A DNA stretch of 64,000 nt from Ectocarpus siliculosus (Eukaryota; Sar; Phaeophyceae; Ectocarpales; Ectocarpaceae), in NCBI GenBank assembly GCA_000310025.1, contig FN648905.1, positions 301,404-365,403 of the forward strand, given 5' to 3'. The first letter of the stretch is position 1; every line of letters begins with the position of its first letter. A program made the position numbers and the translations under genes. The notes beneath the pieces were generated by a model that was given only the letters and a program-made list of their open reading frames with translations, had not been told where the DNA came from and searched no databases. Positions 1-64,000 of this stretch are shown here, in pieces.

Positions 1-1
1 A

Positions 2-109
2 GAGGCGAACGATTGCAAGACCGTCACACTCGAGGAAATGTACAAGAGCATGATTAACTACGCCTGCGTCGTGCTGAACGTCGTCAACATACAGTGGTAT
101 TTTTCCTGA
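2..109 (+). CDS. Possible C-terminal end of a gene cut by the window edge
   Basis: An open frame enters from the left edge and stops at TGA 107-109, giving about 35 residues with a balanced composition and ending in NIQWYFS. It is followed by homopolymer-rich DNA, as a 3' flank would be. It is too short to assign to a family, and chance openness over 108 bases is quite possible. I see no product function. Confidence 0.2.
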   Translation, partial: EANDCKTVTLEEMYKSMINYACVVLNVVNIQWYFS

Positions 110-573
110 GGCCGAATTTCGTTGTCCCTCCATAACTTTTGACTGAAGTGGAGAACAAAAAAAAAAAACATGTTATTAACGCCCGCGAAGAGGCGCAAAA
201 GAGTAGCGAGTCGGAAAAAAAAAAAAAAAAGGGAAAATTATGCCTTTCGCCGGGGCTCGAACGTTAGTCCTGGGTCATTTTTGCACCATTTTTGTTTTTT
301 TTTGCGTCGATTTTTTTTTTTTCTTTTTCTTTTTTTTGGTTGCAAACATGCGTCACGTCGAGTAAAACACCCCCAAACACCGCACAAACGCAGGTACCCT
401 TCACCTACTGTACTGTATCACCCTACAGCAACTTTTGGCAACGAGCAACCGCACAAAATACGTGTATTCACACAAAAAAAAAAAAAACAGGTAAAAAAGC
501 TGAGAAAATGTGGCGAAAACAGGGGGAAAAAAGTCAGTGCTGGACAGCACAAGGAATACAAACGCATGCCTCT
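110..573. other. Non-coding, homopolymer-rich stretch
   Basis: This stretch holds several A or T runs (around 157-168, 219-235, 309-340 and 473-487). Two overlapping open frames run through it but consist mostly of Lys or Phe from the homopolymers, so I do not call them genes. It would be the 3' flank of the minus-strand transposase gene beginning at 574. Confidence 0.5.
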
Positions 574-3422
574 CTACTTCCTCCACGTGTTCGGCGTCGG
601 GCGCCTGTGGGACTTGAATTTCTTGTAGATCTCCTTGCCCGTGGGTCCAAGTGCACGTGCCTTCAGGTACACGAGGGCATGCGTGTAAGCCTTCTTGCAG
701 TAAGCCTGGACTACCGCAATGGCCTGTCTATCCTTCTCCGGTCTAAAGCTCAACGGCACGTTTTTGCGCAAGCATTCCATCGAATATGTGCAGTTCTGGC
801 GCGTCCAGTCCTTCGCACGGCCCCAAACGAGCTTGATGGGGTTGCACTCGCAGTGGTACTTGGGGAGCATCACGCAGACTCCCCCGTGCCGCCGCATCAA
901 CAGCACCAGACTAGAGTCAACTTCCTTGAAGTCTCGCTGCTCTCCCAGAACATGCTCCATGCTCATGCTGAGGTCCTTCTTCTCGCCCGTCCCCCCCAAC
1001 TTCGACATGCCCTTCTTCAGCAACCCCCTCTCGAACAAGATCTGCCGCATCCCCTTCAGCTTCCCGACATACTCCGACGGTCGGAGGTGCTCGGCGTAGA
1101 AGGGGGGGTCGTCCCCCCTTTGGAAAACCAAGTGCTGTGTCGTGCCAGCTTTGAGGAGTGGCGTATCTTCCAGAATCGTCACGGCATCCATCGCCGCAAG
1201 CTCTTCTCCCTTTCTCACTCCACCGAAACCCACGTTCATCCCGCTCACCCTTGGCGCGCCGACCTCTAGGCAGTCATGGCAGGACGACCAGTCGAACAGG
1301 CACACAGGCTTGTGGTTGGGGTAGAGGACGGCCACCACATCCAGGACGTCGTTCGTGTGGTCCAGCATTTTCAGACCGGTCCAGTAGCCCTCCTTGTTCT
1401 TGCCGTACTCGAAGAGATGGAAGGACCAATAGTTGCCGTCGTCGTCGACATGCAGCATGTCGATTGGCCGGTACTTCTCTGGTTTGATGTTCTCCCCTCG
1501 TCTAGCTGCAGCGGCCGACTCACGGCAACGTTTCTTCCGGTTGCTCTCGGCCTCAGCTACCTGGCTCGGCGACGCCGAAAAGAAGCCAACGTTGTGGATG
1601 ATCGTTCCTGACACCATGATGCCCTGGCCGGGTGACTTCTTTATTACCACACGCTGGTCTTTCCTGAACCACGCCCACTTCTGGTCGTCGTTGGCTGCCG
1701 AAGAAAGAAGAAGAAAACAGGGGCGGCCAAAAAAAAAAGAATCAGAGAGTGCAACAAAAACGTTCAGTACTCTGCTGTAATGTACAGTACTCCTACACAG
1801 TACTGCTGTATGTGCGAGACCACTGCACACAACCCAACCTTGTCGAAGTATTTTTGCAACTTTAACTTCACGTGGTGGACGACAATTTTTGCATTGCTCT
1901 ACAATATTTTTATGTTTTGACTTGACTTCCCACTAACCTCGGAAGATGCTCTCGTCCTGGTAGAGAAGCAAGGCCTTCTTCCCGTCCGGGTACGTTTTCT
2001 TGCTCTGTACTTTAGCTTGCAGGTCAGGCGACAGGTCCGCCAACGCCGATTGTAGATCGTCGACACTCACCCAGACACCGTCACCTTCCTGCATGCGGTC
2101 GGCCTCCGGCACTTCGTTCACGTCAATGCCCCAGGCCTCGGCTTCCTCGTTCGGCACCGGAATCCACACGTCCATGCGGTCGCGAGCGTCGAACAGTTGC
2201 GGCAGAAAGTCGTTGTTCCGGTACTTGAGGGTCTCCGGGTCGTCGTGGCCGTCGAAGTAGAGACCCTTTTTGGCACCGTGGTACTCGCACCCTAGCTTCT
2301 TCAGCCATGCCGTTGCTGTAGACAGGGAGATGAAACGCTTCCCGGGAACGGGGGGCTCGCCATCTTTCTCTGTTGGTTCTTCCCGCCGCACTCTCAAGCC
2401 GTCGAAAGGGTCGAAGTCCTCCGTCTCCAGCGCCTCCAGCTTGGGCATGATGGTCTTGTTGATCCACTTGCGGAAATCTTCTGCCGTCTTGTTGGCTTCA
2501 CCGCTCAGTATGCCGCAGTTGTCCAGCATCCACTGCTTCACCAGCTTTTGGATGCCTTCGTCGAGCTCCAGGAGAAAGGTCCGCTGGAAGCGACCTTTTT
2601 CTGGCGGCTTGATTTTGCCGCGTGCTAGAAAACCATGCTCCCAGTCGTTTACGGTTCCAATGCTTCGTCTGCCCACTCGTGCGGCAGCTGCTAGCGCATC
2701 GGTGCGGTTGACCCCGTCTTGCTGGAGAAGGTACAGATGGAGCAACGTCATGGCCTGTTGAACCACGTGGGCCAGCTGGTAGTTGGACAGGGCAGCCCCC
2801 GGTGCGCTCGCCTCGTCCTGTGGAGAATGCCGGAGGGAGAGAGCGAGGGTGTGGGGACGGGGGGGTTAAACAACTGTTGTCGATGAAATGAACGTTACAG
2901 TATTGCTTTCGGATGTGCACTGCACAGCAGAGGCGCCCATGGTGCTGGGCGGACGCAGCAGCAACTTAACAGCAGTGTTTTACAGCAGTATACTTATTCG
3001 AGTGGTGACACTGTACACAGCAGTACAGTGGTTAAAGGAGAAAGTAGTTTGCGGCAGTACATTACTGCTGTACAGCAGTTCTTTACACACTCAAAAAAAA
3101 CACTCACATCTTCCAGTGCCGCTGCCGCACTGATGGCCTTCTGCGCATCCCTCAACACGGTATCAAAATACTCGATGCTGTCCGCGCGAAATTCATCCGC
3201 CGCCGCCTCAACCGCCCGTGCTCTGAGATCTGCCTCGCGAGCACGCTTGATCTTTTTTCTAGCCTGCGATGTGTTGTACGTGCCCTTGTTCATGTACCTC
3301 TTCATCGCCTCATCGGCCATCTCAGGCTCAGTTGCCTTCCACGCCCGCAACAATTCTGCCAGCGTCCCAGCTTGAAGTTCGAGTGCGCCTGGAAAGGCTT
3401 TGACGAGCTCCTCGCGCAGCAT
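574..3422 (-). CDS. Tc1/mariner-like DDE transposase, three exons, third acidic residue replaced
   Basis: Three minus-strand exons join in phase: 3422-3108 (donor GTGAGT), 2817-1938 (acceptor CCACAG, donor GTTAGT) and 1694-574 (acceptor CGGCAG, TGA stop). The product is about 771 residues. The N-terminal third is helical and charged, and the middle part has a helix-turn-helix-like stretch. The first catalytic Asp is in YQDESIF at the very end of exon 2. The second is in CLFDWSSCHD. The distal block KYHCECNPIKLVWGRAK matches the family pattern HCE-N-x-IE-x-x-WG, and the tail ends in KSHRR, as in fungal and stramenopile Tc1/mariner-like transposases. At the usual catalytic Glu the codon is AAG (Lys), so cleavage activity is doubtful. 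ATG 3422 is a conservative start; the frame stays open upstream to 3986. Confidence 0.75.
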
Positions 3423-4140
3423 GGTAGCTCTTTCTCGCCGGGCCCTCTTTCCTAGGCTTCCTTTCTTCCTCCCGGCGCCCTCTCTGGCGCCGCCGCACCC
3501 TTCTCGCAACCTTTCGGCGCCTCCAACACCAGGTTCTTGAAGAGAACCAGGTGCGGGAGCTGCAAGTCTGACACCCGTTGTAACCCGGGAGGGTGGTTGC
3601 TGGATCGCTTCATGCTGGATGGTCTTTGCTGCAAGGTCTAACCATGTTTGCGCTGTGATGGTTCTGCATGCTTGAGACTCGGCGGCTCTGTCTCTGCCAC
3701 GTGCACTCTTCGTGGTGAACGTCCGGCTGTGCCACTGAAGTAACGGCTGGCCGGCCTGGCTGCTGTGTCTTGCTTTCAGACCAATGCGGTACTTTCGTGG
3801 AGCCCCTCTGTGCACCTCGAGTTCTCCGAGCTCGTACTCAGCAGGCAGAGTTCCCTTCACATGCAGCAGCGCATCTGTATCGGGGTCCATGGTCCCGCCC
3901 AAGATCTGTGGCAAAAGCGTACCCTGCACGCCCTGAGAAATTTGAAATTTTCCTCTGCTATGCAGACGCTCGGAGGTTCCAACCAAACGTTTTTAGAACC
4001 CATTTTTTGCGGGGATTCCAAAAATGGAACTTTTTTTTGCGGCAAAAAAAGTCTTCGTCGTCGATTGCGCGTTTTTCCTATTTCTCGCCGATTCTATGAA
4101 AACGGCCAACCCAGCGTAGCTCGTGCCCATCTAATTTGCC
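3423..4140 (-). other. Upstream extension of transposase exon 1 and 5' flank
   Basis: The exon 1 frame remains open from 3422 up to 3986. An acceptor-like TTTCTCAG lies near 3938 on the minus strand, so 3423-3938 may be extra coding sequence, rich in Arg, Gly and Ala near 3450-3550. Beyond it, 3985-4030 contains a short segment (AGAACCC, then GGGGATTCCAAAAATG) that recurs at 30818-30860. No independent gene was recognised. Confidence 0.4.
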
Positions 4141-4144
4141 GCAG
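4141..4144. repeat. Target-site duplication GCAG, left copy
   Basis: GCAG directly precedes the left LTR (TTTAAAGG) and the same four bases follow the right LTR at 14933-14936. The other LTR junction inside the element has a different sequence, which supports this as target DNA. Four bases is short, so chance agreement cannot be excluded. Confidence 0.55.
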
Positions 4145-4442
4145 TTTAAAGGAGGGGAAGCCGTGGGTGGTAGCTTGCTCCTAGAGATAGATGAAGGTAG
4201 GTTCTGTCGTTGACACGCTTGTCCACGATCACGTAGAGATGAGAAAGTTGCTTGTTGTTGCTGAGAGACGATCAGCAAGGGTCTGAGGTGAAGTGGGGAT
4301 CCAACTTCACCTCAGGGGGGTACGCAGACTAGACAAAATCCTAAGAGGGTAGGTGTCTGAAGGGTATACCTCCTGAGACCGACCCACATCCTATCAACAA
4401 TAAGATGTACCCTATTTAAGCTAGCAGCCACACTCCTTAACA
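4145..4442 (-). repeat. 3' LTR
   Basis: A 298-bp direct repeat of 14635-14932 with no difference found by eye. On the minus strand it begins TGTTAAGG and ends CCTTTAAA, giving imperfect terminal inverted symmetry. The canonical CA end is not seen. An internal hairpin (GGTGAAGT, then ACTTCACC, around 4285-4310) is present in both copies. Confidence 0.9.
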
Positions 4443-5711
4443 CTAGCCCACCCTGAATATCATATATGCAGATTCTATACTCAAATCAATGCTCAACTCC
4501 TAAAAGTTACAACGAAGATTTTAGCTGACGATTGATGCTCATGAATCGAAGATATGACTCTTCACAAAACATCCAAAAAGGAGGGTGAGTTGTAGAAACA
4601 TCCCGAATCAACCCCCACACCATCATTGAGACGAAAGATGGATGCGAACGGCCACGAGACGACACATCGACATCTCAATGACAACGCTCCTATCAATGAA
4701 GGGATAAGGCCAAGAAAAATATGTAGTGCTGCACAGCACGCTATCCGCAACAGACGACGGCAAGAGAAATAAAGTCAAAACCTAAACGCCACACACCACT
4801 CGTTTACGCGCACCCGCGCGTATAACAATGGGAGGAATGAGGGCGACGACCCGAGAGAGCCCCAAAATGCTGTAACAAAACTCAAAACCCAAGCAAAATT
4901 TCCGAACGAATACGGCCTTTGATACTGGACGCGACGTAAAGGGGAAGATATCAACGCAACCAATCTAGGAAAGCGTCAAAGAAGAGCAGGAGAAATGAAT
5001 GACAGGCGAACACACTGACAACAATTTCCAGAGTGTCAGAGAACTCAAACCGTATAGAGAGGCGGCCACGGCAAGACCTGATGAAAACCAAGAATGCAAA
5101 GCATGAATGATCAACGTCTGAGAAGCGATCTGACGAACTTTCCCTGGCGCGCGGGCAAAGCACAACACAGGAAGACTCAGATAACACAGAAAAATCGCAG
5201 AGATACACACAACAACACAACGACTCAAGGGCTCGACGATGATGAAGGCGTCGCCGGCAGGTAGCGATGACGGAGACGAAGTGGAACGAAGTGTGGACGA
5301 CGACGAATGTCCACGGGAGAAGACGACGCCACGGGATGGAAGCCCGAAGTAACAAGCCTAGATGACACTTCGGCGATACGGTGGAGCTAAAAAAAATGAG
5401 TTGGCGAAAGGCGAACCCAGGGAAACACGAGAAACTCGGGGTTTGCCTGGTCAGAGGCGAACATACCGACGAAACTTGGAGAACTCGTTGTTGAAGTGTT
5501 CAGAGGCAAACAACACCGACGAAACTTGGGGAACTCTTTTTCCAAGTGTTCAGAGGCAAATAACACCGACGAAACTTGGGGAACTCTTTTTCCAAGTGTT
5601 CAGAGGCAAACCACTCGAAGAAAACAAGAAGGAAAAGAAAAAAAAAAAAAAAAAAAAACGAACAAACAAACAAAATCCAAGATAGACCAGCTCGAACCTA
5701 AAACGGCGACG
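4443..5711 (-). other. 3' untranslated region of the retrotransposon
   Basis: This lies between the pol stop and the 3' LTR. It has no recognisable domain; open frames here are short and unlike known proteins. It contains a 50-bp tandem repeat and a run of about 19 A on the plus strand (5639-5657), that is, a T run in the element sense. Only a weak purine-rich tract (AGGGTGGG in the element sense) lies upstream of the 3' LTR where a polypurine tract is expected. Confidence 0.6.
5471..5620. repeat. 50-bp tandem repeat, about three copies
   Basis: The segment starting GAAACTTGG recurs at 5471, 5521 and 5571, an exact 50-bp period. The last two copies are nearly identical and the first is diverged. 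It sits just downstream of pol in the element's 3' untranslated region. Confidence 0.85.
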
Positions 5712-8700
5712 CTAGGAAGAGATATTGGGAACAGCCGACGGTAAGGAGTCAGTAATGGGAGGAGTGCGATCCCGGGCGTCGCCCAAAGGGCGCGAGCGAT
5801 GTTTTTCTAAACACCACGATCCACAGACGGCGTCCAAGGCGGTGGAGTAGAGGTGCGCAGGCAGAGGGAGAACGCTGGGGCCCGGGTCATCCAGAAATCG
5901 AACGATGTACGAGCCATCCTGATGAGCACCAATACGTCCTGTCCACCATAATCCGTCGCGGGCCTTGTACCACAGCCGCGCTCCTACTAGAAGGGGCGAA
6001 ATGCTGAAACGACGGAGCCAAGTCGCGTGAAGCACAAGGTCAGCCCCAGGAGGCAAATAGCGTTCGCCACGATTCCGGGCGAGCTCCCGTTGTGCCGCGC
6101 GTGTCCGAGCCACTCGATACGTGCGGTTACCCTGCTTGCTTTGGCAGACCTCTCGAGACCAGTACAAGAGGATGTGTCGACGGAATTGATCGAGGTCGGA
6201 CTCCCGTTCCCAAGAAGGAGTAGTCAGGCCTAGCCAATGCGTCTGGTACAGGACAGCGAGAACGCCGCTACGGCCCCGCACCAATTGGTGTCCCGAAATG
6301 TAGTCGACCTCGAGGCGCCCGACAGGCACCGACACATCATCCGCGGTGACGTGAAACGGTGGACATTTATCGCCGAAAGAGTGCAGGACATAACGCGAAA
6401 GCTCAGCGGGTAGAGATTGGGGCAGGTCGTCCTTCTCGTACGGATTGCGACAGGGCTTGCAACGAAGGACAGATACGCGACATCGAGCTGCTGGGCCGGA
6501 AAGATCAGAAGGCAGGTCCAGGTAGAGGAGTTTACGCGCCAACGGGCTTCCATCTGGGGTGGCGTCGGCCGACGCGGGACCCACCGCAAGAACTTTGTAA
6601 GGCCCCGTCCAGGAAAGCGCGAATTTGGCCTTGAGCACCTGGTGATCCGTGTCGTTCCGCACACCCTGTCGAATTGTAGCAGCCGTGTTGTAGACCCAAG
6701 CCCACCCGCCAACAGTAAATTGCGGGAGCTTATGGATGGCGTCCAGCAGGGATGAATTACGGCGTTCGACTCGCGAGATCTTCAGGGCGTTGTACTCACG
6801 GACCAGGTCGTAGGCCCGGCGCTGACGATCGACAGCCAAGTTGCAATACTCTAGTTGGTCACGGGCTAAGCTTTGATGACCCCCTACCGTTGGATGATCG
6901 AAGACCGAAAGCGGAAGCCGCGGAATGCGTCCGATATGGATCTCGTTCGGCGCCAATCCAGTCGACTGGTTCACGGAATTGTTGTAGGCAAATTCAACGT
7001 GCGGGAGATGTATGTCCCAATCGTTTTGCTGTTCGTTGACGACTACCGCAAGCATCTGAGCCATCGTGTGATTGACGCGTTCCGTGCCGCCGTTGGTTTG
7101 CGGGTGGTAGGAGCTGGTGGTGACTTTCTTGATTTTCATCATCTCGTAGATCGCCATGGAGAGCTTCGAGCAAAAATGCAGTCCGTTGTCCGACAATAAC
7201 GTAGTCGGACATCCCCACTTGGTCATGTACTGGTTGACGAAGATGTGAGCCGTCCCTTTCGCCGTAAATTCCGCCGCTGTAACCGCGAACATGTCGGCTC
7301 TCCGGCTGAAACGGTCTGTGAACAATAGAATGTAGGAGTTGCCCTTGGCAGTCACGGGCAGGGGGCCGAAGAAGTCGACGCCTACGACCGTACCAGGCCC
7401 CTGTGGCAATGGCATAGCGATGACGGGCCACCAAGCGGTTTGACGCGAAGTCTTGCGAGCTTGACACACCAAACACGCGCGAAGCCACCAGCGTACGGAT
7501 CGATCCAGACCAATCCACCAGTAGAAACGCTCAAGCAGACGTTGTGTACGATGAACACCAAGATGGAAGGACGCGGCGGTATGGCAGGCATGAAGGACCC
7601 ACGGACGCATCAACATGGGCACGTAGACACGGGGCACACCAGTATCCGGTAGACGAGTGGTCCTGCCGCCAGAGCGCCCGATCGGCGATGGCGCCGGTTT
7701 ATGTACGAGGAGGGTGACGTTCTCATCGGTCGTGTGCAGCCTGGTTTTCGCCGCCAACGCAAGGACATCGTCCAACCGAGGGGAGCGGAGCGGGGCACTA
7801 AGGGTGAGCAAGTCAGAAGGGGGGGGGAAGGGAGAGCCATGAGACAGAAAGCGCATAGCCACCACGCATTCGCTCTCCCGCTGTTGTTCCCTAGCCCAGT
7901 CCACAGTGCCGAAACTCTGAACGCAAGCTCGCAAATGTGAGGGGTCCAAGTCAGTCGGCTCCAACCCAGAGACAAGCGATCCCACGGAAGAGGCTGGAGA
8001 ACGAGGGGCCTCAACGAGTGGTGAAGTTGCAGACCGCGGTGTCACCTCAGGAGGAGGCATTGGGCGGGGCGAAGTCCCAGGCGAAACCTGGATAGAGGGC
8101 AAAACCGAGGATGCAGCGCGCGCCGATGCCGGCGAAGGCATCTGTGGCGCAGAGGCAGTCGACGAAAACGCCGACGTTGACGTCGCAGATGACGGCAGGG
8201 GACGCGTGCCGGTCCGGATGGTCTTGTTTGTCGAGCGGGACCGGCTAGGACGACGGGCAGTGGACGATGCCCGAGGGACGATGGTAGCCCGCGGCTGGCG
8301 TCCGAAATAGGTGGGACCGGTGACGGTGCCTCCAGAAGCAGCGGTGGTCTTGGCCCGAGTTCGTGAAGAAATGAGCGGTCCCCGCTCCGGAAGCGAAGAC
8401 AGGACGTGCACATATCTATTCGCCAAAGACGCGGCCGGAGACATTCCGCGGGACGTAGCCGGAGCCAAACAGGAAACAGGCACCGGAGACGTGGAAACAT
8501 GTGAGACCACGAAGACTCCCGAAGACCTCCGAGAATCTTGATAATCAATCGGGGAGTCCGATCGAACATCCAGCAGGCGCGGGTGATGACGGCGGAAATC
8601 CCCAAAATCAGATGTCTGTAGCGCTGGGGGTGAAAAGACACCCGCCGAGCAGGGAGGGCGGAGCCCACCCAAACCGACCTCCGGCGTAGACGACGAGTGA

Positions 8701-11700
8701 TAGTTGAGTCCACAAGCCCGAATGAGGAAGACACCAGCGTGATCGACACCATCAATGCAATCGGGGCCGGTTGTGTCCGTGTCTTGTGCTGGTAAAGGCA
8801 GCCGCGAAAGGAAATCCGCGTTGCCGTTTGCCGAACCTTTCCGATATTTCAAGGTGTAGGTGAAGTTGGACAGGAATTCGAGCCATCGTTGTACCCTGGC
8901 GTTGTGTTCTCCAACCTTTCCAATGCTCTCTAAGGCTTTGTGATCTGAATAGATGATGAACTTGGTTGACCACAAATAGCCCCGAAGGCGCTTAATGGCC
9001 CAAACAATGCCACCAGCTTCCAGATCCAGAACAGTCCAGTTCCGCTCCGCCGGAAGAGTAGCGCGGCTGATGTACACAATGGGTCTTACCGAGCCATCGA
9101 GTTGTTCTTGTTCCAGGGAGGCTCCAAAGCCGTCAATGCACGCGTCGGAGCACAAACGGAGAGGACGACTGTTGTCCTCGACCGCAGCCCAATCCGGGAA
9201 GACCAAAATCGGGGGACGCGCGAGTTCGCTCAACAACGTTTTGACAAGCTTGACCATGCCCGGGGTGTACTTGAAGGGGACGCCTTGTTTGAGAAGAGAG
9301 TTGAGAGGCCGCACCTTGGTGGCGAGATTCTGAAGGAATTTCCGGTAGTAGCTGAGGCCACCGAGGAGGCTCCTAAGCTGCTTAACATTCGTCGGCGGCG
9401 GCATGTGCGTGAGCGCCCGAACCTTGACGCCATCAGGGCTAACCCCAGCCGGGGAGATGATGTGACCGAGGAAATTGGCGTGGGTGGCGCCGACACGAGC
9501 CTTCCCTGGAGACAGCTTGAGGTTGTACTGGCGCAGCCGTTTGAAAAACTCGATCATATTGAGCACGTGTCCCAGAGGTTCCTCATCGAAACAGATAACA
9601 TCATCCAGATAGGCAAGCACACGCTCCAGACCGTGCACCACTCTGTTGATGACCTTGACGAACCAAGACGGGCTGGCATTGGCTCCTTGCGGCATCCGAA
9701 GCCATTCGAACAACTGCGTGGGAGTGCAAAAGGCGGTGAGCGGGACAGTGTCTTCGTCACAAACGATCTGGTGGAAGGCCGAATTGAGATCGAAGATGGA
9801 GAACACTTTCCCGGTGTAGAGAGAATCCAAGATACCGTCCACCCGAGGGAGAGGTTGTCCATCCAAGTCCACCAGGGCGTTGAGTCGTTTGTAGTTGACG
9901 GTGATGCGAACCGATCCGTCCTTCTTGGGGATGACGACCAGGGGAGAAGCCCAGGGAGAAGTGGAATGCTGAATGAGCCCTGCCGCCAAATACTGGTCCA
10001 AGACGGCATCCACTTTCTTCTGCATTAACGGGTTAATACGATACGGGCGTGATGCGACGGGCTTCGTGCCTGCGGGGACAGAAAGAGTGAATGGCATGAC
10101 GGTGCAGGAACCAAAATCGGTTTTCGAAGTAGAGAACACGTCGGAATACTCAACAAGGGCGTCGGCCAAACGATCAATAGCCTCCGGTGTCCATCCCGGG
10201 TTGTGTAGATCGAAAGCGATGTCGTGCATATGTGCGGGCAGCCTAGTCCACAATCGCAGAAAACTGGAGCGCTGGGCCTCGGAGAAGCGGTCAAGCAGTT
10301 CTTGTGGAGGCGGCTTCGGAGGAGGCGGGGCGGAGGCTGGGTCCGGAGAGCGGCGAGTCCCGGACTTGGGGCCAACGGCATTGACCCGATGCGGTGATGT
10401 AGAGGACGGGGGGGCGGTGGGAGTCGAAGATGGAGCCGCCTTCAGGGTTTCTACCGGTACTCGTAATAGCGGTGCAGCAGACACGCCAATAACGTCGCCC
10501 GGCTCCAATTCGGCACAACCTGCAAGGGGAATACGCTGAAGACCATTGGAAACAAATGCATCGGGGGACGAAAGTGCACCCACTTCAGGTCGGAACGATA
10601 CGAGATATTCGCCGATCAGCGCAGGCATGCCCGAAGAACGGACGAGGTCCACCTCAACAAGGGCCGGCTCCGGCCCCAAGGAAATGCCCGAGCTCCCTGC
10701 ATATTTGAGGTGAAACGAAGAGGCAGGAGCGTCGTCGTGCGTAGCGTAAACACACGCGCCAGCGGTGAAACGTGGAGAGAGCGTGAGCTCGCCCATAACC
10801 CGGCCGTCCGGTCCAGGGTGGGGGAGGGTGGTGAACACTCGAGAGTTGAACCGCATCCAGCTATCGCGACCCAGAAGCACGGCGTGCCCCATGGCGGCAT
10901 CTGGAACAACGCAGGCCCAGACCGCCAACGAAGCGGTAGCTCGAGCTCCATGAAGAAAATTAACGGTGAGACGAACTGACCGAGTGGTCACAAGGGCGGG
11001 TCCATCACCAAACCCACCCCAACGACGAGAGGGCGAAACACGAACGCTGCCAGCTGTCAAGGCTCCAGCAGCTATCATGGCGGTGACCACGGAGTCAGAC
11101 ACAAAAGACGCAGGAGATCCAGAGTCCAGCAGCGCCATTCGCGCCAGTTGAGAAGTGGCTGTAGGTCCTCCATGCAGCAGAACCCGGGTGGTGTAAGAGT
11201 CCGAGTCCAACAGGAGCGTGCCGCCGACCAGATCGGGCCCGTGTTCCAGAAGAGGAGGTTGGTCTGCACAAGCGGAGGTCGAGGCCACCAGATGAACACC
11301 AGGAGCATGGTCCCCCGGAGCGTCCAAATGGAGACAGGCTGGGTCTTCACCCCGGTCCTCCCGTGACGACGAACCGGCCGCGGTAGCAACCTCGTGGATG
11401 CGTCTACGGCCATGTGGAGAAGGCTGCGAAATGGGAGGTGCGGGAGAAGTGGAGGCGGGGAGAGCTTCGCCAGACAGGGGATGATCACGCAAAAGGCGCC
11501 GAACTTCCATCAAAGCTTTTCCCAACAAGTTTTTACCGCTAGACGCCCACTTGGATGAAACGCTAGCCTCCGGAAAGCATGCAGACATGCCGATACCCCA
11601 AACACGATCGAAGGGGCTAGCTTCCGCAAGGAGGCGGGTACCCGTCTCCAGTAGATGTTGTTTCATGTCGCGGTTTTGAGCGAATTTGGCATACGACCCC

Positions 11701-12845
11701 GTAAGCACGATCTCTTCTCGACGATGCTCCCATTCAGCATAGTCAAAAGGACGGACGTTACGACCCAAGTACTTGTGTGTCTTAGGATCTGGTGCAGCCA
11801 TGATTTTGTCATACGACGTCATATCCCCAAACAACTTCGCTTTTTCAGACATCATAAATTGCTCACCACATGAATAACGTACCCCCAGTACGTCAAAAGC
11901 CGAGGGAGTCCATTGCGAGAACACAGACGGAGGTTTCCAGAAGAGGAGGACGTCATCCGAAGCGTACTCGCATTTGTCATCAAACGGCGGAGCCGGTGCA
12001 GGGCGCAGCGGCAAAGAGCGGGCACCAGGCACGGGCGGGGGTGGGTCAAGCGGACGGGTCCTCATCTCCGACGGGGAGGACCCAGAAAGCGAGGGAGGAG
12101 CGGGCGAAGTCGCTCCGGTCCATGATCCGGAGGGCGGCCTACGGGCGGCGGCTCCGGCGAGGTCAATGTTAGCAGAGGCCATTCGGCTATTAGAGACCTG
12201 TTCGTTAAGAGAAGTCTTTCCTGCGGCAGACGGATATGTGTGAATGGACGCAGGGCGCTCTGGACTACTCCCCCGTGACAAAGGAGCCGAACCTTCCACA
12301 GAACGGTGGGCACTACCATCCGATCCCGATGGCAGTGGTGCAGTCAGCACGTTGTGGGCAGCAGAGGAAGACGCATTCGTATCAGGTGCTGCCACACGGG
12401 GGCAGCGGACGGTCGAAGACAACGAAAGCTGCGAAAGAGAAGGAGAATCGACGGGGTCCCTGACGAGTGTAGAAGAAGGCTCGTGTGCTATCATCCGAGA
12501 AGAGGCCCGGCTGACAATACCAGGAGAGTCTTGGCGAACAGTAGTAGACGAGGTTCTTGTTCCTTCTGTAACCCGAGACGGCGAGGTGAGCAGGGGTGAA
12601 CCACTCGACGTCTTACCTCCCTGTCGCCCACACCACAAAGGTTGTGCCGGAGTGGGTTTGTCATGTCCAATACCAGCAGACGATGAGGTGGGTGACGAGG
12701 AGGCGGGCCGAGAAACTAGACGTGATTTGGGGGCGTGGGGAGTATCCAAAGAAGTAGGCTGTACACGAACATCCTGAGAGACTCCAAAAGGGTGCACGGT
12801 GGTTGCTAGTGACGGTAGTACCGGCTGAACTCCGCCATCGGCATG
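5712..12845 (-). CDS. pol: Pol polyprotein: NADAR, protease, RT, RNase H, integrase, chromodomain, Tudor-like
   Basis: One uninterrupted frame follows the gag TGA. Positions here are counted from GTG 12797 (2361 residues). Residues 1-275 are Ser/Pro-rich linker. Residues 276-440 are a NADAR domain. The protease has LLDSG (D558) and VLLGRDSW near 646. RT spans about 905-1150 with AYLDD at 1062-1066. RNase H has D1218, E1260, D1285 and D1328. A second Ser/Pro/Arg-rich linker covers 1350-1620. Integrase has an HHCC finger (H1739, H1745, C1775, C1778) and a DD35E core (D1808, D1870, E1906). A chromodomain lies at about 2161-2213 and a Tudor/Agenet-like module at about 2270-2325. There is no ATG near the start; translation probably continues from gag by readthrough of TGA 12848-12846, since the frames are the same. 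No enzymatic motif is broken. Confidence 0.93.
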   Translation of the reverse strand, partial: HADGGVQPVLPSLATTVHPFGVSQDVRVQPTSLDTPHAPKSRLVSRPASSSPTSSSAGIGHDKPTPAQPLWCGRQGGKTSSGSPLLTSPSRVTEGTRTSSTTVRQDSPGIVSRASSRMIAHEPSSTLVRDPVDSPSLSQLSLSSTVRCPRVAAPDTNASSSAAHNVLTAPLPSGSDGSAHRSVEGSAPLSRGSSPERPASIHTYPSAAGKTSLNEQVSNSRMASANIDLAGAAARRPPSGSWTGATSPAPPSLSGSSPSEMRTRPLDPPPPVPGARSLPLRPAPAPPFDDKCEYASDDVLLFWKPPSVFSQWTPSAFDVLGVRYSCGEQFMMSEKAKLFGDMTSYDKIMAAPDPKTHKYLGRNVRPFDYAEWEHRREEIVLTGSYAKFAQNRDMKQHLLETGTRLLAEASPFDRVWGIGMSACFPEASVSSKWASSGKNLLGKALMEVRRLLRDHPLSGEALPASTSPAPPISQPSPHGRRRIHEVATAAGSSSREDRGEDPACLHLDAPGDHAPGVHLVASTSACADQPPLLEHGPDLVGGTLLLDSDSYTTRVLLHGGPTATSQLARMALLDSGSPASFVSDSVVTAMIAAGALTAGSVRVSPSRRWGGFGDGPALVTTRSVRLTVNFLHGARATASLAVWACVVPDAAMGHAVLLGRDSWMRFNSRVFTTLPHPGPDGRVMGELTLSPRFTAGACVYATHDDAPASSFHLKYAGSSGISLGPEPALVEVDLVRSSGMPALIGEYLVSFRPEVGALSSPDAFVSNGLQRIPLAGCAELEPGDVIGVSAAPLLRVPVETLKAAPSSTPTAPPSSTSPHRVNAVGPKSGTRRSPDPASAPPPPKPPPQELLDRFSEAQRSSFLRLWTRLPAHMHDIAFDLHNPGWTPEAIDRLADALVEYSDVFSTSKTDFGSCTVMPFTLSVPAGTKPVASRPYRINPLMQKKVDAVLDQYLAAGLIQHSTSPWASPLVVIPKKDGSVRITVNYKRLNALVDLDGQPLPRVDGILDSLYTGKVFSIFDLNSAFHQIVCDEDTVPLTAFCTPTQLFEWLRMPQGANASPSWFVKVINRVVHGLERVLAYLDDVICFDEEPLGHVLNMIEFFKRLRQYNLKLSPGKARVGATHANFLGHIISPAGVSPDGVKVRALTHMPPPTNVKQLRSLLGGLSYYRKFLQNLATKVRPLNSLLKQGVPFKYTPGMVKLVKTLLSELARPPILVFPDWAAVEDNSRPLRLCSDACIDGFGASLEQEQLDGSVRPIVYISRATLPAERNWTVLDLEAGGIVWAIKRLRGYLWSTKFIIYSDHKALESIGKVGEHNARVQRWLEFLSNFTYTLKYRKGSANGNADFLSRLPLPAQDTDTTGPDCIDGVDHAGVFLIRACGLNYHSSSTPEVGLGGLRPPCSAGVFSPPALQTSDFGDFRRHHPRLLDVRSDSPIDYQDSRRSSGVFVVSHVSTSPVPVSCLAPATSRGMSPAASLANRYVHVLSSLPERGPLISSRTRAKTTAASGGTVTGPTYFGRQPRATIVPRASSTARRPSRSRSTNKTIRTGTRPLPSSATSTSAFSSTASAPQMPSPASARAASSVLPSIQVSPGTSPRPMPPPEVTPRSATSPLVEAPRSPASSVGSLVSGLEPTDLDPSHLRACVQSFGTVDWAREQQRESECVVAMRFLSHGSPFPPPSDLLTLSAPLRSPRLDDVLALAAKTRLHTTDENVTLLVHKPAPSPIGRSGGRTTRLPDTGVPRVYVPMLMRPWVLHACHTAASFHLGVHRTQRLLERFYWWIGLDRSVRWWLRACLVCQARKTSRQTAWWPVIAMPLPQGPGTVVGVDFFGPLPVTAKGNSYILLFTDRFSRRADMFAVTAAEFTAKGTAHIFVNQYMTKWGCPTTLLSDNGLHFCSKLSMAIYEMMKIKKVTTSSYHPQTNGGTERVNHTMAQMLAVVVNEQQNDWDIHLPHVEFAYNNSVNQSTGLAPNEIHIGRIPRLPLSVFDHPTVGGHQSLARDQLEYCNLAVDRQRRAYDLVREYNALKISRVERRNSSLLDAIHKLPQFTVGGWAWVYNTAATIRQGVRNDTDHQVLKAKFALSWTGPYKVLAVGPASADATPDGSPLARKLLYLDLPSDLSGPAARCRVSVLRCKPCRNPYEKDDLPQSLPAELSRYVLHSFGDKCPPFHVTADDVSVPVGRLEVDYISGHQLVRGRSGVLAVLYQTHWLGLTTPSWERESDLDQFRRHILLYWSREVCQSKQGNRTYRVARTRAAQRELARNRGERYLPPGADLVLHATWLRRFSISPLLVGARLWYKARDGLWWTGRIGAHQDGSYIVRFLDDPGPSVLPLPAHLYSTALDAVCGSWCLEKHRSRPLGDARDRTPPITDSLPSAVPNISS
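11478..11972 (-). other. NADAR (YbiA-like) domain encoded inside the retrotransposon pol
   Basis: Residues 276-440 of pol show the NADAR pattern in order: FWKPPSVFSQWTPSAF, a Gly-Glu-Gln-Phe block with the conserved Glu (E312), a YLGR block, a KFAQN block, LLETGTRLLAEASP, WGIG (400-403) and the closing GKNLLGKALMEVRRLL. These correspond to the E-H-x-F-Q, LGR, KF-Q, TG-x-x-L-x-E, WG-x-G and G-N-x-LG-x-x-LM blocks of bacterial YbiA/NADAR proteins. The domain is full length (about 150 residues). Known members handle ADP-ribose-type substrates, including ADP-ribosyl-guanine in nucleic acids and riboflavin-pathway intermediates. Its role here is unknown. It is flanked by Ser/Pro-rich linkers and precedes the protease. 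Confidence 0.88.
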
Positions 12846-14591
12846 TCATTTCTTACCCTTCCAGCCCCTCTTAGCCGAAGTGGAAGTCTCCGATGAGGAT
12901 TCTGTGTGCGAGGACTGTTTCATGTCCGATGTGTCAGATGAACGGCGGGCGCGTCCCGAGGAGTGAGCACGGGGTGGGTTGCGTCCGGTAGGTCGTCTAT
13001 ACGAGGTCATGCGCTTTTTCCACCGACTCCAAAGTGTGGGATCTTTTTCCATGCAGAGCTTGATATCATTGTTAAGCAGGCCTGTGGCGTTAATGAACCC
13101 ACGAGTACAAGATTTGAAGGAGTGGTCTTCCCCTAAGCAGTTGAGGCACTTGCCCTTGTACAGCCGAAGCGCGTTGCGGCGGTCTTCAGCCGAGACCAAG
13201 GGGGTGAACAATGGCGGATCATTCTTGGTTAGAGCCATCTCACTAGCGACGTTGTATACCTCTGGAAAGTGTCCTTGCAGCGGCCAGTCGCTGTAGTGCA
13301 ACAGAAAAGGGTCTCGATCATCATAAGGTAGAGGGTCAACACTCATCACCGCAGCCGAAGAACCTGGACTCCACGAAGGGGTCACCGACGACCGCAACGC
13401 CGAAGAAGCTACAGCACGCGAAACAGCAGACGAACTCCGAGCATTCGTGGAAGACACCGAAAAAAAATCGTCACCATGTACCGCCGGCGTGTGCGCGAAT
13501 GCCCGCTTGTCCAACACATCCCACATATCGTCCAAACACGAAGCATGTCGCCCAAAAGGGGCTTCCATGGAGAGCTGCTCATCCTTGTACACCTGTCCAG
13601 ACACTACGGGAAACTGCTTCAACATGGAGTCTCGAACAGCTATCTGCACTTGTGCATCCGAAGGCTTGAACGCGTGATGAGAAACCATGACAGTCATGGC
13701 CAGAGCCTTATAGCGACGAATGTATTCTCCGTACGTCTCGCCGGTGGACACGCCAAAACTACGAAGGCGATCGATCCCCGAGCTCTTGTCTTGAGTGTCC
13801 CAGGCGGCCGCCAATTTCTGGATAAAGAACGCGTACGTCGAGGGCCCGGCCGGTTCCTTGCGCAGATGGTTTTCTACCTGTTGGAAAGTGGCATCAAGAA
13901 ATTCCAGCGTGGCACGGTTGGTGGTTTGACCTTCAACGACAGCAGCACGAACACGTTTGCGCAACAACGGAAGCCATCCTGCGACCCAGGTGGAGGAAGC
14001 GAAAGTCTGCTTGCGTTTGACGTCGCTTTTGTTGAGGATCTCGGTGACCACGCCCTTGCAGCTAGACGCGAAACGAGCAAATTCATCAGGATCAGAACCA
14101 AGGGGCAAGCGTGTGACACTATCAAGTTGGTCCGGCTTCAGCTTGTCCATCTTGTCTTGAATGCGGATGGTGTCGGCCTCCGCTGCAGCGGCGTCCGCAG
14201 CGTCCAAAGCCTCCTGCCTCGTCCTCGCCCCCGTGGAAGACAAAGGCAAGCTAGCATCATCCTGAGGCAACGGCGATGTCGCGTTGGCCGGTGACGCCAT
14301 GACGTGGCCGGTCGCCGGGCGAGGATCGATCAGGATAGACGTACGCGGGAGGGGGGGGGGCACCACCAAAGGCTGTTGTAGCAGAGCTGGGGCGGTCGAC
14401 GCTGATGACACCACCAAAGGCTGTTGCGGCAGAGCTGGAGCGGTCGACGCTGATGACACCACCAAAGGCTGTTGCGGCAGAGCTGGGGCGGTCGACGCTG
14501 ATGACACCACCAAAGGCTGTTGCGGCAGAGCTGGGGCGGCCGGCGCTGATGACGATGACACTGCCAGGACCACAATGGATTCGAAACCCAT
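12846..14591 (-). CDS. gag: Gag polyprotein with CCHC zinc knuckle
   Basis: The frame encodes 581 residues from ATG 14591. It is open up to 14768, but that extension reads through the LTR and primer site, so 14591 is preferred. The N-terminus has four 16-residue repeats containing QQPLVVSSASTAPALP. A charged Gag core follows (DKMDKLKPDQLDSVTRL onwards, then a capsid-like helical region). One zinc knuckle, CLNCLGEDHSFKSC (CX2CX4HX4C), lies at about residues 482-495. The C-terminus is basic and Ser-rich and ends KGWKGKK before TGA. It should package element RNA in cytoplasmic particles. The stop is followed by an open frame into pol with no frame change. Confidence 0.88.
   Translation of the reverse strand: MGFESIVVLAVSSSSAPAAPALPQQPLVVSSASTAPALPQQPLVVSSASTAPALPQQPLVVSSASTAPALLQQPLVVPPPLPRTSILIDPRPATGHVMASPANATSPLPQDDASLPLSSTGARTRQEALDAADAAAAEADTIRIQDKMDKLKPDQLDSVTRLPLGSDPDEFARFASSCKGVVTEILNKSDVKRKQTFASSTWVAGWLPLLRKRVRAAVVEGQTTNRATLEFLDATFQQVENHLRKEPAGPSTYAFFIQKLAAAWDTQDKSSGIDRLRSFGVSTGETYGEYIRRYKALAMTVMVSHHAFKPSDAQVQIAVRDSMLKQFPVVSGQVYKDEQLSMEAPFGRHASCLDDMWDVLDKRAFAHTPAVHGDDFFSVSSTNARSSSAVSRAVASSALRSSVTPSWSPGSSAAVMSVDPLPYDDRDPFLLHYSDWPLQGHFPEVYNVASEMALTKNDPPLFTPLVSAEDRRNALRLYKGKCLNCLGEDHSFKSCTRGFINATGLLNNDIKLCMEKDPTLWSRWKKRMTSYRRPTGRNPPRAHSSGRARRSSDTSDMKQSSHTESSSETSTSAKRGWKGKK
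14357..14557 (-). repeat. 48-bp in-frame tandem repeat in gag
   Basis: Four copies of a 48-bp unit (for example from GCTGATGACACC) encode a 16-residue Pro/Ala/Ser-rich repeat. Copies two and three are nearly identical and the outer copies differ at a few sites. Because the unit is a multiple of three, copy number can change without breaking gag. Confidence 0.85.
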
Positions 14592-14604
14592 TGTGATTTC
14601 ACGC

Positions 14605-14632
14605 GCAGGTTCATATCCTGCCGCTGACGCCA
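14605..14632 (-). promoter_or_regulatory. Primer binding site matching a whole tRNA T-arm plus acceptor end
   Basis: Read on the plus strand, this is the 3' end of a tRNA: T-stem GCAGG, 7-base loop TTCATAT, T-stem CCTGC, acceptor CGCTGAC, discriminator G, then CCA (14630-14632). The element-sense strand, starting TGGCGTCAGCGG two bases after the LTR, is therefore a primer site with complementarity far beyond the usual 18 bases. The loop has T rather than the near-universal A at position 58. The tRNA identity is not determined; its acceptor 5' strand should read GTCAGCG. Confidence 0.75.
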
Positions 14633-14634
14633 AG

Positions 14635-14932
14635 TTTAAAGGAGGGGAAGCCGTGGGTGGTAGCTTGCTCCTAGAGATAGATGAAGGTAGGTTCTGTCGT
14701 TGACACGCTTGTCCACGATCACGTAGAGATGAGAAAGTTGCTTGTTGTTGCTGAGAGACGATCAGCAAGGGTCTGAGGTGAAGTGGGGATCCAACTTCAC
14801 CTCAGGGGGGTACGCAGACTAGACAAAATCCTAAGAGGGTAGGTGTCTGAAGGGTATACCTCCTGAGACCGACCCACATCCTATCAACAATAAGATGTAC
14901 CCTATTTAAGCTAGCAGCCACACTCCTTAACA
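14635..14932 (-). repeat. 5' LTR
   Basis: The partner of the 4145-4442 repeat, also 298 bp. It is followed by the primer site on the inner side and GCAG target DNA on the outer side. An AT-rich TTAAATAGGG box near its 5' end is the likely core promoter. Confidence 0.9.
14901..14911 (-). promoter_or_regulatory. TATA-like box in the 5' LTR
   Basis: CTTAAATAGGG on the minus strand lies about 20-30 bases inside the LTR and is duplicated at 4411-4421 in the 3' LTR. Position and composition fit a core promoter for the element RNA; this is inference from sequence only. Confidence 0.4.
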
Positions 14933-14936
14933 GCAG
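14933..14936. repeat. Target-site duplication GCAG, right copy
   Basis: The same GCAG as at 4141-4144, immediately outside the element's 5' LTR. The uninterrupted pre-insertion sequence would have had a single GCAG here. Confidence 0.55.
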
Positions 14937-15237
14937 CCAAAAGTGTGTTCATTCGAAAGCTCTCGTTCATAGCTTTCACATGATATATAGTTTGCTGTGT
15001 GAATCGTCTGCATAGTGGAGATATTAACCAATTGTGCCTGGGCTGGGGGCCGGAAAAATACCACTGCTGTACACGTCCACGACATCGTAAAAGACGACTT
15101 GCGTCGGAAAGTTGACAAGCAAGAGTTTGTCCGCCTGGAAGGAGATGCTCTTGCTAATGCAGACAACGCTGCACGGCACGCTTAGGCTGAAGTCCAGGAC
15201 ATGACAGCCGCCGAAACGCTCACGCGGAGGGATCTAG

Positions 15238-16173
15238 AGCAGTACGGGGCGGATCCCACAACTGGTGGAGACGCTGAAAAACACGAAGATCCTTGACATG
15301 CTGCATTTCAAGGATGCTGCCAGGGGTGATGCATCAGGGCTCGCCGGGATGGTGAAGGACATCTGGAAAACGTTCAGCAAACACCATCTAAAAGTGGCTA
15401 ATCACTACGTGAAGAACCTACAGGCGGCGTTTCGAGTGGCACGGCTCCCGTGCTTGGAGTCTTTGGTGTTCACGCTCACATACGGAGGACTCCCGTTGGG
15501 GCTCGATCTCCCCGAACGTGACCTGTACGAGAACCACTTGCAGTTCAAGGATGTCTCGGGGTTCGGTGTGGCTACGAGGGCGGTGCTGGCCAAGGCAAAG
15601 AGAGAAGGCGATTTCTACGGCTTTTTGAACTACGCCCCCGTCATTAAGCTACTCTCCGTCACCCGACCCGTCGAGATGGGTCGAGTCCAGCCCACCAGCG
15701 AGCACTCAAATACTGTCGCCAAATGCCGGAAGTCCTTTCGGGAGATGAGGGCTGTTTTCGCCTACTCCGGGTCGACCACCCGGGAAAAGGACATGGGGGC
15801 CGCGTGGACGGTGCACGAAGCCTACTGCCTCCACTACGCTTCGAGCATAAAGGTCGCGGCCACCCGTCTTGAAAATGCGCAGAAGAAGATGGGCGGTGGC
15901 GTAAAGAAATCCAACGGGAGGATACCAGACATGACAGCGAAGGAGTGGAATAAATGCGTCACCATCATGGATACGGTGGTGAGGCGCAGCTCATGCGATG
16001 CCATAATGGAGGATGTTGGAGCAGAGGGGATCAAGATGTGCCAAGAAGTTCTCCTGGTGGACCCAGACACCATCGGCCACACCGTCGACGAGGCCCTCTT
16101 CATGCCTGGGGTACGCGAGAAAGAGATCAGGAGCATAGTGAAGCGTCTCAAGGGCAAGTTTGGCGCTGCTGAG
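15238..16173 (+). CDS. Hypothetical protein exon
   Basis: An open frame from after TAG 15235-15237 to a good donor (GAG then GTGAGA) at 16174; without splicing it would stop at 16209. It gives about 312 residues with balanced composition, rich in Lys, Arg and Glu, and no signal peptide or membrane segment. Segments such as NHYVKNLQAAFRVARLPC and KEIRSIVKRLKGKFGAAE look like soluble helical protein. There is no ATG at the start, and an acceptor-like AG (CTAGAGCAG) precedes it, so this is likely an internal exon. A second open frame at about 15067-15180 just upstream ends in TAG. I do not recognise the family. Confidence 0.5.
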
Positions 16174-16307
16174 GTGAGATTTCAAAGGGATTGGACTGAG
16201 TTCAAGTAACTTGTCTCGAAGACTTGAACATTAAATCAGCACTATTTACAACGGGATGGGTTTTTCTCTCGTGTTTGTTTTTGCTCAGATCGCTCTCTTC
16301 AGCTGGC

Positions 16308-16950
16308 ATGGCTCTCCTGGACGGGATTCACAACATCTGCCTTCGGTCACAATATCTGCTCATGATGGTGGCACGCGAAGGCTACAGGAAACTACAGCTA
16401 AACGCTCACGGTGAGTACGTGGTGCTGACGGAGGTACTTCTTCCCCTGGAAAACAAGAGCACCAGGTCCACAGACAAAACCGTTGACGGCACCTGTATCA
16501 CCCACTTCAAGGGACCCGATACGGAAAAGGTTTGCGGTGATGCTTGTCATCCTTCACCCGCTGATGCGGAAGCTACTCCCGCAAGGAAAGCAGCTGTGCG
16601 CCGAGGTTGGCCCCTTCACCGCAAGCGGCGAGGTGTTCACCGACACCCAGTTGCAGCATCTCTTCGAGCACATCGGGTGGAACTTGATCGGGATCCCGAA
16701 GTGGGGGTACAATATCAACCGCTCCCTCATCATCACGGACGCTTGTATTGTGGCTTTTCAACAAGGCAAATACGCCAAATGTCCCATGATGGATGCTGTA
16801 CGCTACGGGGCTCGCATGAGCGAGGATCAGATGCTGGGAAACTACAACCAAGCAAGCTACGGAGTGTTGAATGCGACCCCGTCTTCTGATGCATACAAGT
16901 GTGGATCGTTGGCCAGAGTTAGTCGGCTTAGGATGGAACACGCGAACACG
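16308..16950 (+). pseudogene. Degenerate downstream exon(s), possibly tyrosine-recombinase-like
   Basis: Coding-like sequence starts near MALLDGIHNICLRSQYLL and continues to about 16530, where the frame shifts by one base (after PDTEK). It then continues with RFAVMLVILHPLMRKL to GNYNQASYGV near 16865. The acceptors available near 16290 and 16302 do not match the phase of the preceding exon, so the locus appears broken. The last part has Arg (INRSLIITDA), Arg (VRYGARMSED) and a following Tyr (LGNYNQ), in an order reminiscent of the C-terminal half of tyrosine recombinases. That resemblance is weak. The 3' end runs into the satellite array. Confidence 0.35.
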
Positions 16951-19900
16951 CGAAGAGGTCTTTGTCATTTCATACTGCATCCGTGTTGTGCTCGTGGCCA
17001 TGCTATGAGGTAACAAACAACTAGTATGAATCCAATAAATATTCAGTGGTGGTAACACAACATATGGTCTGCAAACGTATTCCTGAAGGTGAAACTCAGC
17101 CTCAGGGTCACCTCTTTGAGAATCCTAAATAGAGAAACCGACCACCGACGACCTGACCGCGGAGGACCCAGTGGCCGAACGCGTGAAGACACAATCGAAG
17201 ACGCGAACAAGCGAACACGTAGGACGCGAACACGCGAACACGCGAACAAGCGAAAAAACCAACACGCGAACACACGAACACGTGAAGACACAAGCGAACA
17301 CGCGAATACGCGAACACGTAAGACGCGAACAAGCCAACAAGCGAACAAGCCAACACGTGAACATACGAACACGTGAAGACACAAGCGAACACGCGAACAA
17401 GCCAACCCGCAAACACGCAAGCACGTGAAGACACAAGCGAAGACGCGGACAAGCGAACAAGTCTACACGCGAACACGAGAACCCGCGAACACGCTAACAC
17501 ACAAACACGCGAACACGTAAGACGCGAACACGCGAACAAGCGAACAAGCCAATACGCGAAGACACAAGCAAAGAGGCGAACAAGGGAACACGCGAACATG
17601 TAAGACGCGAACACGCGAAGAGGTCTTTGTCTGTCATTTCATACCGGATCCGTGTTGTGCTCGTGGACATGTCTTGAGATATCAAACAACTATGGTTTGA
17701 ATCCAAGAAATATATGGTGGTGGTAACACAGGATATGGTCTAAAAACGTATTCCTGAAGCTGAAACTCACCCTCAGGGTCACATATCTGACAATCCAAAA
17801 ACAAAGAGAAACCGAGCACCGACGACCTGACATCCGTAGACCCGGTGGCCGAACACATGAACACGAGAACACGTGAACACGAAAACACGCGAACACGCGA
17901 AGAGGTCTTTGTCATTTTCTACCGGATCCGTGTTGTGCTCGTGGCCATGTTACGAGGTATCAAACAACTGTGGTTTGAATGCAATAAATATTCAGTGGTG
18001 GTCACACAACAAATGGTCTGGAAACGTAATCCTGAAGCTGAAACTCAGCCTCAGAGTCAATCTTCGGGGATCCTAAATAGAGAAACCGAGCACCGACGAC
18101 CTGACCGCCGAGGACCCGGTGGCCGAACACGTGAAGACACAAGAGAAGACGCGAACACGTAAGACGCGAAGACGCGAACAAGCGAACAAGCCAACACGCG
18201 AATACACGAACAAGTGAAGACACAAGCGAACCCGCGAACACGCTAACAACACGCGAACACGTAAACCGCGAACAAGCGAACAAGCCAACACGCGAACACG
18301 TAAGACGCGGAGACGCGAACAAGCGAACAAGCCAATACACGAACACTCGAACACGTCAAGACACAAGCGAACACGCGAATTAGCGAACACGCGAACAAAC
18401 GAACACGCGAACACGGGAACACGAGGAGAACACGCGAACGCGAAAGACGCAAACACGCGAACAAGCGAACAAGCCAATACGCGAACCACTACCACGTGAA
18501 GACACAAGCGAACACGCGATCAACCGAACACGCGAACACGAGAACACGCGAACACGCAAGACGCGGAGACGCGAACAAGCGACCAAGCCAATACGCGAAC
18601 CACTACCACGTGAAAACACAAGCGAAGACGCGAACAAGCGAAGACGCGATCAAGCGAACCCGCGAACGCGCGAACACGTAAGACGCAAGCGCGCGAAGAG
18701 GTCTTTGTCATTTCATACCGGCTCCGTGTTGTGCTCGTGGCCATGCTATGAGGCAACAAACAACTTGGTTTGAATCCAATAAATATTTATGGTCTGCAAA
18801 CGAAATCCTGAAGCTGAAACTCAGCCTCAGGGCCACATCTTTGAGAATCCTAAAAAGAGAAACCGACCACCGACGATCTGACCGCCATGGACCCGGTGGC
18901 CGAACGCATGAAGACACAATCGAAGACGCGAACAAGCAAACACGTAACACGCGAACACGCGAAAAACCCAACACGCGAACACACGAACACGTGAAGACAC
19001 AAGCGAACACGCTAACACGCTAACACGCTAACACGCGAATACGCGAACACGTTAGACGCGAACAAGCGAACAAGCGAACAAGCCAACACGTGAACATACG
19101 GCCACGTGAAGACACAAACGAACACGCGAACAAGCGAATAAGCCAACTGTGCTCGTGGCCATGCTATGAGGTAACAAACAACTATGGTTTAAATCCAATC
19201 AATACTCAGTGGTGGTAACACAAGAAATGGTCTAAAAACGTATTCCTGAAGGTGAAACTCACCCTCAGGGTCACATCTCTGACATTCCAAAAAAGAGAAA
19301 CCGAGCACCGACGACCTGACCGCCGTGGACCCGGTGGCCGAACACATGAACACGAGAGCAAACACGCGAACACGCGAACAAGCGAACACGCGAACACGCG
19401 AAGAGGTCTTTGTCATTTCATACCGGCTCCGTGTTGGGGCCGTGGCCATGCCACGAGGTAACAAACAACTGTGGTTTGAATCCAAGAAATATTCAGTGGT
19501 GGTCACACAACAAATGGTCTGGAAACGTAATCCTGAAGCTGAAACTCAGCCTCAGGGTCAATCTTCGGGGATCCTAAATAGAGAAACTGACCACCGACGA
19601 CCTGACCGCCGAGGACCCGGTGGCCGAACACGTGAAGACACAAGCGCAGACGCGAACACGCGAACACGTAAGACGCGAAGATGCGAACAAGCGAACAAGC
19701 CAACACGCGAACACACGAACAAGCGAACAAGCCAACACGGGAACGCACGAACACGTGAAGACACAAGCGACCCCGCGAACCCGCAAACACGCGAACACGC
19801 GAACAAGCGAACAAGCCAACACGCGAACACACGAACAAGTGAAGACACAAGCGAACCCGCGAACACGCTAACACGCAAACACGCGAACACGAAAACACGC

Positions 19901-20480
19901 GAACACGCGAACAAGCGAACACGCGAACACGCGAACACACGAACACGTGAAGACAAAAGCGACCCCGCGAACACGCTAACACGCTTACACGCAATCACGT
20001 AAGACGCGAACACACGAACAAGCGAACAAGCCAATACGCGAACACACGAACACGTGAAGACACAAGCGAAGACGCGAACAATGAAGACGCGAACAAGCGA
20101 ACACGCGAACACGAAAACACGCGAACACGCATACACGCGAAGACGTCTTTGTCATTCCATACCGGATTCGGGTTGTGCTCGTGGCCATGCTATGAGGTAA
20201 CAAACAACTATGGTTTTAATCCAATAAATATTCAGTGGTGGTCACACAAGATATGGTCTAAAACCGTATTCCTGAAGATGAAACTCAGCCTCAGGGTCAG
20301 TCTTCGGGAATCCTAAAGAGAGAATCCGAGCACCGACGACCTGACCACCGAGGACCCGATGGCCGAACACGTGAAGACACAAGCGAACCCGCGAACCCGC
20401 GAACACACGAACACGCGAACAAGCGAACAAGCCAATACGCGAACCCGTGAACACTTGAAGACACGAGCGAACCCGCGACC
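16950..20480. repeat. Higher-order satellite: ~240-bp unit alternating with octamer arrays
   Basis: Seven copies of a conserved unit begin near 16953, 17617, 17899, 18697, 19147 (truncated), 19401 and 20130. Each contains GAGGTCTTTGTCATTTC, CTCGTGGCCATGC, TGGTTTGAATCCAATAAATA, a hairpin-forming CCTGAAG...CTCAGG segment and ACCCGGTGGCCGAACA. Between units lie arrays of an 8-bp minisatellite (consensus CGAACACG, variants CGAACAAG and CGAAGACG) from about 40 to 550 bp long. Open frames occur on both strands because the octamer lacks stop codons; they are not genes. Confidence 0.93.
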
Positions 20481-20504
20481 TTTTTTGGGTTTACTTCGTT
20501 TTTT

Positions 20505-21455
20505 ATGTTTCAATCGTATTTCGATTATATCAAGAACCCCCAGAACCATGGGTTTGTGAAGGCCCTGGGTGAGAGCGCAGTGAGGGATGGAGCGGTTGCC
20601 GGGGTGGCTTTGGAAAGGCAAGAGTTGATTAAGTTTGTGACCTTTGCTTACTTTAAAAAGTACCAGGCGTTGTTTTTATATCCACCCGGCCACCAGGTAG
20701 AGTCTATTGTTGATCCAAAGAAACGAGACGGGAAAGTTGATGAAACCAAGGCGTAGGTTGCTGCCATCCACGTACGCACATCCGAAGCGGCTTACGGCCA
20801 AGGGAAACCTAGAGAGGCTGCCCCTAACTACGATGTTCTTCACCTCAGTGTGCTTCGGATGGAATGGCTGGTGGAGTATTGGCTGTCGATTGTACCGGCT
20901 AGTAGTGCTGCAGGCTCGGAACCCTCTGAAAACTACCCCATTCGAGTTCCCGAGTGGCACAAGAAAGGGTACTTGAAGGACTCAGACGTAGACGGAGGTT
21001 GTAAGATGCTGTTGCGCAGAGAGCCCAAGGTAACTATCTGGCCGGGGTGGGTCGAGACGGTGAAGTGTAAATGCGGAAATAAGCCGGGAATTGGTCTATG
21101 TGCGAAGTGCATTTGCGTAAAGAAAGGTTCAATTTGCTCAGAGCTGTGCAAATGTAGACGGGCTTGCTGCATAGAAGAGACCAGTGATAGTGCCATGCTA
21201 GTCGATAGAGATGGGGGTGAATCATCACAAGGAGAGAGCGACGACGACCAATCGGGTGATGAATGTGACGTTGTGCCGGGTGTGGGCGGTTTGGACGGGG
21301 GCGTGAGTATTGGTGGATTTCGCGAGGATGATATTGCAGAGTACGAGCAGCGCGACCAGATGGATTGGACCAGTCTGGGAGAGCGGTTGGTTGTATCGCC
21401 GGGGGAACCGGTTGCTGCCTCATGGGGGCAAGGGACAAATGAAATATCTGTCTAG
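20505..21455 (+). pseudogene. CXC (tesmin/TSO1-like) cysteine-rich frame with one in-frame TAG
   Basis: A single frame runs through 20505-21455, broken only by TAG at 20754-20756. The first 83 residues include FVTFAYFKKYQALFLYPPGH. After the stop the protein-like sequence continues (VAAIHVRTSEAAYGQGKPRE, then HLSVLRMEWLVEYWLSIV). The Cys cluster follows near 21063-21168: CKCGNKPGIGLCAKCIC, then KKGSICSELCKCRRACC. This matches the C-x-C...C-x-C...G-x-x-C...C-x-C spacing of DNA-binding CXC motifs. The C-terminus is acidic (GESSQGESDDDQSGDECD). One CXC copy rather than the paired CRC arrangement suggests a transposon-derived or fragmentary protein. It could be a pseudogene, a readthrough gene, or have a small intron over the stop. 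Confidence 0.55.
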
Positions 21456-22564
21456 CGTGTGATGCAAAAAGAAAAAAACAGTGGAATTTTGGTGTTCCGA
21501 GCCGGAACATCTTGTTGGTGTCGAACGTGCTGCAAATGTTCTACATCGATGCGTTTCAACTCGAGGATGAGTATGCGCCACCTCACGTGGTGCACCCACC
21601 CGCCAACGTCAACAGCGGATACATGACCAGCCCGCACTCTACCTTGCATCGTATGATTCAGCACCCGAAGAGTCCGAACCCAACAACCTGCAGAGTGTGC
21701 CCGTGTAGGCGAAGCTGCGATGTACTTCCACAACAGTACTCAATCCGCAAGACCGTTTGACTACTCACCGCGGGGGTGGTTCTGAATTTTTCAACGTTTT
21801 CGAATTTTCTTCGGAAATCGACAGACAGGAGCCTTCGGCAGCGCGGAACACGCAGATATAGATTCGTCAACCAGCACCACCAAAAACAACTTGCTTAAAC
21901 GCCAGGGCGCCCCGCGCCCCCACCCTGAGCCCCTCTTACAAGCACCTCTATTTAGGGCGGAACACAAGCCTCGACCCCCTGCTGTTGCCGCAGCAGCCTT
22001 CATCGGTGTACCACACTCCCCAAAATTCTCCGACCTTCACATGGTGAGCACTTTGTGTACTTGGCTCTGCGTAGAAAAACGCACACAGCCGGGGGGGTTT
22101 CTAGAAGCCAACCACCCCGGTCGGCACAGGGTTCTAGGAACGATAGCGGCAATTTCAGCGCCGCGCGTTTCGTCGCTACCGCCAAATGACAAACCCCACA
22201 GCACCCTTATATGGAGGGCTCGTGACGACCCAGTCAGGTTGCTTTCCGGGGTTGGCTTTGAGAAAATCGTCCGGAAAAGAAAGCAAGCTCGCGTCCAGGT
22301 TGGTACCTGACGATAGCCTTTTGTGGCGGACGAAAAATACATTGGAGGTAAAGCGTGAGTACGCCTTTCCTCTTCGGTGCGTTTAAGTGGGGGATATCGA
22401 TATATATACCGGTACACAAAACTGCCGGACACGAATGATCGAAAACGTCTTCACTCCAAAACTGCACCTCCTTACCTCGAGCGCACGTCGTTCGTCAGAA
22501 CTTCACACGTGCTCCCAAACCCCAGAGCGACCGCGTCTTGAGGTCCGCCACACATGTCCAGCAT
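21456..22564. other. Intergenic, no gene recognised
   Basis: A short open frame at 21512-21760 contains a Pro/His-rich then Cys-containing segment (TCRVCPCRRSCDV) and might be a remnant of the CXC locus. The rest, including a purine-poor stretch at 21890-22330, shows no domain or clear repeat. Confidence 0.4.
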
Positions 22565-22955
22565 TCACCCCGTTATAGCAACAGCATACCGCAAGGCGTC
22601 CACCGCCTCCGGCGAAGTATAGTACCGATCAAACCGTCGGCGTTTGTCGTGCGTGACAGGTTCAGGTGCGGCGCTCCACTTCCGGCTGTGGCGCGGCGTC
22701 TGTTTTGCCCTCAGCGCTACGCGTTCCTTGCTTTGCGCCAACTCGTGCTTTTTGTACAGCTCCAGCAGACAACCCGAACGCTTACATAGCGCGAGCAAAC
22801 CTGGGCCCGCGGCTCCCGACTGAAAGCCGGGAAACCTGTCTGCGATACCGGCCTCGTCCACAAAAGCTCGAACTAATTCCCCTGTCCTAGCCCTGATGTG
22901 CCTGAAGGTCTTCTCCGCATTCAAGGCAAGCGCTGCAACGGCGGCTGCTGCTGCT
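22565..22955 (-). CDS. Hypothetical terminal exon
   Basis: On the minus strand a good acceptor (CTTGACATCATGCAG) precedes an open frame of about 129 residues ending at TGA 22567-22565. It starts with an Ala run and continues [19 protein letters not shown], then a Lys/Arg-rich second half with [17 protein letters not shown] and [11 protein letters not shown]. Codon composition looks coding. A further open frame upstream at 23177-22990 may hold an earlier exon, but its junction is not resolved. No family is recognised. Confidence 0.35.
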
Positions 22956-23571
22956 CTGCATGATGTCAAGGAAACCTGTCGAAATTTGCATCCAAACGAT
23001 CAATGGTGCGGCAACGTGCCCCATGGATGTTTGGAAAGCTATCCACAACATGAGCATCCCATGAACCATGATCAGCAAGCTGCAAAGCTGTAAAGCAGTC
23101 AACTTCAGCAGCGTCTCGGCGACCGTACCTGTCCTGTTTTCGAGGTTCCGCCGCGTTTTGGAGGCGACCATCGGCAAGGATGGTGACGCGTCCTGTAGTG
23201 CTGATCCGAATTCTTACCAGGGTCCTAACCCTACCTAACTCACTAAGAAGTAAAGCTCGGAGTATAAGGAGATTCGAGCAACTCTACGAGGTAGTCACGT
23301 TGGACCAAAGATACCCTGCCCAGCACGGTGCGACCAAGTTGAACAAATCCACTGAACACGTTGGCGCAGCTATTTTTTCTCATTCAAGGCATTGCATGAA
23401 ACAATGAACCACTCACGGGCGCAGGCTATAACCTTGTCTTGGCTCCTGCAATGTTTTGTCTCGGTCTCTGCTTTGAGCGTGAAGAACGATGTGGTTGAGT
23501 GACACCCAGTGGAACCTGCCGTCGCCCAGGGGCTCCGGATGTTGGCGTCGTGCTAACCTGTACCCTGGGCT

Positions 23572-24538
23572 GATATTGAGCAGTAACCAGAAACGGGTAT
23601 ACCCGGGTACTTTATCACCAATTTCGGGTACACTTAGAAATCAACGCGCCTGCACCCCCAGGTACCCCCAGGTAGCCGGCGGCATCTCCAGACCCTCTGG
23701 TGTAACCGATGCTGGTTACTGGTGTACCCGGAAACGGTCGATTTCGTACCCAGAAATGGTCATATAATCCCGGCGCCGAAGACTCTAAAACCCGCAGAAA
23801 AAACCGTGTACCTCACATACCCGCACGACACGCCATGGACCGCAAACTCCAAAGAAAGTAAGTAGCCGCACAAAACCACCAACGCTTGTTGACGGGCACA
23901 TTGCCTCGAAGGATACCAATCTCCTACAGCCTCCTCCGTAGATCGCGGCGAAAAACCAACCGCCGTGCCCTGCTCGCTGTGGTGCTCGTGCATAAGGTAA
24001 TGACAGAGAGACAAAACGGGCACGACCTGCCTCATGCTTCCGAGGCACAGCAGCAGCACAGCAGCACAGCAGCACGGCAGCAGCAGCAGAGCACGGCGGA
24101 TGGTTTCACCGCGATCTACGGAGGAGGCTGTCGGAGATTGGTATCCTTCGAGGCAATGTGCCCGTCAACGAGCGTTGGTGGTTTGTGTGGGACTACTGTG
24201 GGAGTATGTGTGCGGTACTGGTGTGTCGTGCGGGTATGTGCGGTATACGTGTTTTACTGCGGGTTTTAGAGTAGTCGGGCGCCGGGATAATATGACCATT
24301 TCTGGGTACAAAATCGACCTCTTCCGGGTACACTAGTAACCAATATCGGTTACAACACCAGAGGGTCCTAATTCCAGCGAAAGTTATACCCGATGGAGTT
24401 TTTTTCAGAAACGGGTACAATGGTTTTTCGGCCAATCAGTTGACAGCCTGGGCGTGCAAGCGTGTTGATTTAAGTGTACCCTAAATTGGTGATATAGTAC
24501 CCTGGTATACCCGTTTCTGGCTACTGGTCGTTGATATT
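23572..24538. mobile_element. Foldback element with ~400-bp inverted arms
   Basis: The left arm (about 23572-23975) and right arm (about 24085-24538) are imperfect reverse complements. Matching blocks include CCAGAAACGGGTATACC, ATCACCAATTT, GAAATGGTCATAT, CCTCGAAGGATACCAATCTC and the innermost GCCGTG with GAGCACGGCGG. The short central loop (about 23976-24084) contains a CAG-rich run (24047-24093). Structure and the absence of coding capacity fit a non-autonomous foldback/MITE element. Confidence 0.85.
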
Positions 24539-26278
24539 TGTGTGGACGTTTCATTGAACGGAGCCCCCCGCAACACCTGTGTACAGCCCTCGCTCTCCCA
24601 GCCTCCGTTCTCCTCGTTAGCGTACTTCCAGCCTCATGGACACCTGCTGAAGGGGCAGCACAGCCTCTCTCCCGCAGTGATGCCACCAGGTTAACTGTTG
24701 TCGTGTGTGTGCGATGTACATACATACGAAGTACAGTAATACAATACGTAGTATAGTTGTCCTGTTGTTCTTGTTCGACTAAATTTCTCTCACCAAGCAA
24801 CGCACATACGGGGATGGTGCAAAAGGGACAAGATGTAGACTTAGCGAGTAAGGCTCGGCGGTGCAAGGGATAAGATATTGACAACATGTACTAACCATCA
24901 CGGCGCACGGGAAACAGTACGTGACCACGGTGGACTTGACCACGGTGGACTGCTTGCGAGGTGCCAATAATCTCCAAATTATAACACATCACCATCATCA
25001 TCGAGTATGTATGTAGTACAATGACAAATGTGGTGTAGTTGACAACAGTAGCCATCTCCATGTATGAACGAATACATGGATGGGGAGGGTGCAAGGACGA
25101 GGATATCGCAATAATAAGGTCACACGGCACACGGCGCGCGGGTAGCACTTTTATTTGGTAACTAACCGGCGAGCTGTTCGCTGCCCCCTGGAGTTACAGC
25201 AGTATTGCGCTGCCAGGATATTGTTGTCCACAAACAAGCTCCAGCTCATTGACTTCCCGTTTACACTCAGTCGCGCCGTCCCCCCAACGACCGACTTGTC
25301 CCGACGTCTAGATAGACTACTGCTGTACAGCAGCCAGCCGACAGCTTCGCCATAGCTCCGTAGATAGATACGTACGCAGCAGGGAAGCTGCTGCGACCAA
25401 ACCACAACAATGGGTACTCTGCAGGCAGAGCAGGAACCTGCTCCCTGCCCCTGCTACCATCACTGTGACTGATCGCACAGAACCAGAAGTAGCAGCTCAG
25501 CAGTAGTAGTCAACTAGCCTACCCGAGCTGTACCCGAGGGAACAGCTCCTGAGCGTACTGTACTAACGAACCAACCAGCGTAGAGCAAACGCGGCGCGTT
25601 GTGCTACGATGGATGCGGGGCTACAGCATTCCTGTCCCCGTATTATTCTCACATATGTACGGCCATCACCTTCCTCAACTCCCTTTTCAAAATATTGGAA
25701 CCACGCCGTTCATTTCTTCCTAATATGTTCCGCTCTAAATCCTATATGTTACTGGGGTTGGGTGGTAAGGCCCCTCCAGCAGTGGAGGTAAGCAGTAAAG
25801 AAAAGAATGGATTGCAAATATTCGCGCCCAAAGAAACTATCCGTCACTCCTTTGTGTTTTCCCTTGTCTCGTGAAACTTGGACCACAGGCGCTCGTAAGC
25901 AGCGCACGGATACAAGACGAACGAGCGGACAACACTACTATTGCTGCGGTCCAGCGACCGCCTCTGCTGCTAACCAGGGTTGAAGTTTTTCTCCCTGGCC
26001 GACAGATTCTCCCGCTGGCCGACGGCTACCTACTCGGTATGTGACATGGGCAAAGAAGGAACGCGTAGACACTCGTCTCCACTGCGGACAACAACCGAAG
26101 CATAAGTAACGCGTGTATATACCGTGGAGTACACTGCCCTCGCCGTTCGCAAAAAAAGCGGTCCACGACGACCGTGAACGCGACCCATAACTCGGTCCAT
26201 GGCGGTGAACCCAAGTTTCAGTCACAAACTGCTGTTTGTTTCTTTGTTTCCGCTCCGAACACAAGTTCATTGTGACAC
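24539..26278. other. Intergenic, no gene recognised
   Basis: Short open frames only. The stretch contains scattered TACTGCTGTAC-type motifs (around 25318-25334) and simple TACAT/ATACG runs (24717-24755). I see no domain, RNA gene or clear transposon. Confidence 0.4.
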
Positions 26279-27594
26279 AAGGGCTCCGGACGCGGGGGGC
26301 TACCGCCCCCCCCGTCCTTCGTTTTGGCTGGTGCTCTATGCGGAGAGGAAAACGTCGGGGCGTTGAAACACATACCAAGTGGGACGTGCTTGATGTGGTC
26401 AGAATATGATTTAATTACAATATCTTCCCGAAGAAGTGGAGCTGTGAAGGCAGCTCGTGGACCACGAAAGAAAAAACACCACAAACTGAAGATTTGACCG
26501 GAACTATTCTTCGGCGCAACTTGAAGTACATACAATCTCGATATGCGAGATTTTCGGACTTGCGATGTACACCAGAAGCATTACGCGGCGTACCGTGTGA
26601 AACAATTTTACCGTAAAGTGGAGCTTAGAAGGTGGCTTTTTTATGTTGCAAAGGAAACGACACAGTCGCAACTCTACTGTGATAGTCTAGACTTGTGATA
26701 TTGGACTACGGTCTTACAATCTCGATATGCGAGATTTTCGGACTTGCAATGTACACCGGAAGCATTACTCGGCGTTCGGTGTTCAAACCATTACCGCGGT
26801 AGAGCTCAGAAGACGGCTCTTACACGGTAAGAAGGAAACGACACAGTCCCAACTCGAATGTGATACTCTATCAAGTCTAACTAACGTGATGCTCCAGACT
26901 AAGGCGTAATCTAGGCTGGAACTGTTCTTCGGCGCTATGTATTCATGCAAAGTTGAAAATGTACAACTTACAAAATGTAGAGCGACAGCGTTGTTCAGAC
27001 GCAATCGGGAACGGCAAACAAACGGGTCCCTTGGGAACCAATCGTTAGCGTACGCTCAAAATGTAGCGAACATTACACACACACTCATCTTGAAAGTTGT
27101 AGCCGACACTCTAAATGTACTTGGCATCTACACGTGCATGTCTAAGCCGCTTGTCTAATTGTGGTACGTGGCAACATAAGATACTCTGAATGTGATGTAT
27201 TTACGTGGCTACTATACATGTCTGTCAAGGCGCGGAAAAATCGTTCGTGTAGAAGATAGGTGGTAGTACCCAAAGCTAAGAGGGAAACCGAACGACACCG
27301 AGAGGCATTTAATTTGCACAAAGAACTAAACACGAAAGAAATAAAAAAGTCAGGCAGTGACACGGCGCGCCTGGAGTTTACATGGCTACATAATACGTGT
27401 TGCGAAGCCGGAGACATGCATCACCGAAAGACACAGAAAACGAAGATCAGGCTCGTCACACAGCGTTCGTAGCGTTGATGGTCTACTTCCGTGCTGTTGA
27501 ACAGGATTCCTGCCTTGGTAGCAGGAGCATCGTTGGAGGAAGAAGACCTGAGGTGGTGAAGACACTTCCGTCCAGTAAGGTCGCTTGTTCTTTA

Positions 27595-27800
27595 CAGTCC
27601 CGAGCGGAGGGGTCCGAGGTGGAGACGCAGGTGCGACAACGTGGTTTTGAGCCGTCCCGCCGGCGCGTGCAGCTCGCCCGTCGCTGGACGCTCGGAGCCC
27701 CGAGCGGCCGCGTCTCGCTGAGAGAGGGCTCTCGGCGGGCTTCGCGGAGCGGGAAGCCGAGCGGCGGCCCCTTCGTCGCTCGCCAACATTTGACGCTATC
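27595..27800 (+). repeat. GC-rich ~205-bp module, copy 1
   Basis: Begins CAGTCCCGAGCGGAGG and includes TTTTGAGCCGTCCCGCCGG, CCGTCGCTGGACGC and GGAGCCCCGAGCGGC. Its GC content is far higher than the flanks. The family has four members here, two per arm. The associated open frames (Arg/Ala/Pro-rich on both strands) reflect composition. Confidence 0.85.
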
Positions 27801-28265
27801 GGTGGACGCGGGAGGCTACCGCCCCCCTCGTCCCCCGTTTGAGAGTGTTTGTATGTGCATACGAAACGAACGGTAACATTTGCAACACATATTACCAAGT
27901 GGGACGGTTGTTCGCTACATACAGCTGAAGAGAACGATGGACAGACAGACGCAGGTTCAAGTCGAGAGAAGCATGCATGCATGATGCGTCATCATCTCCT
28001 TATCCACTTACCGTCTTCTTCTTTCTTCCACTGAAACAAAACTAAGTGCAAAAATAATTAATGTCAAACAAACGTTGAAGCTTCTGGCGCACACCCTGCT
28101 TGCTGTAGCCATAATGTATGTGTGTGCACCTGTCTGTCTTTAGTATACAGTACGGCCCCGGAGATAAGAAACGTCAAGATCGGGTCGAGGCTCAATCCCT
28201 TACTTTGCGTCGAAGGACCAACCGAAGTCGTCCTTTTTCTTAAAAGAAATGCATTAGGGGTTTAG

Positions 28266-28285
28266 CTAACCCTAACCCTAACCCG
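28266..28285 (+). repeat. Telomere-like CTAACCC repeats inside the left arm
   Basis: Just over three CCCTAA units, flanked by a small duplication: CGAAGTCGTC followed by TTTTCTTAAAAGAAA occurs at about 28211-28247 and again at 28282-28312. The mirror position in the right arm (about 41300-41330) has a single uninterrupted copy, so the insert arose after arm duplication. Confidence 0.75.
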
Positions 28286-30006
28286 AAGTCGTCAATTTTC
28301 TTAAAAGAAAGGCCTTTCTTATTCCTTTGGACTGTCGCATCCTCCTGATTCTGTTATTTCTCATTTTCTTTAATTTCTGGCTAAGAAGATGCATACAACA
28401 ACACAAAAAATCCATGCAGCAGTGGGTAAAGCAGCCCCCGGCGGCGCCGAGTCGTTAGCTAAATAACGCGGAGGTGGGGGGGACAGCGCCAACAATCACT
28501 CTCCCCTCCTACGAAAAAAAAACGTTGTGCAGCTAGGTACGGGGGGGGGAGTGGGAGCACGGAAGGAGCAGCAGTGGAACGTTTCATATTGGATACACCC
28601 CCCCAGCAACCCTTGTTTCTCATGTATTGGGGGTATCGCACGATCGATCATGTTTGTTTCTTGTTAGGACGTTTCTTATGTTGTGGCCGAGATTGAGCTG
28701 TGTTTCTTAGCCCTTTTTTCTTATTTTTACTAAAAAGTTGAGCCTTTTTTTCTTCGCGGAATGTTTCTTAGTTGCGGGCCCGTACTGTAAGCAAGCGTCT
28801 GACCGCGCTAACCGGCTGACCAATGAAGACGTCAGTCTCAGTGCGGTGGAAGACACACAATGCGCTTCTACAGTAAACAATCTGGGACCCTGTGACCGAG
28901 TGTCACGGGGGAGTCTACGCTACTCTCCGGATTAAAGACAGATAGATACCGTATAGCAGCAGTAAGAAGAAAACTAACTGCACTTGTTTGCCTTGTTATG
29001 GCTGCTACTACTTTGGGTGCGCGTGGCGTGCGCTTTGACCTGTCTGTCTGTGTGTGCAAGTGTGGCTTGTACCATAGCTATATACAGCCGTGAGACTACA
29101 TACAATACAGCAACATGCAGCAGTCTGTCTAGATCAGTACTCCGTATAGTAATGTTCGCACACTACACACACACCCGGTGTCTGTCGTCCTCCGGACCGC
29201 ATACATACATACCGCAGAGAGATCCAGCATACAGAGAGAGCTGATCATGAGAAACAAACATGAGCGAGATGCATGTGATGTGTTCCGAGTTCCGAGAGCC
29301 AGTTTTTTCTGTCACAATGAACGCCGCAAGTTGTCCGGCTTCCGTCTTCTCATTTATTTCCGGAAGAAATGTTTGCCCGCTACCGCACGCGCATAGAGGG
29401 GTGCCGTCACCGTTACAACACCACACACAGGTGGTCAACAGTAAACAGTCCACCAAACACACTCCTCATGCACCATCGCTAAAGTAAGTGCACGAAAGGT
29501 ATGAACATGGGGATGTAATGCATGTATGTATGTGTATGTTACCTGCTATAGATACATGTTTACGTACACGATCCGCGATACATGCATGCAGTAACGTGCG
29601 TCACGTGCACGCGGTTGTCATTTCTTCTTCAAAATTCATGTTCCGAGATAGGTTGAAGATATCAAAAAATACCGACAGCATGGTGAAGAATGAAAGAACA
29701 CACGTCCGTCTGTATTCTTTGAGGTCAACAGCTTGCCGCACGCGCAATCCCAGCAGCATCGCGCAGCTGCAGAAAAAAATGCCGGCAACACCACTCACAG
29801 CAAAGTTGCACCTCTCAACGCGCCATGCCTAACGCGGTCACACAACAACATATTGCCACATGCAGTAGTGCTACATGCACAGATGCGTGTTGCAGTGCAC
29901 AATGCACAACAACAGCAACAACACACCTCACACGTCACTTCAAGTTCTCAAAAACACGGAAAGACGTTAGCCACCAATCGGATCGCTGATTCTTACATTG
30001 GAGCGA

Positions 30007-30222
30007 CAGTCCCGAGCGGAGGTGTCCGAGGTGGAGAGAAAAATTGCGACGACGTGGTTTTGAGCCGTCCCGCCGGCGCGTGCAGCTCATCCGTCGCTGG
30101 ACGCCCGGAGCCCCGAGCGGCGGCGTCTCGCTGAGAGGGGGCTCCCGGAGGGCTCCGCGGAGCGGGAGGGCGAGCGGCGGCCCCGGCGTCGCGCGCCAAC
30201 ACTCGACGCTAATCGTGTCGAG
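30007..30222 (+). repeat. GC-rich ~205-bp module, copy 2
   Basis: The same module as at 27595, at the inner end of the left arm, followed by AGTTGAGAGTGGGCGC and a GC-rich tail up to 30300. It differs from copy 1 at a modest number of positions. Confidence 0.85.
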
Positions 30223-31209
30223 TTGAGAGTGGGCGCAATCCCGCCGCTTCGCTCTCAGGCGCCGAACGGAGGCCTGCGGCGCGCCCTCAGGCTTGAGCTA
30301 ATTTTCCTCACCTCTATTGGTGTGGGTAATCGGTGTCTGTGATCCGAAACTGCCGGTGGCACGCCACACGCAGCCGAGCAACACGCCGAAACCGTGCCGA
30401 CTACGTTCGCAAAGGCTGTACACACCCATACAGCCAACACGTTTTCACGGGAAAACTGCCGGAGCAATTTTCCCCTTGCTGGCGCAATTGATCCCTTGTT
30501 CTATCTGCAAACACAATAGACAGACGTCTGCGCTACGAAATACAGCCGCAGCAATCGGATCACGGCTGCGGAGTACACGTGACATGCCAACACGCAGCCG
30601 AGTGACGCACTTCGAAGGAAAACTACAAACGGTCATTTTACGGCAAATAAATATGGCCAAAAATTGCTGTTCATGCCCTTCGCATTGCCTATTTTATCAT
30701 TTTTTATACGCCTTCTGATTCGAAGGGATGACTATTATAAGACAAATTCAGTCATTTTTGGCAATTATGGCCGGCAAAGAAACGTCAGAATAGAGTTCGA
30801 TTTGAGCGAACTTATGTTTTCAGAACCCGTTTTTCTCGGGGATTCCAAAAATGCAAAGATCTCGTATCGATCTCGCATCTTGTTTGGGTCCGCAGCGCAG
30901 TTGCATCACGGCGGCAAATTGCTTGCCGGGTGCCACTATTTTTTGGCGCGGCATTCATGGGCGGGATCCCGGCGCCATGTTTCCGTGCGTGCGGGGTTGC
31001 GGAGAGATGGTCGTTTTGGGTCTGTCCGCGAGGGTGGTCCAGTGAACAAAAAAGGGCCGTCTCTCCGACAAAATGAGATGGTCTACGAACAAGATAGGGT
31101 CGTTTGTGGAATTATAACAAAGGAGGGGGTCGTCTTATGGTATTACAGACCTAGGATATGGCCGTTGGATATGGCGATACGAGACCCACAGATCAGGTGA
31201 AGACACATC

Positions 31210-31615
31210 TCCCGTGGATACCACATTGAGATGTGAGGTCGCAAGTTCAGAGGTTTGGTATATAATTCTGGCATATTCATCGGACAGTGAATATATTGCG
31301 GTAGTTTCATCGGAAGATATTGTATTACAGTAAGATCCATCGGAAGATATTACAGATTGCTGTAAGATTCGGATGAAAGAATACTGTTATGAGATCCACC
31401 GGATATAAATATTGTTAGCAGCAGACGTAGAACTTGGATAGCAATAAAAGTAGATAGGCAGAGGACTATGCTCCCCCCTTCTGCCTACTTGCCTGCTTCT
31501 TCCCGGATACCTTTTCCCTGGTTTGTGCTACGCTGCGAGAGAATTAAGAAACGTGAGTGAAACTTGAGCTTTGATACCCTGCTTAACAGTGGTCGGGTCC
31601 GCCCCACACTGCCAA
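31210..31615 (-). repeat. SINE- or LTR-like dispersed repeat, copy 1
   Basis: Similar to 32655-33018. On the minus strand it begins AGGACCAGTTGGCAGTGTGG and contains GGGTATCAAAGCTCAAG (31563-31579). The latter resembles a pol III B box or an initiator-tRNA primer site. The remainder (AGAGAATTAAGAAACG, GGATACC, ATGTGAGGTC on the plus strand) is shared with copy 2 at moderate divergence. It could be a tRNA-headed SINE or a decayed LTR element end. Confidence 0.55.
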
Positions 31616-32654
31616 CTGGTCCTTATAGATTCGAATATCATAATAGTCGTCCTCGCACGAAGCAGGACAAAATGGGGTCGTCTGGAGGTAGGATGTTTTG
31701 AGAGTCCGTAAAGGCGCTGTTTTAGGAGGTCGAAGGCCAGAAACGTTGTTTAGGGAGGTGCCCACACACCGTGCGCGGTCGTTGGAGGCTCTGGAACGCG
31801 GTTGGAAGCGGTTTCGCGAGTGTACTTGTGCGCGCCCCGCCCCGTAGTCCTGGTGACCCCTTTCTGTCCCTAAAAATGGGGGGTCGACCCCGTTTTGTCA
31901 CTTTCCCTTCATTTTTACCTCACATACAAGCTGGTTCACGGAAATAGTTAAAACTTATTCCACAACTCGTCCCAAACGCAGCACAAGCTCAATTTTTTGG
32001 CAGCTTACCGCCGGTGGATATTGACCGTGGGACGTTGTGTGAATTCGTTGCGGAGATATGGTCGTTTTGCAGCTCTCATCGAGGTTGGTCCATGGCACAA
32101 TGGGGTTATCTATTCGAGAACATGGGGGGAGTATGATTTTTTGCAGAGGAGGGGGTCGAACATGACAGTATGGGGTCTTATTTGGACAAGTTTTGTAGCG
32201 GCCGTAAATGCACTACTTTTGCCGGTCGAAGGCCGAAAAATCTGTTTGAGGAGGTTCCCACACGCGCTGCGCGGTGGGAGAAGGTGGCGGAACGAAATTT
32301 CTGAGGGTTTCGGGGCTGCACGTGAGAGCGCGATCTTTTGCAGAAAAGTTATTCCTGCCAAACCCCTGAACGTCCCCATTTTGTCCGGATTAAAGAGAAA
32401 AGAACACAGAGATGTTGCGGTATATTTACAGAGCTTGGATATTCTTGTTTCATATAGCGTTACTAAACCCACTGATCAAGTGATGATATACCGTTGTTGT
32501 TGTTGTTCTTGTTGTCCTCACATTAGAAATCATCCCGGTTTCTCTATCCAGTACCTCCTTCTCTCCCAATCTCTTCGTACTAGTCCCAACACTTGAAGCG
32601 GACAGTTCTCGTGGTCACAGGCAAGCTTACCAAATGAAAGGTATACAGTAAATC

Positions 32655-33018
32655 GTGGAAATCATCTTTAGATGTGAGGTCACTTGAGAAATTTGGAATA
32701 TAATGCTGAGGCGATGCATCCGACAGACGATATATTTGTGGAAGATTTCGGACAGAAATTTTGATTCTGGAGGCTCCTTCAAGATAATACGATTGGTGAC
32801 AGACGTAAAACATTTGGTAGCGACAATACTGAAAGCGCGCGGGTGAGTGCCCCCTTGTTCACTTGCCCTGCTTCCCCTGCTTTCGGATACCCTTTCCCCT
32901 TGCATGCGTGCATGTGCCTACGCTGCGAGAGAATGAAGAAAAGTGGGTGAACCTTGAGCCTTGATACCATGCTTGCAACAGTGGTCGGGTGCGCCCTACA
33001 CTGCCAACTGGTCCTATT
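32655..33018 (-). repeat. SINE- or LTR-like dispersed repeat, copy 2
   Basis: The second copy of the 31210 repeat. The minus strand reads TGGTATCAAGGCTCAAGG at 32969-32952, close to the TGGTATCA primer-site motif complementary to initiator tRNA-Met. Similarity to copy 1 ends abruptly after CAACTGGTCCT on the plus strand near 33014. Confidence 0.55.
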
Positions 33019-36000
33019 AATTACCTGAGTATTCATTGTTTCTGAGCGTCCGCACTGGTATGCCCTTGTGTGTGCTTAGGAGCAAGTACGGTTGGTGTAC
33101 TGGGTGTATTGGCTCACTCGCAGAGGGAAGAAGGGGGAAGAGAGAGAGTGATAACGCACAGTTCTGGAAAAACGGTGCCCCGTGACTGATCTCTCTGAAT
33201 ATACCCCTCTCGATACTCCTGTACGAAACAGGAACCTCTACTCGGAATCCATATCTATGCACTCACACGAACACCCTCCCTGGTTTTTTACTCCAGTGAA
33301 AAACCCCTCGTGTGATACAAGAGAACTTCTTCCAGAAATTCGTGAAAATAAACCCCTAAACAAATCTGAGCGAAAACCCGGCCACTGGATCAAAACACCT
33401 CACGAAACCTCATCACTCATCAACGCCGTTCCTACCGCGACAAGATTCCAACGGCTGACTTGCTCAAGACATAGAATTATTCTTTCCGTGAAAAACACGA
33501 CCAAATTCCGTGCACAAGAGTTCAAATAATAAACCCAAGACTGACAGCGTCCAACATCATCAAATCCTGCTATCTCCTCCGCCAATTGACGCACCCTGCA
33601 GCATCGACGATAGTCGCGTCATCATCGCATTCATCCGCTGGTTGATGGCTACGTCCATGCGGTCTTCGAGCCGCTGTTCCAAGTCTTCCATGTCGCTGAC
33701 ATCACCCCCAGCGGGATTGACACCGCCGCTGCTGCTCATCGCTAGAGTCTTCCTCCCGTAGTCGTCGAATAGTCGAAGAGCAAAACAGAAAACATGAAAG
33801 TCTGTTCCACGAGCTGTTGAAAATCCCCAGCGGAAATGTCTTTGAGAAAACCCAATCGGCCCAGATGAGGTGTGTGTGCATGCACGCAGACGAAAATAGT
33901 ACGAGCAAAATATAATTTAAAAGAGAATAATATTTCGGAGGACGACAAAAAGATCCACCAAAAGCGAGAGAGATGAAGAGAAACTTACCCACAATACAAA
34001 CGAGAGAAAGAGTGCGAGACAGCATAGAAAATCCAGGACCTCAATCCCCGGCGGAAGGTGTGTGAAGTTTTACGAGGAGAAAAGCAAAAGATAAACAAGA
34101 CCTTATTCCACGGCGAAAGGTGTTTAAAGTTCACTGTATGAAGAAAAAAGGTCTCACTAGATGAGCATTTTTTTCAAGTGATTCAGATCATCGCGTAATC
34201 CCCGATGTCGCGCGAAAAAACTTGTTAGGCCAGCAGCTCAAACATGAACCGTGAGACTCTCGATGTTTAAGTCCACGTTTCGAAGCTGCGTTGGGTCGAA
34301 ATCTCCATTTTGATGGCACTCAAACCTACATGTGTGCTTTCTACGTTCCTGTCAGTTGTACTGATTGTTGCACTGTATTGAATCTCAAGCGAACACTGCT
34401 TTGAAAGAAAATTTATGATATGTTCGGTATTCTTCATGAAACACATTGAAATAAAATATGCTTGCTTTTACGCGGCGTAGAAATCTGGCCTTTGCCTATT
34501 TATTACCTGTCAGTTCTCCAATCAGCGAATAGTCGCGCAGGATGGAGAACGTATACTCGTCACCGTAACACAGCTGAATACCGCGTCCTGCCGCTCTTCC
34601 TTTCACCTCGTGCGTCTTTTTCTGCCGTGCAATCTGCAGAGCGACCTTCCCCGCAAACAGGAGCAGCAGCAGCAGAGCAGCAGCAGCAGCAGCAGCGAAA
34701 ACATTCGTAACAATTGGTGCTCCTTTACATCGGTGAAATGTGGCAAGTCTGAATTAATACCTCGTGCAGAAATTCCAATCGTTTACTCGAATTATCATAC
34801 GTTCAGGAGTGGATGTCTCAATTGATCCGGATGCAGTGTTTGTTGGCGGCTGGGGCTTTGCAAGTTTCCTCTTAAAAATGGCGGTGTGTCTGAGTGTGGA
34901 TGGACACCCCCCCTGGACATACGATGCGCTGAAGCCGTGGTACAAGCACACTCGAGCGTAAATAAACATGAATAGCACCAATCCAATCGACTTCTGTCTG
35001 AACATGCCGCATGTTAGACCCTTGATTTGAATGTTGAGAATGAGGGGGGTGGGGGGTGAATTTGCTGTCGAATTACGCTGACCGTGCACGAGCAATGAAC
35101 AATTGCAACGAAAAAATTGTATTCGTCACTAAATGCCCTCACGGTTAATGTGAATGTGAATGTACGGTGTCCAAGCAGCAATATACGGCCAAAAAGTGAC
35201 GAAGAATGGTTTGAATCCGTGTTCAAGCTTCCTCCATAATGTACTCGGTTGCTTATGATGTCGTCGGTAAATAACCTTCAACGATTGCCTTACATTCGCG
35301 ACCTTGAAAACTGGATATCGCGAAGTAGTTTCGATACTGCCCGTAATCGATACTTCGAAGGACGTATACTTGTTTAAAATTGTAGACATTCAGCTCGCTT
35401 TTCCACTCTCGAATTTGTGTGGCTGACGACATCGCCGCGGCAGAAACAGCCGTCTGTGGTTATGGTTGAGAGTAATACATTCACGCCCAGCTTCATCCTT
35501 GTTTCCTGCGCGGGACAAACCAGGAAGGCTCGCGTTGTACACGAACGTCATCGACACCGGCACATCCTTCTTTGGACCATCCTCATCGCTGGGATTCTCG
35601 CCTGTAAGTTAATGCCGGGCATGGTTGTTGATGAGTGGTGGATGGATGAACTCATGTGCGCTGCTTGTACAATTTTTATTTTAAATGCGAAGAAGGGCAC
35701 ATGATTAGCTTGTTTTTCGTGTTGTGTGCATATTTCGGAGAATCGGTTCGGTGCGCAAGCAGCTGTTTTGAGCCCTTTCCGGTTCAATGGAGACGCGGCT
35801 CGAATATTTACGATGAGTCGGTACCACGAAGCGAAGCAGAACAGGAAACCGCGGGTTGGGTGGCTTTTGTGTATGCAATAAAATTAGTGACAAGAAAGAT
35901 GTGTGACCAAGGGAATAAAATGTTCTTCAAATTTTTGTCGTGCTCTCTCAAAGGCTTCTGACGTTCACGCGTGAGTTTGAGTCTCGGTGCAGCCACGCGA

Positions 36001-37679
36001 TCTGGGATTTTCCCTCTCAGTACACTTGAAAACGGAGGCGATTAATTCGTGAGTAGCCACAACATCGAGTGAAATGTCCACGAGTGAAAGGGATGGCTGG
36101 ACCCCTTCTCTCGATAAAACCAAAGTCAGCACCGCAGAAGGAAGTGAAGAACAAAAACAATATTCCTACATATGTAGGCTTCCTCCTGTCTGTGTGACCC
36201 CGTCTGGAGCGTCTACATGCCCTGGATGGCGCAGAGTGATCCAGGCTATATGGGATGATAACCATCGAACACAGACGCACGCTCTCTAAAGTCCAGCATA
36301 TTTCCACCCTCCTCATGAATTCCGATGGAGCTGCGCTATATTCCGGAATCCGTTCTTCTCCTAGTGAGATACGGTAATCTTAACCCATCCCCGGTTCGAA
36401 ACCGAACTTGGTCGAAAAAAGAAATGTATCGCTTTCACATAAATATTTGAAAGAGGATGTGAAAGCGGAGTACTGTGATACATCGGATGTTTACTTGGTA
36501 TGTTGAGCATGGAATGTCAGTCAAGACATCGAGGGCAGTAGGAGAAAATTGCGGACTCTTGATCAAGCATATGTCGAATGCGAATGGATCAGGCAGGTGT
36601 GGAATAAGGAATGTTTGCATGATTTCTGTGTGATGTTCAATCTGCCATTGTCGGAGGGTAAGCAATAATAGTAGTAAGAGGTGATCGCGCTCGTATCTGA
36701 AACACCTGGATGCACGTGCATTGTGACTACAGATATAATTTCTTTGCAATTTTGAAACGCACGAGAAACTAGTTGAGGTTTCAAAGGTTTGGACACGTTT
36801 CGATCCCTTTGAGTTGAATGTAGGAAAATCTTCCAAGGTTGTCATACAATAACAGGTGTGTCTTGTGATGCAAACATGAAATCAGCAGTCAATGATATGA
36901 CCTGAAACCGATTTTTCAAAGGTCGATGTGCCCGGTGCGATGGCTTCAAAATCGCAGAAAACCAACTTGGTGTTGCGACCACGAAGCCACAACACAGCCG
37001 CAAAAAGGCCAGTCATGGTAATTCAACCGATGCCCGTGAAGGGCGCACGACCTCCGAAATAATGCATTATAAATGCCAGACGTTGGCCTCAATCAGGCAG
37101 GCTCGTAGACCCTGGTCTCTCATCGTTGAGAATCCGGCAAGGAAATCTTGATGGGCTGCTCCTGTCTGCATGAAACAGCGCAGTTATTAACACAGCATTG
37201 CACGTCCATGTCTGTCTATAACTGAATTACAGGAGATTCCGCTCAAAACAGAGCATGCGGTGCTCTGCGCTGGATTTAAGCTTCATCCGGGCGCATCGAA
37301 TGTATGTCAAAACCGTGGAAGTAAAGATATGTCCGATTGATCTTTGTGTTTTAAGACCAGTGTTTACGGGAAAAAATCTTTAAGCAACATGTTAAAAGTT
37401 TGACCAAGATCTTTTTGTCCGCTTCCTATGGGAGCAAATGTTCGAACATTTGGTCATCTGGAAGTTCATCAAAAACTTGCCCGGAGGCGGCGGGATTTTT
37501 TGGCTGGCCGACTCGCGTAATCACAACCGACAATAGGCCCTGAATACTGAACATGACGAGACCGTAAACAGCTACGGACAACCCTAGAGTGTTCGTGTCA
37601 ACAGATTAGCTGCTGTTTTGGGGCAGGAGCTCGTTGGTTGCGCGAAGAAAAATATTTGGGCAGGGTGTTTCACCAACGC

Positions 37680-38190
37680 CCGAAAACAGCTGGTTTCCGC
37701 TTTCGAACAGCAAAAAATCCGCCGGTTGCGAGGACAGCACACCGCAACGCGGTCTAGCTCTCGCCCGCTAGACTACGTTTTCAAGTTCCAATTTCTTGGC
37801 TGCCACCTCCACAACCGTATCTCACCCGGGTGGGCATGGCTCGGCAATGGGCGCACTTCGATCGGCAGCAAAGTGAATCGCCGTGTACACGAGTGTGCTG
37901 TGTGTTATGTTTTTTTGACCGGTCAACAAGTAGTCTGTGGTCAAGTGAAAAAAAGACCGAATATTTGCACGTTTGGCTTTTTTCAGTACCCAACGATGCG
38001 ATTTGCTGCCGATCGCAGACGCCTAATGCAAAGTCATGCCCACCCGGACGAGATACGTCGGTGGAGGTGGTAGCCAAGAAGTTGGAACTTGAAAACGTAG
38101 TCTGGCGGGCGAGAGCTAGACCGCGTTGCGGTGTCGTCTGTCGCGCGGCGAATTTTGGCCGTTGGGGCTTGAAAAGCTCAAGTTCCACCG
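37680..38190. mobile_element. Hairpin MITE, ~500 bp
   Basis: The two halves are imperfect reverse complements about a centre near 37935. CCGCAACGCGGTCTAGCTCT pairs with AGAGCTAGACCGCGTTGCGG, TTTCAAGTTCC with GGAACTTGAAA, and GATCGGCAGCAAA with TTTGCTGCCGATC. Overlapping frames on both strands are by-products of the palindrome. No coding capacity was recognised. Confidence 0.8.
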
Positions 38191-38404
38191 CCTTGCGAAT
38201 CATTCGATCAAAACCAGATTTTTTCCCCACAGTGGCGGGCACATTATCTTCGATTGCCGAATGTTCGCAGCACAATCTTGGGCCAAACCCGCGACATATT
38301 TTTCTGAGATTTTTTTTGCCATAAACATCGGTCTAAACCGCATGGAATCTGTTCACTCTTCGTGAAATCAATAGTATTTAATTGGGCAAACGGCGTATCA
38401 GAGT

Positions 38405-38520
38405 ATACCCTGGTCGAACCACGACACAAGAGAGTACCCTTTATATACAGACATTGCGCGCACGCATCTGATAAGCCAGCGCCACAGTTTACCCCTTGCC
38501 GGCGTGGTTCGACCAGGATC
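38405..38520. repeat. Short inverted repeat with tRNA-like ends
   Basis: CCTGGTCGAACCACG near 38408 is mirrored by CGTGGTTCGACCAGG near 38503, about 80 bases apart. GGTTCGACC resembles a T-loop/B-box. It could be a very small MITE or a tRNA-derived fragment; no complete tRNA folds here by eye. Confidence 0.45.
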
Positions 38521-39432
38521 AATACCTTCCTGCGTCATTGTCCGTCGCAAATTGCACCCTGCTGCTCCGGACCTGTGCCCTGATCAGGAGGGAAATCGCC
38601 GCATGTAAGACTCTTCCACTCGATAATATCTCCGTATCCGAAGCTCTCGCAGCACCCAAAAATCATCTTATTCTTCCTCTGACCACGTAACACCGCAACT
38701 AACCAATACAAACACCCCGCGTTCTCGGTGACACACATGGGATAATCAAAGTCGGGGACGCAGCAGGAAAGACCGACGTGAGCTGTGCCAGTATGATCCG
38801 GCGTCACGGCCTTAGCAGTCGGTTCCCAAGATCGTGTTTTTATCTATTGTAACGCCGCAATACAAGTGTTGCTGTTGCTGGTACTGCTGCTGTCGTTTTC
38901 AGCTCAGCTCTGTCCCATGGTCGAAACGGCCGAATGACAAGCAAGCCGAATGATGGAAGTCCGCGGTTGGTTTTGGGTTTTCATCATCACCAGAATCACG
39001 GCCTTGTTAAATGCTCAAGACCCAACGGATGCCCCCCCCTCTTCCTGGGAGCCGCGTTGTGTGTGGTGTGTGTGGAGAGGAGGCTTGGGCATGACGCATG
39101 TGGCGGTGGTGAGGTCATGCCGCTCTCTCTCTAGCGTAGGTCTTTACTGCTGTGTCTCCAACGTCTGTTATCCCATGTGTGTCATTGGGAACGCGGGGTG
39201 CTTGTTCTGGTTTGTTTTATCGTGTTGCGTCATATCCACATACAACCTAACCAACTTTCTGTAGCGCCACCTTTATGTATTCTCGTGACCTTACGACTCT
39301 GTATGTTGTTCGACCAGACACTTCCAATAGAGGTAAGGAAAATTAGCTCAAGCCTGAGGGCGCGCCGCAGGCCTCCGTTCGACGCCTGAGAGCGAAGCGG
39401 CGGGATCACGCCCACTCTCAAGTCGACACGTT

Positions 39433-39638
39433 TAGCGTCGAGTGTTCGCGCGCGACGCCGGGGCCGCCGCTCGACCTCCCGCTCCGCGGAGCCCTCCGGG
39501 AGCCCCGTCTCAGCGAGACGCCGCCGCTCGGGGCTCCGGGCGTCCAGCGATGGGCGAGCTGCACGCGCCGGCGGGACGGCTCAAAACCACGTCGTCGCAA
39601 TTTTTCTCTCCACCTCGGGCCCCTCCGCTCGGGACTGT
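39433..39638 (-). repeat. GC-rich ~205-bp module, copy 3
   Basis: The reverse-complement partner of the 30007 module at the inner end of the right arm, ending GGGACTGTCGCTCC on the plus strand. Confidence 0.85.
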
Positions 39639-41461
39639 CGCTCCAATGTAAGAATCAGCGATCCGATTGGTGGCTAACGTCTTTCCGTGTTTTTGAGAAC
39701 TTGAAGTGACGTGTGAGGTGTGTTGTTGCTGTTGTTGTGCATTGTGCGCATCTGTACATGTATGCACTGGATGTGGTAATACTGTTGTTGCGTGACCGAT
39801 TTAGGCATGGCGCGTTGAGAGATGCAACTTTGCTGTGAGTGGTGTTGCCGGCATTTTTTTCTGCAGCTGCGCGATGCTGCTGGGATTGCGCGTGCGGCAA
39901 GCTGTTGACCTCAAAGAATACAGACGGACGTGTGTTCTTTCATTCTTCACCATGCTGTCGGTATTTTTTGATATCTTCAACCTATCTCGGAACATGAATT
40001 TTGAAGAAGAAATGACAACCGCGTGCACGTGACGCACGTTACTGCATGCATGTATCGCGGATCGTGTACGTATACATGTATCTATAGCAGGTAACCTACA
40101 CATACATACATGCATTACATCCCCATGTTCATACGTTTCGTGCACTTACTTTAGCGATGGTGCATGAGGAGTGTGTTTGGTGGACTGTTTACTTTACCAC
40201 CTGCACGTGCGGTGCGGTGCGGTCCGGAAATAAATGACAACTTGCAACATTCATTGTGACAGAAAAAACTGGCTCTCGGAACTCGGAACACATCACATGC
40301 ATCTCGCTCATGTTTGTTTCTCATGATCAGCTGTGTGTGCTGGATCCTGCGGTATGTATGTATGTGGTCCGGAGGACGACAGACACCGGGTGTGTGGTGT
40401 GTGTGTAGTGTGCGAACATTAAACTTTCCGGACGGAGCTGATCTAGACTGACTGCTGTATGTTGCTGTATTTTATGTAGTCTCACGGCTGTATATAGCTA
40501 TGGTACAAGCCACACTTGCACACACAGACAGACAGGTCAAAGCGCACGCCACGCGCACCCAAAGTAGTAGCAGCAATAGCAAGGCAAACAAGTAAGTACA
40601 GTTTTCTTCTTCTGTTGCTATACAGTATCTATCTGTCTTTCATCCGGAGAGTAGCGTAGACTCCCCCGTGACACTCGGTCACAGGGTCCCAGATTGTTTA
40701 CTACTGTAGAAAATGCGCGTTGTGTGTTTCGTGTTTCCACCGCACTGAGACTGACGTCTTCATTGGTCAGCCGGATAGCGCGGTCAGATGCTTGCTTACA
40801 GCACGGGCCCGCAATTAAGAAACATTCCACGAAAAAACAAAGGCTCAACTTTTTAGTAAAATCAAGTAAAAAGGGCTATAAGAAACACAGCTCAATCTCG
40901 GCCACAACATAATAAGAAACGTCCTAACAAGAAACAAACATGATCGTGCGATACCCCCAATACATGAGAAACAAGGGTTGCTGGGGGAGCGTATCCAATA
41001 TGAAACGTTCCACTGCTGCTCCTCCCGTGCTCCCACGCCCCCCGTACCTAGCTAGCTGGACAACGTTTTTGTTTCGTAGGGGAGGGGAGTAATTGTTGGC
41101 GCTGTCCCCCCCACCTCCGCGTTATTTAGCTACCGACTCGGCGCTGCCGCGGGCTGCTTTACCCCACCCACTGCTGCATGGACGTTTGGTGTTGTTGTAT
41201 GCATCTTCTTAGCCAGAAATTAAAGAATATGAGAAATACCAGAATCAGGATGATGCGACAGCAGTCCAAAGGAATAAGTAAGAACAAATGCCTTTCTTTT
41301 AAGAAAATGGACGACTTCGGTCGGTCCTTCGACGCAGAGTAAGGGATTGAGCCTCGACCCGATCTATGTATTGTATATGTTACCGTTCGTTTCGTATGCA
41401 CATACATGCACTCTCAAACGGGGGACGAGGGGGGCGGTAGCCCCCCGCGTCCACCGATAGC

Positions 41462-41666
41462 GTCAAATGTTAGCGCGCGACGCAGGGGCCGCCGCTCGGC
41501 TTCCCGCTCCGCGAAGCCCACCGAGAGCCCTCTCTCAGCGAGACGCGGCCGCTCGGGGCTCCGAGCGTCCAGCGACGGGCGAGCTGCACGCGCCGGCGGG
41601 ATGGCTCAAAACCACGTCGTCGCACCTGCGTCTCCACCTCGGACCCCTCCCTCCGCTCGGGACTGT
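41462..41666 (-). repeat. GC-rich ~205-bp module, copy 4
   Basis: The reverse-complement partner of the 27595 module. On the plus strand it is preceded by GGGGGGCGGTAGCCCCCCGC (41426-41445), the GC palindrome that also marks the outer arm ends. Confidence 0.85.
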
Positions 41667-43739
41667 AAAGAACAAGCGATCTTGCTGGACGGAAGTGTCT
41701 TCACCACCTCAGGTCTTCTTCCTCCAACGATGCTCCTGCTACCAAGGCAGGAATCCTGTTCAACAGTACGGAAGTAGACCATCAACGCTACGAATGCTGT
41801 GTGACAAGCCTGATCTTCGTTTTTCTGTGTCTTTCGGTGTGGCATGTCTCCGGCTTCGCAACACGTATGTATTTTGTAGCCACATGTAAACTCCAGGCAC
41901 GCCGTGTCACTGCCTGACCTTTCTATCTCTTTCGTGTTTAGTTTTTTGCGCAAATTAAATGCCTCTCGGTGTCGTTCGGTTTCCCTTTGCGTACTACTAC
42001 CTATCTTCTCACGAACGATTTTTCCGCGAGTTAGACATGTAAGTAACCACGTAAATACATCATACTCAGAGTACCTTATGTTGCCACGTACCACAATTAG
42101 ACAAGCGGCTTAGACATGTATTTAGTTACGTGTAGATGCCAAGTACATTTAGAGTGCCGGCTACCACTTTCAAGATGAGTGTGTGTGTAAGTGTTCGCTA
42201 CATTTTGAGTGTACGCTAACGATTGGTTCCCAAGGGACCCGTTTGCCGTTCCCGATTGCGTCTGAACAACGCTGTCGCTCTACATTATTGATGGTAAGTT
42301 TTACATTTTCGACTTTGCATGAATACATCGCGCGGAAGAATAGTGCCGGCCTAGATTACGCCTTAGTCTGGAGTATCACATTAGACTTCATAGAGTATCA
42401 CATTCGAGTTGGGACTGTGTCGTTTCCTTCTTACCATGTAAGAGCCGTCTTCTGAGCTCTACTTCACGGTGGTGATGGTTTCAATACCGAACGCCGAGTA
42501 ATGTTTCCGGTGTACATTGCAAGTAAGTGCGAAAATCTCGCATACATATCGAGATATATATCGAGATTGTAAGACCGTAATCTAGAATATCACATTCTTT
42601 CGAGTATATACTAGAGTATCACAGTAGAGTTGCGACTGCTGTGTCGTTTCCTTTGCAACATATGATAGCCACCTTCTAAGCTCTACTTTACGGCAAAATT
42701 GTTTCACACGGTACGCCGCGTAATGCTTCCGGTCGGTGTACATCGCAAGTAAGTCCGAAAATCTCGCATATCGAGATTGTATGTACTTCACGTTGCGCCG
42801 AAGAATAGTTCCGGTCAAATCTTCAGTTTGTGGTGTTTTTTCTTTCGTGGTCCACGAGCTGCCTTCACAGCTCCACTTCTTCGGGAAGATATTGTAATTA
42901 AATCATATTCTGACCACATCAAGCACGTCCCACTTGGTATGTGTTTCAACGCCCCGACGTTTCCTTCTCGGCATAGAGCACCAGCCAAAACGAAGGACGG
43001 GGGGGGCGGTAGCCCCCCGTGTCCGGAGCCCTTATATTGTTTATTATTATTCGTTCGCCCTCGGACAATTGCAGATTGAGCACCACACAGAAAAAATACA
43101 TAGATATATAAATCATCGCATCATTGTACCGATTCTACACATGTTTGATCCAGTCGTGTTTTACAATATATGCGTATTCTACACGTGTTTGATCCATTTG
43201 TATCCTACATGTATGCTTCGTATATATGTGTTCGATTCTACACCTGCTTGATCCATTCTACATATGCTTGATCCTTAGACTATACGTTCATATATATAAG
43301 AACATCTATACATTTGTGTTGGCTGGTCGTTAGCGGTGCGGACTGTTCGGGCGTTCTTTTCTCCTTCTGCGTCCGGGACTTTGAGACTTTGAGAGCCTCT
43401 CGGGTTCTTTGCATCTTGCGACAGGCTTGCGTCTTGCACTCTCGGAGTCTTTCACGTTCTCCTCTCGGGGCGGTCGCGCTAGAACAGCGGAGACCACCTT
43501 CGTGACGTGAAACAGATCCCCGCCGACTCCCTTCGAAGCAAAGAAATGAACACAGAAACAAATTCAATGGACACAGAGAAGCGCAAGGAAGGGGGTCCAT
43601 TTTGTAGAACAACAGCTGTCGGAGGCACACGCCCAGCCGTCTGCTGTGCTGCTGTGGGAGGCATGTGCCGCCCCCCAGCTCACTCCACGTGCGCAACTGC
43701 TGTGGAGCTGGTGTGGAAACTGCTCTTTCTTCCCGAGAA

Positions 43740-44011
43740 ATGACGAACGGCCGCCGTGGTGGTCGCGCTGGTGCCTCTGCTGGCCGCGCTGCTGGTGGTT
43801 CTACTCCCGCAACCACTGGTGGTGCTGGAGCTGCGGCCGGGGCTGCACCGTCCTCCTTCAACACTCAACACCCCGCCCCAGAAGGGGAAAGGACCTTCTT
43901 CGCGGACCGACACGGTCGCGCCCGACTCGGCGACCGCCTTCGCCGAGAGGTGGACCCCAACGAAACAGTAGCGGAGCTTCTACACGAACGATTTATCCGC
44001 GACTTAGACAT
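43740..44011 (+). CDS. Putative first exon joined to an arm-repeat copy
   Basis: From ATG 43740 the frame encodes about 90 residues: an Arg/Gly/Ala-rich start (MTNGRRGGRAGASAGRAAGG), then ERTFFADRHGRARLGDRL and TVAELLHERFIRDLD, ending at a donor GTAAGT (44012). The last bases belong to the partial arm copy (43983 onward). The matching position in the right arm (42011-42031) has SHERFFRELDM before the same GTAAGT. Unspliced, the frame stops at 44013-44015 after Met. No family is recognised; it could be an exon trapped with, or belonging to, the repeat. Confidence 0.35.
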
Positions 44012-44954
44012 GTAAGTAACCACGTAAATAAATCATACTCAGAGTACCTTATGTTGCCACGTACCACAATTAGACAAGCGGCTTAGACATGTATTTAGTT
44101 ACGTGTAGATGCCAAGTACATTTAGAGTGTCGGCTACCACTTTCAAGATGAGTGTGTGTGTAAGTGTTGGCTACATTTTGAGTGTACGCTAACGATTGGT
44201 TCCCAAGGGACCCGTTTGCCGTTCCTGATTGCGTCTGAACAACGCTGTCGCTCTACATTGTAAGTTTTACATTTTCAACTTTGCATGAATACATAGCGCC
44301 GAAGAATAGTGCCGGCCTAGATTGCGCCTTAGTCTGGAGTATCACATTAGACTTCATAGAGTATCACATTCGAGTTGGGACTGTGTCGTTTCCTTCTTAC
44401 CGTGTAAGAGCCGTCTTCAGAGCTCTACTTCACGGTAATGGTTTCAACACCGAACGCCGAGTAATGTTTCCGGTGTACATTGCAAGTCGCATATATATCG
44501 AGATTGTAAGACCGTAGTCTAGAGTATCACATGGAGTACATACTGGAGTATCACAGTAGAGTTGCGACTGTGTCGTTTCCTTTGCAACATATAAGAGCCA
44601 CCTTCTAAGCTCTACTTTACGGCAAAATTGTTTCACACGGTACGCCGCGTAGTGCTTCCGGTGTGCATCGCAAGTCCGAAAATCTCGCATATCGAGATTG
44701 TATGTACTTCACGTTGCGCCGAAGAATAGTTCCGGTCAAATCTTCAGTTTGTGGTGTTTTTTCTTTCGTGGTCCACGAGCTGTCTTCACAATTCCACTTC
44801 TTCGGGAAGATATTGTAATTAAATCATACCCTGACCACATCAAGCACGTCCCACTTGGTATGTGTTTCAACGCCCCGACATTTCCCTCTCCGCATAGAGC
44901 ACCAGCCAAAACGAAGGACGGGGGGGGCGGTAGCCCCCCGCGTCCGGAGCCCTT
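43983..44954. repeat. Third, partial copy of the outer arm segment
   Basis: A direct repeat of 42011-43033 with small deletions, in the same orientation as the right arm. It ends at the identical boundary GCGTCCGGAGCCCTT. The translation starting MYVLHVAPKNSSGQIFSLWC is shared with 42777 and, inverted, with 26535. Sharing the same end in three places points to a defined element terminus. Confidence 0.88.
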
Positions 44955-46996
44955 GTATACTATAATATGCACAAAGGATCAAATACGTTTTGTAAATTCA
45001 AAACAAACGGCGGGAAACACCTGCTGTCCGTGAAATTCAAAAATTTGAAAAACAAAATGATGTACTGCTGTATGTATGTAGACTTCGTTCCATCTTCCAT
45101 GATTTTTACAATATTATTCCTAATATGTCTAATAAACCAGCAAGCTGTAAATTGACACTGCGCCGTGTCCCCTGTGAAGGTTACATTTTACAATACACGA
45201 CACAACGGAGGGATTCTCCCCGATATTTTGTCGTTGACCCAGTAGAGAACTACAGGGATGTTGTGGTGTCACCATTGTCCCTTTTGGGTAATTAAAATTA
45301 TAGGCATACCACATTTGCCACTAACCATAGATCGTGCAAATGCTTTTTGTTCCTGCTGCCTGTCCCCGCTCTCCTTCTTCCATGGACCAACAGCGTACCA
45401 CAACGTCCATCACCGGAATTGTTTGATGGACAAGGCCCCTGCCTGGGACGGAGGTCTCTGCCGTCGCGTCCAAGGCCCTCAGCAGAGACGTGAGCACCGA
45501 TTCATGCTTGGATTTTCTTCGCCTTTTTGGCTAGCGCAAACGTTTGTAAATAGTACATACTACTGCTGTACTTCTGTTTACTATTTAGTGTATTACATGT
45601 TTGTTTACTACGCGCAAAAGAGAGTGCTTCTGATTGATTGTGTTTGGTGTATTTTATTTTATTTTCCAAATACTATTTCTGATATATGTTCTTTACCTTC
45701 CTAGTTTTGTTCTCCTTTCCTCTCCGCATCTCCGCTACAAAATTAAGGCCTTAATAACTGCTACATGCGCGGCACAGCACCCATACGTAGGGCAAAAATG
45801 ATGTTGTACCGGAAGAATAAAAAAATATATATCTATGTTTAGAGGGGCATGCCGGGTAGATACCAGTCCTCCCACCAATCACATGTCGACTATGTAGTAC
45901 ATTATGTAGTACAGAGACAGCTGATTGGGCGATGGCCACGCCGCCGAGCGGGAATCCTCCGAAAGACGTAGCACAGCAGCAGCAGCACATGACACACGTA
46001 GACAACACGCGAGACAACCAGCACAGCAGCACACGAGACTGCTGTGGACCAAGGGCAGCCAAAGGCACACATAATAGGAGGTCGGGTTAGAGCCGGTTGG
46101 CTGCTGTGTCGGCAGCACCACAAGCGAAGGAGGCGACACAGGTCAAATCTGCTGCTGCTGCTGCTGCAGGCCGATCTTTTGAGCTTGCTACACAGCAGTG
46201 GTGCGTCCCAAACCCAATGAGACGTACAAACTGCTGCAGGCCAAGGCGGCCAAAGGAAACACATCATACATACGATGCATCGAGAGCGATTTGTGAAGCC
46301 CGTTGCCTGCTGCTAGCAGCGTATAAGCGAGTGAAGCAACTGCATACAAGTCAATCAATCTGCGGCTATCTTCGCCGGGCGGATCTATCTTCTCTCCATC
46401 CACAACAGACCCGCGCAATAACAGAGAGACAATGAGATGTACACACGCTGCAGGCCAAGGCGACCAAATACACACACACCTAGAGGGCGTCGGGGGCGCT
46501 TTGAAGGGCCCGTTGCCGCTGCTACGAGCGTAAGTGGTGCACATCATCCACACAGCGACAGCAGCAGCAGCTGATGATGATTCATGAAAGCTTCGTCCAC
46601 ACCACACAACACTTTCACTCTTCCCCGCGCTGCTAAACAGCAGCAGTCTGCGTACACGGCTGACTGGTGGTGTTGGGTGAGGTGTGAGCGTGTGCAGTAG
46701 CAGTGGTGTGACCTCTCTGTGAGGCTCCATCCATACCTATTGCGCCTGCGTCTCTTTCTCCGCCCGTTTTTGTTGTACCCCTATGTATGGGATCTGAGCC
46801 ACATGGGCAAGTTTTTTTTTTAAGGAACCACGACAAACTGCTGCTGTTAATTAACGAAGTGCTCCTATCACGCCACAGCCACTTTTTTCGGAAAGCATAA
46901 CACACTGCCCTTCTGCCATTTATTTGTGTTACAGTGTGGTCCTCCTTTCGTCTGATTACCCTCCCTCCCCCATTTTTCGTTGCCCGATCGTTTGTA
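44955..46996. other. Intergenic, no gene recognised
   Basis: Contains low-complexity and CAG/GCTG-rich patches (45965-46030, 46150-46175, 46555-46572) and several short open frames without domains. CTGCTGCAGGCC-type segments recur (46160, 46230, 46448), suggesting a degenerate local repeat at 46080-46530. Confidence 0.4.
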
Positions 46997-47000
46997 AAAG

Positions 47001-47310
47001 GTGGGAAAGGACTGCATTTCGCCCGTGTGCACCGCCCCCGACGGTCCCGTAATAATCCAAGAAGGGGATTTCCTGCTGGGCACTGCCCCGCTCGGGCAGG
47101 TAGTCCACTACACCTGCGCGCGCGCCAAGCGCAAGGACCTAATCCGCGCTATATACAAGGAACAAGACGAGAGGGTTGCGAAGTATCAGAAGAAGCAGCA
47201 GGGAACGCAGAGCAAGCAGGCTGAGAAGCGCTCCCGCGTCGAAGCGACGGTCAGCTTCGCGGCGCTCGAGTCCGATTGGACGACGAGCTTCTCGAAGAAT
47301 CTGACTCTTG
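47001..47310 (+). CDS. Possible exon of a hypothetical protein
   Basis: The open frame includes APDGPVIIQEGDFLLGTAPL and a Lys/Gln-rich helical stretch (DERVAKYQKKQQGTQSKQAE), then VSFAALESDW. It fades into a tandem repeat at 47326. Composition is protein-like, but boundaries and function are unknown. It lies about 480 bases upstream of the OTU-like frame and could belong to the same locus. Confidence 0.3.
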
Positions 47311-47325
47311 AGAGTTTGTGTATTT

Positions 47326-47482
47326 CGCTGTTGTTGATACGTCCGCTTTTTGAAGGCGTTAGACCAGCATTGTTGCGTATCCTCCGTTTGTGCGAGAGGA
47401 ACACAGTTCGCTGTTGTTGATACGTCCGCTTCCGCTTCTTGTGGACGTTAGACCGGCATTGTTGCGTGTTTTTCCGTTTGTA
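47326..47482. repeat. ~83-bp tandem duplication
   Basis: CGCTGTTGTTGATACGTCCG starts at 47326 and again at 47409, each followed by GTTAGACC-type sequence, CATTGTTGCGT and CCGTTTGT. There are two diverged copies. Confidence 0.75.
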
Positions 47483-47792
47483 CGGGAGAATATACTTCCA
47501 AGACAACATGATGTCCGATGGTCGTCGCCTGGGTGTTCTCGCTTTTGGGGAGACCTTTCAATTCGCTTGCCTGTTGAGTACGTCTTTCGAGCCAGTAGTT
47601 TTCGCCATGAAAGAGTCCAGCGTTGCAGGCACTGCAGCGTTTGGACAGGGGCAGAAGAAAGAATCAACTGCTGTTGTTCAGGAGGCAAGTACTTTGTGTG
47701 GCCTTTGGTTTCTATCCCCGACGATATTGAACGTCTATACAGAACACCACAGCTCCTGTTCCTCCTCGTCCTATACCCCGCCGTCATCGGCA

Positions 47793-48230
47793 TGGAATAT
47801 TTTGGATGGAATTGGTGATAGGGCCTGTCTTCTCAGAGCAATTTCTAGAAAAGCCTTTGGTGACCCAGCGAATCACGCACAAGTTCGTCATGGCATTGTC
47901 CAACACGTGCAGCACAACCCAGGAACCTTTTATACAGACATATCAAACGGATTCGGAAACGACCCAATTGGGATCCAAGGATCTCCGCCATCATTGTACT
48001 ATTTATTCTCTTCAGGACTACCTGTCCATCATAGCTCAACCCTCCGCATACGGTGGTTACATTGAAATTGCTGCTGCCTCACAATTGTACGGACTCACCA
48101 CAGAGGTTGTCATATCGCAGGCACCCCTTTCCCACCAACGCCTCATCCTCTTCAACAGAACACTTTGCGCGTACTTTTCCACCCTTATTCTTTGCACTAC
48201 TCTACTCTGTCTTCAGTTTACACCGCTTGA
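47793..48230 (+). pseudogene. OTU-type cysteine protease-like sequence, frameshifted
   Basis: Frame one (47793 to about 47960) reads WNILDGIGDRACLLRAI then FGDPANHAQVRHGIVQHV. This matches the N-terminal OTU block G-D-x-x-C-L-x-R-A-I with the catalytic Cys context. The C-terminal OTU features are in the next frame: YLSIIAQPSAYGGYIEIAAA then SQLYGLTTEVV (about 48010-48105), matching Y...M-x-x-P-x-x-GG-x-x-E-L-x-A...G. One frame change, or an undetected tiny intron, between about 47960 and 48000 separates them. OTU proteins cleave ubiquitin linkages and are also common in transposon-associated proteins. No clear final catalytic His could be placed. A decayed copy is most likely. Confidence 0.55.
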
Positions 48231-48432
48231 ATCTTTTATCCTGAGTACTGTTTGCCTTCCCCTTGCATCGCCCCCTGTGTTCAAGACAGACAGTGAAGCC
48301 ACCTCCGAAGGGGAATCTTGTATAAACTATACTTACAATATTGTGTATCAGTTTAACTCGTTGGATATTGCTGAAGTGGGTAGACGTACCCTGCCTGTAT
48401 GTGCGCAAAAATATAGATATGTCATCGTCTAA

Positions 48433-50312
48433 ACCCGAATGGCCGCTCCGCCATTTGGGATAAAGGGACCGAAAACTAAAACCTAGTTAATCAATTCCGT
48501 ACGTTCCTCAGATATCGGCTGGGCACTCAGCAGGCTGCATCACCAGTATCTCAACCCCTCGACGTCCTTCTCTTTGTCGGTGAGTCCATATTCCGTCCGT
48601 CGCCCTGGCAGTAGATCAACAAATTTGCTCAGGAAACGCATCGAGATACTCGGCGTAGCGAGAGTAGAGCGCAGTTCCTGAAGGTACGGCAAAACAGGGA
48701 GGAGCACCCTTTACCGCGCATTATTTTCGGTCTACTACCAAGTCGTAGCCAATCGCTTGGTTCGATACACTTGGAAGGTCCGAGCCGGGAGTATCAATCG
48801 ACGCGTATGCACTACTGCTAATCTTACAGGACCGCTAGCAAGTAAGAGGGCACAAAGAGGACGGGGCAATGTGAACATGTCCTAGACAGATGCTGGGGCT
48901 CCCGCTTAACAAAAAGGCAGTTAGGAACTTGAGCCTCAAAATATCAAACATATCAGAACTGGCATACATTTTTGACGCCCGTTGAAGAAGACCCGATACC
49001 CCAAAATATGCCTGAAAGTATGAAATATGGCTGTTGGTAGGTCACAAAGGAAATACCAATCCGAATAAGGGGGTAGGGCCGTTATTTTTGATTTTTTTTT
49101 GCGGGTCCGAGGACACATTTCACGAATTCGTGTGTGTGTGTGTGTTTTTTTTTTTTTTTTCGGATCCGTGAAAGCGAAGTCAACCCCGATTTTCCGCAAC
49201 GCTTCGATTTCGCGGATCCGTGAAAAAAAACAGACGCTGCATCGGGCACGCCCGACAATACACCGCACAAGCATCCCACAGTGCCCGGCCGCCGCTACAG
49301 CGCACAGAAGTACATAAGAGAGTGGCAAAAGACGCAGTTAGTCGCTCCTCTGGGAGGGCCTGATCAAGGGGGCTGCTCTTGCTGTGGTCTGCCCCAGGTC
49401 ACCAAACCCATTTTCCTCGCTGCTGACACGTGAGAGTGGCGCATGTTGCCCTGCAATCAGCGTCGCCCTGCTGCAGTCGGACAAGCTGACTGGCTGCTGA
49501 GTCATCGTGTGTGCTGCCTGTGCAACACCAAACCGTGCTGCTGCACCACTTTCTCCCATGTGAGGCAGTTTCGCGGGCGGCTGAATGTGCCTCTTCATTC
49601 TCCCGGGCGTGGCAGAACCAATAGTCTAATGGTTGTATCAGTCATGGCGGATAGAGTTCCCATATGATGTACTGCTACTCGTCCACGTGGACAAAAACAG
49701 CCGTACCAAAGCAGAAAGAGTGTAGTTTTTGAAAAAGCCCGCGCTCTCTCGGTAGAAAGCGGCGGATTTCTTTCTCGGATCCGCGAAAGGAAAATTTAGG
49801 GATTCGTGAATTTCGTGCTGTTCGAGAATAGTGGGTCTTATTGAAACTGGGAACGAACCCAAAGAAAAATTGCGCATTCAAAAATACACCAAACAAGTGC
49901 GCCCCTGATGACACGTCTGGGGGCTGACATTTCGAAGGAAAAAAAACTGGCACTGCTTTTTGCTGCTGCAACATAGCTGTAGAGCACCCAGGAAGGTGGT
50001 GAGAGAAACAACAGAGCAATACAGCAAAAAGGAACCCCACAAAAAAGGTTGCCGCCATCGACGGCAGCATTTTGGCGCGTTTTTTCCACAACATTTTTTG
50101 AAAACATTTTCGACGGCACCGCACGCTTGTTGTCTGCGGTTCCATGCTAAAATTTTGCTTCCATTTTTCAGAATACCGTCCGAGCCTCGTGAACAAACTA
50201 GGTTCCTCAGTGACACCGAGTTCGGTGTATGTGTGTATGTGTGTGTTTATTCGTTTTTGTTTTTGCGCTCCATTTATATACTCCGGAATATATCACAAGT
50301 AGTCCTGCCGTA
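48433..50312. other. Intergenic, short inverted repeat near 49.2 kb
   Basis: No gene recognised. A hairpin is formed by GGATCCGTGAAAGCGAAG (49161) and CTTCGATTTCGCGGATCC (about 49201), and a related GGATCCGCGAAAGG recurs at 49777, suggesting the two ends of a small element (49150-49830). A GTGT run (49128-49144) and a T run follow. Confidence 0.4.
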
Positions 50313-50621
50313 TTTCAATACTCGTCAGTTTACAGACACCAAGACTCGTTTTACGCGGAGCTTTCGAAGGGAGAAGACTATTTCAACTTGTGCGGCAAGC
50401 ATTGTTCTTATACGAGGTTTTCAACACCTTGCCAAGGAATTTTGCAGCATGGGGACTCAGAGTTGTTCGATTTTTGTTTAAGTGCACTCCAACACGGCCC
50501 AGATCCGGAGCTTGATGCAAAAGGTTTGTGCTTCGCTCTTGAGGGCAACTTACTGGACCCCCCTTCGTTTCTAAAAAGATACTCCGATCCGAGAAAACCG
50601 GGGGATCGCTCTTTTAGCTGA
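50313..50621 (+). CDS. Hypothetical exon-like open frame
   Basis: After an acceptor-like CAGTTTACAG the frame encodes about 100 residues with four Cys in the first half (YFNLCGKHCSYTRFSTPC). It then reads ILQHGDSELFDFCLSALQHG and a Leu/Pro-rich end, stopping at TGA 50619-50621. The composition looks coding and could belong to an extracellular protein. Family and gene model are unresolved. Confidence 0.3.
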   Translation, partial: FQYSSVYRHQDSFYAELSKGEDYFNLCGKHCSYTRFSTPCQGILQHGDSELFDFCLSALQHGPDPELDAKGLCFALEGNLLDPPSFLKRYSDPRKPGDRSFS

Positions 50622-50921
50622 CGTCCTTCGAAGAAACATATATCACACAACATGTGACGTGCGGAGAAAGTCAGCATGATTTTTTCTTCACCTCTCGCAA
50701 GCTAACTCTTTGTATCTGAGGTTTTGCTCATCATTAACCTTTTTAATTTATGGGGTTATGGTCGTCTCAATTGTTTTTACTCGGTGTTTCCCCCTACAAA
50801 TAATTAACACCCTGGATATCGCTGACAATTTGTAGCTATTGGTTGCGTACATTTGCCCCAAACCAATTAACTGCGTTGGCAACGTAGTTGCGCAGGCTTT
50901 CCTGAAATTACTTATCCAGAA

Positions 50922-51089
50922 GCAATTGATTGCGCACCTCGTTAGAGGAATAGTTGTGAAGAAACATTTAGTTGCGCTATCCCTCCGAGGAATAGTTGTC
51001 CAGGAAAAATTGATTGCGCACCTCCTTGGAGAAATAGTTGTCCAGAAACAATTAATTGCGCAACCCCTCGAATCAATTGTTGTCTGCCA
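50922..51089 (+). repeat. 42-bp tandem repeat, four copies, open in frame
   Basis: Four 42-bp units each encode 14 residues in one frame: QLIAHLVRGIVVKK, HLVALSLRGIVVQE, KLIAHLLGEIVVQK and QLIAQPLESIVVCQ. The surrounding frame (50839-51121) is open, but no domain or gene context is seen. Confidence 0.8.
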
Positions 51090-51995
51090 GGCAACTGACA
51101 ATTATCGCAGTTGTCCTTTGTGAAATAATTTCAGATAGGCATGAAACCTCATCCCAATTTGTAAAATTCATTTTTTGTTTTATTTTCGAGTGCGGTATGG
51201 AAAACGATCGTCAATGAAAGGCCTGCCCGCTCTGGCGCACACTACCACTGGCAAACTGTGAAGCTCAGGCGCGCGGGGTACGTAGCCGTTGCCTCAGGTA
51301 GTGGTAGGGATATCGGAAAGCCAGAGCCATCGCACCTGACGGAAGCACCAAGTCACTAATTCGTACCAGCGGAGCTCGGTGGGTCGGTAGTATGGGGAAT
51401 TTGGACTCGTTGCTGGTAAGTGTCTTCGACTTTTTCGCTGATTGGTCGTGAGGCCCTTCATTGTGATTGGCGAACTCGTTGTATAGTTTGCTGAGGAAAG
51501 GCCAACAAAAACACAGATGCTGACGAGCGAGGGCAAAGTGTTGTCTCGTCGTCAGCTATTTCCGTCTAGCAAATCTAAATAGGACTCACCACCCACGGCG
51601 TCAACCTCGGTGACTCACAACATGGTTTGGCGCGGCTCTAATCAGTTTTAATTTCGTCATTTGTTTCAGATTTTGAAAGGGGGAGGCATACTGAGGCCAC
51701 AGATAATGTGTTAAGCTTGCCGGGCCGCTGCTGCTTTGTCCCAAGCAGCTGCGACTTTCCCCTAAAGACTGAAGTTTTGTATTTTCCTGATGGCCTCGCG
51801 TCTTTGAGGGCACTTACATTTCTTGCCGTCTCTACGCCCGAAGCAGACTGCTATAATGCTGACCGGCAACACGCAAGAAAAACACCCTCGTTCCCTACTA
51901 GAAATCTGCTTGTTATCGACGCACTAAAATCAGGTAGCCCGCACGGTGTTTGCTGCATTTGTGGGTGATCCTTCACCTTCTTCGTCCATTTGTAG
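51090..51995. other. Upstream/intronic region of the receptor-like gene
   Basis: An exon-like frame at about 51740-51933 (Leu-rich, DGLASLRALTFLAVSTPE) ends at a donor-like GTAGCC. Its phase does not match the exon at 51996, so I do not join it. The rest shows no feature. Confidence 0.35.
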
Positions 51996-54287
51996 AACGA
52001 GGTGTACTGGTATCCGGACTTCGGGGTATGCCTGTATCAAGATAACGGCTGCGATAGTCTTGATGATCATATCGCAGAAGGGTGCGTCAATTCATCCAAC
52101 TCGACGGAGTTCGGGCTGTCGACGGCAGAGTATAGGGGTCAGGAATTGTCTCCCACCGACGGAGTCTGGATACCAGACATAACCGAAGAAACGGAAAAAA
52201 GGCAAAGTATTGACGTCGACCCGAGATTCACAGGTCCTGAGGTGAGCGGTGTTCCCCGGGTTCTTTCTCCTTTCGCTAGAGTTTTTGTACTGACAAAAAA
52301 AAAGAAACGTTTGCGCAGACCTGATAGACTATGCTCGACGGGAAACAATCAAGAAGGAATCGAACCATTAATTCGTCTTCATGTCCACGGCCAACAACGA
52401 CTACGAGAGTCTAGTGCAGGCCCGTCCGTCATAAAGGCAGAGCGGTCGGGTGGGGGTCAACAGTAGGAAGAAGACTATGATGGGGCCCAGTTTGCTTGCG
52501 TGTGGCCCTCTTTCTCTGCGAAGCTTGCTCTATCTGGACTATCTTGGCGATCAAACAGCCTTCATCCGGCCAGGCCGACGAAGCCTTTGTTTGGCGCTCT
52601 GGATGGTGTTGATCTGCGTTGAGCTCGAACCGAAAAATGACGACGGTTGACCCTGGAAGGCTCCAATATTCCCTGATTTTCTCTCTCCAGAATCCCTACG
52701 TGCTCTCCTTTTAAGTGATACGTCTCTCTCCTGTGTTTGTGATCAGCTGACCATATCTAGTTTCAAAATCAATGTTGTTTGAAACCCACCGTAATAACCG
52801 GTGTAAGCTGCTGATTCTGAGCCCCGGCGCCCGTGATTGAACTCGCCACCCGATTTCAGAAAAAGTATTGCGTCTTGTTCAACATGTCGGCGATTGAGCA
52901 CAAGTTGGGCGAAGAGCGCGCTGAAGAAAACTACCTGGACTATACTAACCTGAGAGTGAGTCTTTGAAGATATAATATGTAGGGCTTAGGATTCACGGCG
53001 GTGCCGCAGTCCAATCACACAGACCAGGCGGTACGAGAGGGAACCATTATTTTTCATAACTAGAGCAGGATGAAAGGACTGCTGTAGAGTAAGCCGACAA
53101 AATGAGAGGTATGCGCACTCCTTACTGGTCCACTACCTGAAGAATGCAACCCGATCGCCGCGCCTTCTTTCGCTTTTTGAACAGATGGCCTGGTACCCAA
53201 GCGGCAGCAAGGAAAACGATTCTCACACGTGCACAACGGATTTGGTCAGTCGGAAACCTCACAGGTATGGTTTCGTAGAAACCTTTAAGCTTTTTGTGAC
53301 CCGGATATATTGCTTGGGGTCTGCTTGTTTAGCTCAGGAAATGCGGAAACTTTAGAAACTGTCGACACCGAATGGTATTGCAGCCTTTGATTTTGTTGTA
53401 TAAGTTCGCAATTCTGTTTCGTGGTGACCGACTACGGGCATTCGAACGCTCTTGCGAACACGGGAACCGCCTACGGTGCGTTGTTACCGAGTTTCTAAAC
53501 GGCTAGTTGCGTGCACCATTGCCGTTGCTGTAGAACATCGTCTGTTGGCTGATGCCTCGTCTCTTATGGTCCGTTCGCAGTGCGTCTATAGCGTCGATTG
53601 CCCTGTGCAAACGCGGTTATGACTTCCGTCCTTCGTTGTCTGTGTCTGTCAGTACGTCCGTCGTCATCCACCTGTTCGACCAAGTCACGGACACAATCGC
53701 CAGCGGATTTCAAGTTGCCTACTCTTGCAGGTCGAACACATCCGACACCCACATGTTCACCGACATTGTAAGCCAGCATGGAACTGTAGCGTTATGTTTA
53801 CGAAATGCGCCAACGTGACAAAGTTCCGTGTTGAACGATCTTCTCAGAAGTTGTTTGAACATACGTTGGCTCAGTGCCGGCGTGCGGTAATTCCTGCACC
53901 ACGTTGTGAATCACTTTGTAAACAGCCGTTGGCGTTTTGTGTGGCGCACTGCGTGACGCTCGAGAAAATCGTGTGTTGTGCCGGAGCCAAAGCCCGAGGA
54001 TGGTGTAGAACCGTTAGGAAATATCCGACATCGATGGGTCACGCTGGTGGAACTTGCGGTTGTTTTCGAGCGCGAAGAACATCCAGAGTGTTGAAAATAT
54101 CACTAACGTAACGCACCGATATTTTTCCGCTGGACGTTTTCGTTTGCCCATACTGTTGTTGCATGTCCATCGGTGTCTGCCTATCGTGTAGGCGCTCGCA
54201 CTTACCGAGACGAAGAAACTCGACGGGACGACGGAACGTTCATACAGGGCTGATACCATATATTCCTACCCGTACGTCAGTGATCAG
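51996..54287 (+). CDS. Secreted/membrane protein gene, five phase-consistent exons
   Basis: Exons: 51996-52241, 52860-52955, 53185-53264, 53581-53767 and 54192-54287. Each has AG before and GT after, with phases 0, 0, 2 (completed by the next exon), 0 and 0 agreeing throughout. Introns are about 230-620 bases. Exon 1 has WYPDFGVCLYQDNGC and N-glycosylation-type NSSNST. Exon 3 has AWYPSGSKENDSHTC. Exon 4 ends in a beta-rich stretch (TSVVIHLFDQVTDTIASGFQ, then VAYSC) resembling the end of a CUB-like domain. The Cys content and WYP...C motifs suggest an extracellular protein. Start and further 3' exons are unresolved; the 58.2-59.0 kb exons may be its end. Confidence 0.55.
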
Positions 54288-54477
54288 GTGAGGCCCGTCC
54301 ACCCGCGGCGCTGTTAGTACCTGCATCAGTAGTATTGAGCAGACACATATATGTGTCGTATAAGGTTTCCATACATAGCATTTTATTTTGCGTTCGGCAG
54401 GATTCCAAATCTCTCTGTAATTGAATTCATATGACACACACATGTATCATTATCATATTACGAATCGTTTGACCGGG

Positions 54478-54522
<45 letters not shown>
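54478..54522. repeat. TTG microsatellite
   Basis: About 15 uninterrupted TTG units. Confidence 0.95.
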
Positions 54523-54523
<1 letters not shown>

Positions 54524-55839
54524 CTTAACATTAAACCGTATGTCAGTTGCCAACTTCAAAAGTCTAGCAAGAAGACTTTCGGCGCGTGGTCACAAAAATG
54601 CTAGAGCCATCAGAAGATCTGAAGAACACGCACACTTAGCAAGAAAAGGGTACTCAAGCCCGAAGAGGTACACGCTTGGTTGCGCAAAACTGAACAACAC
54701 GTCCGCACATCACATTGGACTACAACAGCATCATCCCACCCCCTATCCCAATACATTTACCAAGGTGAAGTTTGCGACTACAGCAGCGTACTGCTGTCCG
54801 GAGAGCTGTCTGTACTAAACACCATGATAGGCATGGAACAAGACACTGGGACACGCTGCCGGCTGCAGTGCCGTCAGAATGCGTCCGCGGAACACCCAGT
54901 GAAAAAGAACAACCAACCGAAAGCCATCATTGCATTTGACGATCCCCCGAATCTATCCCGATCGTCTGTGTTGCTTAGGCACAGCAGTGCAACCATCGAC
55001 ACTGAGTAGGAATCGGTCCACGTTGAACGGGTCTTTCACGATGCAGGTACACAATTACAGCATCCGAGGTATTCGCGCCATCTCTGCCGCGTCTCTCTAC
55101 AAAACCAGTGATGTCATCACACATACCCAACACCGATATTCAGGAAAAAAATGAAAAAATGAAACTAAATGACACAATGTGTTTGTTCGCATGCTCCAGT
55201 GCCGCTGCTCCGGTACCGTTGTGATAAGTGGTAGCACGACCACAATCGACCCGCTCCGTGCGCACACGCTCTCGGTTGCAGTCCTTCCCAGTTGGTTCCT
55301 CGCGTTCTCCCTCGTTGCACTTAGGGTACTTGGTCTGAAAAATTCTCGCGCGGAAGGGGTCAACCAGCCCATTCCTCAGCTCGTCACCACCTGCTCCCTC
55401 CTCATTTGATGGCGAAGCCAGGGCACTGAGATAGCTCCCTCGAGCACACCTAGGTAGGGCCATGTGCGTAGTGCCCGTTCACCTTTCTGATGGAGTCTAC
55501 CTCCGCGTACAAAAATAAGATGGGCATTGCTGCTTACACGGACGGCCATAAAGGCCCGCGCATCTGCATTTTTGCACCTGACCCACCAGTGTCGACCCAG
55601 CTCCATCACTACGCACGCCTCGCGGCGGGTGCGTAGCAGCAAGAAGGTATCAGTCCCTTGAGGGTAAGTCTAGCCTTGCTCGCTAGGAAGACCCCCCCCC
55701 CTCGATGTGGGCCATGTCTAGCAAAGGCCTTGCCGAGGCAACGAGGGGAAGGAGGGAACCGGGTACATCTGTATTGAGACGAGGACATCCTGGGTTTAAG
55801 TTGACGGCAATAGTTTAAGTATTTATCCCATAGACCAGT

Positions 55840-56945
55840 TCTTATTGAGTCGGATTCTTCCAGAATCCAGTTTGGAGGAATCGGGTTACATCCTTTGTTT
55901 GTTGGATCTAGTCAGATTCTTCAGGCAGAATCTGACACGACCTCAACACGGATTCCTGTTTAATTTTTTTTAAATTAGTGGCACCGCACACGCACACGCG
56001 AACACGCAAGCACACATCGACTATCGCCAAGTTCGACCTGAGGTCTGAACGTATCGCTACCACCAAGGGCTGTAAGCAATCCTTGGCCGACGGTGCTGCT
56101 GTTGTTGTGCCCACTAGCTGGTGATGTTTGATTGCGAAGCGAGCGTGAAAAAAACATTTCGCACCACACGCATCACGCACAAGAAGTCAAACCGCCTCTG
56201 TGAAGCAAAAAAGGCAGCCCACTGATGGAGACAGGAGGACACCGCATACGAGTTCTCCGTTGTTAGGGCACGGATCGACGTCAGCAGGATGTCACCTATA
56301 TTTCCTATCTTTCCTCGGGGCCGCGTCGCTTAGCAGTTTGTTCACTCAATCGACAGAGAGAAGCGTCGCGGGTGGTCATGTTGGTCTTCGAAAATATTTT
56401 CCCCGCTTGCTTGTGTATGTGACTTGAAAATAGAGATGTGTTGACCGTGTCAGAACCAATTTCAACGGACAGCTTGTGTACACGCACATGCTTTTCTCTG
56501 TCGATTGAGTGAACAAACTGCTAAGCGACGCTGCCCGGAGGAAAGATAAGGAATATAGGTGACATCTTGCCTACGTCAATCCATGCTCTAACGAGGGAGA
56601 ACTCGCATGCGGTGGCATCTTGTCTCTATCCGAGGGCTGCCTTTTTTGCTTGACAGAGGCGGTTTGACTTCTTCTGTGTGATGCGTGTGGTGCGAAATGT
56701 GTTTTTCACGTTCGCCTCGCAATCAAACATCACCAGCTAGTGGGCACAACAGCGGCACCGTCAGCCAAGGATTGCTCGGAGCCCTTGGCGGTAGCGATAC
56801 GTTCAGAACTGAGGTCGAACTCTGTGATTGTATCGACTAAAGTGCCCTCGCTGTAGGGAAGGCCAGATTTTTTCCCGAGTCAGATTCCACCCGAGGTGGA
56901 TTTTGCTCTTTTTTGGTTTGAGAATCTGAATATATTAGGAACGGC
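55840..56945. mobile_element. Inverted-repeat element (MITE-like), ~1.1 kb
   Basis: Arms at about 56010-56370 and 56490-56830 are reverse complements around a ~120-bp loop. TCGATTGAGTGAACAAACTG mirrors CAGTTTGTTCACTCAATCGA, and GTCAAACCGCCTCTGTGAAG is mirrored with small changes. AGTCAGATTC/GAATCTGA-type sequences lie at both outer ends. No coding capacity was recognised. Confidence 0.75.
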
Positions 56946-58203
56946 CTAAGGTCAAACACAATTATACGACAAGCTTGGCCACATATTTTGGCAGCAGGTC
57001 GTACATTTCGCGGTTCCCGATAGAACGAACCTTGGGTTGCTGGCGTTTAATATTTGGACAACCTGGGTTTATATTATGTAGGCTCCCTTACATCAATAAC
57101 AATTCTATAACAAGCTTGGCCCCGATTTCGGGCAGCAGTTCGTACAGATCGGTGATCATGGTTCCCGATACAACAACCTTGGGTGTGTGGCATTGATGTC
57201 GGGTTATGGTTGGAGCTAAAACTTGCCGAAATCCGCGTTGGAAAGCGTCTGCTCCGGGTGGTAGGCAAATGCTCTTCGAAAATCATGTCTACAACCCCGG
57301 CTTTCTGCTACCCCGCTTTCAGCAGCAGCTCGTACACTCCTTTTGCCTATCATTGCTTGCCGTGAAACACTTGGTTCGGTTGCACAAATGTAGGGCTCTC
57401 GTTCAAGCCTTGCTGTGTTTCGATCCGGGTTGAACTCGAGAAAAAATTAAAAACAAACTTTAGTGTATAAATAATAAAAGCAGGATACCTTCAACAATGA
57501 ACTAAACAGGTTCTGGCTATCGGCTCCCACCAAAACTAGAAAGTCGCCCTCTAAAATACAGATGCGTGCCTCACGCTCAAACCACGAGAGTTTTAGCAAG
57601 GTCTCGGATGGTTGAAGTGGTCCAAAAGAGAACCAACATACCAACTCGCCTGCCTTTGCAGCTAATCAAAACTGTATATGCTGTATGTGGAGGTTTGGGA
57701 AGAACGGCTTGCCTACATGGATGAACTATCGCCAATTGACCATAACTCTCGGCTTATCCTGGTCTACGACCCAAAGAAACATGTACCATGGTTTCTTCAT
57801 GAGATTGGTTTTGCCTAGCAACGAACGAGCGAAGATGCCGCTTCAGCGAGCGTCGCTTGTGGGCATGTGCACTTCCAGAAGTGTAGTTGGGTTTTATGTT
57901 TCGGACATTTCAATCGCAATGTGAAGAAGCGTTCTTTCAACTATAGTTCAGCGGGCGTCGCTTGTTCGTATGTGCGCTTCCAGTAATGTTTGATAGGGTA
58001 GTCAAGATCTGTTACGCTTGCCCGTTCAGGGTCGATGTTTTCGGCGTTTCTAATGGCAATGTGAGGGAGTTCCAACTTGTAGGTATTCGTATGATTGTTG
58101 TGCCACCCAAGTGTTTTGATTATTTGTTGTCAGATGGACACGCTGTCTACCTCCCATTCCCTAACCAACCATGTTTCCGTGCATGTCTCCGCTGTCGCAT
58201 CAG

Positions 58204-58971
58204 GTGGGCGAGAATATCTCAAGTATCACACGGCCCTATGCGTTTATAGACCTCAGGATCAAGCAGGGTCCAAACTCGCTGGAAACAATTACCGAGGATG
58301 CCCCCGTTACGATTGGCGAACTCTTGGGCGACATCGGAGGGTTTTGGGGTGAGTGTACTAAATAATCCCCCCAGACGAAGTGTGCATATAAACATGTGCC
58401 TAGGGTTAGACCCTGCTGCGCCGCGACTACCGCACTGCCAAAAAATGTCCATGTTAGTATGTTATCGCGAGCCCCAGTCAGAAATTGAATACGTCAACCA
58501 TGGCCGAGGCATAGAGACACTTTGATTCCGTTAGGGCACAAGCTCTCGGTTATTGCTTAGAAGAAGATTACGGAGTATTATCATCCGAACGCATCGTGAC
58601 TATAGTAACCGTGTCACCCGAACACCCGTTTTTGTTTTCGCTGCCGCTTTTGCCCGCGCCCCCCTTTTGCACTAGATATTTTGCTGTTACTGTGGCCAGT
58701 TTTCTTCGTTGTTGTCTCGCAGGAAGAGCCTACCTTGAAGCCTCGTAACTTCAGGAAGTCGTTGCAGAGGGGTACAGGGCGTGTGACGAAGTGCAACTGT
58801 TGCACTAGGTCGGGCACTGAGCAAGTGGAGATGACAGCCAGGGGGGATTTTGGAACACCAACTGCAATTAGGAACAATCGTACCTCCGTGGACGTATCGG
58901 GTTGTTTTTCCGGCCGCCCCCGTGAACAAGATAGACCGCGACGAACTTCTTCGTATTCCTCCGCAGTCTGA
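58204..58971 (+). CDS. Terminal exons of a single-pass membrane protein
   Basis: Exon 58204-58348 (acceptor CGCATCAG, donor GTGAGT, phase 1) encodes VGENISSITRPYAFIDLRIK and ends IGELLGDIGGFW. It joins in phase to 58676-58971 (acceptor CACTAG), which begins with the hydrophobic segment DILLLLWPVFFVVVSQEE. About 80 hydrophilic residues follow: a basic stretch (KPRNFRKSLQRGTGR), a CNCC cluster, and a Ser/Arg-rich end before TGA. LGDIGGFW next to a membrane segment recalls the juxtamembrane LxDIGG motif of some channel and receptor families, which is suggestive only. This is probably the cytoplasmic end of a receptor-like protein, possibly the gene starting upstream at 51996. Confidence 0.55.
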
Positions 58972-59981
58972 GAATCTGGTATCCCTAGTTCACCCGACCA
59001 CCACCTTCCTGCGGATACGGCATCCGCTCCCCCTCCCCCCCCCCAAAGTATCGCTCCCTTCGCTCAATTGGCGAAACCTGAATTGGAGACTCTTCTGGGG
59101 AAAGAATTTTCTACTTCCCTCAAGATGGCCAGCCTTTCGGCATCCTCTTCGAGAATTCAAGAGTTTTGAGCATCCCTCCAACGTCGGGGTCATTCTTTTT
59201 GTACAAGTCTGGTTTCGTTACGGAGATTCTATGGCCGTTTGTCAAGAGGCGCATCTGTTGTGTTTGTGGTACTTGGTGAAGATGCTGGTTTGGGGCGATC
59301 TCTAGGGGGTACAAAGTTGGGGTAGCGGTATGTTCATCTCCTCTGTCGCGTTGGGGGGCCCTTTCTCACTGCGACAGAATCACTGCTACTCTAATAGTAC
59401 ATGAGTCAAATTCAATATAACCAGAGGCGCCTCCGGCAGGTCAGAAGTACGTTAACCGAGATCCCGCCGCAGCACACGAAAACGATATCGTGTAGGGCTA
59501 CAGGCCGCTGGTAGGAAAATACGGGGGGCAGAGGGTATTTCCGACTGCGAGGGCATCTCGAGCGCGGACGTGTGTATTGTGTTTTATGTGTATGACTTTC
59601 TGGGTGTGAATAGGCGTTTCGGTGTCCTTCTACCAGTATTGTCGGATTTCTTGCGTACTCTTTCCAGGGATTGATTCGTTCGCTTTGGACAGTCGTGATG
59701 ATACCTTGTACGTTTTTCAAATGAAGTATACAGGCGCAGAGCCTATCGAGCAAGGATCTATATAGTACAGAGTTTCTGGGACGCAGCTGTTGCATCCGAG
59801 GATGTGTCAGTCAAGAAATGTGTTCTAGTTTTCGTGGTCCCAGAGGGCACCGCATTTGAGAAGTCAAAGACGTTGAGCAAGTGTTGGCTGCCAGGAGCAA
59901 GTACTGATTTTCTGTCCGCGTGTGGTGTATGCATTATCGCAATCCGATGTTTGCCGTTGTAGTCGTTCAGAACATTTCAAG
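58972..59981. other. Intergenic, no gene recognised
   Basis: Short frames only. A C run at 59032-59044 and a degenerate Leu/Pro-rich frame (58850-59305) overlap the preceding gene's last exon in another frame. No domain seen. Confidence 0.4.
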
Positions 59982-60223
59982 ATGTATGGTGTTGTTTCGG
60001 CAGTAACGCAGCACGGCGGTATTGTTTCGGCGGTACTTGTAGGCGGGTTGCTGTTTGTGGCGGCAGCGACTTGGGGCGGTAGAGCTCACAACGATGACAC
60101 GTTGGTGATCAAAAGCGGTTATTATCCGTTTTTCGGCGATGATGTTTGCGGCACTACTACTCTCCCCGGCCTTGACAAAGATATTGAATTCAGCAAAGAA
60201 CGGACGCAATATCGCTGGCTAAC
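59982..60223 (+). CDS. First exon of a secreted or membrane protein
   Basis: From ATG 59982 the exon runs to a strong donor (AAC then GTGAGT) in phase 2, encoding 80 residues. A hydrophobic stretch (IVSAVLVGGLLFVAAATW) at about residues 14-31 fits a signal peptide or anchor. The mature part begins near HNDDTLVIKSGYYPFFGDDV and continues CGTTTLPGLDKDIEFSK. The YYP...C segment resembles the WYP...C motifs of the 52-54 kb gene, suggesting a related paralogue. Downstream exons were not found before the MITEs at 60.7 kb. Confidence 0.5.
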
Positions 60224-60752
60224 GTGAGTCGTTCGGATCGCGACAGGTACAGTCTGAAGCCTTGTGCATCGGAAATATCATTCGACATGGCGGCCTTGGA
60301 GAATCACGGGTGCTTATGAATTACTTTACGAAACGCTCATCAGTTTCTGCTCGGCTGTGGTAAAGATAAAAGCTATCATATGGGCGACGAGTTCCGACGG
60401 CGTGAAACCAATTCCTGCATTTTCATGAGGCCTGACGTATTACTTCACGTTTCTCATCCTCGCAGGTGGAGGCCCGCCCCCCTTTTGCCAAGGTGGTGGT
60501 AAGTTTGTGGGGGGCGGGGGTTTGCCAGAATATGTAGACTTGACTGAGCGCGCACCTTGTAAAGAGGTCGTAGGTACGTCTGGCCTACGGCGTGGTTGGG
60601 AGGGTCGTGTTGAAAACATCTTTGCCGAGATGAGCCTCAGCCACCGCCGTGCGGGGGTTGGCAAGGGTTAGGGTTAGGTCTACTCAGATATTTGGGTATT
60701 GTACTCATCCTTGAGAATATCCTAGAGAAAGTATTTCAAAAATACCCAACTA
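60224..60752. other. Probable intron/intergenic sequence
   Basis: No feature except a short TTAGGG-type run (AGGGTTAGGGTTAGG, about 60664-60678). It follows the donor of the 59982 exon. Confidence 0.4.
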
Positions 60753-61805
60753 AGACCCCGATTTATGGGAACAAAATCTTGTCGATAAATCTTGATCTTG
60801 GCCAAGATCTGCCAGTTTCACGATTTATGGGAGCAAAATCGTCCGATATATCTTGGCCAAGATTTCTCGAGGCCCGAAATCTGCCCTTTCGAACAAATCT
60901 TGACCCAAGATCTGTCGAAACGAGCCTTCCGACAAATCTTGAGGCGGCGTAACAAATCTTGCCTCAGTGTGGCGCGATCACCGAAGGTCAGTCAACCTAA
61001 TCGTCCATAACGCCATGAAATCTGCACGTGGCACACTCGCAAGGGTCTCTAACGCACCCTGGCGTCACTGTGTCGGCGCCACGGGCGCCGACAGCGAACG
61101 AAAACATTCAAGGCGCGCGAAAAAAATGCGTATTTGCCCTGACTCGTTCCACGTGCGTCATCACCAGTCTGTCAAGGGACCGTTCAAAGAGTACTTTATT
61201 TTGAAGTAGAAAAATAGAGCAGGAGGAACGTTTTGCCAACATTGCTCTGTCGTGTGCGACGCGTCTATCTCTTCATCGAATCACCCCACACCCAATCCGT
61301 TTGCACCCGAGCCAAATCCGTGGGAGCAGATGACAGCGCCGGAGGTTTGACCTCGGTACGCCTGCTACATCGTGAGATACGTGCATGGGTGTCATCGGCC
61401 TCGGGTTGATGCACTTTCTTGTCAGTTGGACAGCAATGGAACAGTTTTGTTTCTCCGCTTGACATGAGCTCGTGGGCAACGGATTCAATTTTGCACCCCA
61501 GGTAGGTGCCCATCGCTAGTATGCACCCGCAGTGTTGAGGCAATACAGCTGGGGGAGGGATGCCCCTTCTACAACTGTGTCATGCTCGCTTTTCGCCACA
61601 CATTGGCATTTTCTGTGGACCAAGTGGCCGTTGTGCCTTTTTCAACTTCAAGCAGAAGAGAGGAACAACACGCTGCATTTTCAACATTCAAGATATTTCC
61701 CCCATAAATCGCGATACTGCAAATCTTGGCCGAGATATATTGTGAGCAAATCTTGGGTCATAATGCCAAGATATAATTGCAAGATTATGTTTCCATAAAG
61801 AAGGG
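60753..61805. mobile_element. TIR element with AAATCTTG-rich ends (MITE-like)
   Basis: The left end (about 60757-60960: CGATTTATGGGAACAAAATC and repeated AAATCTTG/CCAAGAT) is mirrored by 61690-61800 (CCCCATAAATCGCG, GCAAATCTTGG, AGATTATGTTTCCATAAAG). TIRs are imperfect, roughly 100-200 bases, around a ~700-bp interior with no recognised gene. Confidence 0.6.
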
Positions 61806-61878
61806 TCTAATACTAAATAAAGCCTTTAAGTAAGTATTCCAACAGTACTCCTCCGCACTCGGATTGTTGAGAAAGTTT

Positions 61879-62638
61879 GAAGGGTGTGTTTAGTAAACTA
61901 TTACTAAACGACGCACTCAGAGTATTTTGAGTAAGTATACTCAAACTCGGTTGGTGAGTACCGCTGAGTAGTTTTGAATTACATACTAAAACGCTTTAGT
62001 ACGGATGAGTATTTTCAAAATACTTACCAAAGGCTTTTAGCAAAAGTTGAGTATTTTTGAAATACTTACTCAAGGATTTACTCAAGGTTGGAGGAAATAT
62101 ACTCGAGTAGCTGAGTACGCATGAGTAATTTTGAACTTACGAAAAGCTTGATACGAATAATTATTTTCGAAATACTTATTCAAAGGCTTAAGTAAAAATT
62201 GAGTATTTTTGAAATACCTACTCAAACGGTTGAGTTCACGCGAGTATTTTTGAAACACTTACTCAAGGGCAACACTCAGGTTGAATATTTACTGAAAAAT
62301 ACTTGAGTATGAGTATACTTTACTTAACACACCCTTGGAAAGTTTTTCAAAAGTATTCATCGATACTGAGGAGGTTGAGAAAGTATTTCAAAACAACTCA
62401 TGCGTACGCAGCTACTCGAGTATATTTACTCAACCTTGAGTCATCCTTGAGTAAGCATTTCAAAAATACTCAACTTCGACTGAAGACTTTGAGTGATTAT
62501 TTCGAAAATACTCATCCGTACTCAAGCGTTTTAAGTGCTTCAAAATTACTCGGCCGACTCACCAACCGAGTTTGAGCATACTTCCTCAAAATACCCTGAG
62601 TACGGCGTTTAGAATTACTTTACTAAACACACCTTTGG
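61879..62638. mobile_element. AT-rich palindromic MITE cluster with GTGTGTTTAGTAAA termini
   Basis: GGGTGTGTTTAGTAAA at 61881 is mirrored by TTTACTTAACACACCC near 62318-62333 and again by TTTACTAAACACACC near 62620-62635. The interior consists of TACTCAA/TTGAGTA and AAATACTT motifs arranged as inverted repeats. It is best read as one ~450-bp MITE joined to an inverted partial copy. No coding sequence. Confidence 0.75.
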
Positions 62639-64000
62639 TATTCTCCGTGCAGGATTATGAGGAGGGATGGTATTTTCCATACAGCATTGTGAGGAGGGGT
62701 GATGTTGTCCGTGGAGTGCGAAGTTCTCTCTCTGTTGTTGTTTATATTTATATAATGCCCTCCCAAAATCAGGAAAATAAACAAAATACCCAAAATAACA
62801 ACAAAAAACACAATTATGTTTGATGCTGCCTCCAACCCACCCTTTATTTTAGTGTATATTTAATTGTTTTAGAGCGCATGCAGACATACATTCCTATGGG
62901 AAAGCGACGTTAGAAGATGGATCGGCATTGCAGGCGATTAAAGCATTCAGAACCCACACAGCAAGGAATTGTCTACTACACGCAACCTGTCTCCCGCCGG
63001 GTCTGTGTCTCTGGCTGACTTCCACTACAAACCATCTCTTCAGTGGGGGAGGGAAATGCAACCCATGTGCAGTACATTTGGTCGCACCAGGGGTGCGGCG
63101 TACCACCACAGTTAGTTTTGATTAAACAGTAAAACTGCACTGGTGAGTTGCGGAGCATTTCATTTGTGCAGGAGGAGTGTCAGCTTGGGCAGGCCCGGGG
63201 AAGAGAAATACCGACCGAGAGCTTACCTCTCCCGTCCTACACGCATTCCTCACACACACACTAAGACGTTTCCTCGTTAAGATGTGATGGACGCACCGCG
63301 CAATAGGGACCGCGGTTGTCAGGGTAGTGCTCTGAGTGGAAACACAAACCCAGGCAGAGAACATTCCGAGTCGGTGATGGTTGTATAGGGCGCGGCACAA
63401 GGGTGCCGGCAAAAATATTTTCTGACACCTGTGCCTCCAGAGGCGCTGAGGGGGGGGGGGGGGGGGGGTGTACTCATAGTCGTGCATGCCGTAGTCGTTT
63501 GACCATTGACCTCGCATCCCTACAAAGCCGGGACGGAGCACGCCGGGTTCTCACCGGACCAGGCTCTCACATCACCAAGCGCGAAGCGCCGTGAGGTATT
63601 TGGCGAGTCGCATGAAGGGTGAGCTGCATCCTGCTAAGGGTGTTCGGCATCTTGTGCTTACTGTGTTGCGTACGGATGACAGCTACGTATGACTTAATTT
63701 ATTTTCTGGTGCTTTCACTTCCAGAGACAGTTGTAAGCACTGTGTAACTGCCTCGAGGAAGCTTGACCATTTTAACACAACGCGGTGCGATCATCCCCCG
63801 TTGCGCGGAGTGAGGTTTCTCGACCCCGCACAACATGATCTACTCGACCACCATTATGGTTACCGCCAAAAAAAAAACGAGGTAAAAAAAAAAACGGTAA
63901 CCTGGTTGCCGAGTTCACGAAGTGAATTGGCTTGTTTTACAACGTCGTTGCCAAGCGACGAAAACCCAATCCCGATGGCAAACACCGAGGGGGGGGCTTG
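62639..64000. other. Intergenic, no gene recognised
   Basis: Short frames without domains. It contains a run of 19 G (63450-63468) and A runs at 63870-63894. Nothing else could be supported. Confidence 0.4.
63450..63468. repeat. G homopolymer
   Basis: Nineteen consecutive G. Length may be affected by sequencing error. Confidence 0.9.

What the first reader, a model, noticed from the sequence alone, without database searches (positions are those of the whole stretch)
11478..11972. NADAR (YbiA-like) domain built into a Ty3/gypsy polyprotein
A full-length NADAR domain sits between gag and protease in an otherwise intact, recent retrotransposon. Seen: all conserved NADAR blocks in order, including the Glu motif, WGIG and GKNLLGKALM. 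Known: NADAR enzymes act on ADP-ribose-type substrates and some remove ADP-ribose from guanine in nucleic acids. Inference: the element may use it to reverse host ADP-ribosylation of its RNA or cDNA, or to affect nucleotide/NAD metabolism during reverse transcription. That would be a retroelement-encoded counter-defence module.
Basis: partly seen in the sequence, partly recalled or inferred. Interest (0 to 1): 0.92.

Follow-up and report, generated by a model that had tools for sequence, protein, structure and literature searches.

The report
NADAR enzyme domain in algal retrotransposons
A family of brown-algal jumping genes carries, inside its own replication protein, a well-preserved enzyme domain of the kind that strips ADP-ribose tags off DNA and RNA; the fusion was reported in 2025, and here it is found to be old, conserved and under selection, though its job is still unproven.

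Summary
On the minus strand lies an LTR retrotransposon (4143-14932; LTRs 300 bp, identical). Its Pol has a full NADAR domain (Pfam PF08719, E 6.6e-45, window 11487-11942) ahead of protease, RT, RNase H and integrase. The genome, probably an Ectocarpus-like brown alga, holds at least 150 NADAR matches. All 80 further copies fetched sit beside protease and/or RT, in six families. Eleven of 13 ADP-ribose-site residues of the Phytophthora enzyme are identical in the window and nearly constant over 81 copies. Variants shared between copies show purifying selection (ratio about 0.10, like the protease). RT and NADAR trees agree in 12 of 14 splits, which fits one old acquisition inherited with Pol.

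It is not new: Genome Biology 2025 (PMC12477816) reports this lineage in Ectocarpus. Added here: tests of selection, active site and co-inheritance, and a cellular, intron-containing NADAR gene in the same genome, so bacteria are not the only candidate source. Best reading: an active de-ADP-ribosylase used during replication, most likely on guanine adducts of the element's RNA or cDNA. Counter-defence is plausible but untested. 'Recent' fits this insertion, not the fusion.

The parts
14633..14932 (-). 5' LTR, 300 bp
   Evidence: blastn of window ends: identical to 4143-4442 over 300 bp
14602..14632 (-). putative primer binding site, begins TGG directly after the 5' LTR and looks like the complement of a tRNA 3' half
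   Evidence: read from sequence; the tRNA was not sought
12846..14591 (-). gag, from the first in-frame ATG after the LTR to a UGA stop (581 aa); CCHC knuckle-like motif at 13107-13148; 48-nt tandem repeats near the start
   Evidence: no Pfam match of note
12846..12848 (-). UGA stop between gag and pol, which are in the same frame (possible readthrough site)
   Evidence: the same layout (TGA followed by CA) at 4 of 10 other places examined, all family 2
5712..12845 (-). pol open reading frame, 2377 aa from stop to stop
11487..11942 (-). NADAR domain, YbiA type
   Evidence: Pfam PF08719 E 6.6e-45; PDB 8bau E 2.1e-17; model pLDDT 96.5
10698..11282 (-). protease region; DSG motif at 11118-11126
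   Evidence: motif read from sequence; no Pfam protease match
9456..9932 (-). reverse transcriptase
   Evidence: PF00078 E 4.3e-25
8862..9176 (-). RNase H
   Evidence: PF17917 E 1.3e-27
7101..7622 (-). integrase (zinc-binding and core)
   Evidence: PF17921 E 9.9e-14; PF00665 E 1.8e-6, below its curated cut-off
6156..6311 (-). chromodomain-like stretch, weak
   Evidence: PF00385 E 0.13, below cut-off
4143..4442 (-). 3' LTR
   Evidence: flanking 5-mers GCTGC and GCGGC, an imperfect target-site duplication

Best explanation
The segment is a real, enzyme-competent NADAR domain of the YbiA type that entered the Pol of a Ty3/gypsy lineage of brown algae before its families split and has been kept by selection during replication. 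It is made as part of Gag-Pol (gag and pol share one frame with a UGA between them, so probably by readthrough), is probably freed by the protease and carried in the particle, and there most likely hydrolyses ADP-ribose from guanine bases of the element's RNA or cDNA, keeping the template readable. Shown here: the domain, its residues, co-inheritance with RT, and a selection signal. Inferred: readthrough, packaging, activity, substrate and purpose. My separate estimates: functional and selected domain about 0.9; enzymatic activity about 0.8; nucleic-acid guanine adducts as the substrate that selection acts on about 0.5.
For: Pfam E 6.6e-45; 8bau E 2.1e-17; model pLDDT 96.5. Of 13 residues named at the ADP-ribose site of the Phytophthora enzyme, 11 are identical in the window; over 81 copies E43 81, K50 80, K75 81, W89 81, E125 79, D130 81, W133 80; Y84 is F in 81; D86 is variable (pairing from the alignment with an inferred numbering offset of two). 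Of 80 fetched copies 79 have the protease region and 78 an RT match beside the NADAR, none lacks both. Variants shared by two or more copies of a family: 38 synonymous, 13 nonsynonymous, ratio 0.10, against 0.45 for singletons (78 and 120), Fisher p 7.9e-6; protease shared 0.10, RT 0.054. RT and NADAR trees of 17 elements share 12 of 14 splits. Published NADARs remove ADP-ribose from guanine in DNA (PMC11543638) and RNA (PMC11833690).
Against: No activity, expression or packaging data. No host enzyme that ADP-ribosylates guanine was found, though a six-frame search is poor at split genes and the PARP profile rang in none of the 14 controls. 28 of 150 RT matches had no listed NADAR within 4.5 kb upstream; four of these have a weaker NADAR match, but one with an 1802-aa open frame (C26:254072) may do without it. 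Pooled pN/pS in family 2 is high for NADAR (0.649; RT 0.442). Between representatives of families 0 and 5 NADAR dN is 0.165 against RT 0.037. E. coli YbiA has another described role (riboflavin intermediates), and PMC11543638 says that targets of NADARs outside DarT operons remain unknown.
Confidence: 0.5

Rival explanations
1. The domain acts on small molecules (ADP-ribose derivatives used as alarm signals, NAD breakdown products or reactive riboflavin intermediates), protecting reverse transcription or blunting a diffusible host signal rather than cleaning nucleic acid.
For: PMC9503650 argues that phage NADARs mainly target low-molecular-weight ADP-ribose derivatives (passages); YbiA is described as acting on riboflavin intermediates.
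Against: The same paper argues that NADARs in polyproteins of eukaryotic RNA viruses target macromolecular adducts; placement inside Pol puts the domain beside RNA and cDNA.
Confidence: 0.22
2. The domain is an ADP-ribose reader: it binds ADP-ribosylated protein, RNA or chromatin to place the particle or the integration complex, with catalysis secondary.
For: A chromodomain-like stretch lies at the Pol C-terminus (weak), and PMC12477816 reports chromatin readers in these elements; ligand-contact residues are conserved.
Against: The E43 and E125 equivalents are as conserved as the other contacts (81 and 79 of 81); the domain is far from the integrase C-terminus.
Confidence: 0.12
3. General RNA processing of the transposition intermediate, as the Ectocarpus authors suggest, for example at RNA ends rather than at bases.
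For: Suggested in PMC12477816.
Against: NADARs tested in PMC11833690 did not act on phosphate-end ADP-ribosylation (passages).
Confidence: 0.1
4. A captured passenger without function, carried along by recent amplification.
For: Copies within a family are alike (mean NADAR DNA identity 97-99%); family 2 shows high pooled pN/pS (0.649).
Against: Ratio 0.10 at shared variants, p 7.9e-6 against singletons; retention in six families and 12 of 14 splits shared with RT; active-site conservation.
Confidence: 0.03

Closest known systems
NADAR-bearing Gypsy lineage of Ectocarpus sp. 7 (e.g. Gypsy-12_Ec32), PMC12477816, Genome Biol. 2025
   Same: Ty3/gypsy, YbiA-type NADAR at the N-terminal part of Pol, putative chromodomain at the integrase end, brown alga.
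   Different: I could not compare sequences (supplements not open). In the parts that I saw (section 5 part 1 and passages) there is no selection, active-site or co-inheritance test, and a bacterial source is suggested; here a cellular brown-algal NADAR gene is a further candidate.
NADAR of Phytophthora nicotianae (PDB 8BAU), YbiA subfamily
   Same: Sequence match and 11 of 13 named ADP-ribose-site residues; Glu125 equivalent present.
   Different: Described there as a protein domain, not as part of a retrotransposon; D86 position differs; activity shown there, not here.
NADAR domains in polyproteins of nidoviruses, hepe-like viruses and picornaviruses (PMC9503650)
   Same: NADAR embedded in the replication polyprotein of an RNA-based element.
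   Different: RNA viruses of animals with RNA-dependent RNA polymerase; no LTRs or integration. Sequence closeness not tested.
NADAR-like ORF1 of Tx1 LINEs of Crassostrea gigas (PMC12477816)
   Same: Retrotransposon-encoded NADAR.
   Different: Non-LTR element, ORF1, described there as divergent; not examined here.
DarT1-NADAR toxin-antitoxin (BC4488 subfamily)
   Same: Guanine de-ADP-ribosylation as the biochemical model.
   Different: Has Asp, not Glu, at the second catalytic site; no DarT match in this genome.

Membership tests
NADAR superfamily (PF08719) | Full-length profile match above cut-off | tested here: met
   153.7 bits against 35.1, profile 2-163 of 163
NADAR superfamily (PF08719) | Glu and Lys equivalent to E43/K50 of the Phytophthora enzyme (E88/K95 of E. 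coli C7) | tested here: met
   81 and 80 of 81 copies
NADAR superfamily (PF08719) | NADAR fold | tested here: inconclusive
YbiA subfamily | Glu at the E125 position (Asp in BC4488, His in phage NADARs) | tested here: met
   E in 79 of 81 copies, one K, one stop
NADAR superfamily (PF08719) | Guanine de-ADP-ribosylation activity | not testable with these tools
   needs an assay
DarT1-associated BC4488 NADAR antitoxin | Asp at the second catalytic position and an associated darT | tested here: not met
   Glu; no DarT match in the genome, control rang in 1 of 14
Ty3/gypsy LTR retrotransposon | Two LTRs in direct orientation | tested here: met
   300 bp, identical
Ty3/gypsy LTR retrotransposon | Order PR-RT-RNase H-integrase | tested here: met
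   protease by DSG motif only
Ty3/gypsy LTR retrotransposon | Target-site duplication | tested here: inconclusive
   GCTGC / GCGGC, 4 of 5
Ectocarpus NADAR-Gypsy lineage (PMC12477816) | NADAR at the N-terminal part of Pol | tested here: met
Ectocarpus NADAR-Gypsy lineage (PMC12477816) | C-terminal chromodomain | tested here: inconclusive
   PF00385 E 0.13, below cut-off
Ectocarpus NADAR-Gypsy lineage (PMC12477816) | Sequence identity to the curated Gypsy families | not testable with these tools
   supplement look-ups not available; a Pol of Ectocarpus sp. CCAP 1310/34 is 95% identical over 42% of the queried part

The most novel reading that the evidence does not exclude
A retroelement-encoded de-ADP-ribosylase: brown algae mark retroelement RNA or cDNA with ADP-ribose on guanine as a defence, and this Gypsy lineage carries an eraser for it, possibly captured as a spliced copy of the host's own zinc-finger-like/NADAR gene, which would be the host's antidote. 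That would be a counter-defence inside an LTR retrotransposon and would imply an unknown nucleic-acid ADP-ribosylation system in brown algae.
Probability: 0.2. Interest if true: 0.85.

Novelty: already known. Interest (0 to 1): 0.48.

Why it matters
The fusion is in print, its meaning is not. The data here indicate that the domain is kept by selection and with its active site, so it should do something for the element. If the substrate is ADP-ribosylated RNA or cDNA, it points to nucleic-acid ADP-ribosylation in a eukaryotic lineage where I met no such system in what I read, and gives a natural tool to look for it. The cellular relative in the same genome makes the origin and the host side testable.

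Tried and rejected
Passenger hypothesis: disfavoured by the shared-variant ratio and tree agreement. Single odd copy: rejected. Host gene as a domesticated retrotransposon piece: not favoured, since the brown-algal cellular NADARs form their own clade outside the retro rows (100/97; also in the quick tree). Origin of the retro NADAR: unresolved. In the careful tree the brown-algal retro rows form a clade (99/83), but three further public Pols (P0129, P0130, P0132) stand apart in an open fork, so a second acquisition is not excluded; holding all retro-like rows together (p-AU 0.273) or retro plus host together (p-AU 0.295) was not rejected. Chromo or Tudor identity of the Pol C-terminus: Pfam weak, PDB sequence search nothing of use. 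Literature: of the rows listed (20 of 104, 20 of 5,265, 1 of 1, 2 of 2 and 7 of 7) only PMC12477816 concerned NADAR in retrotransposons; ADP-ribosyl with Ty3 gave 10 papers, none of use by title. The library holds open-licence PMC papers only. PMC7926851 was opened and is irrelevant (an author name).

Full report
WHAT IS THERE. The finding lies in an LTR retrotransposon on the minus strand. Two identical LTRs of 300 bp bound it at 4143-4442 and 14633-14932, so the insertion is young. The flanking 5-mers are GCTGC and GCGGC, an imperfect duplication. A gag frame (581 aa from the first ATG after the LTR, with a CCHC-like motif at 13107-13148) ends in UGA at 12846-12848, and a pol frame in the same reading frame runs on to a stop at 5712-5714. 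Pfam finds in Pol, in order, NADAR (286-437, E 6.6e-45), RVT_1, RT RNase H, integrase zinc-binding and integrase core, the last below its curated cut-off. A DSG protease motif lies between NADAR and RT. The NADAR is at window 11487-11942, inside the stated coordinates.

HOW MANY, AND IN WHAT. The window's genome is 189.5 Mb in 492 contigs. It is probably an Ectocarpus-like brown alga: exon 1 of its cellular NADAR gene is 86.7% identical over 90 aa to a protein of Ectocarpus sp. 13, a Pol of Ectocarpus sp. CCAP 1310/34 is 95% identical over 42% of the queried part, and the EsV-1-7 repeat gives 150 scored matches out of 880 candidates (that this expansion marks brown algae is recalled). The NADAR profile gives 150 scored matches out of 230 candidates, a lower bound; 24 of the 150 lie in open frames of 2000 aa or more without a stop inside the match, two of them far longer than an element. 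Of these 80, 79 have a protease-region match and 78 an RT match (65 with at least 200 of 250 codons aligned) beside the NADAR; none lacks both. In the two capped listings, 122 of 150 NADAR matches have an RT match within 4.5 kb downstream, and 122 of 150 RT matches have a NADAR upstream. With the window, the 81 copies form six families of 21, 18, 18, 16, 6 and 2 by single linkage at NADAR DNA identity above 85%.

IS IT AN ENZYME BY SEQUENCE? The best solved relative is 8bau (E 2.1e-17), then YbiA 2b3w (E 0.00017); 8BAU is the Phytophthora nicotianae NADAR with ADP-ribose. From the residues that the paper names and the alignment (chain numbering offset of two inferred from E43, K50 and K75), 11 of 13 are identical in the window. 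Over 81 copies: E43 81, K50 80, K75 81, G78 80, R79 81, V81 81, W89 81, R93 79, E125 79, D130 81, W133 80; Y84 is F in all; D86 is variable. Glu at the E125 place marks the YbiA subfamily. 74 of 81 copies have no stop in the aligned domain. AlphaFold2 on 70 aligned sequences gives mean pLDDT 96.5; a fold search could not be run.

IS IT SELECTED? Within families 0-4, pooled pN/pS for NADAR is 0.144, 0.191, 0.649, 0.274 and 0.344; for RT 0.103, 0.264, 0.442, 0.483 and 0.456; for the protease 0.233, 0.239, 0.599, 0.290 and 0.853. Much of this should be decay after insertion. Variants present in two or more copies of a family, which should mostly have passed through replication, give a nonsynonymous/synonymous ratio per site of 0.10 for NADAR (38 synonymous, 13 nonsynonymous), against 0.45 for singletons (78 and 120), p 7.9e-6; for the protease 0.10 against 0.47, for RT 0.054 against 0.54. 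At shared variants NADAR does not differ from RT (p 0.17) or protease (p 0.83). Codons with more than one change, stops, columns with fewer than four copies, and family 5 (two copies) were left out; shared variants are few and not all independent. Against an even picture: between representatives of the two closest families (0 and 5) NADAR dN is 0.165, protease 0.069 and RT 0.037, so NADAR has moved faster there; that may be adaptation, relaxed constraint or exchange, and I cannot tell which.

AGE OF THE FUSION. Of the 21 closest Pol-length proteins (P0121-P0141), 13 carry a NADAR by Pfam; the best alignments of the other eight cover only 32-77% of the queried part. Trees of RT and NADAR for 17 elements (one copy of each family and 11 of those 13 Pols; P0131 and P0133 left out as near-copies) share 12 of 14 inner splits, though the NADAR tree has only four strongly supported ones. 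NADAR has thus most likely been inherited together with RT since before these elements split.

WHERE IT CAME FROM. The Ectocarpus paper notes that searches outside Ectocarpus retrieve almost only bacteria and suggests horizontal transfer. In this genome there is also a cellular NADAR gene: contig C24 near 2126758-2127066, with a Cys/His-rich N-terminus, then NADAR, split by an intron with GT...AG borders after ...VVDN. Relatives are listed from Ectocarpus sp. 13, E. fasciculatus, Scytosiphon promiscuus, Pylaiella littoralis and Hapterophycus canaliculatus; a shorter NADAR protein is listed from Chrysoparadoxa australica. The Cys/His-rich part was compared for P0003, P0004, P0008 and P0166 only. 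In the careful tree the cellular brown-algal proteins form one clade (100/97) outside the retro rows; the brown-algal retro rows form a clade (99/83), three other public Pols stand in an open fork, and deeper order is open. Neither one origin for all retro-like NADARs nor a retro-plus-host clade is rejected (p-AU 0.273 and 0.295). Capture of a spliced host mRNA and a bacterial source both remain possible.

HOW IT MAY WORK. NADARs remove ADP-ribose from guanine in DNA (PMC11543638, section 12 and passages) and in RNA, but not from phosphate ends (PMC11833690, passages). NADARs occur in polyproteins of some positive-strand RNA viruses, where the authors argue for macromolecular targets (PMC9503650, passages). 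By analogy, a NADAR in Pol would meet the element's RNA and cDNA in the particle. This is the most likely reading, not a shown one. The host side is blank: no DarT match and four exon-sized PARP matches, two with a stop inside, so a PARP-type enzyme may exist, but none with a nucleic-acid target is known to me. Expression: in the window and at 4 of 10 other places examined (all family 2) gag and pol frames are parted by a single UGA followed by CA; at the other six the nearest upstream stop lies elsewhere, and these copies may be damaged.

NOVELTY. PMC12477816 (section 5 part 1 and passages seen) reports one Gypsy lineage of Ectocarpus in which all families have a YbiA-family NADAR at the N-terminal part of Pol (its example, Gypsy-12_Ec32, also with a C-terminal chromodomain), and similar domains in Tx1 LINEs of the oyster; it suggests RNA processing. 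My searches for other reports showed none in the rows listed. The finding is therefore known in kind. What I did not see there, in the parts read: the selection test, the residue-level test, RT/NADAR co-inheritance, the cellular gene, and the same-frame UGA between gag and pol.

Noticed in passing
L092 (G000:C24:2126300-2127100): Intron-containing cellular gene: a Cys/His-rich (zinc-finger-like) N-terminus followed by NADAR, with relatives in several brown algae.
   Followed up: partly
window 12846-12848 and family-2 loci L003, L004, L007, L090: Gag and Pol share one frame and are parted by a single UGA followed by CA, suggesting stop-codon readthrough for Pol; seen at 4 of 10 other places examined.
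   Followed up: partly
window 14602-14632: The putative primer binding site looks like the complement of a tRNA 3' end well into the T-arm (about 30 nt), longer than the usual 18 nt (recalled); the tRNA was not identified.
   Followed up: no
window 14361-14552 and 5465-5625: 48-nt tandem repeats in the N-terminal part of gag (repeated ALPQQPLVV peptide) and 50-nt tandem repeats between pol and the 3' LTR.
   Followed up: no
G000:C26:254072-254812: A related RT (56% identity, open frame 1802 aa) with no listed NADAR upstream: possibly a member that lost or never had the domain.
   Followed up: no
families 0 and 5 (window and L075/L077): NADAR has diverged much more than RT between these two close families, most strongly around residues 121-140.
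   Followed up: partly
window 16936-20399: Long arrays of 8-nt-period repeats (GAACACGC-like) interspersed with longer units, one of about 300 nt in four copies.
   Followed up: no
P0157: An 1830-aa metagenomic protein with an N-terminal NADAR and no reverse transcriptase domain listed.
   Followed up: no
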